A stretch of 49,045 nt of DNA from contig JABDLD010000048.1 in NCBI GenBank assembly GCA_013001885.1, positions 1 through 49,045 of the forward strand. Reading direction: 5' to 3'. A model generated the notes under the pieces. That model saw nothing but the letters and a program-made list of their open reading frames with translations, ran no database searches and was not told where the DNA came from. A program made the translations under genes and the position numbers. Positions 1 to 49,045 of the stretch are shown in pieces (position 1 is the stretch's first letter; each line of letters begins with the position of its first letter). This stretch comes from Lysobacterales bacterium. Its GTDB lineage: Bacteria; Pseudomonadota; Gammaproteobacteria; Xanthomonadales; SZUA-36.

Positions 1-128
1 ATGTACCGGTCTGGTACATGAACGCGCTGAACGAGGGGCACGGCTATCGCAAGAAAGAAAACCGGGATGTGTACCAGCAGGCGACGATGATGTTCCTGCG
101 TGAGCACCTGGTCGGAGCGGCGGACTAG
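1..128 (+). CDS. S9 family peptidase, C-terminal fragment
   Basis: This is the 3' end of a gene that begins before the window. Reading in the frame that starts at base 3, the last 41 codons end in TAG at 126-128. The segment contains N-E-G-H-G followed by R-K-K-E-N-R, the usual surroundings of the catalytic histidine near the C-terminus of S9 (prolyl oligopeptidase / acylaminoacyl peptidase) serine peptidases. The helix after it, ending in FLREHLVGAAD, is also typical of this family's last helix. The catalytic serine and aspartate lie outside the window. Other exported peptidases follow at 6886-15204, so this is probably part of the same peptide-degradation neighbourhood. The family call is fairly safe from the His motif; the exact subfamily is not. 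Confidence 0.8.
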   Translation, partial: VPVWYMNALNEGHGYRKKENRDVYQQATMMFLREHLVGAAD

Positions 129-131
129 CCT

Positions 132-263
132 GGCAAACGAGACGCCCAGGAGCCGAAGGCGGGAGCAGGCAAGAGAGACGCCCAGGAGCCGAAGGCGACT
201 CAAACGCTGCAGTCGAGTGCAGCCGCCTTTCGCCGAAGGCGGGAGCAGGCAAACGAGACGCCC
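132..263. repeat. Short interspersed repeat, three imperfect copies
   Basis: The 227-base gap between the S9 gene and the transketolase gene holds three copies of a unit starting GGCAAACGAGACGCCC: 132-147, 168-183 (one mismatch cluster, AAGAG for AAACG) and 248-263. A linked block, GCCGAAGGCGGGAGCAGGCA, occurs at 152-171 and again at 232-251; a shorter GCCGAAGGCG is at 189-198. Around the last copy, 223-229 and 236-242 are perfect inverted repeats of 7 bases with a 6-base loop. The arrangement resembles REP/BIME-type intergenic repeats. It is not CRISPR-like because spacing is uneven and copies are few. Confidence 0.6.
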
Positions 264-282
264 TATTTGACCTAGATTCGAA

Positions 283-314
283 AGCCGCGGGTTTTCTCTT
301 ATCAACCCGCGGCT
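283..314. terminator. Perfect 11-bp palindrome, likely terminator
   Basis: Bases 283-293 and 304-314 are perfect 11-base inverted repeats around a 10-base loop (294-303). The stem is GC-rich. It lies between the upstream S9 stop and the start of the transketolase gene at 356. On the plus strand it is followed by CTTCTGCTGC, which is T-rich only at the beginning, so it is not a textbook intrinsic terminator. It may end transcription of the peptidase gene or protect the 3' end of its message. Confidence 0.5.
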
Positions 315-355
315 CTTCTGCTGCAATTCGAGTATGCTTCAGAAGGAATCCCGGT

Positions 356-2686
356 ATGTCATTCTCTCTCAACCTGGAAGACCGCGGCACCGAGTTCATT
401 TCGGTCGACCCCGCCAAAACTCCGCCTCTGCCCGCTGATGAACTCGAAAGTCTGGAGTTCCTGGACCTGAATTACAGGACGCTGTGCGCGGTGATGTTCA
501 ACCACGCGTCATCCGGCCATCCGGGCGGAAGTATTTCCAGCGGCCGTATTGTAGAGTCATTGATGTTCAATCGGATGGATTACGATATTTCCAATCCGAT
601 GGACCGCACCGCGGACATTATTTCCTATGCGGCGGGACACAAGGCGCTGGGGCTGTATGCGATATCGGCCTGCCGGAACGAGGTAGTGCGCCAGGCCGCC
701 GCGGAGTTGCTGCCGGAAGTGCGCCAGCAGCTCAGGCTCGAAGACCTGCTCGGTTTCCGCAAAAATCCGATCACGAAAACACCTCTGTTCCTGGAGTTCG
801 ATTCCAAACCGCTGGACGGACACCCGACGCCCCAGACGCCCTTTGTCTGGCTTGCCACCGGTCCCAGTGGGGTAGGTGTTGCCAGTTCCGTGGGCCTGGC
901 TCTGACGCTCAAGGATATGCACCGCAACCATGCACCGCGGGTGCACGTGATTGAAGGCGAGGGCGGCATGACGCCCGGACGCGTGGCCGAGGCGCTGGCC
1001 GCCGCGGCGACTTCCGGACTGGATAACTTCTATTTCCACGTTGACTGGAACCAGGCTGCGATCGATTCTGACCTCGTCACCCGCGAGGGCGGCAAAGCCG
1101 GCGAGTACGTGCAGTGGGACCCCTGCGAGTTTCTGCTGGTGCACGGGTTCAACGTTATTTACGTGCCTGATGGATTTGATTTTGCGCAAATCCGCACGGC
1201 GCAGAAACAGGCGATGGCAATTCACAACGGCCGGCCCACCGGGATCGTTTACCGCACCATCAAGGGTTGGCAGTACGGTATTGAAGGTTCCAAATCCCAC
1301 GGCGGCGGGCACAAGTTTTACAGTGAAGAGTACCTGGCGGCGCTGAAGCCATTCGAGCAGATACTGGGTCTCGAATTTCCGCGGTTCACCGGCGAAAAGA
1401 ACCCGGCCAGCATCGAGCAGGCGTTTTACGATTCCCTGCGGGTTATCCGGCGGGCTTTCGAATCCCGTCCGGCGTTGACCCGGCAGTTGTCAGACTGGAT
1501 CAAGGCCAGCAAACAGCGCCTTGCAGCCGAGCCCAGGGAGTTGCGGGCAAACGCTCCCGAACTGGCGAAGCTTTACGAACCGGACACGATATCCCCACTG
1601 CGGCGCCCGCAAAGCTGTACCTATGAGACCGGCTCCAACCAGACCCTGCGCGGCTCGCTCAGCCACTGTTTAAACCATGTCAACAAAGTGACGAACGGCG
1701 CCGTGCTGGCGGCGGCCGCTGATCTTTACGGTTCCACCAATATATCGAGCATCAGCGCCGGCTTTGGTTCCGGTTTCTGGCACCCGCAGAACAATCCCGA
1801 TTCCCGCCTGTTTTCAGCAGGCGGAATCGCAGAAGACGCGATGGGGGGAATCTGCTCCGGTATCGCGACCATGGGTTATCAGATCGGCGTGGGTTCATCC
1901 TACGGCGCGTTTATCGCCCCGCTCAACACGATTTGCGCGAAGACCCACGGCATCGGCCAGCAAACCCTGCGGCACAGGGTGCCCGGTGAGCCAAACAAAA
2001 CTTTTGTGGTGGTATGCGGGCATGCCGGAGTCAAAACCGGAGAAGACGGCCCGACACATGCCGAGCCCCAGGCGCTTCAGGTTCTGCAGGAAAATTTCCC
2101 TGGAGACGCAATGATAACGCTTACTCCGTGGGACCCGAACGAGCTGTGGCCGTTGACGGCGGAAGCGCTCCTGCAGCGGCCAGCGGTCATCGCGCCTTAC
2201 GTGACCCGGCCGTCCGAGGTCATCGTGGATCGCGCCGTACTTGGCCTGGCGCCCCCCGAAGCGGCGGTCAAAGGCGTTTATAAATTACTGGCGGCAAACG
2301 GAAAACCCGAAGCAACGGTCGTTTACCAGGGCAGTGATGTCGCCTATGCATTCGTTACCGGAGTGCTTCCGCGCCTGCGGGAAAAAGGCATGAACCTGGA
2401 TGTCTATTACATTGCAAGCGCGGAACTGTTTAACCGCCTGGACGAGGAAGAACGGAACGAGATTTATCCGTTCACAGCCGCCTCGTCCGCTATGATGTTT
2501 TCAGGTTTCACCGTTGCGACAACCTACCGCTGGATCATGTCCGAGCGCGGACGCCATAACACGTACTACCCCTGGAAGAGCGGCTGCTTCCTGGGCAGTG
2601 GTACCGGCGATGTCTGTCTGGAACAGGCTGATATGCACCCCGCCGCGCAATGGGACATCATTCAGGAATTTGTTGCAGGCAAGTAA
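356..2686 (+). CDS. Transketolase-like thiamine-diphosphate enzyme
   Basis: A 776-residue protein with full transketolase architecture: N-terminal ThDP-binding domain, pyrimidine-binding domain and C-terminal domain. Visible signatures are G-H-P-G at residues 54-57, D-G-H-P-T-P followed by A-T-G-P-S-G-V-G, a ThDP/Mg motif at 200-204 with D-x-N at 230-232 and Ile 236, and G-E-D-G-P-T-H at 562-568. Glu 493, in A-E-D-A-M-G, aligns with the catalytic glutamate of transketolases. The usual G-D-G metal motif reads G-E-G here (Glu 202), a conservative but unusual change. Length exceeds the typical 660-680 residues. ATG at 356 has AAGGAA seven bases upstream. The fused GcvT-SHMT gene starts 12 bases after the stop, so the two are probably one transcript. 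Known transketolases move two-carbon ketol units between sugars or take them from hydroxypyruvate; the substrate here is unknown. The partner gene suggests a role other than the ordinary pentose phosphate pathway. Confidence 0.85.
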   Translation: MSFSLNLEDRGTEFISVDPAKTPPLPADELESLEFLDLNYRTLCAVMFNHASSGHPGGSISSGRIVESLMFNRMDYDISNPMDRTADIISYAAGHKALGLYAISACRNEVVRQAAAELLPEVRQQLRLEDLLGFRKNPITKTPLFLEFDSKPLDGHPTPQTPFVWLATGPSGVGVASSVGLALTLKDMHRNHAPRVHVIEGEGGMTPGRVAEALAAAATSGLDNFYFHVDWNQAAIDSDLVTREGGKAGEYVQWDPCEFLLVHGFNVIYVPDGFDFAQIRTAQKQAMAIHNGRPTGIVYRTIKGWQYGIEGSKSHGGGHKFYSEEYLAALKPFEQILGLEFPRFTGEKNPASIEQAFYDSLRVIRRAFESRPALTRQLSDWIKASKQRLAAEPRELRANAPELAKLYEPDTISPLRRPQSCTYETGSNQTLRGSLSHCLNHVNKVTNGAVLAAAADLYGSTNISSISAGFGSGFWHPQNNPDSRLFSAGGIAEDAMGGICSGIATMGYQIGVGSSYGAFIAPLNTICAKTHGIGQQTLRHRVPGEPNKTFVVVCGHAGVKTGEDGPTHAEPQALQVLQENFPGDAMITLTPWDPNELWPLTAEALLQRPAVIAPYVTRPSEVIVDRAVLGLAPPEAAVKGVYKLLAANGKPEATVVYQGSDVAYAFVTGVLPRLREKGMNLDVYYIASAELFNRLDEEERNEIYPFTAASSAMMFSGFTVATTYRWIMSERGRHNTYYPWKSGCFLGSGTGDVCLEQADMHPAAQWDIIQEFVAGK

Positions 2687-2698
2687 TCGGGAATCAAT

Positions 2699-5347
2699 AT
2701 GATGGGCGAAGCACTGAGGACAGTTTTCTACCCGTACCACCTGGAGGCAGGTGCGAAAATCACCGAGTTCGGCGGTTGGGAGATGCCGCTTCAGTATCCC
2801 CCAGGCATTTTGCAGGAGCACCTGCTGACTCGAAAACAGGCGGGCCTGTTTGATGTGTCGCACATGGGGCGCTTCATCATCAGCGGAGAGCAGGCATTGC
2901 CGTTCCTGCAGCATGTTCTCACCAACAATGCCGCGAGTCTCGACGTGGGCCTCGGCCAATACACGATGATCCCCAACGAAGCGGGCGGCATTCTGGACGA
3001 TGCGTACCTGTACCGGTTCGTGCAGGATGAATACCTGTTGGTCGTGAATGCCAGCAACCGCCTGAAGGACTGGGCACACCTGGAAAGCGAACGCGAAAAG
3101 TTTCCGCAAACGCGGATGACGGACCGGACGCTCGAGATTGCCATGTTGAGTTTGCAGGGGCCGAACGCCAAGGCCATCCTCTCCGGCATTATTTCCGGTG
3201 ATCTGCCGGAACCCATGCGAAACGAGCTGAGTATTGTTGAAATCGAGGGCGCACGGGTGCTTTTGGCACGAACCGGATACACCGGCGAACCGATCTGTTT
3301 TGAACTGTTTATTGAGCGCGATGGCGCCGTCAGGGTCTGGGAGTTGTTAACCGGGAACGGAGCGATTCCCATCGGCCTCGGCGCACGGGACTCATTGCGC
3401 CTGGAAGCCGGTCTGCCGCTGTACGGACATGAACTGGGCCTGGACCCTGAAGGCAAGGAAATTCCGGCTTTCGCGTCCGACCTTTCCCGTTTTGCGGTCA
3501 GTTTCTCTGGCCTCAAGGGCGACTTTATCGGCCGGGACGCGCTGTTCGATCAATTCAAGGCGCTCAAGAACATTCTCGACCTGAATTTCACCGATATCGA
3601 GGCCTTGCCGCGGCGGGTTCTGCTGCTTGAAATCGGCGGTCGTGGCATTGCCCGCCCCGGTGACCGCGTGTTCCACAATGAAGAACTGGCCGGTTATGTC
3701 ACCAGCGGCACCATGGTGCCCTACTGGGGTGTCGAGGGTGAGGGCGTCGAGTCCCAGTTTGGCGACGACAGTGCCCGCCGGGCCATTGGCATGGCCCTGG
3801 TTTCCAGCGAGTTATGGGAAGGTGACGAGGTCGAGGTCGAAATCAGGGGCCGCCGGACCGCGGCGACGATCGTGCCTTATTTCCTGCGTGGTGAGGCCCC
3901 GCCGTTTGCGCGCTCGATCGTTCACACCAAACCGGACGGCGAGGGTGTCGTTCCCGCCGCACGGTCCTTCACGGACAAAGCGAAGGAACTGGTTGACCAG
4001 GCCGTGGCGAACACCCACTGGCGCCAACTCGACTGCATCAACCTGATTCCGTCTGAAATGTCGATTTCTCCGATGGTGAAGCTGCTGTCGGTGATGGATC
4101 CGGTGGGTCGCTACGCGGAACACAAACAGGTCAAAGCGCTCGACGAAGCAGAGGTGTTTTACTACCAGGGCACGGAGTTCATCTGGGAGGTAGAAGAGCT
4201 TCTGAAGCAGGAGATGATGGATTACCTCGGGTGTCCCGCAGTAGAGCCGCGACTGATTTCAGGGCAGATGGCCAACATGACGGTTTTCAGCGCCATGGTG
4301 GATTACCTCAACCGGGCCGACCGCAAGAGTGAACAACGGCGCATGCGGATGGTGATGAACAACCACATCATCAAAGGTGGGCATTTGAGCGCACAGCCGA
4401 TGGGCGCGCTGAAGGACTACGTGGCCAGGGATCCGCGCACTGAGAAAGCGGCTGCGGTCAATTTTCCGGTATTGAAGGACAACCCCTACCGGATGGATGT
4501 GGCGGCAACCGGCGAGTTGCTCGAGGAACACCGCCCGGAGCTGATCATCCTCGGCAAAAGCATGGTGCTGCATCCCGAGCCGGTGGCCGAAATTCGCGCG
4601 TTCATCAACGAACTCGGCCTGGATTGTTTCCTGATGTACGACATGGCGCACGTGCTGGGGCTGATCGGGCCGCATTTTCAGCATCCGTTCAAAGAGGGCG
4701 CAGACATTGTCACCGGCTCCACCCACAAAACGTTTTTCGGAACACAACGCGGGATCGTCGCGTCACGTTTTGTCGAGGAAGACCTGCGTTATCCGTTCTG
4801 GGAGGCGGTCGAGAGGCGCGCATTTCCCGGCGCGGTGAGTAATCATCACCTGGGCACGCTGCTGGGGTTGTTGATGGCAACCTATGAAATGAACACATTC
4901 AGGGACGGGTACCAGGAAAAAGTCATCTGCAACGCCAAGGCATTTGCCCGGGCGCTCGATGACTGCGGCCTGGAGGTTGCTGGAGATCCGGCTGTTTCTT
5001 TCACCGAGACCCACCAGGTGCTGCTGGATGTCGGTTACACCCGGGGCCCTGAAGTTGCGAGGCGGCTGGAAGAAAACAATATCATCGTCAACTACCAGGC
5101 CTCACCCGAGGAAGAGGGCTTTACTGCTTCAGGTTCGCTGCGCATGGGGGTCTCCGAGATGACCCGTTTTGGTATGGAGGAGCAGGATTTCGCTGAATTG
5201 GCGGAACTCATACATGACGTTGTCGTCGGCCGCGCCACCGTCAAGCCGAGGGTGGCGGAATTCAGAAAACGCTTCCTGCAGATGAAATACTGCTTTACCG
5301 AGGATGAGTTCGGGGAGCGCCTGCAGACCCTGCACGGCCTGGTCTAA
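2699..5347 (+). CDS. GcvT-SHMT fusion protein
   Basis: An 882-residue protein joining two folate enzymes. Residues 1 to about 400 are a GcvT/aminomethyltransferase-like domain, with G-L-F-D-V-S-H-M-G-R, G-G-I-L-D-D (the folate-contacting aspartate region) and R-T-G-Y-T-G-E. From about 422 to the end it is a serine hydroxymethyltransferase-like PLP domain: R-Y-A-E-H, Y-D-M-A-H-V-L-G-L-I, the PLP lysine K677 in G-S-T-H-K-T, and S-G-S-L-R-M-G near the C-terminus for substrate carboxylate binding. The key residues of both halves look intact. In the SHMT half the usual YYGG segment reads YYQG. GcvT moves a methyl-derived one-carbon unit to tetrahydrofolate; SHMT condenses that unit with glycine to make serine. 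A fusion could pass methylene-THF directly from one site to the other (inference). It lies 12 bases downstream of the transketolase-like gene and is convergent with the aminotransferase, with stops 5 bases apart. The SHMT half could also act as an aldolase on another amino acid. Confidence 0.88.
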   Translation: MMGEALRTVFYPYHLEAGAKITEFGGWEMPLQYPPGILQEHLLTRKQAGLFDVSHMGRFIISGEQALPFLQHVLTNNAASLDVGLGQYTMIPNEAGGILDDAYLYRFVQDEYLLVVNASNRLKDWAHLESEREKFPQTRMTDRTLEIAMLSLQGPNAKAILSGIISGDLPEPMRNELSIVEIEGARVLLARTGYTGEPICFELFIERDGAVRVWELLTGNGAIPIGLGARDSLRLEAGLPLYGHELGLDPEGKEIPAFASDLSRFAVSFSGLKGDFIGRDALFDQFKALKNILDLNFTDIEALPRRVLLLEIGGRGIARPGDRVFHNEELAGYVTSGTMVPYWGVEGEGVESQFGDDSARRAIGMALVSSELWEGDEVEVEIRGRRTAATIVPYFLRGEAPPFARSIVHTKPDGEGVVPAARSFTDKAKELVDQAVANTHWRQLDCINLIPSEMSISPMVKLLSVMDPVGRYAEHKQVKALDEAEVFYYQGTEFIWEVEELLKQEMMDYLGCPAVEPRLISGQMANMTVFSAMVDYLNRADRKSEQRRMRMVMNNHIIKGGHLSAQPMGALKDYVARDPRTEKAAAVNFPVLKDNPYRMDVAATGELLEEHRPELIILGKSMVLHPEPVAEIRAFINELGLDCFLMYDMAHVLGLIGPHFQHPFKEGADIVTGSTHKTFFGTQRGIVASRFVEEDLRYPFWEAVERRAFPGAVSNHHLGTLLGLLMATYEMNTFRDGYQEKVICNAKAFARALDDCGLEVAGDPAVSFTETHQVLLDVGYTRGPEVARRLEENNIIVNYQASPEEEGFTASGSLRMGVSEMTRFGMEEQDFAELAELIHDVVVGRATVKPRVAEFRKRFLQMKYCFTEDEFGERLQTLHGLV

Positions 5348-5352
5348 AGAAG

Positions 5353-6693
5353 TTAAAGCACCATCCGGACGCCCGAACGCATGAAGGTGTGGAAGCCTTC
5401 GGCATCCCCCGCGGCCGCTGCGATCCGCCTTACGGCCTCCTCCAGGTCGCTGGCCCCCGTTGCAACTGACAGCCGTAAGAAGTGCTGCCCCTCGCTGTCC
5501 AGCGCGCCGAACGAGCGCCGGTCCATCGTGGCCACGTGGTAACGATACAGAAGGAACAATTGGAACAGGGTCGCCGGGCTTGAATTACGCCGGGTTTCCC
5601 CGGGTAGCGCGTCGAAAGCCCGCTGAATTTCCAGCCGGTCAACGACCCCGGCGATATTGGGGAACGCGTAAAAAGCACCCTTGGGTTTCTGGCATTGAAT
5701 GCCGTCGATGCGGTTCAGGCCGCTGATGACCTGGTCGCGGCGCCGCTGAAACGCAGCCGTCATCTGCTGAATCGCCGGACCGCTTTCCGGGGATTCGAGC
5801 GCAACACGGGTCGCAATCTGGTTGTACGGCGGAATGCTGGCAAAGTAATTGATATTCAGATTGCGGTGAACCTTGGCTTCCTCGACCGTCGGATAGACGG
5901 CCCAGCCGACGCGGCCGCCGGTCCAGGAGTAGGTTTTGGATACGGCCGAGGCAATGATGGTGCGTTGCTCCATACCCGGAACCGACGCGATGGAGAAGTG
6001 GTCTTCACTGTCAAAAACGATCGCTTCATAGGCCTCGTCCGAGTACACGCGTACGTTGGGCGGGGTTTTCTCGAGAATCAGTTCGGCCAGCGCTTCGAGT
6101 TGCGCCTTGCTGGCGACGCCGCCGGTCGGGTTGGAGGGAAAGTTCAGGTAAATGAGCTTCGTGTGGTCGGAAATCAGCGGTTCCAGCTCTTCGGTCGTCA
6201 GCGAGAAACCGTGATCCTCCTGCAGATGAATGGGTATCGGTTTCGCCCCCACATAAGGTATGTAGGACTCGTACAGCGGATAGCCAGGCGTCGGGTAAAT
6301 GACTTCGTCGCCCTGTTCACAATAGGATTGCTGGGCGAATCCGATCGAAGGCCTCGCGCCCGGGAATACCACGACGCGCTCAGGATCTATTTCCGGCAGG
6401 CCCCGGTCCGCGGCCATTTTGCCCGCCAGCGCCGCCCGAAGTTCAGGCATGCCTTGCGGATCGCAATATGTCGTGTGCCCGGCCCGGACGGCATCGATCA
6501 CGGCTTCGGCAATATGGTTCGGCAGCGGAAAGTCCGGTTGTCCCAGGTTGCAGCGGATCACCCGCTCCTGGGCCGCCTGCTCGACTTCGAGAATTCGAGA
6601 ACCGAAACCAAATGCGGCCTCGGTACCCATCAACTGCACCCTGTTTGCAAATATGGGGGCATCTGCCGGTGCGGGCATACGAACTGTGTTCAT
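5353..6693 (-). CDS. Class I/II PLP aminotransferase
   Basis: A 446-residue fold-type I aminotransferase. Visible features are N-L-G-Q-P-D-F-P near the N-terminus, N-F-P-S-N-P-T-G-G, Y-S-D-E-A-Y-E, the PLP lysine K253 in S-K-T-Y-S-W-T-G-G-R-V-G, and F-L-R-L-S-V near the C-terminus for the carboxylate-binding arginine. It resembles aspartate/alanine-type aminotransferases and should exchange an amino group between an amino acid and a 2-oxo acid; substrates cannot be read from sequence. ATG at 6693 is chosen over TTG at 6702 because GGAGG lies about ten bases upstream of the ATG and nearly abuts the TTG. A stretch around residues 345-385 is longer than in standard AspC. It is convergent with the GcvT-SHMT gene and divergent from the peptidase gene at 6886. 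Its position next to a serine-making fusion makes serine or glycine a plausible substrate, as inference only. Confidence 0.85.
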   Translation of the reverse strand: MNTVRMPAPADAPIFANRVQLMGTEAAFGFGSRILEVEQAAQERVIRCNLGQPDFPLPNHIAEAVIDAVRAGHTTYCDPQGMPELRAALAGKMAADRGLPEIDPERVVVFPGARPSIGFAQQSYCEQGDEVIYPTPGYPLYESYIPYVGAKPIPIHLQEDHGFSLTTEELEPLISDHTKLIYLNFPSNPTGGVASKAQLEALAELILEKTPPNVRVYSDEAYEAIVFDSEDHFSIASVPGMEQRTIIASAVSKTYSWTGGRVGWAVYPTVEEAKVHRNLNINYFASIPPYNQIATRVALESPESGPAIQQMTAAFQRRRDQVISGLNRIDGIQCQKPKGAFYAFPNIAGVVDRLEIQRAFDALPGETRRNSSPATLFQLFLLYRYHVATMDRRSFGALDSEGQHFLRLSVATGASDLEEAVRRIAAAAGDAEGFHTFMRSGVRMVL

Positions 6694-6844
6694 GCGGGAC
6701 AAACCTCCGTTGGCTGAATCTGTTTTGATCCCATTACTGGAAATTTTACTGTGCGGAAAGGAATTGCCACATGATCTACATTAGGCAACGCGCTGAGCCG
6801 ATTAAGTCGAGCCAATTTCAGGATAACTGTCGGGGCGGTTGGCC

Positions 6845-6850
6845 TATAAT
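6845..6850 (+). promoter_or_regulatory. Perfect -10 box for the peptidase gene
   Basis: TATAAT stands at 6845-6850, 35 bases before the ATG at 6886, in the 192-base divergent region between the aminotransferase and the prolyl oligopeptidase genes. The hexamer 17 bases upstream (6822-6827, GATAAC) is a poor -35 match. A transcript from here would have a leader of about 28 bases containing the AGAAGGAAAAG ribosome-binding region. The -10 match is exact; activity is inferred. Confidence 0.45.
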
Positions 6851-6885
6851 TGCCTGGTTGCCAATCAAAATGAGAAGGAAAAGAT

Positions 6886-8967
6886 ATGCCTGTTAAACAG
6901 CGACTGAAATTACTCGCACTATTGTTTTTGCTGCCACTGTACGTGCATGGAGAAGATGAAGTGGATCCCTTTCTCTGGCTGGAAGAAATAGAGGGTGAGA
7001 AAGCCCTCGAGTGGGCGGAGAAAAGGAATGCTGAGTCGCTCTCTGAGCTGGAGAGCAAGCCTTCTTTCCAGGCCCTTTTTGATCGGAACCTCGCGGTTTA
7101 CGATTCGCAGGACAAGATCGCCTATCCGCGGATCCGCGGCAGTCATATTTTCAACTTCTGGAGGGATGCGGAACACGAGCGCGGTCTGTGGCGCCGCACC
7201 ACCATTGAAGAATACGCCAGCAAAGAACCGCAATGGGAAACCCTGATCGATCTGGATGCCCTCGCCGAGTCCGAGGATGAAAACTGGATATGGGCCGGCG
7301 CCGAGTGCCTTCAACCGGACTATTCGCGCTGCCTCATATCACTTTCCCGAGGTGGATCCGACGCGAACGTTACGCGGGAATTCGACATCTCCTCGCAAGC
7401 ATTTATCGAAGATGGTTTTAACCTGCCGGAGTCCAAGGGCGGGGCGGGATATATCGACCGCGACACGGTGTTTGTCGGCACCAACTTCGGTGAAGGCTCA
7501 ATGACCGAATCCGGCTATCCGCGCATCACCAAAATCTGGAAAAGAGGGACGCCGCTGTCGGAAGCAAAGGTAATTTACGAGGGCCGCAAGGAAGACATCG
7601 GGGTGTTTTCCTACCAGGTCCATACGCCGGAGAGGGACTATCCGATCGTGATCGTGGCGCCGACTTTTTTCACCAACGTGATTTACCTGATGCACGATGG
7701 CGAGTTGAAGAAAATCGATATTCCGGAAGATTCAAACCTCGAGACCATTTTTCAGAACCAGCTGTTGATCAGCCTGAAATCAGATTGGGAACGCGATGGT
7801 TCGACCTGGAAACAGGGTTCGCTGGTGAGCATCGATCTGGATGAATTGTTGCAGGGTGAAGGCAGCGTCAGCATGGTGGTTGAGCCTGATGCGCGTTCCG
7901 CCATCAGCGGGGTGAGCCGGACCAGGAATATGGTCCTGGTCAATCGCATGGTCGATGTGCGTAATCGGTTGGATGCCTATTCACGGGTAGAAGGCAAGTG
8001 GATCAGCCGCCAGGTGGATGTCCCCTCCATGGGACGCATCGACGTTCAGAGCACCTCGGAGGACAGCGACTTTTTCTATTTCAGCTACACCGACTTTCTG
8101 ACCCCGACCACCCTGTTCCAGGCCGAGGGCATGTCGAGGCCGGAAAAGGCAAAATCGCTGCCTGCCTTTTTCGACGCCAGTCCATTCCAGGTTGAACAGC
8201 ACTTCGTCACGTCCAGTGACGGCACCCGCGTGCCGTATTTCATGGTGTCTGCGAAAGACATGAAGATGAGCGGTAAAAATCCTACCCTGGTTTACGCCTA
8301 CGGCGGTTTCGAGGTTTCACAGCGGCCGAATTATTCCGCGACCATCGGCATGGACTGGCTGGAGAGCGGCGGGGTGTTCGTGCTGGCGAATATCCGCGGC
8401 GGCGGTGAATACGGTCCCGCCTGGCACAGAGTGGCGCAGCGGGAAAACCGCCAGCGTTCCTATGATGATTTCTACGCGGTGGCGGAGGATCTGATCAACC
8501 GTAAAGTAACCTCGCCCAGGCACCTGGGAATCCGCGGGGGCAGCGGTGGCGGTCTGCTGGTGGGAATGCTTTTCACTCAACGTCCCGAGCTTTTCAACGC
8601 GGTCGTTTGCCAGGTACCGCTGCTCGACATGAAGCGCTTCAACAAGTTGCTTGCCGGAGCAAGCTGGGTGGAAGAATACGGCAATCCGGATAATCCGGAG
8701 GATTGGGCCTGGCTGCAGAACTACTCTCCGTACCACAATCTGGATAAAGACCGGGATTACCCCAGGGTGTTTTTCACCACCTCCACCCGTGACGACCGGG
8801 TTCATCCGGGGCACGCGCGAAAAATGGTGGCGAAGATGAATGCGATGGGCAAACCAAACCTCTATTATGAAAATACCGAAGGCGGTCACGGCGGAGCAGC
8901 CAACAACCGTCAGCAGGCCAGGGTGCAGGCGTTGATATATACCTATCTGATCAACGAGTTGAAATAG
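6886..8967 (+). CDS. Prolyl oligopeptidase family serine peptidase (S9A), exported
   Basis: A 693-residue protein with an N-terminal signal peptide (hydrophobic residues about 7-20, then VHGED), so it should act in the periplasm or outside the cell. The beginning D-P-F-L-W-L-E-E-I-E-G is typical of the prolyl oligopeptidase propeller domain. The C-terminal alpha/beta-hydrolase domain has nucleophile S553 in R-G-G-S-G-G-G, acid D636/D637 in T-R-D-D-R-V-H-P and H668 in E-G-G-H-G-G. All three catalytic positions are present. The family cleaves short peptides, often after proline. ATG at 6886 follows AGAAGGAAAAG and a perfect TATAAT at 6845. It is followed, in the same direction, by a tricorn-like peptidase and an M16 peptidase. 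Length matches the family (about 690-710). Confidence 0.92.
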   Translation: MPVKQRLKLLALLFLLPLYVHGEDEVDPFLWLEEIEGEKALEWAEKRNAESLSELESKPSFQALFDRNLAVYDSQDKIAYPRIRGSHIFNFWRDAEHERGLWRRTTIEEYASKEPQWETLIDLDALAESEDENWIWAGAECLQPDYSRCLISLSRGGSDANVTREFDISSQAFIEDGFNLPESKGGAGYIDRDTVFVGTNFGEGSMTESGYPRITKIWKRGTPLSEAKVIYEGRKEDIGVFSYQVHTPERDYPIVIVAPTFFTNVIYLMHDGELKKIDIPEDSNLETIFQNQLLISLKSDWERDGSTWKQGSLVSIDLDELLQGEGSVSMVVEPDARSAISGVSRTRNMVLVNRMVDVRNRLDAYSRVEGKWISRQVDVPSMGRIDVQSTSEDSDFFYFSYTDFLTPTTLFQAEGMSRPEKAKSLPAFFDASPFQVEQHFVTSSDGTRVPYFMVSAKDMKMSGKNPTLVYAYGGFEVSQRPNYSATIGMDWLESGGVFVLANIRGGGEYGPAWHRVAQRENRQRSYDDFYAVAEDLINRKVTSPRHLGIRGGSGGGLLVGMLFTQRPELFNAVVCQVPLLDMKRFNKLLAGASWVEEYGNPDNPEDWAWLQNYSPYHNLDKDRDYPRVFFTTSTRDDRVHPGHARKMVAKMNAMGKPNLYYENTEGGHGGAANNRQQARVQALIYTYLINELK

Positions 8968-9008
8968 ACTCTGCATTTTTTCAATCTGATTTTTCCGGGG
9001 AGCATTGC

Positions 9009-12000
9009 ATGCTGCGTTCGTTACTTCTGATTTTCCTGGCCTTCACGGCCGCGCCGCTTTCGGCTGAAACGTCGCGTCTGCTTCGTTTTCCGGATATCCA
9101 CGGCGACCAGGTCGTATTTGTTTACGCCGGGAATATTTACCAGGCCGGCAGCAATGGAGGCGTGGCGAGAAAACTGACATCGGGCGACGGTTTCGAACTG
9201 TTTCCCAAGTTTTCACCGGACGGATCCAGGATTGCTTTTTCCGCCGAGTACAACGGCACCCGTCAGGTTTTCGTCATGCCTGCCGGCGGCGGCACGCCGC
9301 AACAGCTGACCTGGTACAACGATGTGGGAGTCATGCCACCCCGGGGCGGCTTCGATTACCGTGTGCTGGACTGGACACCTGACGGCAAGCACATCCTGGT
9401 AAGAGCAAACCGCCTGCCCTGGGGGGTTCGGATGGGCCGCTATTACCTGGTGCCGGCTGATGGCGGCGACGAACGGCCGCTGGAGATTCCTGAGGGCGGC
9501 GGCGGTATGTTTTCGCCCGACGGCCGCCAGCTTGTCTACACGCCCATTGACCGCGAATTCCGCACCTGGAAGCGCTACCGTGGCGGCCGGGCGCAGGACG
9601 TCTGGACCTACGATCTGGATGCCCACTCATCCACGCAACTGACCGGTCATCGAGCCACCGATCAGCAACCTCTCTGGGTAGGTGAAGACATCTTCTTCGT
9701 ATCGGACCGTGATTACACGCTGAACCTTTACCGCTACCGGGCTGGTGGTGAGCCTGAACGGGTAACAGACCACGAGGAGTTCGACGTGCTCTGGCCCAGC
9801 GCGGGACCCGCTGCAATCGTCTACGAAAACGCCGGTTACCTCTATCGTTACGATCCGGCGAGCAAAGAGAGCACACGCCTGGAAATTGAGGTTCGCGGCG
9901 ACCGTCCCGGTTTGTTGCCGCGATTCGTTGACGCCAGCGGGTTTATCGAATCCGCCGGGATTTCTCCGGATGGAAACCGGGCGGTATTCGGCGCCCGCGG
10001 CGAAGTGTTCAGTGTCCCCGCCGAAAAGGGTCAAATCCGCAACGTTACCGCAACCTCCGGTGTCCGGGAAATTCAGGTCAGCTGGTCGCCCGATGGACGC
10101 TGGTTTGCCTATGCGAGCGATGAATCCGGAGAATATGAACTTTACGTTGTCGCCCAGGATGGTTCAGGTTCAGCGAAAAGGCTTACACAGGATGGCGCCG
10201 TCTGGCGTTATCCCGCGGTTTGGTCACCGAACGGCAAATACCTGGCTTTCAGCGACAAGAAGCAGCGCCTGCAGTACGTCGAGGTGGCCACTGGCGAAGT
10301 CACCAAGGTGGATCTGTCAAAACGCAACGACATCACGGATTACAGCTGGTCGCCCGACAGCCGAACCCTGGCATACGTCAAGAACAACGCGGCCAACGTA
10401 AGCAATATCTGGGCCTGGTCGCTGGCTGACCGCAGCAAAACCCAGCTGACGTCCAGCGACACACAGGACGCCAACCCAATTTTTGACCCGCAGGGGCGCT
10501 ACCTTTATTTCATATCCAATCGCGATTTCAACCTGACCGGAAGTGACCGGGATGACGCCCGGATTTACACTGACTCCGGGCGCGTTTATGCCGGCCTCGT
10601 CAGCGCGGATGCGCCGGCCATTCATCGCCCGAGAAGTGATGAAGTAACGTTCGGGAGTGAGGGCAAAAAAGACGATAAGAAAAAGGACAGCCCCAAGCCC
10701 CCGGTATACACGCTCGATCCCAACGGGTTTGAGGGGCGGGTGACGGCGGTGAATTCAGACAACGGCACCTACGGGTCTCTGGCAGCCAGTGAAAAAGGCA
10801 TTTTCTACCTGTCGCGGACCGACTCCGGCAACACCCTGCTGTTTTTCGACCTGGAATCTGAAGAACAGAAGACCATTCTGGAAGGTATCGATGATTTCCA
10901 GCTTGCGCGCAGGGGCGAGAAGCTACTGTTCAGGAAAAATGGCAACTGGGGTATTGCCAAGGCCGAGGCTGACCAGGATGCCGGCAAGGGCCACCTGGAC
11001 CTGTCCACCATGCAATTGCGCATCGATCCGGCGGTCGAGTGGCGGCAGATGTATGCCGACCAGTGGCGAATCCTGCGAGACTGGTTCTACGAGCCGGATA
11101 TGCACGGCAACGACTGGCCAGCGATCCGCGACAAGTATGCGGCCCTGCTGCCGCACGTGGCCTACCGTCAGGACATGGACTACCTGTTTGGTGAAATCGC
11201 CGGCGAACTCAATGCGGGCCACAATTATGTCAATGCCGGCGACCAGAAAAACATCGACCGGCACGATGGCGGGTTGCTTGGCGCTGAAATCATCCCTGCC
11301 GGCGGTTACTACCGGATCGAGAAGATCTTCGCCGGCGCCGCCTGGCATGAACATCAGCGCTCACCACTGGCGGAACCAGGGGTCGGCGCCCGCGTTGGGG
11401 ACTATATTCTCGCAGTGGACGGGCAATCCACCGGGGATATCGATAATTTCTACCGCCTGCTGGAAAACAAGGGCGGACAGCTGGTCAGTCTCACGCTGAA
11501 CGGCAAGCCCGAATTGAAAAATGCCCGCCAAGTGATGGTGAAGACCGTTACCGGAGAAACCAATCTGCGCTACCTCGATTGGGTGCAGAGCCGCAGGGAG
11601 CGGGTCGAGAAACTGTCGGGGGGACGGGTTGGATACGTTCACCTGCCCAATACCGCGTTCGAAGGTTATGAGCAGCTCTACCGGCTGTACCCTTCGCAAA
11701 TCAACAAGGACGCAATCCTGATCGACGTTCGCTACAACGGCGGTGGTTTCATTCCCGATCACATGGTCCACCTCGTGGCACGCGAGCCGATTGTCTACTG
11801 GAAAAGGCGGGGTCTGGAGGCGGCCGCTCAAACCACCCCGATCATCTCTCATAGCGGACCCAAGGCTACGCTGATCAACGGCTATTCCTCGTCCGGCGGG
11901 GATGCGTTCCCCTACTATTTCAGAAAACTGGGTCTGGGCCCCCTGATCGGAACCCGCACCTGGGGCGGGCTGATCGGTATTTCCGGCAACCCGATGCTGG

Positions 12001-12233
12001 CCGACAACGGCGGGATATTGACCTCAACGTTCCGCATGCTCGACCCCGACGGCCGATGGGCGGTGGAAAACGAAGGCGTTGCGCCAGATATCGAGGTGCT
12101 TGACCGGCCGGAACTGGTTGCTGCCGGCCAGGATCCGACGCTCGAGGCGGGTGTCCGCTATCTGCTGGAGCAGCTGGAAAAAAACCCGCCGGAGGTGCTG
12201 CAGGTTGAAGATCCGCCTGCCGACTTCCGGTAA
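9009..12233 (+). CDS. Tricorn-like S41 peptidase with PD40 propellers and PDZ
   Basis: A 1074-residue exported protein. It starts with a signal peptide (hydrophobic residues 3-18, cleavage probably after LSAE). Residues about 25-680 are WD40/PD40-type propeller repeats (F-S-P-D-G-S-R-I-A-F and W-S-P-D-G-R-W-F-A-Y motifs). Next comes a tricorn C1 region (R-I-L-R-D-W-F-Y-E-P-D), with H738 in L-N-A-G-H-N-Y where tricorn proteases have the catalytic histidine. A PDZ domain lies around 750-840. The S41 catalytic core has the nucleophile serine in Y-S-S-S-G-G-D at 959-965. Tricorn-family enzymes trim peptides produced by other proteases; the signal peptide places this one in the envelope. GGGGAG precedes the ATG by seven bases. 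The intergenic distance to the S9 gene upstream is 41 bases, so joint transcription is likely. A lysine/aspartate-rich linker lies near residue 555. Confidence 0.93.
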   Translation: MLRSLLLIFLAFTAAPLSAETSRLLRFPDIHGDQVVFVYAGNIYQAGSNGGVARKLTSGDGFELFPKFSPDGSRIAFSAEYNGTRQVFVMPAGGGTPQQLTWYNDVGVMPPRGGFDYRVLDWTPDGKHILVRANRLPWGVRMGRYYLVPADGGDERPLEIPEGGGGMFSPDGRQLVYTPIDREFRTWKRYRGGRAQDVWTYDLDAHSSTQLTGHRATDQQPLWVGEDIFFVSDRDYTLNLYRYRAGGEPERVTDHEEFDVLWPSAGPAAIVYENAGYLYRYDPASKESTRLEIEVRGDRPGLLPRFVDASGFIESAGISPDGNRAVFGARGEVFSVPAEKGQIRNVTATSGVREIQVSWSPDGRWFAYASDESGEYELYVVAQDGSGSAKRLTQDGAVWRYPAVWSPNGKYLAFSDKKQRLQYVEVATGEVTKVDLSKRNDITDYSWSPDSRTLAYVKNNAANVSNIWAWSLADRSKTQLTSSDTQDANPIFDPQGRYLYFISNRDFNLTGSDRDDARIYTDSGRVYAGLVSADAPAIHRPRSDEVTFGSEGKKDDKKKDSPKPPVYTLDPNGFEGRVTAVNSDNGTYGSLAASEKGIFYLSRTDSGNTLLFFDLESEEQKTILEGIDDFQLARRGEKLLFRKNGNWGIAKAEADQDAGKGHLDLSTMQLRIDPAVEWRQMYADQWRILRDWFYEPDMHGNDWPAIRDKYAALLPHVAYRQDMDYLFGEIAGELNAGHNYVNAGDQKNIDRHDGGLLGAEIIPAGGYYRIEKIFAGAAWHEHQRSPLAEPGVGARVGDYILAVDGQSTGDIDNFYRLLENKGGQLVSLTLNGKPELKNARQVMVKTVTGETNLRYLDWVQSRRERVEKLSGGRVGYVHLPNTAFEGYEQLYRLYPSQINKDAILIDVRYNGGGFIPDHMVHLVAREPIVYWKRRGLEAAAQTTPIISHSGPKATLINGYSSSGGDAFPYYFRKLGLGPLIGTRTWGGLIGISGNPMLADNGGILTSTFRMLDPDGRWAVENEGVAPDIEVLDRPELVAAGQDPTLEAGVRYLLEQLEKNPPEVLQVEDPPADFR

Positions 12234-12321
12234 ATCATAACGGTTCTCGCGGGACCGGATATTGAAGCGCACGGCACGGGCCGTGCCCGTTGACCAACGA
12301 ATCGAAAATTTAAGGAGAAAG

Positions 12322-15204
12322 ATGATGACAGCTTTCAGGTTGTTGACCGCAATGGCGTTCGGCTTGCTGATTGGCGGATGCGAACCGCAGCCAGCCGCCG
12401 AGCAAACGCCGGTTGAGCCGGCTCCCGATGCCGTGCAGGAACCGGCCGCGTCGGAGACTGCCGGCCCATCCATCAGTTATGAGAAATACCGGCTGGACAA
12501 CGGCCTGGACGTGATCCTTCACGTGGACCGTTCCGATCCGGTGGTGGCCATCAACCTGGCCGCCCACGTGGGCTCCTCCAGGGAAGTGACCGGCCGCACC
12601 GGCTTCGCGCACCTGTTTGAGCACCTGCTGTTCCTCGATTCCGAGAATCTGGGGTACGGCGGCCTGGATGAAATGAACACGCGGATCGGCGGTGAAGGCA
12701 CCAACGGATTCACCACCACCGACATGACGCAGTACTTCCAGGCGGTTCCGGCTGACGCGCTGGAAAAAGTGGTCTGGGCCGAAGCCGACAAGCTCGGATA
12801 TTTCATTAACACCGTCACCCAACCGGTCATTGACGTTGAAAAACAGGTCGTCAAGAACGAAAAACGCCAGCGGGTCGACAACCGGCCTTACGGGCACAAC
12901 TTCTATGTCATCGGCAAAGCGATGTACCCGCAGGACCACCCTTACAACTGGCAGGTGATTGGCTCGCTGGCTGATCTGGAGGCCGCTACGCTGGAGGATG
13001 TCAAAACGTTTTACAGCCGCTGGTACGTGCCGAACAACGTGACGCTGACGCTTTCCGGCGATTTCGATGTGGCCGAGGCCAAGGCGCTGATCGAGAAGTA
13101 CTTCGGCGAGATCCCGGCCGGGCCGGAGGTCGCTTTGAGGGAACCGCGCCCGGTCGAACTCAAAGAGAACATTTCGCTGTATCACGAAGACAATTTCGCG
13201 ACCGTGCCGAGACTGACCATGGTGTGGCCGTCGGTCGGCGAATTTCATCCGGATGCCGCAGCCTTCGAAATCCTTTCGGAGTATCTGTCGGAGGGCAAGC
13301 GGGCGCCGCTCAACGAGGTCCTGATCGATGAGCTGAAACTGACCTCCAGCCTGTCCACTTTCAACTACGGCAAGGAACTGGCCGGCGAATTTTACCTGTT
13401 CGTCGACGCCAATGCGGGCGAAGATCTGGACGGCTTGCTGCCGGCCCTGGACACGGCTTTCGACCGGTTTGAAAAGAACGGCATTTCGCAAAAGGATCTG
13501 GACCGGATCAAGGCGGGCTACGAGGTCGCTTTTTACGGCCAGCTGCAGAGCGTGCTCGGCAAAGCGATCGCGTTGGGGCAATACAACACGCTAACCGGCG
13601 ACCCGGAGCGAATCAACAGCGACATCCGCCGCTTGCAGGCGGTAACTACCGAAGATGTCATGCGCGTGTACAACACGTATATCAAGGACCGCCCCCATGT
13701 GGCCACCAGTTTTGTGCCGAAAGGTGAACCCGCTTTGACCCTGGAGGGCAGCGTAGAGGCGGCAGTGGTAGAAGAAACGGTGGTGCAGGGCGCCGAGGCG
13801 GCGCCCGAGGCGGACCGCACCGTGCGTGATTTCGAGTCCACGCCATCCAGCTTCGACCGGACCGTCGAGCCGCCGTTCGGCAACCCTTATGAGTTGCCGG
13901 CGCCGGCCGTTTGGAGGGAAACGCTGGAAAACGGTGTTGCGGTTTTCGGCATCGAATCAACGGAAACACCGCTGGTGTATTTTTCACTGGAACTGGATGC
14001 CGGGCGCGACCGCTCCAGTGTCGCCAAACCCGCGGTTGCCAGTCTGACGGCGGACTTGCTCAACAAGGGGACGGCGAACAGGAGCACCGCGGAACTGGAG
14101 GACGCCATCAAGTCGCTGGGCTCCGATATCCGGATTTCCGCAGGCTCAACCAGCACCCGTGTCAGCGGCAGCACCCTATCGCGCAATTTCGAAAAAACCA
14201 TGGCTCTGGTAGAGGAAATGTTGCTGGAACCTCGCTGGGACAGCGAGGAATTCGAGCTGCTCAAGCGTAAGCAGATCAATCAAATAGACCAGGACGCCGG
14301 CAATCCAGAGGCCATTGCGCGCCGTGAGGCAGCAAAGCTGCGTTACCCCGCGGACCATATATACAGCTACTTGCCGTACGGCACCCGGGACAAACTCGAA
14401 GCGGTGACACTGGCGGACCTGCAGGCTTTTTACGGAGCCAACTATTCGCCAGTGCGGGCCAGGCTGAACGTGGTTGGCGATGTTGGCGCAGCCGCCGTGA
14501 GGACAGCGGCCAGCGGTTTGGCGGCCCGGTGGAAATCCCCGCAAACCGACCCGGTTTCACTGCCGCCGGCGAAACCGGTGCCGCAATCTGCGCTTTATCT
14601 CTACGATGTGCCGGGTGCAAAGCAATCCGTTCTGCGGATTCAGCGTCCGTCGCTCTCCGCACTGGATCCGGATTATCCGCTGGCCGAGGCGCTCAACTTC
14701 CTGTTGGGCGGAATCTACACCTCTGAACTGAATACGGAACTGCGAGTGAACAAGGGTTATACCTACGGCATTCGATCAGGTTTCTCCGGCGAAAAAGACC
14801 GGGGCACGTTCGCTATCGGGTCGAGCGTCAGGGCCAACGTCACGCGTGAGTCACTTGAGTTGATTCGGGATATCGTGGCCGGCTATGGGCCGGAGTTCAC
14901 CGCGGAGGACCTGGCAGTGCTCAAAGGCGCCGTCCTTCGGGGCCAGGCGCTGAAGAACGAGACGTTGAGCGCTAAACTGAACGTCGTGCGGAATATCTCC
15001 CGCTTCGGCTACCCGGATGATTACCAGGCCCGAAATGCACAACGAGTGGAAGAGATGACCCTGGAGCAATTCAAACAGCTCGCCGGAAAGTACCTTCGCG
15101 CCGATGCGATGCAGTACCTGGTGGTGGGCGACGCCGCCACCCAGGCTGAACGGCTGGGTGACCTCGGCTTCGGCGCTCCGGTCATGCTTCCGGCGATCAA
15201 CTGA
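12322..15204 (+). CDS. M16 family zinc metallopeptidase, lipoprotein
   Basis: A 960-residue insulinase/pitrilysin-type peptidase with two M16 modules in one chain. The first module holds the inverted zinc motif H-L-F-E-H at 97-101 and the downstream E-A-D-K region that supplies the third ligand. The second module, starting about residue 530, lacks the motif, as is usual. The N-terminus is a lipoprotein signal with Cys 20 in L-L-I-G-G-C, followed by a proline/alanine-rich linker, which implies membrane anchoring on the periplasmic side. I start at ATG 12322 (or ATG 12325) rather than the in-frame ATG at 12262, because AAGGAG is at 12312-12317 and the signal peptide begins there. The tricorn-like gene ends 88 bases upstream. 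Family members degrade peptides in the periplasm. The zinc motif makes the call very secure. Confidence 0.93.
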   Translation: MMTAFRLLTAMAFGLLIGGCEPQPAAEQTPVEPAPDAVQEPAASETAGPSISYEKYRLDNGLDVILHVDRSDPVVAINLAAHVGSSREVTGRTGFAHLFEHLLFLDSENLGYGGLDEMNTRIGGEGTNGFTTTDMTQYFQAVPADALEKVVWAEADKLGYFINTVTQPVIDVEKQVVKNEKRQRVDNRPYGHNFYVIGKAMYPQDHPYNWQVIGSLADLEAATLEDVKTFYSRWYVPNNVTLTLSGDFDVAEAKALIEKYFGEIPAGPEVALREPRPVELKENISLYHEDNFATVPRLTMVWPSVGEFHPDAAAFEILSEYLSEGKRAPLNEVLIDELKLTSSLSTFNYGKELAGEFYLFVDANAGEDLDGLLPALDTAFDRFEKNGISQKDLDRIKAGYEVAFYGQLQSVLGKAIALGQYNTLTGDPERINSDIRRLQAVTTEDVMRVYNTYIKDRPHVATSFVPKGEPALTLEGSVEAAVVEETVVQGAEAAPEADRTVRDFESTPSSFDRTVEPPFGNPYELPAPAVWRETLENGVAVFGIESTETPLVYFSLELDAGRDRSSVAKPAVASLTADLLNKGTANRSTAELEDAIKSLGSDIRISAGSTSTRVSGSTLSRNFEKTMALVEEMLLEPRWDSEEFELLKRKQINQIDQDAGNPEAIARREAAKLRYPADHIYSYLPYGTRDKLEAVTLADLQAFYGANYSPVRARLNVVGDVGAAAVRTAASGLAARWKSPQTDPVSLPPAKPVPQSALYLYDVPGAKQSVLRIQRPSLSALDPDYPLAEALNFLLGGIYTSELNTELRVNKGYTYGIRSGFSGEKDRGTFAIGSSVRANVTRESLELIRDIVAGYGPEFTAEDLAVLKGAVLRGQALKNETLSAKLNVVRNISRFGYPDDYQARNAQRVEEMTLEQFKQLAGKYLRADAMQYLVVGDAATQAERLGDLGFGAPVMLPAIN

Positions 15205-15242
15205 AGGGGGCTTAGGGGCTTTTATCGCCGTTCTCTGATCAA

Positions 15243-16973
15243 ATGTACATGGTGGAGTTTAATCGAACGAGGCAGGCAGGGAAGACAGGCGGTCGGGGGC
15301 CGCTGGTTTTATTTCTCCTGTTGATGCTGGCCGCGCTGTTGGCCCGGTTCTGGGCGGGTGAAAAAACCTACGATTGGGTCGGGCCAACCCACATTGCGGC
15401 CGCCGGCAATCATGTCTATGTGCATGCCGGTAGCGAGCTGTACCGGCTTTCCGGGGCGGGTGAGCTAATTGACGCGGCTGCGCCCGACCGCACGGGCCTG
15501 GCCGATATCCCCATCGATCTGAGAGTGCTCGAAGACGGCAGTTTGCTGCTGGCGGAGCAGGACCCCGCCCGGATCAGGATTTGCCGGGTTGAATCCTGGC
15601 AATGCCGCCCCGCGGCAACCGTATTCGAATACCTGGTGAAGCGGCAATTCAAGATCATTCCCGGTGGGTTGGAGAACGAGTGGCTTCTGACCGACTCTGA
15701 AGGCGATACTCTGTGGCGTCTGGCCCCGGGCGGCGGGCCGTTAAAGGGGGTTCCCGACGGGACGCTGGCAGGGCCCAACGACCTGGCATCAGATTCTGCG
15801 GGCAATCTTTGGATCGCCGATACCGACCACCGCCGGATAGTAGAGCTCGAGCCGCAGGACGACGGGAGTTTTATCACCGGCCGGGAGCACAGCACTCGCA
15901 ACGCCATCGTGGCGGGCAACCGTCACTTCCCAATGATGCTGGCCCGGGCCGCGGATAATCGCTGGTGGGTGGTGCAGGCTGCCGAATTTTCAGAGGACTC
16001 CGCCGGGGTGGTGATTTACCACGAGTCAGAAGGACCGCAAGAGGTTATCGATCTGCCGGCAGGCGCGTATCCCACCGACATCGCTGTATTGGGCGACGCC
16101 ATGCTGATCACGGACATGGAGCGGTTTGCGGTTTACTCGGTCAACAGCAGGACAATGGAGCTGAATGAATTCGGTGACGAGGCTTTTCTCGGCCACCTGC
16201 GCCGGATACGGGATAACAAGACCTACTTTGAGCGCCTCGGCGCAGCCTGTCTCGCCGGGGTTCTCATTTTTGCCGCGTTGATGATCGCTGCGGCGGTCCA
16301 TGCGACTCCAAAGGATAAACGCTGGTCCGGACCTCCGGCTGCTCTGGATATTGAAAACGCGCCGGAGCATGTTCCGGAAACCCGTCGCATCCACTGGCTG
16401 GAGCGGGAACCAAAAATGGACCGGGTCGTGACCTGGCTTGAGCGCATGGGATTTATCCTGGTTGTATTCTTAATCCTGGGGTCCTTCGGGATATGGGTTT
16501 GGGCGGCCATGCAGGCAGGTCCCGGGGCCGATGGAGAGATGGCCGGCGAACTCAAGCAGGTAGGCCTGGTCCTGTTGCTCGGCGTGGCTGCGCTCGCCTT
16601 CATCTACCCGGTCATTCGCCTGCAGTTGCGCCATATGAAGCACCGGCTCGGCACCGACGGCAAAAAGCTTTACATGAGGCTTGATGATGGCCGTGAGCTG
16701 TCGGTCGAGCCGCAGCGACTGTTCTACACGAACCAGGCCATCCTGCACGAAAAATACACTTTTCCACTGCGGGGTGGACAGCAAAAACCGGTTTATGTTG
16801 CCGGAGAGGTGGAAAAATGGTTGGCGCCTCTGCTACGCAAGGCAACCAGGCTGACCCCGGCACAGGCAATGAAATACCGCTGGAAAAACCGGGACGGCGT
16901 TTTGCTGTGGTCTGCGGTCGCCGGGGTCGCATTGGCCGTCGTGGTGATCGTAATAGAAACCATTTCACCCTGA
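15243..16973 (+). CDS. Membrane protein with periplasmic beta-propeller (NHL/SMP-30-like)
   Basis: A 576-residue protein of unknown function. One hydrophobic segment is at about 21-38. A propeller-like region at about 45-320 follows, with repeats such as G-P-N-D-L-A-S-D-S-A-G-N-L-W-I-A-D-T-D-H-R that resemble NHL or SMP-30 blades. Further membrane segments lie at about 332-353, 403-423, 440-458 and 553-572. A soluble stretch of about 90 residues sits between the last two. The likely topology puts the propeller in the periplasm. The ATG at 15243 has no clear ribosome-binding site; ATG 15249 is an equal candidate. It starts 38 bases after the M16 peptidase and may be co-transcribed. A sensor or scaffold role is possible, but there is no catalytic signature I recognise. 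Confidence 0.7.
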   Translation: MYMVEFNRTRQAGKTGGRGPLVLFLLLMLAALLARFWAGEKTYDWVGPTHIAAAGNHVYVHAGSELYRLSGAGELIDAAAPDRTGLADIPIDLRVLEDGSLLLAEQDPARIRICRVESWQCRPAATVFEYLVKRQFKIIPGGLENEWLLTDSEGDTLWRLAPGGGPLKGVPDGTLAGPNDLASDSAGNLWIADTDHRRIVELEPQDDGSFITGREHSTRNAIVAGNRHFPMMLARAADNRWWVVQAAEFSEDSAGVVIYHESEGPQEVIDLPAGAYPTDIAVLGDAMLITDMERFAVYSVNSRTMELNEFGDEAFLGHLRRIRDNKTYFERLGAACLAGVLIFAALMIAAAVHATPKDKRWSGPPAALDIENAPEHVPETRRIHWLEREPKMDRVVTWLERMGFILVVFLILGSFGIWVWAAMQAGPGADGEMAGELKQVGLVLLLGVAALAFIYPVIRLQLRHMKHRLGTDGKKLYMRLDDGRELSVEPQRLFYTNQAILHEKYTFPLRGGQQKPVYVAGEVEKWLAPLLRKATRLTPAQAMKYRWKNRDGVLLWSAVAGVALAVVVIVIETISP

Positions 16974-17044
16974 GCAATTGCGGGCGGCTGCGCGCTGCCG
17001 CTCACGCCGGAGCAGAATGCCGTCAAAAACCGCCTGCGAATTTG

Positions 17045-17761
17045 CTAGGCGCTCTGTCCGCCGAACCGGGGCGAAATTGAGGCTTTGTACATGCCCAGCT
17101 TCGCCATCTCGGCCTTTTCAATATCCGTTGCTTTCCGGGCTTTGAACCACAGGTAGTCACCGCCCGGTATCAGGTTGAAATTGGTCGACTGTTCGTTGTG
17201 ATGCATGAAGTGATTCCGCATCATCCACCGGTAATATGACGTTCCAACGAGCCACTTGACACCCCATGGCGCCATCTCCCGGGCCTTTTCAAGTTCGTGG
17301 TGCAGCAACTTGTGGATCGTCAGGGTCCACAAGGGTTTCAGGGCCAGCCAAGGCAGGAATCCGACCGCCATCCAGGGCCCCAGGTAGAAGTAAATCAGCA
17401 GCAGCGTGGGAATCAGGATCACGTTAAAGCTCAGATAGCATTTGAGGCTGATGGTCAGACCGTACATTTCGTTCTTGATCCGGTCCCGGTGCCAGTTTGG
17501 AATGGAAGCGTCCAGTTCAGCCTGGTGTGCATCGCAGGTGAACATCTCGTGGAAGTTTTCTTTGAACGTGGCCTCGTGATGAATGAAGTTGTGGCGGTAA
17601 TAGGACTGGATCATGAAATGAAACAATCGCGGATAACGGTGCCAGATGGCTCGCGCGCGGTCGCTGGCATGACCCACAATGGCGTGGAGGAAAGATTCTG
17701 AAAACGTGGCGATAAGGTATCCGATGCCGAATCCACACACTATTTGCAGCACTTCAATCAT
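17045..17761 (-). CDS. Fatty acid hydroxylase / sterol desaturase-like membrane protein
   Basis: A 238-residue membrane protein rich in histidine clusters: H-N-F-I-H-H (57-62), later H-K-L-L-H-H-E and H-F-M-H-H, plus single histidines near residues 26, 31, 71 and 79. This spacing matches the eight-histidine di-iron site of integral-membrane hydroxylases and desaturases of the ERG3/FA-hydroxylase type. Two or more hydrophobic segments surround the clusters. Such enzymes use oxygen to hydroxylate or desaturate lipids. The start is ATG 17761: GGGGAG lies just upstream on the minus strand, whereas the TTG at 17782 would place that site inside the gene. It follows the CDP-alcohol phosphatidyltransferase gene with a 67-base gap, same strand. 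The substrate is unknown; the family is inferred from histidine motifs rather than from a close match I can name. Confidence 0.7.
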   Translation of the reverse strand: MIEVLQIVCGFGIGYLIATFSESFLHAIVGHASDRARAIWHRYPRLFHFMIQSYYRHNFIHHEATFKENFHEMFTCDAHQAELDASIPNWHRDRIKNEMYGLTISLKCYLSFNVILIPTLLLIYFYLGPWMAVGFLPWLALKPLWTLTIHKLLHHELEKAREMAPWGVKWLVGTSYYRWMMRNHFMHHNEQSTNFNLIPGGDYLWFKARKATDIEKAEMAKLGMYKASISPRFGGQSA

Positions 17762-17828
17762 GAGGTCTCCCCAGTCTGTCAAATTCGAATTTTTGAATTA
17801 TGCCCAAGTATATAGCCAGTTTCCGGTC

Positions 17829-18422
17829 TTATGCCTCACTATTGGTCGCCCGGTGACGCCGCAGGGCCTCCGCAACGCCGCCATGCAGGTTGGGCGTCCA
17901 CTTCGGAACAAGGTACAGCATAATGAAATGCTCCACTCCGCCCAGCGCGCAAACGAAGGCAGAAAAGTACAAAAGCCACGGCACAAAGCCATAAAGAAAC
18001 AGCACCAGCGCAAAAAGACTGAATGCGAAGATCCCGGCGCGAATCAGGCGCGTATGAAAACTCGCAAGCCGACCGTAACGAAGCAGCGAAGCAGCATGCG
18101 CGAAAATCCAAAGGACGACCACCGTGATGACGACCCAGCCGTGATCCAGGTATACATAGGGATGCAGCGGCCAGATTGCGTAAACGATGGTGAGCATCAA
18201 GAGAATATCGGCAATTGAATCCAGGGTTGCACCCGCGGACGAAACGGCATCGAGTTTCCTCGCCAGCCATCCGTCAATGACGTCGCTGGCCAGGGCGGGG
18301 ATCAATACAGCCGTGAATGCGCCGTGCATGCCCCGGTAAGCAAGCCAGGCAAGGACAGGAACCGAGGCAAGGCGGCCCGCCGTGATCGCATTGGGAATCC
18401 AGCCGAAACGATGTGCGTTCAT
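17829..18422 (-). CDS. CDP-alcohol phosphatidyltransferase family protein
   Basis: A 197-residue integral membrane enzyme. It carries the complete CDP-alcohol phosphotransferase motif: D47, D50, G51, A54, R55, G64, D68 and D72 with canonical spacing. P-N-A-I-T precedes it at the usual place. About six hydrophobic segments are visible. The family displaces CMP from a CDP-alcohol (CDP-diacylglycerol or similar) to form a phospholipid; members include PgsA and PssA, and the acceptor here cannot be told. I place the start at ATG 18422, which leaves ten residues before the P-N motif; ATG 18449 is in frame and possible, and neither has a strong ribosome-binding site. The gene diverges from the patatin gene (18481) and precedes the di-iron hydroxylase, giving a lipid-related context. 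Confidence 0.88.
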   Translation of the reverse strand: MNAHRFGWIPNAITAGRLASVPVLAWLAYRGMHGAFTAVLIPALASDVIDGWLARKLDAVSSAGATLDSIADILLMLTIVYAIWPLHPYVYLDHGWVVITVVVLWIFAHAASLLRYGRLASFHTRLIRAGIFAFSLFALVLFLYGFVPWLLYFSAFVCALGGVEHFIMLYLVPKWTPNLHGGVAEALRRHRATNSEA

Positions 18423-18480
18423 ATTGATCACGGATGCTACTATATTCATCAAAAATCGGAAACAAACAGTAAACGATCAC

Positions 18481-20451
18481 ATGCAGAAAGCAGAAGCAAA
18501 GAAATTTTCCGGGCGACTGGATTGTCTGGCACTGTCGTTGTCCGGCGGCGGGGTGCGCGCCATCGGTTTTCATCTCGGGACCATGAGCATGCTGGAGCGC
18601 CTGGGTCTACTGGAGAAAGTGCAGATCATTTCTTCGGTTTCAGGCGGCAGTATGCCAGGCATCGGTTATTCGCTATCGCAGCGCCTGGGCAGGTCGTTCC
18701 AGGATTTCTTCGACGATTTCTACGAATTCCTGCCGCAGCTCAATCTCATCGAAGAAATGATGAAACGGATGGTGGCCCGAGAGGCTCCCGCGCCGTCCGG
18801 CCGGCGCGACATGATCACTGCGTTCGCCAATGTCTACGAGGATTTCTATTTCAGGCCTTTTTTCGGCGAATTCACCGGCGGCGAGGAAATAACCTTCGAC
18901 TTGCTGATGAGGGAACCGAGGCACGGCCATCTGAAAGAAATGGTATTCAACGCCACCGAGTTCAAAACCGGCTCGGCGTTCCGTTTCCAGGTCAGCGAAT
19001 ACCGCTGCCTGATCGGTAACCGCAATATCGCTCTGTGTAAAAAGCATGCACGGCAGATGCGGATCGCGGACATCATGGCGGCGTCATCATGCATTCCGGT
19101 GGGTATGGAGCCCCTGTTTTTTCCCGATGATTTTCACTGGCCGGATGACAGGATCAAGCCGGGACGCTTTGGCAAGACGGAGCGCCCGACCTGTGAAGCA
19201 ATCAACCGGGCTCTGGAGCGCAACCTTGACACGAAGTTGCCGAATTTCGCCTTGATGGACGGGGGTGTGTACGACAACCAGGGTGTCTCAAGCACACTCA
19301 ACGCGCTGAACCGCCGCAAGGAAGGGATCAAGGAGGCGGACCGCCATGAATGCGGTTTCTCGCTGGTGGGCCGCGGTGAGCCCTGGGGGCCCAAGGAGTG
19401 GGCCAACTGGGTTTCCGGGCGAGTAGTCGAAGGCGCAGAGCACAGCTACGTGGACGTCAACGCGTCCGATCTCGACCTGTTGATCATCTCAGATACGCCG
19501 GTACGCAAGGCTTCCCTTTATCCGCGGGTTTCTTTCACCCGGGAGGGCAAGCCGGAGCCGGCCAGCCGGCATGCACAACGCGCGCAAAGGGCGAATTCCT
19601 GGATCAGCAGGGTCACCATCGGGCAGCTCAGTGTTATCGCGACGGTTATCATGGTGATGCTGACGACCAGCGCCATTCTGACGGTTTGGGACCTGCGGGA
19701 GGGGCTGGTAGGCGTTCTCGACCAGTCCCGGTTTGGCCTCAAGGGTTTTATCCTGCTTCATCTGATGCTGCCTCTGTTCCTGATTCTGCTGACTTTTATT
19801 GGTTTGTTTGTGCTCAAGGTGAACAAGGCGCGGGCGATCGAGGCGCTGGAAAGAGCTATCCCTAACTGGAAGGGAAAACCGGGACGTTACATCAACAAAC
19901 TGCGTCTCGGCAACCTGCTTAAAATGGGCGCGTTACGTGGCGAATCCGTATCCGTTCTGACTTCGACCATCTACATGAACCGCATTCGCGGCCTCGGTTA
20001 TGCCGTGGCTTACGCGCGGGATGACTTGCAGAGCCGGATCCTCGATAACGAGATTTTCACTCTGCAGGTAGCCACTGAGACAACCAACGATTTTCAACGC
20101 ATGCTGGAATCGGAGGGGGCCTGGCCGCCACCGCCGGAAATGGAACGTATCGTTGGCAAGGCCGCCACCATGCAGACGAAACTCTGGCTCGAACAGGAAG
20201 AGGGCGACTCTCTCAACGATCTGGATTACCTGGTTGCCGGAGGCCAGGCTACCGTCTGTTACAACCTGATGCGCCACATGTGGGAAGAGTGCAGGGATGA
20301 GAGCGGCTGGATGGATCCTGCAACCGGAGAATTGTTCAACAGAACGCTGGGTGAGTGGAGAAAGTTGATTGCTGATCCGCTTTCACTGCTCGAGGACCGC
20401 AAAATGAAAAGCCGCAGCGCGGAACTGAACGCACAGGCTGAAGCTATGTAG
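18481..20451 (+). CDS. Patatin-like phospholipase with two membrane segments
   Basis: A 656-residue protein. The patatin core shows the oxyanion loop G-G-G-V-R at 22-26, nucleophile S54 in S-V-S-G-G-S, and the dyad aspartate D260 in M-D-G-G-V-Y-D-N. All catalytic elements are present, so lipid acyl-hydrolase activity is expected. Two strongly hydrophobic segments at about 378-402 and 422-447 anchor the protein, followed by a cytoplasmic-looking tail of about 200 residues with no motif I recognise. There is no signal peptide, so the catalytic domain is probably cytoplasmic. The start is taken as ATG 18481, directly before the patatin core; an in-frame ATG at 18382 would overlap the divergent phosphatidyltransferase gene. 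Its last 8 bases overlap the 3' end of the convergent desaturase gene. Confidence 0.88.
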   Translation: MQKAEAKKFSGRLDCLALSLSGGGVRAIGFHLGTMSMLERLGLLEKVQIISSVSGGSMPGIGYSLSQRLGRSFQDFFDDFYEFLPQLNLIEEMMKRMVAREAPAPSGRRDMITAFANVYEDFYFRPFFGEFTGGEEITFDLLMREPRHGHLKEMVFNATEFKTGSAFRFQVSEYRCLIGNRNIALCKKHARQMRIADIMAASSCIPVGMEPLFFPDDFHWPDDRIKPGRFGKTERPTCEAINRALERNLDTKLPNFALMDGGVYDNQGVSSTLNALNRRKEGIKEADRHECGFSLVGRGEPWGPKEWANWVSGRVVEGAEHSYVDVNASDLDLLIISDTPVRKASLYPRVSFTREGKPEPASRHAQRAQRANSWISRVTIGQLSVIATVIMVMLTTSAILTVWDLREGLVGVLDQSRFGLKGFILLHLMLPLFLILLTFIGLFVLKVNKARAIEALERAIPNWKGKPGRYINKLRLGNLLKMGALRGESVSVLTSTIYMNRIRGLGYAVAYARDDLQSRILDNEIFTLQVATETTNDFQRMLESEGAWPPPPEMERIVGKAATMQTKLWLEQEEGDSLNDLDYLVAGGQATVCYNLMRHMWEECRDESGWMDPATGELFNRTLGEWRKLIADPLSLLEDRKMKSRSAELNAQAEAM

Positions 20452-21289
20452 CGAGCAGACGGGTGCGGCGCAACTGTTCCGGCGGGCGGCGCACATCCCA
20501 GACCAGGCCGGTCGCCTCCCACAGACAGATCACCCAGTAAAACATGTCGATCTCCCACCAGCAGAATCCGGCCCGGGCGGACACCGGGTAACGGTGGTGA
20601 TTGTTGTGCCAGCCCTCGCCAAACACCAGCAGCGAAACCAGGAAATTATTGGTTGAAAGGTCATCGGTCTGAAAACGCCGGCGTCCGAATCGATGGCAAA
20701 AGTAGTTTACCGCCGAGCTCTGGTGAATAAGCAGCGCAGCACCCAACAACACCCCCACTGCCATTCCGGAGATTCCGCCCAGCAGAAGAGCAACGGCGCA
20801 TAGCGTCAATCCGGGCGCCAGTGAGTGGCGATGCAGCCACATGAGTTCCGGGTATTGGGTCAGGTACGGCACCTGCGCGCAGATCTGCTCGTCGGTGTAT
20901 CGGCTGTCAATATGGCTGCCCAGCCAGCTGAACCAGAATCCCTGCCCGGGTGAGTGTGTGTCGTTCTCGCGGTCGGTGTTCAAGTGGTGCAGGCGGTGTT
21001 TGCCGGCAAAACGGATAGGATCTCCGAAAGTGCTGGCGCAGAAAAGGGCCAGCAGGAATTGGAACCAGCGGCTGGTCTTGAACGCGTTATGGGCAAAATA
21101 CCGGTGCAGGCAGACACCGACGCCAATAGCCTGAAACGGGTAAATCGCAGCGAACAGCAGCCAGTCTTTCTCACCGGTTCCGTTGATGATCGCCCAGGCC
21201 GGCAGGACGTGTATCAGGGTGATGAGCGCCGCCGTGCGGACGCGGGCCGCCCTGCTGCGCGTATGCGGTCGGATCGGCAGTCGTTCCAT
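20444..21289 (-). CDS. Acyl-CoA (delta-9 type) fatty acid desaturase
   Basis: A 281-residue membrane di-iron desaturase. The three histidine boxes are complete: H-R-Y-F-A-H at 62-67, H-R-L-H-H at 98-102 and H-N-N-H-H at 228-232. Four hydrophobic segments surround them. The family inserts a double bond in acyl-CoA or acyl-lipid chains using oxygen and an electron donor. Its ATG shares a base with the stop of the upstream radical SAM gene (TAATG), which indicates translational coupling and a shared function or regulation. The regioselectivity is inferred from the family and not proven. It is the last gene of the minus-strand operon that starts at 27720. Confidence 0.92.
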   Translation of the reverse strand: MERLPIRPHTRSRAARVRTAALITLIHVLPAWAIINGTGEKDWLLFAAIYPFQAIGVGVCLHRYFAHNAFKTSRWFQFLLALFCASTFGDPIRFAGKHRLHHLNTDRENDTHSPGQGFWFSWLGSHIDSRYTDEQICAQVPYLTQYPELMWLHRHSLAPGLTLCAVALLLGGISGMAVGVLLGAALLIHQSSAVNYFCHRFGRRRFQTDDLSTNNFLVSLLVFGEGWHNNHHRYPVSARAGFCWWEIDMFYWVICLWEATGLVWDVRRPPEQLRRTRLLAT

Positions 21290-22845
21290 TAAGCGCTTTT
21301 GGCCGCCAGCGGCTGTTTTGCCTGTCGCTTGTAACGAGTCGCCATAGCGTCTTCCTCGAGCAACGGGTTGAGTTCGCCATTTTCCAGAGTGATCCGGGTG
21401 GGGTCGAACCAGGATTCAAAACGGGCGTCCACCGGAAGGCCTGGCTTGTATACCGCATCAAGGCGTTCGGTTGTGCTGACATTGGTACGCGGGCCTTTAC
21501 GGATGAACATCGCGCCGGGGCTGGAAAAACTGCCCGGGGCCAGAATGGCCGCTGCGGTCAGCGAACTGAGGAGTATGTGGTCCCTGCCCAGGTGGCGGCG
21601 GTAATGCCAGAGAAACTTTGCCTGGTGCTTGAGGAAACGGGCACGATAGCCACGGAAGTTACGGCCATTTCGAACAAAATGCACAACATCGTCAATCGGG
21701 TCGATCGGCTTCAGGCTAAGCGTAGATCCTTCGAGGTCGCGCATTTTCGTGTTTGGCAGAATCAGTCCTTTTTCAAACCGGTCCTGAAAAAACGGCGTCC
21801 CGGGAAACGGGATGGCCATGAAAATGAAATTCGGCGCAGGGATTTCAGGGTGATCGCAGATCAGGTCCAGCTGATGGTACATCTGTTCCAGCGTCTGGAT
21901 GGTAGGGTCGTACACCAGTCCGTACTGAAAAATAATGCCGCCTTCCAGGCATCTGCGGATCAGGTCCACCTGGTTCATCCGGCTGTTCTGCTTCTTGTTG
22001 ACGCTTTTCAGCCACATGTCGTCGTCAAATGATTCCACGCCGACAAAGACCGACAGGCAGCCGGTTTTCCGGGCCAGGCGAATGTTTTCTTCATCCCAGA
22101 AGAAAGTGTCCGTGACAAAACCGCTCCAGTACTTGAACTGGCCCGCGTCGCGTCGCTTTTGAACCCGCTCGATCCGCTTTCGGAAGCTTTTGGTGCCGTC
22201 CCCCAGGAGCTGATTGTCATTGAAGAAAAAGATTGGGCGCTTACCCATCGCTTCCATTTGGTCCTCAAGGTAATCCAGGCTCTGCGCATCGTATTTCAGC
22301 CCGACACCGGTCAAAGAACAGAAACTGCATTTGAAATTGCAGTTGCGGGTGGATTCGGCGTACCCCAGTCGCTTGATCCAGTAAGCGAGGTCGTAACGCG
22401 GACGGAATTCCGGGCTGAGGTATGTTGGACCAAAGGCCTCGCGGATCACGTCCCTTATCTGTTCGACATCACCGGTGCAACTGTAATCGAAAAAGTGCTC
22501 TGAATAATGGGGCAGGCAACGAACCGCATGGCCGCCGGCGACGGTGATCACCGCCGGATTTGCGGTTTTTGCATAAGCCGAAACCTGGAGCAACCGGTCA
22601 AACGTCGCCGTCAGACCGGTCATCACGATCATATCCGGCCAGCTCAGCAATTCCGGTTTGAAAACCTCGACGAAACCCGAGTGAACTTCGTTATACAGTT
22701 TTACCTCGCAATGTTCCTGCGAGAAATAACCGCCGAGCAGAACCGGGGCCAGCGCATCAGGCACCTCGTTGCGCCGTTTGATAGGCTCGCGCATTTCGGG
22801 AAAGTACAGGTTGATGATCAGTATTCTTTTTATTGGATGACGCAT
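21289..22845 (-). CDS. B12-binding-type radical SAM protein
   Basis: A 518-residue protein. The N-terminal 130 or so residues look like the Rossmann-type cobalamin-binding domain found in this group (I-L-I-I-N-L-Y-F-P-E start, M-I-V-M-T-G-L-T-A-T, V-A-G-G-H-A). I see no D-x-H-x-x-G motif. The radical SAM core begins about residue 160; its iron-sulfur cysteines are C169, C173 and C176 (C-x3-C-x2-C). A C-terminal region of about 130 residues is basic and carries hydrophobic patches. Relatives methylate unreactive carbons, for example in hopanoids and natural products. It sits between a cyclase-like regulator (gap of 10 bases) and a desaturase (TAATG overlap), so a lipid or fatty acyl substrate is a reasonable guess. 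The reaction itself cannot be assigned. Confidence 0.85.
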   Translation of the reverse strand: MRHPIKRILIINLYFPEMREPIKRRNEVPDALAPVLLGGYFSQEHCEVKLYNEVHSGFVEVFKPELLSWPDMIVMTGLTATFDRLLQVSAYAKTANPAVITVAGGHAVRCLPHYSEHFFDYSCTGDVEQIRDVIREAFGPTYLSPEFRPRYDLAYWIKRLGYAESTRNCNFKCSFCSLTGVGLKYDAQSLDYLEDQMEAMGKRPIFFFNDNQLLGDGTKSFRKRIERVQKRRDAGQFKYWSGFVTDTFFWDEENIRLARKTGCLSVFVGVESFDDDMWLKSVNKKQNSRMNQVDLIRRCLEGGIIFQYGLVYDPTIQTLEQMYHQLDLICDHPEIPAPNFIFMAIPFPGTPFFQDRFEKGLILPNTKMRDLEGSTLSLKPIDPIDDVVHFVRNGRNFRGYRARFLKHQAKFLWHYRRHLGRDHILLSSLTAAAILAPGSFSSPGAMFIRKGPRTNVSTTERLDAVYKPGLPVDARFESWFDPTRITLENGELNPLLEEDAMATRYKRQAKQPLAAKSA

Positions 22846-22855
22846 GCGGCTCTTG

Positions 22856-25800
22856 TTATGTTCTGTTCAGTTTCTTCAGTATTTTTTCGGCGGAAACAAA
22901 ATCCTGTGAGTTATCTTTTTCGCCAAAACGGTTAAGGATGCCACTCAGGAGGCCGACCGCTTCAGCCGGTTGGGCCTGAAGCTCGAGCGCTTTGGCAAGG
23001 TCCACAGCGGCGCGCAGCTCCAGGGCCAGAGATTCCCTTTCCTGTGCCGTTTCCAATGCGGTCGAAAAAAGCTCGACCGCTGAATCAAGCTGTTCCTGCT
23101 CGCCCGAGGTTTGGAATTCGTTCAGACAGATACGCCCGCGCAGACGGTAATATTCCGATTCGAAAAAGCGCTCTCCGGTCTCCTGCAGGGCGCTCCAGCC
23201 ACTCTCCAGTTCTTCGACGGCGGTCTCATGGTTTTGCAGCGCAATATAGTCTTCCGCCAGGTTGAAGGAAAGATAGGTCATGCCCATTCCGGCCCCGGCG
23301 CCGCGATAGATATCCAGCCCTGATTTCATTTTCTCCACCGGCTCGATGTCACGCGGCATGGTTTCGTTTTTCTGATCGCGGTTTCCTGCCCAGGCCGTCA
23401 TGAAACCGGCCAGCGGAATCCAGAACCGATAACCTTTTTCCAGCGCAATACGGGCCGCATCCGACGCATGGAACAGAGTCTGTTTTGAGTCGCCTCGCAT
23501 CTGCTGGAGCCATGCACTGAAAAATGACGCAAAGGCCATTGCGTAGGGGTGCTTGAGGTCCTTGGCCATACTGCTGGCTTCTTTCACCAGCCTCGCGGCG
23601 GTCTGCGGAAATCCAAGGTGCCACTGCACCAGGGAAAGCACTACCCGCACATGAACCCGGGTGTCATCCCCGCTGGCAGATTGTGATGCATAGTCAATAC
23701 CGGGTTTCTCGCTCTCCAAAGCCTTCTCGAGAGCCGCTTTCGCAGCCTTGAAATCAGCCCGGTAATAGAGCGTAAATCCCCGGCTGTAATGTGCCTGAAG
23801 AAACTGTGCCGGGTCTTTCGTCGTTTCTGCGATGCGCATTAGGCGCTGGCTCTGCTCGTACGCTTCTTCGAGTTGGGCGGTGATGATGTAATACATCCAT
23901 AAGCCAACGGCCACCTGGAACAACTGAGGTGCGTCCCCAATCTGTTCGCAAAGGTCCTGCGCCCGCGTGAAGACCTTGCGCACCCGGGGGTCTGAATATC
24001 CGTGTGTCGACAGCAACGCGGTTCCAAGGATGCTCTGCAGCGGCACCTCCAGCGCGGCCCGTGGCTGCGATTCGGGCAGGCTTTTCAGCAGTTCAATGCC
24101 CTTCCTGGATTGCTCAATCGCTTCCTGGTTGGCAAAACGGGAGAGCGATTGCCGGCTGGCCTGGATCCAGAAGGGGATCGCTTTCTCCAGCTCGCCGGCT
24201 TCCGAGTAATGATAAGCCAGCAGCGCAGGCTGCCGCTTCGCCACGTCTGTGATCTCCTGCTCGAGAATGACGGCGGTGCGGCCATGCAGTTCCTTGCGCT
24301 TGGACTTCAGCAAGGAGTTGTAAGCAGTTTCGAGAATCAAAATATGTTTGAACGAGTAGGTCAGGTTTTTCAGCACACCCCGCTGATAGAGCAATTCGGC
24401 ACTGACAATCTCATTCATGCCGTCCTTCAGCGCCTGCTCGTTTTCGGTGCCGCTGACCGCACGCAGCAACGTGTAGTAAAACTCACGTCCGAGCACGGAA
24501 CACAGCTGCAACAGCGCCTTGGATTCACCGAGATTATCGATACGGGCCGCCAGTGAATCCTGCAGGGTCGCCGGAATTTCGAGCCATCTCATTTCTTCCG
24601 GCCGGCCCTCGGCCAGGGATTTGCGCCACGCGTCGGACTCGAGCACAGCCAGCGTGAGCTCCTGGATAAACAGGGGATTGCCGTCTGTTTCCTCGATGAT
24701 TCGATTGACTATGGCATCCGGCAGCTCTGCCCCACCGGTGGTGCTTACGATCAGGTCTTTTGCTGATTTGCGCGCCAGGGGAAGCAGCTCCTGGACCAGC
24801 ACGAAGGAGCGTTTTGTCCAGTCGGCTTCAAAATGCGGCCGTGCAGAAAACAGGACGAATAAACCTGCCGCAGGCCCCCGGTTCACCAGCATTTGGATCA
24901 TTTCCAGGGTTGACGGATCAGCCCAGTGCAGGTCTTCAATGAGCAACAGGACGGGCCTGGAAGACGCTGCAAGGCTGAGCATGTCCAGCAGCAGTTCCAG
25001 TGTCTGCATGCGCACAATCTGTGCTGAACCGGTGGGTGGTGAATACCCCGATTCCGGGCTGATCGACAGCAGGTTGGCGAGCAAGGGCACCGCCTCGTCC
25101 TCGTCAACGGATTGCAGACCGACAAAAGAAGTCAGCCGCTCCAGCCTGGAGTCGGAATTTTCCTGGTCCGAAAAGCCCAGGATAGAGTCTTGCAGAACGC
25201 GGATGACCGGAGCCAGCGGGTTGTTCCGCTCATACGGAGAGCACATGCAGGAAATCAGGGTTAAATCGCCGTTTTCGCGGACGTGCTGGATAAATGAGCT
25301 TAGCAGGCTGGTCTTGCCGATGCCCGGCTCGCCCTGCAGCAACACGAATTGGCCGCCGCCATCCTCTACATTTTCCCAGCGATCACGCATCAGGCGCATT
25401 TCATCTTCGCGGCCCTTCAACAATGTTAACTCTGCGCTGGAACCGTCCAGCATCCGGGCCGTCTCCACGCGGAAGACTTCAATATCGCCGCCAAATTGCG
25501 TTTGCTGATGGGATCCGGCCGGCTCGAGTCTGAAATGGTTGGCGACGATTTTTTTGGTGTGGGGCCCGATGATCAGGGATCCCGGCGGCGCCAGGCCGTG
25601 CAGCCACGCCGCCATGCGAGGCGCCTGGCCGATGATGGAGATTTCCTGGTTATCGGTTTTCGATTCATCAACGATCACCAGGCTGGTGGAGATACCCACC
25701 CGGGTGATGAACCCGCGGGATTCTTCACCGGAGCGCGACTCCGACATGTTGCGCGTTTCGTTAATCAGGGCGAGTCCGGCCGCGACCGCGCGCCGCGCGT

Positions 25801-26344
25801 CATCTTCGCGGGCATTCGGATAGCCGAAAACCAGTGTCAGTTCCTCGGCTCCACTGGGAAGCTTGTGACCTTCGTAACGATCGGAGAGGTCCTGGCAAAC
25901 CGACTCCAGGACGGTGATTGAGTCACGCAGAAATTCAGGGTCCGCCTCCGGATCATCGCCGTAGGACAATTCAAATACCGCGCTCAGCATCGTGATCTGG
26001 CGCCGTTCCGAATCGCCCATTTCCAACGACATGGCGGGCGCGGGAAGCGGTTCATGTTCCTCTTCCTGTTCCTCTTCCAGTTCCTCGCGAGGGCCGGTTC
26101 GAACGATGGTATGGTTGGGGGTGATATCAAAAATCCAGGCCAGCACCACTGCAACCGGGTAGCCCAACACCAACACGATCAGCAAGCCCTGCATGATCCA
26201 GGGCGGCGCCTCGAACGCATCCAGGATCACTTCGGCGACCTGCACCATCAACCAGGCGCCAATGCCGTAGGGAATCGCGACCTGCAGCACGCGCCGCCGC
26301 CAGATTTCCTTCAGGAAGATTTTGAACTTTACCGATTTGCTCAT
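22856..26344 (-). CDS. Class III cyclase-like domain / AAA ATPase / TPR regulator
   Basis: A 1162-residue multidomain protein. The N-terminus has two hydrophobic segments (about 19-40 and 50-72), followed by an acidic linker. A class III nucleotide cyclase-like domain lies at about 110-290, with the closing F-G-Y-P-N-A-R-E-D-D-A-R-R-A-V-A-A-G-L typical of the cyclase-ATPase family. The metal-binding aspartates appear lost: V-F-E-L where F-C-D-L is expected, and S-G-A-E where G-D-G is expected. An AAA-type ATPase domain follows, with Walker A G-E-P-G-I-G-K-T at 338-345 and L-L-L-I-E-D-L-H-W-A-D as Walker B. The last 450 residues look like TPR helices. Proteins of this design work as signal-dependent scaffolds or regulators. 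Its ATG overlaps the stop of the DUF1329 gene (ATGA), so production is coupled. The cyclase half is probably not catalytic, which is my reading of the motifs. Confidence 0.82.
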   Translation of the reverse strand: MSKSVKFKIFLKEIWRRRVLQVAIPYGIGAWLMVQVAEVILDAFEAPPWIMQGLLIVLVLGYPVAVVLAWIFDITPNHTIVRTGPREELEEEQEEEHEPLPAPAMSLEMGDSERRQITMLSAVFELSYGDDPEADPEFLRDSITVLESVCQDLSDRYEGHKLPSGAEELTLVFGYPNAREDDARRAVAAGLALINETRNMSESRSGEESRGFITRVGISTSLVIVDESKTDNQEISIIGQAPRMAAWLHGLAPPGSLIIGPHTKKIVANHFRLEPAGSHQQTQFGGDIEVFRVETARMLDGSSAELTLLKGREDEMRLMRDRWENVEDGGGQFVLLQGEPGIGKTSLLSSFIQHVRENGDLTLISCMCSPYERNNPLAPVIRVLQDSILGFSDQENSDSRLERLTSFVGLQSVDEDEAVPLLANLLSISPESGYSPPTGSAQIVRMQTLELLLDMLSLAASSRPVLLLIEDLHWADPSTLEMIQMLVNRGPAAGLFVLFSARPHFEADWTKRSFVLVQELLPLARKSAKDLIVSTTGGAELPDAIVNRIIEETDGNPLFIQELTLAVLESDAWRKSLAEGRPEEMRWLEIPATLQDSLAARIDNLGESKALLQLCSVLGREFYYTLLRAVSGTENEQALKDGMNEIVSAELLYQRGVLKNLTYSFKHILILETAYNSLLKSKRKELHGRTAVILEQEITDVAKRQPALLAYHYSEAGELEKAIPFWIQASRQSLSRFANQEAIEQSRKGIELLKSLPESQPRAALEVPLQSILGTALLSTHGYSDPRVRKVFTRAQDLCEQIGDAPQLFQVAVGLWMYYIITAQLEEAYEQSQRLMRIAETTKDPAQFLQAHYSRGFTLYYRADFKAAKAALEKALESEKPGIDYASQSASGDDTRVHVRVVLSLVQWHLGFPQTAARLVKEASSMAKDLKHPYAMAFASFFSAWLQQMRGDSKQTLFHASDAARIALEKGYRFWIPLAGFMTAWAGNRDQKNETMPRDIEPVEKMKSGLDIYRGAGAGMGMTYLSFNLAEDYIALQNHETAVEELESGWSALQETGERFFESEYYRLRGRICLNEFQTSGEQEQLDSAVELFSTALETAQERESLALELRAAVDLAKALELQAQPAEAVGLLSGILNRFGEKDNSQDFVSAEKILKKLNRT

Positions 26345-27720
26345 CGCCTGCCTTTGCGCCGAAGAGCCTGCGGTGTGAAATCACCGGGGTCCAATTCCAT
26401 GTTAAACGGCGGGATCGGTTTTCCGGGGTCGAGGCGAAAAGCCGCGTATCGCCTGGCTTCCAGGTCGTAGTGCACTTCCAGGGTCGTCCAGAGCGTCGGC
26501 ACGTCGTAAAAGTTGATCGGGTGGGCTTCCGAATACCGCCACAGTTCAGTGTCGCTGTTGTAGTGGTCGACCATCAGGATCTGGTAGCTGTCTTCATCCA
26601 GGTAGAAGATGCGCTTTGGATTGATGTGCCGCGAACCGTTGCGCAGCGTGGCCTCTACCACCCACACTCTGTGCAGCTCATAGCGCAGGTGCCTGGGGTC
26701 CAAATGGCCCGGCAGCACCAGGTCATCGTAGTCCAGCTCGCTGCTGTGCAGGCGGTAAGCGTTGTATGGCACGTACATTTCGCGTTTGCCTTTGAGTTCC
26801 CACTGGTACCGGTCAAGAGCTCCATTGAACATGTCTGTCATGTCGCTGACATGCATTCCGTCCGTTCCGGCTGAGGGGCTGTCGTAGGCCACGTTGGGGG
26901 CCCGGATCACGCGGCGGCGGCCGGGATTGTAAACCCAGGCCTTTCTGGGCTCGGCCACCTGATTCAGGGACTCGTACACCAGCAGGACGTTGCCGGCCAT
27001 GCTGGGCGGCGTCGTCACCTCACGCTCGTACATGGTGAAGTGGTTATCGATAATGTCAAGCGTCGCGCCCCGGTGATAATAAGGATTCGTTGTCGTCACC
27101 GTCATGGTGATTTCATTGAAGGCCCCGTTGGCGGTTGGCGCTATCATCTTGATGTGGCGGATACTGCCGGTACCCCGGTAACGGAGCTGGTGATTCCAGA
27201 TCAGTTCCTGTGCGTTTTCAGGAAAAGGGAATGGAAACCCCTCGGCGACATTAATCACGGCATTGCCATTCTCGGACAGCGAACCGCTCGCTGCGTTTTG
27301 CGCCGTCATCTCGTAGACGCGCTCGGGATAGGCGGCTGTCCGGTGGCTCGGATAGACTTCGAGATAAAACTCAGGGTACTTCGCAAGCAGCGCGGCCTGG
27401 CCGTTGCCCAGCTGTTCACGGTGCTGGTTGAGATTGCCCGAGTCGATTCGTAGCAGCGGTTGTTCACCCGCAAAAGGGTCAGGATGATGGTCTCCCTGGC
27501 GGTAGGAAGCGGGCGGTTCGGTAATGCCGCCCGTCCATGCGGGAATGGTGCCCGCTTCGTTCGCTCCGCGCTCGGCGCCAACGGGAGTTAAATCCCTGGA
27601 AAGGCGTTCCACCTGGTCCGGCATGGCTCCCGCCTGTAAAGCGGAGGAAGCCAGGAGGCCAAGGATCACAGAGAAAAAAACTGCCGAAGTCTCGTTCTTG
27701 CTTATGCTGGTCTGAATCAT
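26341..27720 (-). CDS. DUF1329 family exported protein
   Basis: A 459-residue protein with a signal peptide (hydrophobic residues about 13-30, ending ALQAGA). The body matches what I know of the DUF1329 family: L-T-P-V-G-A-E-R-G-A-N near the N-terminus, the P-A-W-T-G-G-I motif, and the beta-rich remainder ending F-T-P-Q-A-L-R. DUF1329 proteins are periplasmic, resemble lipoprotein-sorting LolA/LolB-type folds and are usually found beside RND-type lipid or hydrophobe exporters; no such exporter is in this window. This is the first gene of a minus-strand operon whose next gene begins inside its stop codon (ATGA). Function is not established. The start is ATG 27720; a TAGAAT at 27728-27733 is the only -10-like element and lies very close to the start. 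Confidence 0.82.
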   Translation of the reverse strand: MIQTSISKNETSAVFFSVILGLLASSALQAGAMPDQVERLSRDLTPVGAERGANEAGTIPAWTGGITEPPASYRQGDHHPDPFAGEQPLLRIDSGNLNQHREQLGNGQAALLAKYPEFYLEVYPSHRTAAYPERVYEMTAQNAASGSLSENGNAVINVAEGFPFPFPENAQELIWNHQLRYRGTGSIRHIKMIAPTANGAFNEITMTVTTTNPYYHRGATLDIIDNHFTMYEREVTTPPSMAGNVLLVYESLNQVAEPRKAWVYNPGRRRVIRAPNVAYDSPSAGTDGMHVSDMTDMFNGALDRYQWELKGKREMYVPYNAYRLHSSELDYDDLVLPGHLDPRHLRYELHRVWVVEATLRNGSRHINPKRIFYLDEDSYQILMVDHYNSDTELWRYSEAHPINFYDVPTLWTTLEVHYDLEARRYAAFRLDPGKPIPPFNMELDPGDFTPQALRRKGRR

Positions 27721-27847
27721 CCGAGAGATTCTACGCTATCCGCATGACGCGGTGGAAGCGTGTCGGGGCATATGGGAGTGATCACGGTGCAAGAGTGTGC
27801 AAAAAGTCGTTGCGATCGGGGGGCGGCAGTGCTCTGCTATGCAGCGT

Positions 27848-28587
27848 ATGAGTACTCACGTCATTTTTGTTGCGCCGTTTTTTATGGAAACGACACTCCG
27901 TTTCGTGGCCGGCGCCGCCAGCCTGCCCGGGGTAAGGCTTAGCCTGATCAGCCAGGACCCGGCAGAAAAGCTTCCCGCGGGTCTGCATTCCCGCCTGGTA
28001 CTCCATTTCACGCTATCTGCCGGCGCCGCTGCAGGTGCTGGAAAATCCGTGGATTCAATGGTGCGTGTTTTTACCGCGTGATGTCAGCGGCGAGGAATTC
28101 ACGGCAATCGGGGAAGCAGGCTTCGACGCGGTCAAGGCGCTCGGACTCCAGACCGGCCACGCACATGGAGTGGTTCGCCGGCCCCAAAGGCCTGAAGTTT
28201 TCCGAAATCGGCTGCCGTCCGCCGGGCGTGGGGCAGTGGGACGTGTATAACACCGCCAACGACTTCGATCTGTACCTCGAATGGGCGTCAGCGCTGGCGC
28301 ACGGCCGGACGCAGCGAAAACCTTCTCGCCGTTTTGCTGCCGGAATGATCGCGCTGCGGCCCTCGTGCGACGGCCGGATCACGGGCTATTCCGGGCTCAA
28401 GTCCATTCAGCAACGGTTTGGTGACTGTATCGTGGCCTCTCACTTTCCACCCTCCGGTTCCGCCACGCAACCGGTAGAAGGCGGATACATGGCCAACGCC
28501 TGGATGCGTGTTCGCCATCCGAACTACGATACACTCCGGGAAATAATGAACACTAGTGGAGAAACGGTGAAAGTTCATGCTGCCTGA
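27848..28587 (+). pseudogene. Decayed ATP-grasp enzyme gene
   Basis: Three pieces of one ATP-grasp protein lie in three reading frames. Piece one (ATG 27848 to about 28010) encodes M-S-T-H-V-I-F-V-A-P-F-F-M-E-T-T-L-R-F, the start of such enzymes. Piece two (about 28011-28160, another frame) has L-E-N-P-W-I-Q-W-C-V-F-L-P-R-D. Piece three (about 28160-28587) has H-M-E-W-F, followed by E-I-G-C-R-P-P-G, the usual ATP-grasp metal and substrate region. Between pieces one and two a block of roughly 150 residues, estimated from typical family length, is missing, including the ATP-binding lysine region. A further shift of one or two bases near 28160 separates pieces two and three. The last codons overlap the start of the PGM1-like gene at 28577 by 11 bases, so the two were once a coupled pair. 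A sequencing error could explain the small shift but not the large deletion. Confidence 0.8.
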
Positions 28588-30127
28588 ACTCAACGACGAC
28601 TTTACGCAACTTCAGCAGAAATTGCTGCCTATCTGGTCAGCGGTTCGGGAGGACGATACCTTCGGGCACACTTCGGTAATCGTGCCATCACTGAGTGTTG
28701 ACCAGGACGAATTGAGCAAGGTCCAGGGCGCCTCGTTCTATGAAGAACGGCTTTTGTTTGCGTTGATCCGCCTGCGTAATCCCAATGCCCGTCTGATCTA
28801 CGTCACCAGCCAGCCGGTGCATCCCGACGTGGTGGATTACTATCTCCAGCTGCTGGTTGGCGTTCCTGCGGCTCATGCCCGGCGCAGGCTGCAGATGCTG
28901 TCCGTGTACGACGACAGTACCCGCGCATTGACCGAAAAGGTCCTGGAGCGGCCGCGGGTGCTGGAACGTTTACGCGGCTGGATCGGTGAGCACGGTCCGG
29001 CTTACCTGACGTGCTACAACACCACCATGCTGGAGCGTCGCCTGGCGCTTGAACTGGAGATTCCGCTCAACGGAGTCGACCCGGTCCTGCTGGACCTGGG
29101 AACCAAATCCGGCAGCCGGCAAACCTTTGCCGCCGCAGAAGTGCCGCACCCCGCAGGTTACGAAAACCTTCATTCGGAGCAGGAAGTGGTCGATGCGCTC
29201 AGCCGTCTCGCCGAGGCCCGCCCCGGCATCCGCCGTGCGGTAGTGAAGATCAATGAAGGGTTTTCCGGCGAGGGCAACGGTGTCTTCGAATTTCCGCCGG
29301 AGAAAACCGACAAGGAGTCCATACGAAAAAATCTTCATCAGCTGGAATGGCCTTCTGCAACCGAAAATATTGGCTCTTTTCTGCGCAAATACGAGCAAAT
29401 GGGCGGCATCGTGGAAGAAATGATCGAGACCGAGGAAGTCCGTTCTCCCAGCGTCCAGATGAGAATTCAGCCCAACGGCGAGGCGATCCTGGTCTCCAGC
29501 CACGAACAGGTGCTGGGCGGTAAAACCGGCCAGGTTTACCTGGGTTGCCAGTTTCCCGCGCGCGAAGAGTACCGGACAATGATCCAGGAGCAGGCCAAGC
29601 GTATTGGAGATGTGCTGAGCCAAAAGGGCGTCATCGGCCGGTTTGGCATTGATTTTCTGCTGACCCGTTCGGCGGGCGGCGCCTGGGAATCGCATGCGCT
29701 GGAAATTAATTTGCGCATGGGCGGAACCACGCCCCCGTTTCACGCGCTCGAATTCCTGACCTCGGGAGAACTGAATCCGGACACGGGAATCTACCGCGCA
29801 CCCACCGGACAGGAAAAATTTTACAGCGCGACCGACAACCTGAAGTCCCCCGCCTACCGGGGCTTGCTGCCTGAAGACCTGTTCGACATCATCATTCGGA
29901 ACAAGATCCATTACCAGCCGGACAGCGGCACCGGCGTATTGTTCTACATGATTGGGGCGCTTTCACAATATGGAAAACTCGGCATGACCTGTATTGGAAA
30001 CACACCGGAACAGGCCAGCGAACTGTTCCGGCGAACCGTCGCCCTGCTGGATCGGGAGACCGAGACCGGCAGCAGGGATCATGGCGAGCTCGAGCCTCTG
30101 TTCGACAATCCGCTGAGCATGGAATAA
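28577..30127 (+). CDS. PGM1-like ATP-grasp peptide ligase
   Basis: A 516-residue ATP-grasp protein of the peptide ligase PGM1-related group. Visible are the K-I-N-E-G-F-S-G-E-G-N-G ATP-binding stretch, E-E-M-I-E-T-E-E-V-R-S-P-S, the metal-binding end E-I-N-L-R-M-G-G-T-T, and a C-terminal domain with I-G-A-L-S-Q-Y-G-K-L-G-M-T-C-I-G-N-T-P that is typical of PGM1. Known members join an amino acid or peptide to an amine-bearing partner through an acyl phosphate, as in pheganomycin assembly. No signal peptide; cytoplasmic. Its ATG lies inside the end of the decayed ATP-grasp gene upstream, so an original two-ligase operon is likely. What it joins is unknown, and loss of the partner may have altered its role. 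Confidence 0.82.
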   Translation: MLPELNDDFTQLQQKLLPIWSAVREDDTFGHTSVIVPSLSVDQDELSKVQGASFYEERLLFALIRLRNPNARLIYVTSQPVHPDVVDYYLQLLVGVPAAHARRRLQMLSVYDDSTRALTEKVLERPRVLERLRGWIGEHGPAYLTCYNTTMLERRLALELEIPLNGVDPVLLDLGTKSGSRQTFAAAEVPHPAGYENLHSEQEVVDALSRLAEARPGIRRAVVKINEGFSGEGNGVFEFPPEKTDKESIRKNLHQLEWPSATENIGSFLRKYEQMGGIVEEMIETEEVRSPSVQMRIQPNGEAILVSSHEQVLGGKTGQVYLGCQFPAREEYRTMIQEQAKRIGDVLSQKGVIGRFGIDFLLTRSAGGAWESHALEINLRMGGTTPPFHALEFLTSGELNPDTGIYRAPTGQEKFYSATDNLKSPAYRGLLPEDLFDIIIRNKIHYQPDSGTGVLFYMIGALSQYGKLGMTCIGNTPEQASELFRRTVALLDRETETGSRDHGELEPLFDNPLSME

Positions 30128-30139
30128 CCGACCGGCTTG

Positions 30140-30161
30140 CCCCAGCTTCATTCAGCCGGGG
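30140..30161 (+). terminator. Possible weak terminator
   Basis: Bases 30140-30147 and 30154-30161 form an 8-base stem with one mismatch around a 6-base loop, followed by TTT. It lies 13 bases after the stop of the PGM1-like gene and before recQ. The short T-run makes this a modest candidate. Confidence 0.35.
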
Positions 30162-30248
30162 TTTCCTGCACCATCCAGTCAATATTCCGACAAATTCAAT
30201 CCGCCGCTGGCTTATACTTTGCGGCTTCCAGAACAGCATCGGGCGTCC

Positions 30249-32045
30249 ATGAGCACTATCCAGCAGACACTTCAGCGGGTTTTCGGCCTGCAGGAATTCA
30301 GGCCTTTTCAACAGGAGATCATCGAGCGGGTTCTCGCCGGTGGCGACGCCTTCGTGTTGATGCCGACGGGCGGCGGAAAATCCCTGTGCTACCAGCTGCC
30401 GGCCCTGCATCGGGATGGGCTGGCGATCGTCGTTTCACCGTTGATTTCATTGATGAAAGACCAGGTGGATGCGCTGCAGGCCAATGGCGTAAATGCTGCG
30501 ATGTACAACTCCAACCTGGGTGCGGCTGAGGCCAGGGAAGTGCTTGAACGGCTGCACACGGGCCAGCTCGACCTCTTGTACGTGGCGCCCGAGCGAATGA
30601 TGCGGCCCGGCTTTATCCACAGCCTGGAATCCATGGGTATCGGCTTGATTGCGATCGATGAAGCGCACTGCGTTTCGCAGTGGGGCCATGATTTCCGGCC
30701 TGAATACGCCGAACTCGGCGGCCTGCGGGCACATTTTCCCGACACGCCGCTCATTGCGTTGACCGCTACCGCAGATCCGCAGACACGAGAGGACATTGTC
30801 AACGTTTTGGGGCTGCAAGATGCCCAAAGGTTCATAACAAGCTTTGACCGTCCGAATATTCAATATAGGGTGCTGGAAAAGCACCAGCCGCAGGCTCAAT
30901 TACTGCGTTTCCTGAAGTCGAAAGCAACCCAGTCCGGCATCGTGTATGCCCTGTCACGCAAACGGGTGGAAGAAATTGCGGCGCACCTGGCCGACCGGGG
31001 ATACGAGGCGGCGGCTTACCACGCCGGCCTGCCGGCGGAACAGAGGAAAGAAGTGCAGGAGCGGTTTTTGCGTGATGACGTTTATATCGTAGTGGCGACG
31101 GTGGCTTTCGGGATGGGGATCGACAAGCCGAATGTGCGCTTTGTCGTGCATTACGATTTACCCCGTCACCTGGAAGGTTATTACCAGGAAACCGGCCGGG
31201 CCGGCCGCGATGGCCTGCCGGCGGAAGCGCTGCTGCTGTTCGGCACCCAGGATGTCGCCACGGCCCGTTACCAGCTCGAACAGGGTCTGAATGAAAACCA
31301 GAAACGGATCGAATCGCATAAGCTGAACGCCATGGTGGGGTTCGCGCAAAGCCTGACCTGCCGCCGCCGCGTATTACTGGGCTACCTGGGGGAAAACCTG
31401 CAGCAGGATTGCGGCAACTGCGACATATGTCTCGAGCCTCCGGAACGGTTCGACGCTACCGAGGCGGCGCGGAAAGTTCTGTCCTGCGTTTACCGCGTGG
31501 GCCAGTCTTTTGGCATCAAGCACGTGGTGGACGTGCTGCGGGGAGCAGAGAATGATCGGATATTCAAATTTGGCCATGAACGGCTCTCAACCTACGGTAT
31601 CGGAGAGGAGTTCTCGCATGCCGAATGGATGTCGATCACCAGGCAATTGATTCATCGCGGATACCTGGTGCAGGACATTGCGTCCTATTCGGTGCTGAAA
31701 CTGACCCCCCAGGCCCTGGCGGTTTTGCGCAACGAGGAGAACGTTGAACTAGCTCGCCCCCGCATCCACGAGAAAACGCAGAAAAAAACCGTGGCGGCGG
31801 CGATGGATCTGGACGCCGATGACCTCCGCCTGTTCGAAAGCCTGCGCGAGCTGCGTAAAGAACTTGCGAGGGAGGCTGGAGTGCCGCCCTACGTGATTTT
31901 TGGCGATGCGGCGCTGGTTGAAATGAGCCGTGTACGGCCACAGGACGAAGCGGAGTTCCTCTGCATCAACGGGGTAGGGCAGGTCAAGCTGGAACGCCAT
32001 GGCAAGGCGTTTCTCAAAGAAATTTCCAAAGATTTGAGTTTTTAG
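30249..32045 (+). CDS. recQ: ATP-dependent DNA helicase RecQ
   Basis: A 598-residue superfamily 2 DNA helicase that unwinds DNA 3' to 5' in recombination and fork repair. Walker A is T-G-G-G-K-S at 40-45, the Walker B box is D-E-A-H at 137-140, and Q-W-G-H-D-F-R-P-E-Y follows as in all RecQ enzymes. The RQC zinc cysteines begin at C371 and continue in D-C-G-N-C-D-I-C. An HRDC domain (about 515-598) closes the protein. Length matches Escherichia coli RecQ (about 610). I start at ATG 30249 rather than the TTG at 30219, which would add ten residues absent from the family. A -10-like TATACT is at 30213-30218. The stop overlaps the stop of the convergent auxiliary lipoprotein gene by four bases. 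Confidence 0.96.
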   Translation: MSTIQQTLQRVFGLQEFRPFQQEIIERVLAGGDAFVLMPTGGGKSLCYQLPALHRDGLAIVVSPLISLMKDQVDALQANGVNAAMYNSNLGAAEAREVLERLHTGQLDLLYVAPERMMRPGFIHSLESMGIGLIAIDEAHCVSQWGHDFRPEYAELGGLRAHFPDTPLIALTATADPQTREDIVNVLGLQDAQRFITSFDRPNIQYRVLEKHQPQAQLLRFLKSKATQSGIVYALSRKRVEEIAAHLADRGYEAAAYHAGLPAEQRKEVQERFLRDDVYIVVATVAFGMGIDKPNVRFVVHYDLPRHLEGYYQETGRAGRDGLPAEALLLFGTQDVATARYQLEQGLNENQKRIESHKLNAMVGFAQSLTCRRRVLLGYLGENLQQDCGNCDICLEPPERFDATEAARKVLSCVYRVGQSFGIKHVVDVLRGAENDRIFKFGHERLSTYGIGEEFSHAEWMSITRQLIHRGYLVQDIASYSVLKLTPQALAVLRNEENVELARPRIHEKTQKKTVAAAMDLDADDLRLFESLRELRKELAREAGVPPYVIFGDAALVEMSRVRPQDEAEFLCINGVGQVKLERHGKAFLKEISKDLSF

Positions 32046-32692
32046 TCCTGGTCAGAACATGATGTTTCGGGAACTGCGGCATCAAGAAATGCTGACAGGT
32101 CGATGATGAACTGTTCGACGGCACGATTCGCCGCAGCTGCGCCGGCTTCCGCGTTTTCGAATTCGGCCGTTTCCCGGTAGCTGAACGTCTTTGAACCCGC
32201 CAGTCTTCGCGTTCCTGCTTCTACCAGGCTGACTTTCATCGCCAGGTTCAGGCTGCTCCCGCCGGCGCGAAAGTCCTGTTGCAGAGCCTGCAGCTGCGAT
32301 TCGAGGCGCAGGTTTGTCCTGATATCGGGTACGCCGGAGACAATGAATTCGAACGCGCCCGAGGCGTCCAGCCTGGTTTCCAGCAGTGAGGCAATCATTT
32401 TTGCCGGCGGAGCTGCCCATTCATGGTAGGCAAAATAATCCAGCCGTTGCGGTTCGGTGCTGTAAGCCATGCGAACCGTGTTGAGCCCCGGCGCTGATTC
32501 AGGCGTGCTGATCCGCAGGGAGCATCCCGAGGATGCTGCGGGCACAAGCTGTCCGCTGACGACGGGTTCACCCCGCAGCACGAAAATCTGTTTTTCGGCT
32601 TTTTGTCCGGGGCCGCGAACGCTGCACGCGGCGAGTGCTGCCAGCACGACAAGGATCAGGATCACCAGTCCGTAATTATTTGGTTTTTTCAT
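32042..32692 (-). CDS. ABC-type transport auxiliary lipoprotein (PqiC/LptE-type)
   Basis: A 216-residue lipoprotein. The signal peptide ends in L-A-A-C at residues about 20-23, directing lipidation. The rest fits the ABC-transport auxiliary component family (PF03886): an F-V-L-R-G-E-P start, L-R-I-S-T-P-E-S, Y-S-T-E-P-Q-R-L-D-Y-F-A-Y-H-E-W, and a C-terminal helix of the type V-E-Q-F-I-I-D-L. Family members sit beside MCE proteins and are thought to help carry lipid between the two membranes. Its ATG overlaps the MCE stop (ATGA), and it is the last gene of the Mla-like operon. There is no MlaC homologue in the window, so this protein may take its place. Confidence 0.8.
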   Translation of the reverse strand: MKKPNNYGLVILILVVLAALAACSVRGPGQKAEKQIFVLRGEPVVSGQLVPAASSGCSLRISTPESAPGLNTVRMAYSTEPQRLDYFAYHEWAAPPAKMIASLLETRLDASGAFEFIVSGVPDIRTNLRLESQLQALQQDFRAGGSSLNLAMKVSLVEAGTRRLAGSKTFSYRETAEFENAEAGAAAANRAVEQFIIDLSAFLDAAVPETSCSDQD

Positions 32693-33633
32693 TCGCCCGG
32701 CCCCGGTTGACGTTCGGGCGTCCCGAAAAGCAGGATGCTGGGGTCCTGCGCCAACGCGTCACTCATCCGACGCAGATTCTCAGCCGCCAGCCTGAGTTCG
32801 CTGACCAGCGCGTGGATTTCCGGCACCGTGGTACCGGTGAAAGCGGCCAGGTCGTCTGCAGTCTGATTGGCTGCCTGGTCAATGCCCGCACTGGCTGAAG
32901 CGAGCCTTTCGCCAACGGTGTTGATCTGGTCGGCCATACGCGTGATCGCTTGCGCGCTCGCGGAAAAATCCTGGACTAACGCCGGAAAGCCGACACTGGC
33001 GGCCCGCGTGTTTTCGAGCGTGGCGGACAGGTTTTCAATAACGGCGTCAAGCTGCTGTGATTGTTCCAGGAACTTCTCCGTCACCCCGGCCACATTTTCG
33101 ATGGACCGGGATACATTGGCCCGGTTCTCTTCGTTGAGCAGGTCGTTGATTCCGGCCGAAGTCTCGATCAGGTTGTCCAGCAAATCCGACAGCGTCAGGT
33201 CCAGGCTCGAAAACAGCGTAGAGCGGGCCTGGATAACCGGGTATTCCTCACCTTCTGCCCGGGTCAGCACTTTTGAATCGGCATGACCGCCGCCCAGGTT
33301 GACGCTGGCGAGTCCTGTCAATCCCTGGTATTCCAGGTTTGCGACGGTTTCAATCGTGATGGGCGTGCCCTGTCGGATCAGCAGTTGCAGGCGAACACGC
33401 CCGGAATTTTTCGGGTCGATCGAAATCTGTTCGACTTTGCCCACATCGACCCCCCGGAATCTGACGGCCGAATCAACGTTCAATCCGGAAACTGAGTCGG
33501 TCATATAGACCAGGTACCGCTGAAAATTCTGCGGTGGTCCGCCCGCGCTGATCCAGAGAACCCCCCAGATGAAGATCGTTCCGAGCACGAGCACAAATGC
33601 ACCCGTCAGGGCATAGCTGGATTTACTGATCAT
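32689..33633 (-). CDS. MCE family lipid transport protein (MlaD-like)
   Basis: A 314-residue protein with one N-terminal membrane segment (about 8-28), then an MCE domain (about 38-120: Y-M-T-D-S-V-S-G-L-N-V-D-S-A-V-R-F-R-G-V), then a long helical tail that fits an MCE substrate-guiding ring or tunnel. It is longer than E. coli MlaD (183). The start at ATG 33633 is chosen because AGGAG precedes it by six bases; an in-frame upstream start would sit deep inside the ATPase gene. It overlaps the end of the ATPase gene by 11 bases. MCE proteins bind and conduct lipids across the periplasm. Confidence 0.9.
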   Translation of the reverse strand: MISKSSYALTGAFVLVLGTIFIWGVLWISAGGPPQNFQRYLVYMTDSVSGLNVDSAVRFRGVDVGKVEQISIDPKNSGRVRLQLLIRQGTPITIETVANLEYQGLTGLASVNLGGGHADSKVLTRAEGEEYPVIQARSTLFSSLDLTLSDLLDNLIETSAGINDLLNEENRANVSRSIENVAGVTEKFLEQSQQLDAVIENLSATLENTRAASVGFPALVQDFSASAQAITRMADQINTVGERLASASAGIDQAANQTADDLAAFTGTTVPEIHALVSELRLAAENLRRMSDALAQDPSILLFGTPERQPGPGE

Positions 33634-34438
33634 GGGAAGCTCCTGCTGCTCTTCCGCGGGGGCCCTGGAAAAATCCTCGTGCGTGCGCATTGTCTGACGC
33701 AACCAGTTCGCGCAGGCTGCCCTCGGCGGCGACTTTCGCTTCAGCCAAAAGCAGTATCCGGTCCGCCACGCGCCACAGGGAATCCATATCGTGCGTCACC
33801 AGGAGGATAGTCAGCCCCAGCGTCTTTTTCAGATGAAGCACGAGTTCATCCATTGCGTTGGCGCTGATCGGGTCCAATCCGGAGCTGGGCTCGTCCAGGA
33901 ACAGGATTTCGGGATCTAGGGCAATGCCGCGGGCGACGGCCGCCCGTTTTCGCATGCCCCCGCTCAACTGGCTGGGATAAAGCGCCGCGGCGTCTGGCTC
34001 CAGGCCCGCCAGTACAATTTTCAGCATGGATATTTCCTCAATGGTCCCAAGGGTCAGGTCCGTGTGTTCCCGCAGGGGCAGGCTCACGTTTTCCAGGACC
34101 GTCAGATCGCCGAACAGGGCGCCGTGCTGGAACATGACCCCCATCTGCCGGCGTAAAGGAAGCGTGCGCAATTCACCCATATTCGTAACGTCCATGCCGA
34201 ACAGTTGGATCTTTCCGGCTGTAGGTGCCTGCAGCAGGGCCAGTTGTCTCATCAAGGTGGACTTTCCGCTGCCGCTGCCGCCGACGACCGCCAGAATTTC
34301 GCCGCGGTTGAGCTGCATGTCGATGCCGTCAAGAACGCGTTTAGTTCCAAAATCCATGACCAGTTCACTCGCCTTCAATATGCATTCTCCCGGCCTTGTG
34401 TGCCCATGCATGGCGATGGATTCGATTTCGGTCAGCAT
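33623..34438 (-). CDS. ABC transporter ATPase, MlaF-like
   Basis: A 271-residue ATPase. Walker A is G-G-S-G-S-G-K-S-T, the signature is L-S-G-G-M-R-K-R, Walker B is I-L-F-L-D-E-P-S-S-G-L-D and the switch histidine is in V-T-H-D. The signature ending M-R-K-R and the P-S-S-G-L-D-P-I string are characteristic of MlaF/Mkl-type lipid transport ATPases. It powers the permease encoded just upstream (gap of 3 bases) and is followed by the MCE protein. The N-terminal 17 residues before the core are longer than in MlaF. Cytoplasmic. Confidence 0.93.
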   Translation of the reverse strand: MLTEIESIAMHGHTRPGECILKASELVMDFGTKRVLDGIDMQLNRGEILAVVGGSGSGKSTLMRQLALLQAPTAGKIQLFGMDVTNMGELRTLPLRRQMGVMFQHGALFGDLTVLENVSLPLREHTDLTLGTIEEISMLKIVLAGLEPDAAALYPSQLSGGMRKRAAVARGIALDPEILFLDEPSSGLDPISANAMDELVLHLKKTLGLTILLVTHDMDSLWRVADRILLLAEAKVAAEGSLRELVASDNAHARGFFQGPRGRAAGASHDQ

Positions 34439-34441
34439 GAT

Positions 34442-35578
34442 TCAAATCCCCAGTTTGGAAAAGGCGATGGAAAAAAGCGAATCCACTATGATCACCAGGA
34501 AAATGGACTGGACCACGCTGACGGTCGTTTGCCGCCCCACGCTCTCGGCGCTCCCGTAAACGCGAAAACCCTGGAAGCAGCCCACCGCCGCAATGATCAC
34601 GGCAAACACCGGGGCCTTGCCGATACCGCTCAAGTACGAGTCCAGTGACAGGGCTTCAGTCAGCCGCTCGATGAAAGTGGACGAATTCAGGTCCAGCATG
34701 CCGGCAGCCATCAACATGCCGCCAAACAGTCCCATGACGTCTGCAAATACCGTGAGCAGAGGCAGCGCAATGACCAGCGCGATCAATTTCGGCAGCACCA
34801 GCATATCGAGCGGGGCGATACCGATGCTGCGCAACGCGTCTACCTCTTCGGTCACCATCATCGTGCCGATCTGGGCCGTGTAAGCCGATCCCGTGCGGCC
34901 GGCAACGATGATCGCCGTGATCAGCGGCGCCAGTTCACGCACCATGGAAAGGCCGACGATATCCGCCACGTATATATTGGCGCCGTAGTCGCGAAGAACG
35001 ACGCCGCCCTGGTAGGCGATAACGATACCGATCAGAAAAGCGAGCAGCCCCACGATTGGCAGCGCATTGACACCGGCGTACTGAAGTTCCTTCACGACCA
35101 GGGGCCACCGAATCCGCCATGGACGCATCAAGGACTGTGTCGCGATGAATGCCAGGTGGCCGGTAAAGGCGAGAAACTCGTAAAACTGTTGCAGCTGCCC
35201 CCCGGTTTTTCTGCCCACGCTCTCCAGAAATCCGGGCAAGTAGGGTCTCGGCAGTTCGGCGGCGGATTCGCTGCGCGCTTTGACCAGATCCAGCAACTGC
35301 CTGGTTTTTTCGTCGGCCTCAAGAACGGTCACCTGCAAGCCTGAGGCCTGCAGCGCATTGAGAGTCCGGTGAATCAGCCAGGCGCCGGCTGTGTCCAGTG
35401 CGGAAATACCGCCCAGGTTGAGCTGCAACCGGTCTTTTGGCCAGCCTGCGCTGGACAGTTGCAGTTCGACGTCATGCAGGTTCGATGCAACCCAATTGCC
35501 CACGCAGTACGCCAGCGGGCCTTCGATGGAAAAGCCAGCCTGGTTTCCCATTCCCTGTTGCGCATGAACCCGGTTCAT
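34442..35578 (-). CDS. MlaE-type permease with N-terminal STAS domain
   Basis: A 379-residue protein. Residues about 1-110 are a STAS-like domain (L-Q-L-N-L-G-G-I-S-A-L-D-T-A-G-A-W-L), equivalent to MlaB fused to the permease. The remainder is the MlaE permease: five or six hydrophobic segments, with V-R-E-L-A-P-L-I-T-A-I-I-V-A-G-R-T-G-S-A and the T-E-E-V-D-A-L-R-S-I-G conserved loop. It forms the inner-membrane channel of a phospholipid or hydrophobe transporter with the ATPase and the MCE protein. I start at ATG 35578, preceded by GGGG about eight bases away; further in-frame starts exist upstream and at 35551. This is the first gene of the minus-strand operon. Confidence 0.9.
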   Translation of the reverse strand: MNRVHAQQGMGNQAGFSIEGPLAYCVGNWVASNLHDVELQLSSAGWPKDRLQLNLGGISALDTAGAWLIHRTLNALQASGLQVTVLEADEKTRQLLDLVKARSESAAELPRPYLPGFLESVGRKTGGQLQQFYEFLAFTGHLAFIATQSLMRPWRIRWPLVVKELQYAGVNALPIVGLLAFLIGIVIAYQGGVVLRDYGANIYVADIVGLSMVRELAPLITAIIVAGRTGSAYTAQIGTMMVTEEVDALRSIGIAPLDMLVLPKLIALVIALPLLTVFADVMGLFGGMLMAAGMLDLNSSTFIERLTEALSLDSYLSGIGKAPVFAVIIAAVGCFQGFRVYGSAESVGRQTTVSVVQSIFLVIIVDSLFSIAFSKLGI

Positions 35579-35590
35579 CAGCAATCCCCG

Positions 35591-35657
35591 GCAGGGCCGC
35601 GTGGCCCTGCACATGGACTTACTTCATGGTACGGCCGGAGGCTCCGGCCTGTCCATG
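35591..35657. other. Two tandem hairpins in the divergent gap
   Basis: In the 234-base region between the mlaE-type gene and the FAD oxidoreductase gene, 35591-35598 and 35603-35610 form a perfect 8-bp stem with a 4-base loop. Immediately after, 35612-35618 pairs with 35651-35657 (7 bp), and inside it 35633-35639 pairs with 35643-35649 (7 bp, 3-base loop). On the minus strand the structure falls in the leader of the Mla-like operon, next to the ribosome-binding site. Function is unknown. Confidence 0.5.
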
Positions 35658-35812
35658 AGTTACGTCACCAATAATCGATGTATTGGATTACCAGATAATT
35701 ACCCTGTCCTCGGGCGACAGATACAACATGGAGTGCCTTTTATGAAATGATAGTGAAAGCGCGGGTAGAAGTTTCAGAAAATTATTTGCATGAGAGAAAC
35801 AGGTCATGGGTC

Positions 35813-37429
35813 ATGAGTAAAAAACCGAGCACGATACGCATCGGCCGGCGTTATCGCGCCAACCGGCTGGCGCCTGCCTACGACATGCTGGTGGTCGGCT
35901 CCGGCATCGGCGGGCTCACGACAGCCGCCTGCCTGGCGAAGATGGGTAAAAAAGTCTGTGTGCTCGAACAGCATTACACGGCCGGCGGCTTTACCCACAG
36001 TTATGACCGCAACGGATACGAGTGGGATGTGGGTGTGCACTACATTGGCGACATGGGGAGTCCCCGCACCATGGGACGCCGCCTGTTCGACTACATCACG
36101 GACGGCGCTTTGCAGTGGGCGCCGATGGACGATCATTTCGACCGGATTTTCCTGGGCGAGGAACATTACGACCTGGTGGCCGGTAAAGCGGCCTACCGCG
36201 CTGCTCTGATCGATGCTTTTCCGGAAGAGGAGCATGCGATCGACACCTATCTGGCCTACATGCGCGAGGTCAAATCAGCCGTTCGTTTTCTGACCCTGAA
36301 GAAAGTGCTGCCCGACCGGGTAGCCGGCATGGTGGAAAGTTTCCGGTCACGGCGCGTTCCGGCCTATTTCAACACCACCACCCGGGAAGTGCTGGAAACG
36401 CTGACGTCGAATCAGAAGCTGATCGCCGTGTTGACCGGGCAATGGGGCGACAACGGGCTGCCCCCGGCACAATCCAGTTTCATCATCCACAGCATGATTG
36501 CCCAGCATTACATGCATGGAGGCTATTACCCGGTCGGGGGCGCCTCACGGATGGCTGAGACCATCATCCCGGTGATTCAGCAGGCCGGCGGCGAAGTGTT
36601 TACCTATGCCTCGGTTGAAGAAATCCTGGTGGGTGATCGCGGCGTACGCGGCGTACGCATGGCCGATGGCAACGAGATTTCGGCCCCGATCGTCGTCAGC
36701 GGCGTGGGCGTGTTCAATACTTTCGAGACGCTGCTGGGTGAAAGTGTGCCCGGTCGGGACAGGTACATTGAACGGCTGGGACACGTGCAGGCCTCCATGT
36801 CCAGCCTGTGCCTGTATATCGGTTTGCGGCACACCGCCGAGGAACTGGGTCTGCCGAAAACCAACCTGTGGATCTATCCCAGTGAAAACTACGAGGCCGA
36901 GATCGCCGCCTTCGAACAGGATCCCGCCGCGGAGTTTCCTCTTGTCTATGTTTCCTTTCCTTCAGCCAAGGACCCCAGCTTTACCGAGCGCTATCCCGGG
37001 CGGGCCACCATCGAGATCGTGGCGCCCGGCCCGCACGCGTGGTTTGAACCCTGGGCGGACAAACCGTGGGGAAAGCGCGGGGACGACTACGAAGCGCTGA
37101 AAGAACGTCTTTCGCAGCGGCTGTTGGCTAAACTGTATGAGAAGTTGCCGCAGCTGGAAGGCAAGGTGGACTATTACGAGTTGTCGACGTCGCTCTCCAC
37201 CGATTATTTCTGCCGCTACAAACACGGTGAAATCTACGGCCTTGACCATACACCGGAACGATTCGAGCAGGACTGGCTGAAACCGAAAACGGAAATACCG
37301 GGACTCTGGCTCACCGGGCAGGATGTGCTGACCTGCGGCGTGGTCGGCGCGATGGTCGGCGGCTTGCTGACGGCGATTCAGCTGGGCGGCCTGAAAGGAA
37401 CACAGCTCGCGAAAAAAATGTTCTTCTGA
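35813..37429 (+). CDS. FAD-dependent oxidoreductase, RetSat/CrtI-like
   Basis: A 538-residue flavoprotein. The dinucleotide-binding motif V-V-G-S-G-I-G-G-L-T-T-A is near residue 26, with an acidic residue following in C-V-L-E-Q-H. The C-terminal FAD motif W-L-T-G-Q-D-V-L-T-C-G-V-V-G-A-M-V-G-G is present. G-G-F-T-H-S-Y and W-D-V-G-V-H-Y-I-G-D-M fit the group of phytoene desaturase / all-trans-retinol saturase-like enzymes. These act on polyene or carotenoid-like chains, but family members have varied substrates. ATG 35813 is chosen; ATG 35747 would add 22 residues ahead of the core. The protein has no signal peptide. There are no carotenoid genes nearby, so the substrate is open. Confidence 0.82.
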   Translation: MSKKPSTIRIGRRYRANRLAPAYDMLVVGSGIGGLTTAACLAKMGKKVCVLEQHYTAGGFTHSYDRNGYEWDVGVHYIGDMGSPRTMGRRLFDYITDGALQWAPMDDHFDRIFLGEEHYDLVAGKAAYRAALIDAFPEEEHAIDTYLAYMREVKSAVRFLTLKKVLPDRVAGMVESFRSRRVPAYFNTTTREVLETLTSNQKLIAVLTGQWGDNGLPPAQSSFIIHSMIAQHYMHGGYYPVGGASRMAETIIPVIQQAGGEVFTYASVEEILVGDRGVRGVRMADGNEISAPIVVSGVGVFNTFETLLGESVPGRDRYIERLGHVQASMSSLCLYIGLRHTAEELGLPKTNLWIYPSENYEAEIAAFEQDPAAEFPLVYVSFPSAKDPSFTERYPGRATIEIVAPGPHAWFEPWADKPWGKRGDDYEALKERLSQRLLAKLYEKLPQLEGKVDYYELSTSLSTDYFCRYKHGEIYGLDHTPERFEQDWLKPKTEIPGLWLTGQDVLTCGVVGAMVGGLLTAIQLGGLKGTQLAKKMFF

Positions 37430-37655
37430 CTGGCCAATCGATGAATATCCCTTCGAATGAGTCTCGCGTCGGGGCCGCCAGGGCAATTTATCCATCGCCA
37501 AACCAGAACCAGGCCGCAGAAACCGCCTGCACATTGCAATGGTAAACTGACGACTTTGCGACGCTTTCAGCCGTTGACGCGTCTTGCCTGGAGAGCGTGG
37601 AAACCTGCAACAGCGGGCTTCCGATTCCTGACACCATGTCCTGGGAGACAAACTG

Positions 37656-38123
37656 ATGAAAAACAAAATGATGATGTTCGTGCTGAGTTCGATATTCCTG
37701 GCGGGTTTTACCGCGGCCGGCGCCGGTGAGCCGGCAGAAGCCGTCCACGAGGAAAAAATAGTCATTGCCCTGAGCACCGATGATTTCGATTTGCCGGAAA
37801 CCGACATCAGCCATCTTGGAATCGGCGACGCCGAAACCATCCACACGGAGAGCGGTAAAACGATCGATCTGCTCCGCACCGAAGAAGGAGTAGAAATCTA
37901 CCTTGACGGTGAACGGCTGGACATGGGAACCGAGGGCGATGAAGGCCTTCACGGGGAACACGCTGTCATGCACAAACGTGTCGAGGTTGTCTGTGAAACC
38001 GAAGATGACTGCGAAGAAACCGTCTGGATGAGCGGTGACGAGGAAATTGATGTCGAATCGCTGCACGGTGAAGGACAGCACAGGAAAGTCATCGTGATCA
38101 AGGAGAAGGTCGAGACGAACTGA
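37656..38123 (+). CDS. Small acidic exported protein, unknown function
   Basis: A 155-residue protein I do not recognise. It opens with a clear signal peptide (M-K-N-K, then hydrophobic residues 5-20, then A-G-A-G). The mature part is strongly acidic with many Asp and Glu, two cysteines (V-V-C-E-T-E-D-D-C-E-E) seven residues apart that could form a disulfide or bind metal, and five or so histidines, including H-G-E-H and H-G-E-G. GGGAGA lies seven bases before the ATG. It follows a 226-base gap after the oxidoreductase in which I see no gene. A periplasmic metal- or cation-buffering role is conceivable, but nothing proves it. Confidence 0.75.
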   Translation: MKNKMMMFVLSSIFLAGFTAAGAGEPAEAVHEEKIVIALSTDDFDLPETDISHLGIGDAETIHTESGKTIDLLRTEEGVEIYLDGERLDMGTEGDEGLHGEHAVMHKRVEVVCETEDDCEETVWMSGDEEIDVESLHGEGQHRKVIVIKEKVETN

Positions 38124-38150
38124 GGAGTCTCGTTTCCAGCACCTGCGTTA

Positions 38151-38184
38151 CCGCAGCCGGTAGGGCTTTTTTTTCCGGCTGCGG
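38151..38184. terminator. Hairpin with a T8 run in its loop
   Basis: Bases 38151-38160 and 38175-38184 are perfect 10-base inverted repeats. The 14-base loop ends in eight T (38167-38174). An alternative 4-bp stem (38155-38158 with 38164-38167) would put the T-run immediately 3', as an intrinsic terminator requires. The element lies between the acidic protein gene and the next gene, so termination is plausible, but the fold is ambiguous. Confidence 0.4.
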
Positions 38185-38227
38185 GTTATGATGGCCGCGT
38201 GTATTCGTTGATACAGGTGGGCTCCCG

Positions 38228-38908
38228 ATGCGGGTTCTGGATTTCCTGACCGACAGCACGGTCATTTTCTTCGTTGCCAATTCGCTCTATGTGATTTCCT
38301 ACATGCTGACCAGCATGGTCTGGTTGCGGCTACTGGCTATCATTGCGGCGGTCTCAACGGTCCCTTATTTCTATTTCCAGGTCGAGCCGCTGTGGTCGGC
38401 TTTGTTCTGGCAGGGCTGTTTCCTGCTGGTGAACCTGGTAAACCTGCTGATCCTGTTGTATCACATGCGTGCCACGCAGTTTGACCCGGATGAACAGCAG
38501 GCCTTTCAGCTCAGGTTTTCGGATCTGAAACCGCACGAAGCCCGGCCCATTTTCAAACATGCGGACCGGATCTCGCCTGCGGCGGAAAGCCTACTGCTGA
38601 GTGAAGGAGAGCCCAACGAATCGCTTTACCTGATACTCGAAGGAGAATGCAGGGTCCGCAAGGGCGGCAGAGAGGTAGCGGTGCTGCGGCCGGGCCAGTT
38701 TGTCGGCGAAATCAGTTTCATCAGCGGTGAGGCCGTGAGTGCGGACGTGGTCTCGTCGGGGGAAACCAGGCTGATGGTCTGGAACAGGAAAAAGCTCGAG
38801 CCCCTGTTCAGACGCCAGGGTCTTTACGAGGCATATTTTCACTCTCAGTTCGGCCTCGACCTCGCCGGTAAACTGCGAACGATGACGGCCGGCGCGTCGG
38901 CGGGATAG
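38228..38908 (+). CDS. Membrane protein with cyclic-nucleotide-binding fold
   Basis: A 226-residue protein. Residues about 10-92 hold two or three hydrophobic segments, like the membrane part of Popeye-type proteins. Residues about 110-205 form a cyclic-nucleotide-binding (cNMP) beta-barrel: L-L-S-E-G-E-P-N-E-S-L-Y-L-I-L-E-G-E-C-R-V and G-Q-F-V-G-E-I-S-F-I-S-G. The phosphate-binding cassette keeps G-E but has no arginine at the position where cAMP-binding proteins usually do (E-A-V-S-A-D-V), so it may bind another ligand or none. There is no DNA-binding helix-turn-helix. It may be a membrane-linked sensor. Convergent with the solute-binding protein gene, with 29 bases between stops. Confidence 0.75.
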   Translation: MRVLDFLTDSTVIFFVANSLYVISYMLTSMVWLRLLAIIAAVSTVPYFYFQVEPLWSALFWQGCFLLVNLVNLLILLYHMRATQFDPDEQQAFQLRFSDLKPHEARPIFKHADRISPAAESLLLSEGEPNESLYLILEGECRVRKGGREVAVLRPGQFVGEISFISGEAVSADVVSSGETRLMVWNRKKLEPLFRRQGLYEAYFHSQFGLDLAGKLRTMTAGASAG

Positions 38909-38937
38909 ATTCAGTGGCCCGGCTCGCGGGCAGCGGA

Positions 38938-39954
38938 TCAGCGCTTCTTGAACAGGTCGGTGCAGTCAAATTGAGAGGTATAGTTCTTGTGTTTGCAGAC
39001 CGTATCTTTACCGAAAACTTCCTCGAGAGCCGTCTGCAGGGATGAATAGGATCTACCCTCCAACTGGTAGTTGACGCTGGATTTGTCCAGGCTTCTGCTG
39101 CGCATCATCTGGTACTCCGAGTTTTCCAGGGCATACACGGAACCCGTATTGGATGGGTTGGACAAATCATCCAGACTGCTGCCGCTGCGCATCACTACGT
39201 TCAGTTCGCCGGGCTGGCCAAAATCCGTCGCCAGCCAGTCGACGTTCAGGATTTCATTTACCCTGCCGTCAGCCAGCATCAGTTTGTAGGCGCGTTGAAA
39301 GTCGTCAACAATTGCCTGGGCCAGCGGATTCCGGCGGGAAATGGCGAGGTGCAGGCTTCTGAAAGCAAGCACGGTCTCCAGCGCGGTCAGGCCGGACATC
39401 TCGGATTTGTACAGTTCATCGCGCGCGACCAGTTCATCAACCAGGGCGACATCCGCCTTTCCCTGCAGAACGGATTTCATCGCACGGGAAGAATTCCGTA
39501 CATCGAGCGTTTCAAAATTAACCGCGGCGGCTTCAATCTCGTCGCCGTAGGCATAGTCTTTGACCATGGCCACGCGCAACTCGGCAAGGTCTTCCAGAGA
39601 ACTGATGGAAAACGGATTGGAATTGCTGATAACGGGGATAATACGATTGGTCAGGTAGGGTTCTGAAAACAGAAGGTAGGTTTCCCGGTCCGGCGTCCGC
39701 CAGGCAGCCGCGACACCGTCGATGACGCCAATCCGGACCTCATTGAGCACGTTTTCCCATTCATTCACTTCGACCGAGCATGACCAGCCGGAACGTTCCA
39801 GCGCTTCGCACACCAGTTGCTCAGCGGTTCCTTGCTGCTTGCCCGAGATAATGAACGGGGGCCAGGCGTCGTTGCTCAGCTTCAGCGGCTCCCTGCCATG
39901 GGCTGCTGAAGTGAGTAATATGGTCACAAGCACAAGGATGGTTTTTTTCAGCAC
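38938..39954 (-). CDS. Periplasmic solute-binding protein (SBP_bac_3 type)
   Basis: A 338-residue exported protein. It starts with a signal peptide (K-K-T-I-L-V-L-V-T-I-L-L-T-S-A-A-H-G) and a two-lobe binding domain over about 20-250: N-D-A-W-P-P-F, D-G-V-A-A-A-W-R-T-P-D-R, F-S-E-P-Y-L-T-N, V-A-M-V-K-D-Y and D-V-A-L-V-D-E. Such proteins bind amino acids or similar solutes. A C-terminal extension of about 80 residues, ending with two cysteines in V-C-K-H-K and F-D-C-T-D, is not usual. The GTG at 39954 is taken as start because GGAG lies six bases upstream; ATG 40014 would bury the signal peptide. No ABC permease or ATPase is adjacent, so it may serve a sensor or a distant transporter. Confidence 0.8.
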   Translation of the reverse strand: MLKKTILVLVTILLTSAAHGREPLKLSNDAWPPFIISGKQQGTAEQLVCEALERSGWSCSVEVNEWENVLNEVRIGVIDGVAAAWRTPDRETYLLFSEPYLTNRIIPVISNSNPFSISSLEDLAELRVAMVKDYAYGDEIEAAAVNFETLDVRNSSRAMKSVLQGKADVALVDELVARDELYKSEMSGLTALETVLAFRSLHLAISRRNPLAQAIVDDFQRAYKLMLADGRVNEILNVDWLATDFGQPGELNVVMRSGSSLDDLSNPSNTGSVYALENSEYQMMRSRSLDKSSVNYQLEGRSYSSLQTALEEVFGKDTVCKHKNYTSQFDCTDLFKKR

Positions 39955-40043
39955 AGCCAGCTCCAAGAGAATGATCGAGAGATTTGCATGATAACCAATT
40001 ATGACGCGCGTCACCTTCGTCTTCAGCCGAAAATCCGTGCCTG

Positions 40044-41237
40044 GTGAAACTGATCAGCAGCAAAATCAGCATGGGCGAGTTTGTCGCGCTGATGGCTTTC
40101 AGCATGTCGCTGGTGGCGCTGAGCATCGACGTGATGCTGCCGGCTTTTCCGGAGATGACGCGGGATCTGCGGGTAGGCGGAGAAAATGAAATCCAGCTGG
40201 TCTTGTCTTTTCTTTTCGTTGGACTGGCGCTCGGACAGTTGTTTTACGGCCCGCTGTCCGATTCCATTGGACGCAAGCCCGCCATTTACCTGGGCTTTGC
40301 GTTGTTCATTTTCGGATCCTTGATGTCGATGGCCGCGACCAGCTTTTCACTGATGCTGGCAGGAAGATTTCTGCAGGGTCTCGGCGCTGCCGGTCCGCGA
40401 ACGGTGTCTGTCGCGTTGATCCGCGACCGGTTCGAGGGTTCTGAAATGGCCCGGGTCATGTCATTCATCCTGACCGTGTTCGTATTGGTGCCGATTTTTG
40501 CGCCTGCATTGGGGCAGGCGATCGTGTGGTTCGCCGGCTGGCGCGTCATCTTTGGCGTGTTGATATTGCTCGCCGTGCTGACCTTGCTGTGGCTCGGCCT
40601 CAGACAGCCGGAAACCCTGCCCGCGGAGCAACGCAAAACCTTCACGCTGCGAAATGTCGCCGCCGCTTTTCGAATCGTGATTACCACACGCTTGACGGTT
40701 GTATACACACTGGTTGCGGGCTGTGTGACGGGCGCATTCCTGGGTTATCTCAACAGCAGCCAGCAAATATTCCAGGTGCAGTATGAACTTGGGCTGTGGT
40801 TTCCGCTGTTTTTCGCCATGCTGGCCATGGCCGTTGGTGTCGCTGCGTTGCTGAACGGAAAGATGGTTCTGCGCTTCGGCATGCACGCGCTGGCGAACCG
40901 GGCGTTGCTGCTGTTGGCTGTTCTGTCATGGCTCCTGCTGGCCGCCACCACGTTCTTTGGCGGTCATCCGCCGCTCTGGCTTTTCATGCTCGCCGGCCTT
41001 GCAATGTTCTTTTGTATCGGCGTGTTGTTCGGTAATCTAAACGCCATCGCGATGGAGCCGCTGGGGCATGTGGCCGGAACTGCGGCGGCAGTGATCGGTT
41101 CGACAACAACATTCATGGCGGTATTGCTTGGATTTCTGATCGGCCGGGCATACGATGGGTCGCTGCTGCCGCTGGTTTCAGGATTTGTGGTCCTGTCGAC
41201 AATTTCAGTCCTGATGACAGTCGGGCAGGGAAAATAA
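40044..41237 (+). CDS. MFS exporter, Bcr/CflA-like
   Basis: A 397-residue, roughly 12-segment membrane protein of the major facilitator superfamily. M-L-P-A-F-P-E-M in the first segment, [11 protein letters not shown] in loop 2-3, and [13 protein letters not shown] match the Bcr/CflA drug-exporter group. It probably uses a proton gradient to export a small molecule. The start is GTG 40044; ATG 40071 is an alternative and neither has a strong ribosome-binding site. cysD starts 22 bases after its stop, so they may be transcribed together, but no functional link to sulfate is visible. Confidence 0.85.
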
Positions 41238-41259
41238 GTATCGGTTAGATGGAGAAATT

Positions 41260-42162
41260 GTGAACGGTTACAACCTGTCACACCTGAAGCAACTGGAAGC
41301 TGAGAGCATACATATCATCAGGGAAGTTGCCGCAGAATTCGAAAATCCTGTCATGCTGTATTCGATCGGCAAGGACTCGTCGGTCATGCTGCACCTGGCC
41401 CACAAGGCTTTTGCGCCCGCCAGAATCCCGTTTCCCCTGTTGCACGTGGATACACAGTGGAAATTCGGTGAGATGTACCGTTTCCGCCAGTTGATGGCCG
41501 AACAGTACCGGGTGGAGATCAAGGTCTGGATCAACCCGGAAGGCAAGGACACGGTCAATCCGTTTACCCACGGATCGGAAAAGCATACACAGATCATGAA
41601 AACGGAGGGCCTGAAGCAGGCGCTTGACCATTTCGGTTTTGACGCGGCATTCGGAGGCGCCCGTCGCGACGAGGAAAAAAGCCGGGCCAAGGAGCGGGTT
41701 TACAGCTTCCGCAACGAGTACCACCAGTGGGACCCCAAAAGCCAGCGCCCCGAGCTCTGGAATCTCTACAACGCAAAAGTGAACAAGGGTGAGTCGATTC
41801 GCGTTTTTCCCCTGTCCAACTGGACCGAACTCGATATCTGGCTTTACCTGCTGCGGGAAGATATTCCGATCGTGCCGCTTTATTACGCAGCGGAGCGGCC
41901 GGTGGTCGAACGCGACGGCACGCTGATCATGGTGGACGATGAGCGCATGCCGCTGGAGCCGGGTGAAAAGCCCGTCATGAAAAAAGTACGGTTTCGCACC
42001 CTGGGCTGTTACCCGCTGACCGGCGCGATTGAATCCAATGCCGCAACGCTGGAGGAAATCGTCCAGGAAATGCTGCTGACCACGACGTCCGAGCGCCAGG
42101 GCCGGGTCATCGACGGCGACAATTCCTCGATGGAAGACAAGAAGAAGGACGGGTATTTCTGA
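41260..42162 (+). CDS. cysD: Sulfate adenylyltransferase subunit 2
   Basis: A 300-residue PP-loop protein. [14 protein letters not shown] carries the PP-loop S-I-G-K-D-S-S, and H-V-D-T-Q-W-K-F and [12 protein letters not shown] are CysD hallmarks. With CysN it makes adenosine 5'-phosphosulfate from sulfate and ATP, the first step of sulfate assimilation. The start is GTG 41260, with GGAG five bases upstream. The stop overlaps the start of cysNC (TGATG), giving translational coupling between the two subunits. Length matches E. coli CysD (302). Cytoplasmic. Confidence 0.97.
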
Positions 42163-44132
42163 TGGGCGATTCGCAGTACAAAATCCAGGAAGAAAGCCTG
42201 ATACGCGCGGACATCGGGGAGTATCTGAAGCGCCATGAAGACAAGGACCTGCTGCGCCTGCTGACCTGCGGCTCTGTCGATGACGGGAAGTCGACCCTGA
42301 TCGGCCGATTGCTCTACGACTGTCACATGATCTACGAGGACCAGCTGGCAAAGGTGGCCAGCGATTCCAAGGTCTGGGGTACGACCGACGACGGTTTTGA
42401 CCCGGCGCTCCTGACGGACGGCCTGCGGGCTGAACGCGAACAGGGCATCACCATCGATGTCGCCTACCGCTATTTTTCCACCGACAAGCGTAAATTCATC
42501 ATTGCCGACTGCCCGGGGCATGAGCAGTACACGCGCAATATGGCGACCGGAGCCTCCACCTGTAATCTTGCCGTCATCCTGATTGACGCGCGATACGGCG
42601 TGATTTCCCAGACCCGGCGGCACAGTTTCATCTGCTCGCTGCTCGGGATCAAGCACGTCGTGGTGGCGGTGAACAAGATGGATCTGATCGACTGGTCGGA
42701 AGACAGCTACGACCGGATCATGCGGGACTACAACTCCTTTGTCGCACGCCTCAACTTCTCCGATATTCACTTCATTCCGATGTCGGCCCTGCGGGGCGAC
42801 AACGTCGTTGAGCGAAGCCGGAATTTATCGTGGTACGACGGCCCAACGCTTTTGAGCCACCTCGAGAGCCTGAATATTTCCACTGACCGCAACCTGATCG
42901 ACATGCGGCTGCCGATCCAGTACGTGCTGCGTCCGAACCTGGATTTTCGCGGCTACAGCGGCACGCTGGCGTCGGGCGTGCTGCGCACAGGTGACCGGGT
43001 CGCCAGCTTGCCGTCCCGCCAGCAATCGAGGGTAAAGAAAATCTACGGGCCCGACGGGGAGATTGAAGAGGCTTTCTCTCCCATGGCCATTACGGTAAGC
43101 CTGGAAGACGAGATCGACGTTTCGCGCGGCAACATGCTGGTTCCGGTGAACAACCTGCCACACGTTGGGAACGAGTTCGAGGCCATGGTGGTATGGATGC
43201 ATGAAAACGCCGCCACGGAAGGCACCAGTTACCTGGTGAAACACAGTTGCAGCATGGTTCCGGGAGTGTTATCCCGGGTTCGGTACAAGGTCGATGTCAA
43301 TACGATGCAGCGCGATAAAGGCGATCAGAAAGATGATGCAGAAATCGATTCGTTGAATCTTAATGAGATCGGCCGTTGCCATCTTACGCTGCACCGGCCG
43401 ATCGCTTTTGACCCCTACGACCGCAATCGCGCCACCGGTGCTTTCATCATCGTTGACCGCCTGACCAACGTGACGGTCGGCGCCGGCATGATCGTCGACA
43501 GGATTGTTTCACGTTCCGGCCGCAAGCCGGCTCCGGTCAGTCAGAATATTCAGCGCTCAGGGAGCCTGGTAAGCGCGGCCGAGCGCCGCGCCCTGATGGG
43601 CCAGCGCGGCGTGACGGTCTGGCTTACCGGTTTGAGCGCTTCCGGCAAATCAACCATTGCCCGGCAACTGGAAAAACAGCTGGTCGATCTGGGCCGGCCC
43701 TGCTACATCCTGGACGGCGACAACGTACGCCACGGATTGAACCGGGACCTCGGTTTTTCGATGGAGGACCGGCAGGAGAATATTCGCCGCATTGCCGAGG
43801 TGGCTGCGCTGATGAACGACGCCGGCGTCATTGTCATTACCGCGTTCATCTCGCCTTACCGCCAGGACCGGCAGTCTGCGCGCGAAGTCATCGGTGACCA
43901 GGCGTTCATCGAAGCGTTTGTGGATACACCACTGGAGGTCTGCGAGCAACGCGATCCGAAGGGCCTCTACAAAAAAGCCAGGGCCGGCGAAATCCGGCAG
44001 TTTACCGGCGTCAGCGACGTTTACGAGCCGCCATTGAATGCGGAAATAACGCTGCCGACCGCCACGATTTCACCCGCCGAGGCAGCAGACAGGATTATTG
44101 AAGACCTCGGGGAACGGGGGGTGACCGGCTGA
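42162..44132 (+). CDS. cysNC: Sulfate adenylyltransferase subunit 1 fused to APS kinase
   Basis: A 656-residue bifunctional enzyme. Residues about 1-450 are the CysN GTPase: P-loop with K43 in [16 protein letters not shown], and N-K-M-D. Residues about 460-656 are APS kinase (CysC): P-loop G-L-S-A-S-G-K-S-T at 490-498, [10 protein letters not shown], and [14 protein letters not shown]. It uses GTP hydrolysis to drive sulfate adenylylation and then phosphorylates APS to PAPS. Fusion of the two is common in bacteria. It begins inside the cysD stop and its own stop overlaps the next gene (TGATG). Confidence 0.96.
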
Positions 44133-45112
44133 TGCGCGTGATCGACGTCATCACTCCGGCGGATCACCTGGATACCGTCCTGTCGATAGCCGAGAAGCAC
44201 TGCAAGGACCACTGGGTGGATGGCGGATATGATGACGGCCGGCAGACGGTGCACCTGCTGGTGCCGGCGGGCAGCACCCAGAAAGTGCTGGACAGTCTGC
44301 AGACCTTTCTGGGCAGCACCGAAAAGTCCAGGATCGTGGTCTCAACGGTCGAAGCCACCTTGCCGGCCATCGAAGAGGAGGTTTCCGAGATAAATTCACG
44401 CACCAAGGGCATCGCTTCCTCCCGCGAAGAGCTGCTGGGCGAGATGGAAAAGAGTTCCAAGATCGACCTCAATTTTCTGATCCTGGTTTTTCTGTCCACG
44501 ATCGTTGCCGCCGTCGGTTTGATCAAGGACAACGTTGCCGTGGTGATCGGAGCGATGGTGATCGCGCCCCTGCTGGGCCCCAATCTCTCGCTGGCGCTGG
44601 GTACGGCCCTGGGTGAGAAGCACCTGATGTGGCGGTCGGTTAAAACCAATCTCGCCGGGCTGGGCCTGACGCTCGTGCTGGCGTTGCTGATCGGGTTTCT
44701 CTGGCCGGTCGACATCAGCAGTCCCGAATTGATGGCCCGGACCGACGTCGGCCTGGACTCGGTGGCGCTTGCGCTGGCCTCCGGCGCGGCAGGCGTCCTG
44801 TCGATCACGACCGGGCTGTCCAGTGTTCTGGTGGGGGTGATGGTGGCGGTCGCGTTGATGCCGCCGGCCGTTACGCTGGGGATTATGCTCTCCAGCGGTC
44901 AGCCGTCTCTCGCATTCGGCGCCGCGTTGTTGCTCGCGGTAAACGTCGTTTGCCTGAATTTCGCGGCCAATATTGTTTTTTACGCCAAGGGCGTGGGCCC
45001 GCGCACCTGGCGCGAAAAGAAACAGGCGCGAAATTCTGTTTTCCTGTCCATCGCGTTCTGGTCCAGCCTGCTGGTGATCCTGATGCTGCTGATTTTCCGG
45101 CAGCAAGTGTGA
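44132..45112 (+). CDS. TIGR00341/DUF389 family membrane protein
   Basis: A 326-residue protein. The first 105 residues are soluble and begin M-R-V-I-D-V-I-T-P. The rest has about six membrane segments, with the family's I-G-A-M-V-I-A-P-L-L-G-P-N and V-A-L-M-P-P-A-V-T-L-G. DUF389 proteins are widespread and of unknown function; transport has been suggested. The ATG overlaps the cysNC stop (TGATG), so this gene is translated with the sulfate-activation enzymes. A role in moving sulfate or a sulfated product would fit but is inference. Length is normal for TIGR00341. Confidence 0.9.
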   Translation: MRVIDVITPADHLDTVLSIAEKHCKDHWVDGGYDDGRQTVHLLVPAGSTQKVLDSLQTFLGSTEKSRIVVSTVEATLPAIEEEVSEINSRTKGIASSREELLGEMEKSSKIDLNFLILVFLSTIVAAVGLIKDNVAVVIGAMVIAPLLGPNLSLALGTALGEKHLMWRSVKTNLAGLGLTLVLALLIGFLWPVDISSPELMARTDVGLDSVALALASGAAGVLSITTGLSSVLVGVMVAVALMPPAVTLGIMLSSGQPSLAFGAALLLAVNVVCLNFAANIVFYAKGVGPRTWREKKQARNSVFLSIAFWSSLLVILMLLIFRQQV

Positions 45113-45118
45113 GTCGAA

Positions 45119-46159
45119 ATGACAGGGTTCTTTGCATCCAGGGTCGGCATCATTTTTAAATCCGGTTTGCTCCTGCTCCTGTGTTTGTTCGCCGTACCGG
45201 TGTATGCAACGGAGACCGGCCAAACGACGCCGGTCGAGACCGGATCCGATGAAGACGGGGAGAAGGACTCCTTGCTCGATGCGCACAAGGAATACGTGGA
45301 TACCGGTGTGCAGCGAGCATCGCTCTGGGTGGATGGTTTTTTTGCGGACGACAACTACCAGGCCGAGGCCGCGTACAGCCAGGTCAGGATCCGGCCGGAG
45401 TTTTATTACCGCAGGGAGCAAGGCGTAAAGGGAAGATTCAAGTTCAGGGCCCGTTTTAACCTGCCGAACCTGGGCCGGCGCGTCAGCCTGATCGCCGGCG
45501 CCGACGATGAAGACGGCCGCTTTGACGAATCGTCCGATGATGCGGCGGATGACGGAGTCATTGGCCTGCAGTTTTTCTTTAAAGAATCATCCCGCTGGAA
45601 CGCCAGCATCAGCACTGGCATCAAATTCAACGAGTTCGCGGCTTTTTTCGGACCCAGGGTGAGGTTCGAGGACGTCCTGGGCGAGAAGGGTTCCTACCGG
45701 TTCACCCAGACACTGCGCTGGCTGACCAACAACAGTTGGCAGATCAACACGCGGCTCGACCTCAACCGGATCATCAACGACACCTGGTTCTTCCGCCAGA
45801 CCTTCGACGGCCGCTGGCGGGGTGAAAGGGCGGAAGAGGAAGGTTACCGCACCCAGATCAGTAGCTACCTGACCCAACGCCTGGGCGAGCAAAGCGGGCT
45901 GCAATACGAATTCTCGACCATTTTTAACACGCGCCCGGATACCCATGTCGACGAATACCGCCTGGCTTTGCGCTATCGAAAGCGCACCGCCCGTGAATGG
46001 CTGTACTACGAGATCGTTCCGCAGGTGTCGTTCGAAGACGAATTTGATTTCAAATTCAATCCCGGGATCCGCTTGCGAGTGGAGCTGTTTTATGGTGGAA
46101 AAGGCGCGAGAAAATACTGGCGCCGCGAGTCCGAGGACACTGAGGATTTCCGCTGGTAG
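45119..46159 (+). CDS. Predicted outer-membrane beta-barrel protein, unknown
   Basis: A 346-residue protein with a signal peptide (hydrophobic residues 12-28, ending VYATE). The mature part shows alternating polar and hydrophobic residues, aromatic-rich strands (R-P-E-F-Y-Y-R-R-E, W-L-Y-Y-E-I-V-P-Q-V) and the terminal phenylalanine-tryptophan (D-F-R-W), all typical of outer-membrane barrels. An acidic, low-complexity stretch lies around residue 120-145. It starts 7 bases after the DUF389 stop, so it is probably the last gene of the cysD run. No family is recognised. A porin or structural role is the natural guess. Confidence 0.72.
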   Translation: MTGFFASRVGIIFKSGLLLLLCLFAVPVYATETGQTTPVETGSDEDGEKDSLLDAHKEYVDTGVQRASLWVDGFFADDNYQAEAAYSQVRIRPEFYYRREQGVKGRFKFRARFNLPNLGRRVSLIAGADDEDGRFDESSDDAADDGVIGLQFFFKESSRWNASISTGIKFNEFAAFFGPRVRFEDVLGEKGSYRFTQTLRWLTNNSWQINTRLDLNRIINDTWFFRQTFDGRWRGERAEEEGYRTQISSYLTQRLGEQSGLQYEFSTIFNTRPDTHVDEYRLALRYRKRTAREWLYYEIVPQVSFEDEFDFKFNPGIRLRVELFYGGKGARKYWRRESEDTEDFRW

Positions 46160-46179
46160 GCGAACGTATGCAGTTCAGA

Positions 46180-47385
46180 TTAGAGCAGTAACTCGATCCA
46201 ATGCTTCACCGGCAGTTCGGTCCCGCTTTGTAAGTGCATCAGGCAGCCGATGTTGGCCGTGGCGATCAGCGCCGGTTTTTCCCGTTCCAGGCAAGCCAGT
46301 TTTCGGTTCAATAACTGCCGCGAGATGTCTTTTTGCAAAATTGAATAACTGCCAGCCGAGCCGCAGCACAAATGGGAATCGGACACGATTGCCAGTTCGA
46401 ACCCGAGGTGGCGGAGCAGGGCCTCTACTTTACCGCCGCTTTTCAAACCGTGCTGCAGCGTGCAGGGCGAATGGAAAGCAACCAGGCCACAGCTATCCCG
46501 CTGCGAAGCCAGGCACTCGGGGTCCTGGTTCGCCAGGAATGACGAGATGTCACCGGTAACCGACGCTATTCGCTCGGCCTTCCCGGCATACTCCGGATCG
46601 TGATGCATGATGCGGTCATAATCCATCACGGTGGGTGCGCACCCGCTTGCGGTAATCAACAGCGCCTCCACCCCGGCTTCGATTTGCGGCCACCACCGAT
46701 CAATATTGGCGCGGATCGTGTTTTCGGTTTGATCCTCGCGCGACAGGTGATGGCTCAGTGCGCCGCAGCATCCCGGGGCCGGCAAAGCCTGTATGCCGAT
46801 TCGGTCCAGCACGCGGGCGGCGGCCAGGTTGATCCGCGGCGCCGCCACCGATTGAGCACAGCCTTCGAGCAGCAAAACCTTGCGTGCATGGTCCGTCGAC
46901 GGCCAGGCCGAGCGTTGCCGCTCTACAGCGGGGATTCCTTTTTTTAGTGAAGCCGGAAGCAGCGGACGGGCGAAATTGGCTAATCCAAGCACGCTTCGGA
47001 AGCGGTTTGGCCGGGGCAAAATCTGCAGCAGCGCCGTACGCTGAACGCGCTCGGTCCACGGGCGTTCGATGCGTTTCTCAATTACCGCCCGGCCAATCTC
47101 GAGCAGGCGGTTGTACTGTACGCCGGAGGGGCAGGTTGTTTCGCAGGCCCGGCAGGTCAGGCAGCGGTCGAGATGCACCTGGGTTTCGCGGCTGGCCGTA
47201 TTTTTTTCCAGCAGTTCCTTGATCAGGTAGATTCGCCCGCGCGGGCCGTCCCGTTCGTCGCCGAGCAACTCGTAGGTCGGGCAGGTCGCGTTACAGAAGC
47301 CGCAGTGCACGCAGGACCTGAGTATGGCCTCGGCCTCGCGTCCGTCGGCTGTCTGTTTGAATGATTCTCGGAGGAAAGTCTGCAT
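46180..47385 (-). CDS. glcF: Glycolate oxidase iron-sulfur subunit
   Basis: A 401-residue protein. Two 4Fe-4S ferredoxin-type clusters are visible: C25, C28, C31, C35 and C75, C78, C81, C85. Two C-C-G motifs (P-G-C-C-G-A and H-L-C-C-G-S) follow, as in GlcF and related heterodisulfide-type subunits. It passes electrons from GlcD/GlcE to the respiratory chain during oxidation of glycolate to glyoxylate. The ATG shares one base with the glcE stop (TAATG), so translation is coupled. Length matches E. coli GlcF (407). Convergent with the outer-membrane protein gene. Confidence 0.94.
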   Translation of the reverse strand: MQTFLRESFKQTADGREAEAILRSCVHCGFCNATCPTYELLGDERDGPRGRIYLIKELLEKNTASRETQVHLDRCLTCRACETTCPSGVQYNRLLEIGRAVIEKRIERPWTERVQRTALLQILPRPNRFRSVLGLANFARPLLPASLKKGIPAVERQRSAWPSTDHARKVLLLEGCAQSVAAPRINLAAARVLDRIGIQALPAPGCCGALSHHLSREDQTENTIRANIDRWWPQIEAGVEALLITASGCAPTVMDYDRIMHHDPEYAGKAERIASVTGDISSFLANQDPECLASQRDSCGLVAFHSPCTLQHGLKSGGKVEALLRHLGFELAIVSDSHLCCGSAGSYSILQKDISRQLLNRKLACLEREKPALIATANIGCLMHLQSGTELPVKHWIELLL

Positions 47386-48437
47386 TACCAGTCGGGACTC
47401 ATTCGGTGCGGGTTGAAAATGGCGTTCGGGTCAAGTGCCTGCTTGATTTTCTTCTGCATGTTATTGAGCGCATCCGGCAGCGGGTGAAAACGCCGCACTT
47501 CACCGGATCCTCGAAACAGGGTGGCGTGGCCGCCCGCCAGTGCAGCCCGTTCACGAATTTCGTCCTCGGCCATGGAATTACGGTACCAGCGTTGCGCGCC
47601 ACCCCAGTCCACCAGGCATTCGCCGGCCAGGTCCAGCGGCGCAGTGGCCGGAGGCAGCGACAGGCGCCAGAGTGTTTCCGACCCGGTAAAGAATGCCGTC
47701 TGGTGTTCCCTCAATTCCTGCCACGAGCCGTCCGCCTCAAGATCACGGTCGGCGCCCAGGCGCCGCGCCGCCCTTTCCGTTTCCGATTCTGTGCCGGACA
47801 GTCGAACCCGCAGTTTTTCTTGCCACCAGAAAGCGCCTGACAAAGGCAACGGCTGAGCTGACCATTCGTTGACGCGGCGAATGGCTTCGGCCTGACTGCA
47901 GTCGAACTGCAGGGTCCGTTCGCGGGCTGGAACCGGTAACACCTTGAACGAGGTCTCCAGCAAAACACCCAGGGTGCCCAGCGAGCCGGCCATCAGGCGG
48001 GACATGTCGTAACCCGCCACGTTCTTCATCACCTGGCCGCCGTAATGTACGACTTCTCCCAGGCCATTGAGCAGTTTCACGCCCAGCAGGTAGTCGCGCA
48101 GGCTGCCGGCCCACGGCCGCCGCGGACCCGAAAACCCGCAGGCAACTGTGCCGCCGATGGTTGCCTGGTCACCGAAGGCGGGCGGCTCAAAAGGCAGGTG
48201 CTGCCCGTTTTCCCGCAGTATCGACCGGATTTCCGACAGCAGGCTGCCGGCCCGGCAGGTGATGACCAATTCGCCCGGATCGTACTCCACCACACCGCTG
48301 TGCGCGGAAACGTCCAGTGGATCCCCTTGTGCGGGATAGCCGTAAAAAGCTTTGCTGTCTCCGCCTTTTATCTGCAGCGGCCGGTTTCCCTGTATTGCTT
48401 TCCGGACGCTTTCTGCAATGAAATTTTGCCGGTCCAC
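47385..48437 (-). CDS. glcE: Glycolate oxidase FAD-binding subunit
   Basis: A 350-residue FAD-binding protein of the FAD_binding_4 fold: P-P-A-F-G-D-Q-A-T-I-G-G-T-V-A-C-G-F-S-G-P, and L-G-E-V-V-H-Y-G-G-Q-V-M-K-N-V-A-G-Y-D. It is a subunit of glycolate oxidase with GlcD and GlcF. GTG 48437 is chosen because GAGG lies eight bases before it; a TTG at 48443 overlaps the glcD stop but has almost no spacing to that site. Length fits GlcE (350). It abuts glcD upstream and overlaps glcF downstream. Confidence 0.93.
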   Translation of the reverse strand: MDRQNFIAESVRKAIQGNRPLQIKGGDSKAFYGYPAQGDPLDVSAHSGVVEYDPGELVITCRAGSLLSEIRSILRENGQHLPFEPPAFGDQATIGGTVACGFSGPRRPWAGSLRDYLLGVKLLNGLGEVVHYGGQVMKNVAGYDMSRLMAGSLGTLGVLLETSFKVLPVPARERTLQFDCSQAEAIRRVNEWSAQPLPLSGAFWWQEKLRVRLSGTESETERAARRLGADRDLEADGSWQELREHQTAFFTGSETLWRLSLPPATAPLDLAGECLVDWGGAQRWYRNSMAEDEIRERAALAGGHATLFRGSGEVRRFHPLPDALNNMQKKIKQALDPNAIFNPHRMSPDW

Positions 48438-48439
48438 GT

Positions 48440-49045
48440 TCAAAACCTCGGCAGGTCGGGAAAGGGCAGGTTGCCGCCGTGCACATGCATGGCCCCGAGT
48501 TCGGCGCAGCGGTGCAGCGTGGGGACCGCTTTGCCGGGGTTGAGCAGGCCGGCCGGGTCGAACGCAGCTTTCAATGCGTGGAACTGTTCCAGTTCGGCCG
48601 GGGAAAACTGTTCACACATCGAGTCGATTTTCTCCATTCCCACTCCGTGTTCACCGGTCACCGTTCCGCCGGCCTTGATGCACATGCTGAGGATTTCGGC
48701 GCCAAGGCTTTCGGCCTGCTGCAGTTCACCTTCACGATTGGCGTCGTAAAGAATCAGCGGATGCAGGTTGCCGTCGCCGGCATGAAACACGTTGGCGACC
48801 GGCAGGCCGTAACGCTGCGACGCAGCATCAATAGCCGCCAGAACGTTCGGCAACTCCCGGCGCGGTATGGTGCCGTCCATGCAGTAGTAGTCCGGGCGGA
48901 TACGCCCAACCGCGGGAAAGGCGTTTTTTCGTCCCGCCCATAAACGCAGTCGTTCAGTCTCTGAACCCGACACGTCCACGGACGTCGCTTCGTGCTCACC
49001 CAAAATGGTTTTGACGGCGGTCATTTGCTCGGCTACTTCCGCCTC
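48440..49045 (-). CDS. glcD: Glycolate oxidase FAD-linked subunit, C-terminal part
   Basis: The last 201 codons of a gene whose start lies beyond the right edge. The frame is open to base 49045. Conserved features are V-F-H-A-G-D-G-N-L-H-P, G-G-T-V-T-G-E-H-G-V-G, and F-D-P-A-G-L-L-N-P-G-K, all of the GlcD/D-lactate dehydrogenase type C-terminal domain. It is the catalytic flavin subunit that oxidises glycolate. The stop lies three bases from the proposed glcE start. The order glcD-glcE-glcF is the usual operon. Confidence 0.94.
   Translation of the reverse strand, partial: EAEVAEQMTAVKTILGEHEATSVDVSGSETERLRLWAGRKNAFPAVGRIRPDYYCMDGTIPRRELPNVLAAIDAASQRYGLPVANVFHAGDGNLHPLILYDANREGELQQAESLGAEILSMCIKAGGTVTGEHGVGMEKIDSMCEQFSPAELEQFHALKAAFDPAGLLNPGKAVPTLHRCAELGAMHVHGGNLPFPDLPRF

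What the first reader, a model, noticed from the sequence alone, without database searches (positions are those of the whole stretch)
356..6693. Transketolase-like enzyme, GcvT-SHMT fusion and aminotransferase as a possible one-carbon to ketose route
A transketolase-like gene is followed 12 bases later by a fused GcvT-SHMT gene, and an aminotransferase faces them with 5 bases between stops. Seen: the three genes and their intact catalytic residues. Known: GcvT feeds methylene-THF, SHMT makes serine from glycine, aminotransferases can give hydroxypyruvate from serine, and transketolase can use hydroxypyruvate as a two-carbon donor with loss of CO2. Inferred: the group salvages a methyl carbon and glycine into a ketose, or builds a specific compound. 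The glycolate oxidase genes at 46180-49045 could supply glyoxylate for glycine, although they are 40 kb away. I know of no described pathway with this set.
Basis: partly seen in the sequence, partly recalled or inferred. Interest (0 to 1): 0.8.

Follow-up and report, generated by a model that had tools for sequence, protein, structure and literature searches.

The report
Aminotransferase–transketolase module with GcvT-SHMT fusion
A divergent extra transketolase travels with a partner aminotransferase across many bacterial phyla, and in this lineage also with a one-carbon fusion enzyme, which suggests an undescribed way to turn glycine or serine carbon into sugar phosphates, though no reaction has been tested.

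Summary
In detail: a transketolase-like gene (TK), a GcvT-SHMT fusion 12 bases on, and a convergent class I aminotransferase (AT) with 5 bases between stops. The set is specialised: the genome also has TktA, GcvT, GcvH and a full-scoring SHMT. In 39 genomes of the family, TK occurs in 14 and AT in 14, both in 13; the two mismatches lie at contig ends. The fusion is in 9, never outside the TK/AT set. Beyond the family, TK relatives of about 50% identity occur in many phyla; an AT lies within 1 kb of TK in 21 of 42 well-flanked loci, against 1 AT hit in 582 kb further away. One TK clade carries two AT lineages, so the partner was probably swapped while the partnership stayed. AT-TK is the core; the fusion is a lineage add-on. 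Best reading: SHMT makes serine, AT makes hydroxypyruvate, TK uses it as two-carbon donor to make a ketose, losing CO2. Linkage is shown; every substrate is inferred. The TK is not a TIGR00232 transketolase (107 bits, cut-off 682) but folds like one and keeps its catalytic histidines. The glycolate oxidase genes are real but 40 kb away.

The parts
356..2686 (+). Divergent transketolase-like enzyme, 776 aa
   Evidence: Transketolase_N and Transket_pyr over Pfam cut-offs; 107 bits against a cut-off of 682 for TIGR00232; model with pLDDT 88.6 matches solved transketolases; catalytic residues
2699..5347 (+). GcvT-SHMT fusion, 882 aa
   Evidence: GCV_T, GCV_T_C and SHMT in one open frame; the same architecture in 9 of 39 family genomes, own included, two of them cut by contig ends
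2714..3877 (+). GcvT (aminomethyltransferase, folate-binding) part of the fusion
   Evidence: TIGR00528 254.4 bits (cut-off 235.85) and PRK00389 306.3 (cut-off 300), residues 6-393
3992..5278 (+). SHMT-like part of the fusion; best PDB sequence matches are SHMTs 4uqv and 4bhd (recalled to be from a methanogenic archaeon)
   Evidence: PRK00011 residues 432-860, 235.7 bits against a cut-off of 335; best PDB matches 4uqv and 4bhd, then 7k34
5353..6702 (-). Class I/II aminotransferase, convergent with the fusion; start TTG 6702 or ATG 6693
   Evidence: PF00155 182.9 bits; PLP lysine in 36 of 36 aligned ATs, six further active-site positions kept apart from gaps and one N-to-K row; found in 13 of the 14 family genomes with TK

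Best explanation
The genes form an amino-acid-to-ketose module. Steps: (1) the fusion's GcvT part loads methylene-tetrahydrofolate from a C1 donor (the glycine-cleavage H protein or a methylated amine) and its SHMT part adds that carbon to glycine, giving serine; (2) the AT transaminates serine to hydroxypyruvate; (3) the TK takes hydroxypyruvate as donor, releases CO2 and passes the two-carbon unit to an aldose, most likely glyceraldehyde 3-phosphate, giving xylulose 5-phosphate, without ATP or NADH. AT-TK is the widespread core; the fusion is a lineage-specific serine-making front end. Shown: gene set, domain architecture, conservation, co-occurrence, two AT lineages beside one TK clade, TK fold and catalytic residues. 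Inferred: every substrate, the direction and the C1 source.
For: TK x AT in 39 family genomes: 13 both, 1 TK only, 1 AT only, 24 neither (Fisher p 2e-8, which ignores kinship). Fusion in 9, all within those 15 genomes (p 2e-5, same caveat). AT within 1 kb of TK in 21 of 42 loci outside the family with at least 1.5 kb of flank on both sides, against 1 AT hit in 582 kb more than 3 kb away. The 13 family TKs in the tree form one clade (SH-aLRT 93), but their ATs fall in two groups 55-59% alike, each 65-68% alike to some ATs of other phyla: recurrent pairing. The genome has a separate canonical TktA, GcvT and GcvH and a full-scoring SHMT, 571.6 bits, so this set is an extra. A keto-acid-making AT next to a TK points to hydroxypyruvate, the classical keto-acid donor of TK (established knowledge); serine AT plus TK runs in vitro (PMC8719814, passages). 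One distant locus, L056, has Gcl-like and GlcD/E-type and GlcF-like genes upstream of TK; L086 has GcvT, TK and AT side by side.
Against: No substrate evidence for the AT; its nearest models are aspartate aminotransferases and none of the 25 models shown reaches its cut-off. 21 of 42 well-flanked loci outside the family have no AT near TK. In two complete chromosomes (L063, L077) no transketolase over the TIGR00232 cut-off was found and the listed other matches have DXS- or AceE-like frame lengths (each has one weaker match that the capped list did not show), so the family may also serve as an ordinary TK. GDG to GEG and the lost E160 equivalent could mean altered chemistry. The fusion was not found in genus g5, which has AT-TK. 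Only one locus shows the glycolate context. AT and fusion converge in the window, so they are not one transcript.
Confidence: 0.48

Rival explanations
1. The TK family is simply a second, divergent pentose-phosphate transketolase, and the AT makes or uses an amino acid fed by its products (for example erythrose 4-phosphate to aromatic amino acids). The fusion is an unrelated C1 gene trapped in the same operon.
For: R432 and R618, which I take by motif for the phosphate-contact arginines, and H556 are invariant; two complete chromosomes show no transketolase over the TIGR00232 cut-off; loci L061 and L116 lie beside carbohydrate genes (zwf-like by eye; class II fructose-bisphosphate aldolase).
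Against: A canonical TktA is present in this genome and in 15 of 30 tested genomes with TK-family loci; I saw no shikimate gene beside AT-TK when reading neighbours by eye (not searched systematically); the fusion occurs in no family genome without TK or AT.
Confidence: 0.22
2. The set builds one specific product (an unusual beta-hydroxy amino acid, aminoketose or osmolyte): the SHMT-like part acts as an aldolase or transaldolase, TK extends the chain by two carbons and AT adds or removes the amino group.
For: After two SHMTs the best PDB match of the SHMT part is 7k34, deposited as threonine aldolase and recalled to be ObiH, and fluorothreonine transaldolase scores 140 bits; patchy distribution inside the family (TK in 14 of 39); the SHMT part has no relative at E<=1e-45 in the other 397 phylum genomes searched.
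Against: The SHMT part keeps the RYAE glutamate, the GGH histidine and the PLP lysine seen in the aligned SHMT 4uqv, and is fused to a GcvT part that passes GcvT cut-offs, which points to folate chemistry; no NRPS/PKS genes recognised by eye in the neighbourhoods read; AT-TK spans many phyla. 140 bits is far under the transaldolase cut-off of 650.
Confidence: 0.17
3. The module is the assimilation end of quaternary-amine demethylation: methyl groups from betaines enter tetrahydrofolate through an MttB-type system or the GcvT part and leave through serine, AT and TK.
For: In L024 (G127) an MttB-like gene, an MtgC-like corrinoid protein, a methyl-THF methyltransferase and a corrinoid activator stand divergent to AT-TK (all but the methyltransferase model are under their cut-offs). 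In L030 a LysR-type gene (by eye) and a relative of that methyltransferase lie next to AT-TK. A paper on marine glycine-betaine users reports raised serine-cycle proteins (PMC12478193, passages read).
Against: MttB-like genes at 43% identity or more occur in 9 of 15 TK/AT genomes but also in 6 of 24 others (p 0.03), and the window's own genome has none at E<=1e-40.
Confidence: 0.08

Closest known systems
Bacterial transketolase TktA/TktB (TIGR00232)
   Same: Fold (VIA Z up to 36.5 over 636 residues), catalytic His set, D469 and H461 equivalents, and invariant arginines near the R358 and R520 positions
   Different: About 20-24% identity in the structural alignments to transketolases, 107 bits against a cut-off of 682, GEG instead of GDG, no E160 equivalent, about 100 residues longer
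In vitro serine-transaminase plus transketolase cascades (PMC8719814; PMC6140825; passages read)
   Same: Same proposed reaction pair: serine to hydroxypyruvate by an AT, consumed by TK
   Different: Man-made mixtures of enzymes; here a genetically linked natural pair is proposed
Serine cycle and photorespiratory C2 cycle
   Same: GcvT/SHMT serine formation and serine to hydroxypyruvate by an AT (established knowledge)
   Different: There hydroxypyruvate is reduced to glycerate and phosphorylated (established knowledge); here TK would take it. The AT here is class I/II, not the class V serine-glyoxylate type (class recalled)
SHMTs 4uqv and 4bhd and the threonine aldolase/transaldolase 7k34
   Same: Best PDB sequence matches of the SHMT part
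   Different: Fused to GcvT; inserted residues after RYAE and before GGH
GcvT of the glycine cleavage system
   Same: Passes TIGR00528 and PRK00389 cut-offs
   Different: Scores 306 against 477 bits for the genome's own GcvT on PRK00389; fused to SHMT

Membership tests
Bacterial transketolase (TIGR00232) | score over the curated cut-off of 682 bits | tested here: not met
   107.4 bits
Bacterial transketolase (TIGR00232) | transketolase fold | tested here: met
   TMt 0.80 to 8r3p; Z 36.5 to 8qmf; model pLDDT 88.6
Bacterial transketolase (TIGR00232) | catalytic histidines, E411 and D469 equivalents | tested here: met
   kept in 82 of 82 rows (roles recalled)
Bacterial transketolase (TIGR00232) | GDG Mg-ThDP motif and E160 | tested here: not met
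   GEG in 82 of 82; Pro 77, Thr 3, Ala 2 at E160
Bacterial transketolase (TIGR00232) | phosphate-contact residues R358, S385, H461, R520 | tested here: inconclusive
   H461 kept in 82 of 82; S385 is Ala in 61 and Ser in 21; the automatic alignment put R358 on L431 and R520 on R626, while by motif R432 and R618 fit and are invariant
Bacterial transketolase (TIGR00232) | transfers a C2 unit between ketose and aldose | not testable with these tools
   needs enzyme assay
GcvT (TIGR00528) | score over the cut-off of 235.85 bits | tested here: met
   254.4 bits
SHMT (PF00464) | score over the gathering cut-off of 27 bits | tested here: met
   118.1 bits
SHMT (PRK00011) | score over the cut-off of 335 bits | tested here: not met
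   235.7 bits
SHMT (PRK00011) | PLP lysine, RYAE glutamate and GGH histidine | tested here: met
   aligned to 4uqv; roles recalled
Fluorothreonine transaldolase (TIGR04506) | score over the cut-off of 650 bits | tested here: not met
   140.4 bits
Class I/II aminotransferase (PF00155) | score over cut-off and PLP lysine | tested here: met
   182.9 bits; Lys in 36 of 36 aligned ATs
Serine transaminase | activity on serine | not testable with these tools
   none of the 25 models shown for the AT reached its cut-off (62 matched, 37 not shown)
Serine cycle | glycerate kinase to use hydroxypyruvate via glycerate | tested here: inconclusive
   PF13660-type kinase absent in the own genome (it rings in 4 of 14 controls); other kinase types and hydroxypyruvate reductase not searched

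The most novel reading that the evidence does not exclude
A natural, ATP- and NADH-free serine-to-pentose route (serine AT plus a hydroxypyruvate-dedicated transketolase) exists as a gene pair in nine or more bacterial phyla (by record titles), and one gammaproteobacterial family has fused GcvT to SHMT in front of it to run glycine plus C1 straight into sugar phosphates.
Probability: 0.4. Interest if true: 0.82.

Novelty: new variant of a known kind. Interest (0 to 1): 0.62.

Why it matters
Hydroxypyruvate is the classical laboratory donor of transketolase, and serine-transaminase/transketolase cascades have been built for synthesis (PMC8719814, PMC6140825; passages read). A natural gene pair with this logic would be a new branch of glycine/serine and C1 assimilation, would explain an unnamed transketolase family found mostly in MAGs of uncultured lineages, and would supply enzymes already matched by evolution. 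The prediction is cheap to test with three purified proteins.

Tried and rejected
Chance neighbours: rejected. 'The TK is the housekeeping TktA': rejected; TktA is a separate gene. 'The fusion is an assembly artefact': rejected; 9 of 39 genomes carry it. Glycolate oxidase as part of the unit: not supported in the window (40 kb apart; no hit at E<=1e-15 to the window's three gene products in the 12 relatives' stretches). Corrinoid methyltransferase as an obligatory partner: not supported. Paper searches: 3 papers; 15; 2; 1,673, 20 listed; on MttB; 0; 26, 15 listed; 5; 18, 15 listed; 71, 15 listed. No listed title or abstract start described this pathway as natural, or the fusion; the library lacks most subscription journals, so novelty is not proven. 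An alignment of the SHMT part to the genome's own SHMT failed because the script picked a wrong ORF (ABC-ATPase-like); that result was dropped and the PDB alignment used. A systematic Pfam tally of neighbours was prepared but not run; the ten neighbours scanned were picked by eye, and two of three scanned with no match at E<=1e-40 were PLP-type proteins that I had guessed at. The VIA-align list also holds pyruvate dehydrogenase E1 (1l8a, Z 30.7): the shared ThDP fold alone does not fix the reaction.

Limits of the counts: the genome-contig scan found 129 relatives but kept 80, so counts by locus concern those 80; some of them are the same contigs as the G-handle stretches (for example L038 = L019). 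AT neighbours were detected with the window's AT as query (tblastn E<=1e-8), so unrelated AT classes are not counted. Loci labelled 'none' in the tree include loci cut just beside TK. Neighbours outside the hmmscans were read by eye.
Full report
WHAT IS THERE. The window is a complete 49,045-base contig (C53) of a 3.30 Mb genome, 97.9% complete. The nearest relatives, at 76-83% TK identity, come from MAGs titled Chromatiales, Lysobacterales, Xanthomonadales or Gammaproteobacteria. Below, 'the family' means the taxonomic family coded f1; I suspect Woeseiaceae, a recalled name that I did not test. Three genes lie at the contig start: a transketolase-like gene at 356-2686, a GcvT-SHMT fusion at 2699-5347 and a convergent class I/II aminotransferase at 5353-6702 (gaps of 12 and 5 bases).

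THE GENES ARE EXTRAS. The same genome holds a canonical TktA (668 aa, beside a GAPDH-like ORF by eye), a normal GcvT (477 bits) with GcvH, a second SHMT scoring 571.6 bits to PF00464 and further GcvT-domain genes, one of them with an FAD-oxidoreductase-like part by eye. The window's TK scores 107 bits against a TIGR00232 cut-off of 682. The fused GcvT part passes the GcvT cut-offs narrowly (254 against 236; 306 against 300), and the SHMT part is under the PRK00011 cut-off (236 against 335).

CONSERVATION IN THE FAMILY. In 200 genomes of the order, TK was found in 13 (own included), all in family f1. In 398 phylum genomes only the own genome matched at E<=1e-20 (at most two candidates per genome were scored in the rows shown). 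A whole-family run of 39 genomes gave TK in 14, AT in 14 and both in 13. The AT-only genome (G619) has its AT on a contig that ends inside the fusion. The TK-only genome (G186) has the TK 3' end about 155 bases from a contig end. The fusion is in 9 of 39, two of them partial, all within these 15 genomes. Gene order varies: TK, fusion, convergent AT in the window and five other genomes; AT, TK, fusion on one strand in G042; AT, TK in five genomes of genus g5, without a fusion anywhere in them. In G619 an extra gene lies between fusion and AT; in G618 AT and TK are on different contigs.

CONSERVATION ACROSS PHYLA. A scan of GTDB species genomes with the 12-sequence TK alignment found 129 relatives, of which 80 were kept. 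Eleven are 76% or more identical and count here as the family; 69 others are about 48-54% identical, in records titled Oligoflexia, Bdellovibrionales, Latescibacterota, Zixiibacteriota, Gemmatimonadetes, Deltaproteobacteria, Acidobacteria, Planctomycetota, Actinomycetota, Bacteroidetes, Schekmanbacteria and more (nearly all MAGs, so titles may err). An AT lies within 1 kb of TK in 30 of 80 loci, in 24 of 50 with at least 1.5 kb of flank on both sides, and in 21 of 42 such loci outside the family. Only 1 AT hit was found in 582 kb lying more than 3 kb from TK. So AT-TK is the conserved unit. Neither fusion part was found beside TK outside the family in these 69 loci, except a separate GcvT in L086, and the SHMT part has no relative at E<=1e-45 in the other 397 phylum genomes searched.

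PARTNER SWAP. The 13 family TKs in the tree form one clade (SH-aLRT 93). Their ATs fall into two clades (each 99-100% support): the window type sits in a supported group with ATs of Actinomycetota and Gemmatimonadota records (65-67% identity); the g5/G042 type lies apart, its place among the other ATs unresolved, with up to 68% identity to ATs of other phyla; the two types are only 55-59% alike. A third, distant AT clade of seven stands beside TK in records titled Bacteroidetes, Deltaproteobacteria, Syntrophaceae, Thermodesulfobacteriota, Proteobacteria and Acidimicrobiia. Repeated pairing of TK with different ATs argues that transamination and TK chemistry are coupled; ancient paralogy of the ATs is not excluded.

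ENZYME ANATOMY. The AlphaFold model (pLDDT 88.6) matches transketolases over nearly the whole length. The equivalents of H26, H66, H100, N185, H261, E411, H461, D469 and H473 are kept in 82 of 82 family members. For the phosphate arginines R358 and R520 the automatic alignment fell on L431 and R626 (Arg in 81 of 82); by motif I prefer R432 and R618, which are invariant. Differences: GEG for GDG, Pro (77), Thr (3) or Ala (2) for E160, and Ala (61) or Ser (21) for S385. At the S385 position, AT-linked TKs are Ala in 33 of 37 and the others in 28 of 45; relatedness is not corrected for, so this is only a hint. The SHMT part keeps RYAE, the GGH histidine and STHKT against 4uqv and carries inserts.

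MECHANISM. A class I AT makes or consumes a 2-oxo acid; the 2-oxo acid that transketolase is known to use is hydroxypyruvate, from serine (established knowledge). SHMT makes serine. The simplest chain is therefore glycine plus C1 to serine, to hydroxypyruvate, to ketose plus CO2. Support from other contexts is thin but in line: L056 has a glyoxylate-carboligase-like gene (732.7 against a cut-off of 791), a LarA-like gene, two GlcD/GlcE-type genes and a GlcF-like Fe-S protein (best model TfrB) upstream of TK, all under their cut-offs; L086 has GcvT (over its cut-off), TK and AT; L050 has threonine dehydrogenase and glycine C-acetyltransferase near AT-TK (picked by eye). Serine transaminase plus transketolase is an established in vitro cascade (PMC8719814 and PMC6140825, passages read).

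AGAINST. No substrate has been tested. 21 of 42 well-flanked outside loci lack a neighbouring AT. In 30 genomes checked, 15 have a TktA over the cut-off. In two complete chromosomes (L063, L077) none was found over the cut-off and the other listed matches look like DXS and AceE by frame length, so the family is perhaps also an ordinary TK in places (capped list). An MttB-type demethylation operon stands beside AT-TK in one genome, but MttB-like genes at 43% identity or more occur in 9 of 15 module genomes and 6 of 24 others, and not in the window's genome. The glycolate oxidase genes at 46180-49045 are on the same contig only.

VERDICT.

Noticed in passing
L024:8828-14708: MttB-like methyltransferase, MtgC-like corrinoid protein, methyl-THF methyltransferase and corrinoid activator divergent to AT-TK in one family member.
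   Followed up: partly
L056:2180-9822: Glyoxylate-carboligase-like, LarA-like, GlcD/E-type and GlcF-like genes directly upstream of a TK of this family.
   Followed up: partly
L050:137-2538; L049:7318-8652; L102:1833-2822; L099:4918-6471: Threonine/glycine-related genes (Tdh, Kbl, threonine synthase, threonine dehydratase-like, homoserine dehydrogenase) near AT-TK or TK in several phyla; picked by eye, not tested for enrichment.
   Followed up: no
L063:8877-9737; L064:3941-4801; L088:7332-8195; L095:8797-9609: A protein of about 270-290 aa (cluster F4, five loci) lies upstream of TK on the other strand; the L063 copy has no NCBIfam match at E<=1e-40.
   Followed up: no
window 28577-30127: Protein whose only NCBIfam match at E<=1e-15 is BesA (L-propargylglycine-glutamate ligase), far under its cut-off (158 against 750).
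   Followed up: no
window 22856-26344: 1162-aa protein matching the TOMM kinase/cyclase fusion model under its cut-off (516 against 706).
   Followed up: no
L150:1865-7687: In the same genome, a GcvT-like gene in a run with two CrtO/CrtI-like oxidoreductases and a GntE/HemL-like aminotransferase: a possible separate pathway.
   Followed up: no
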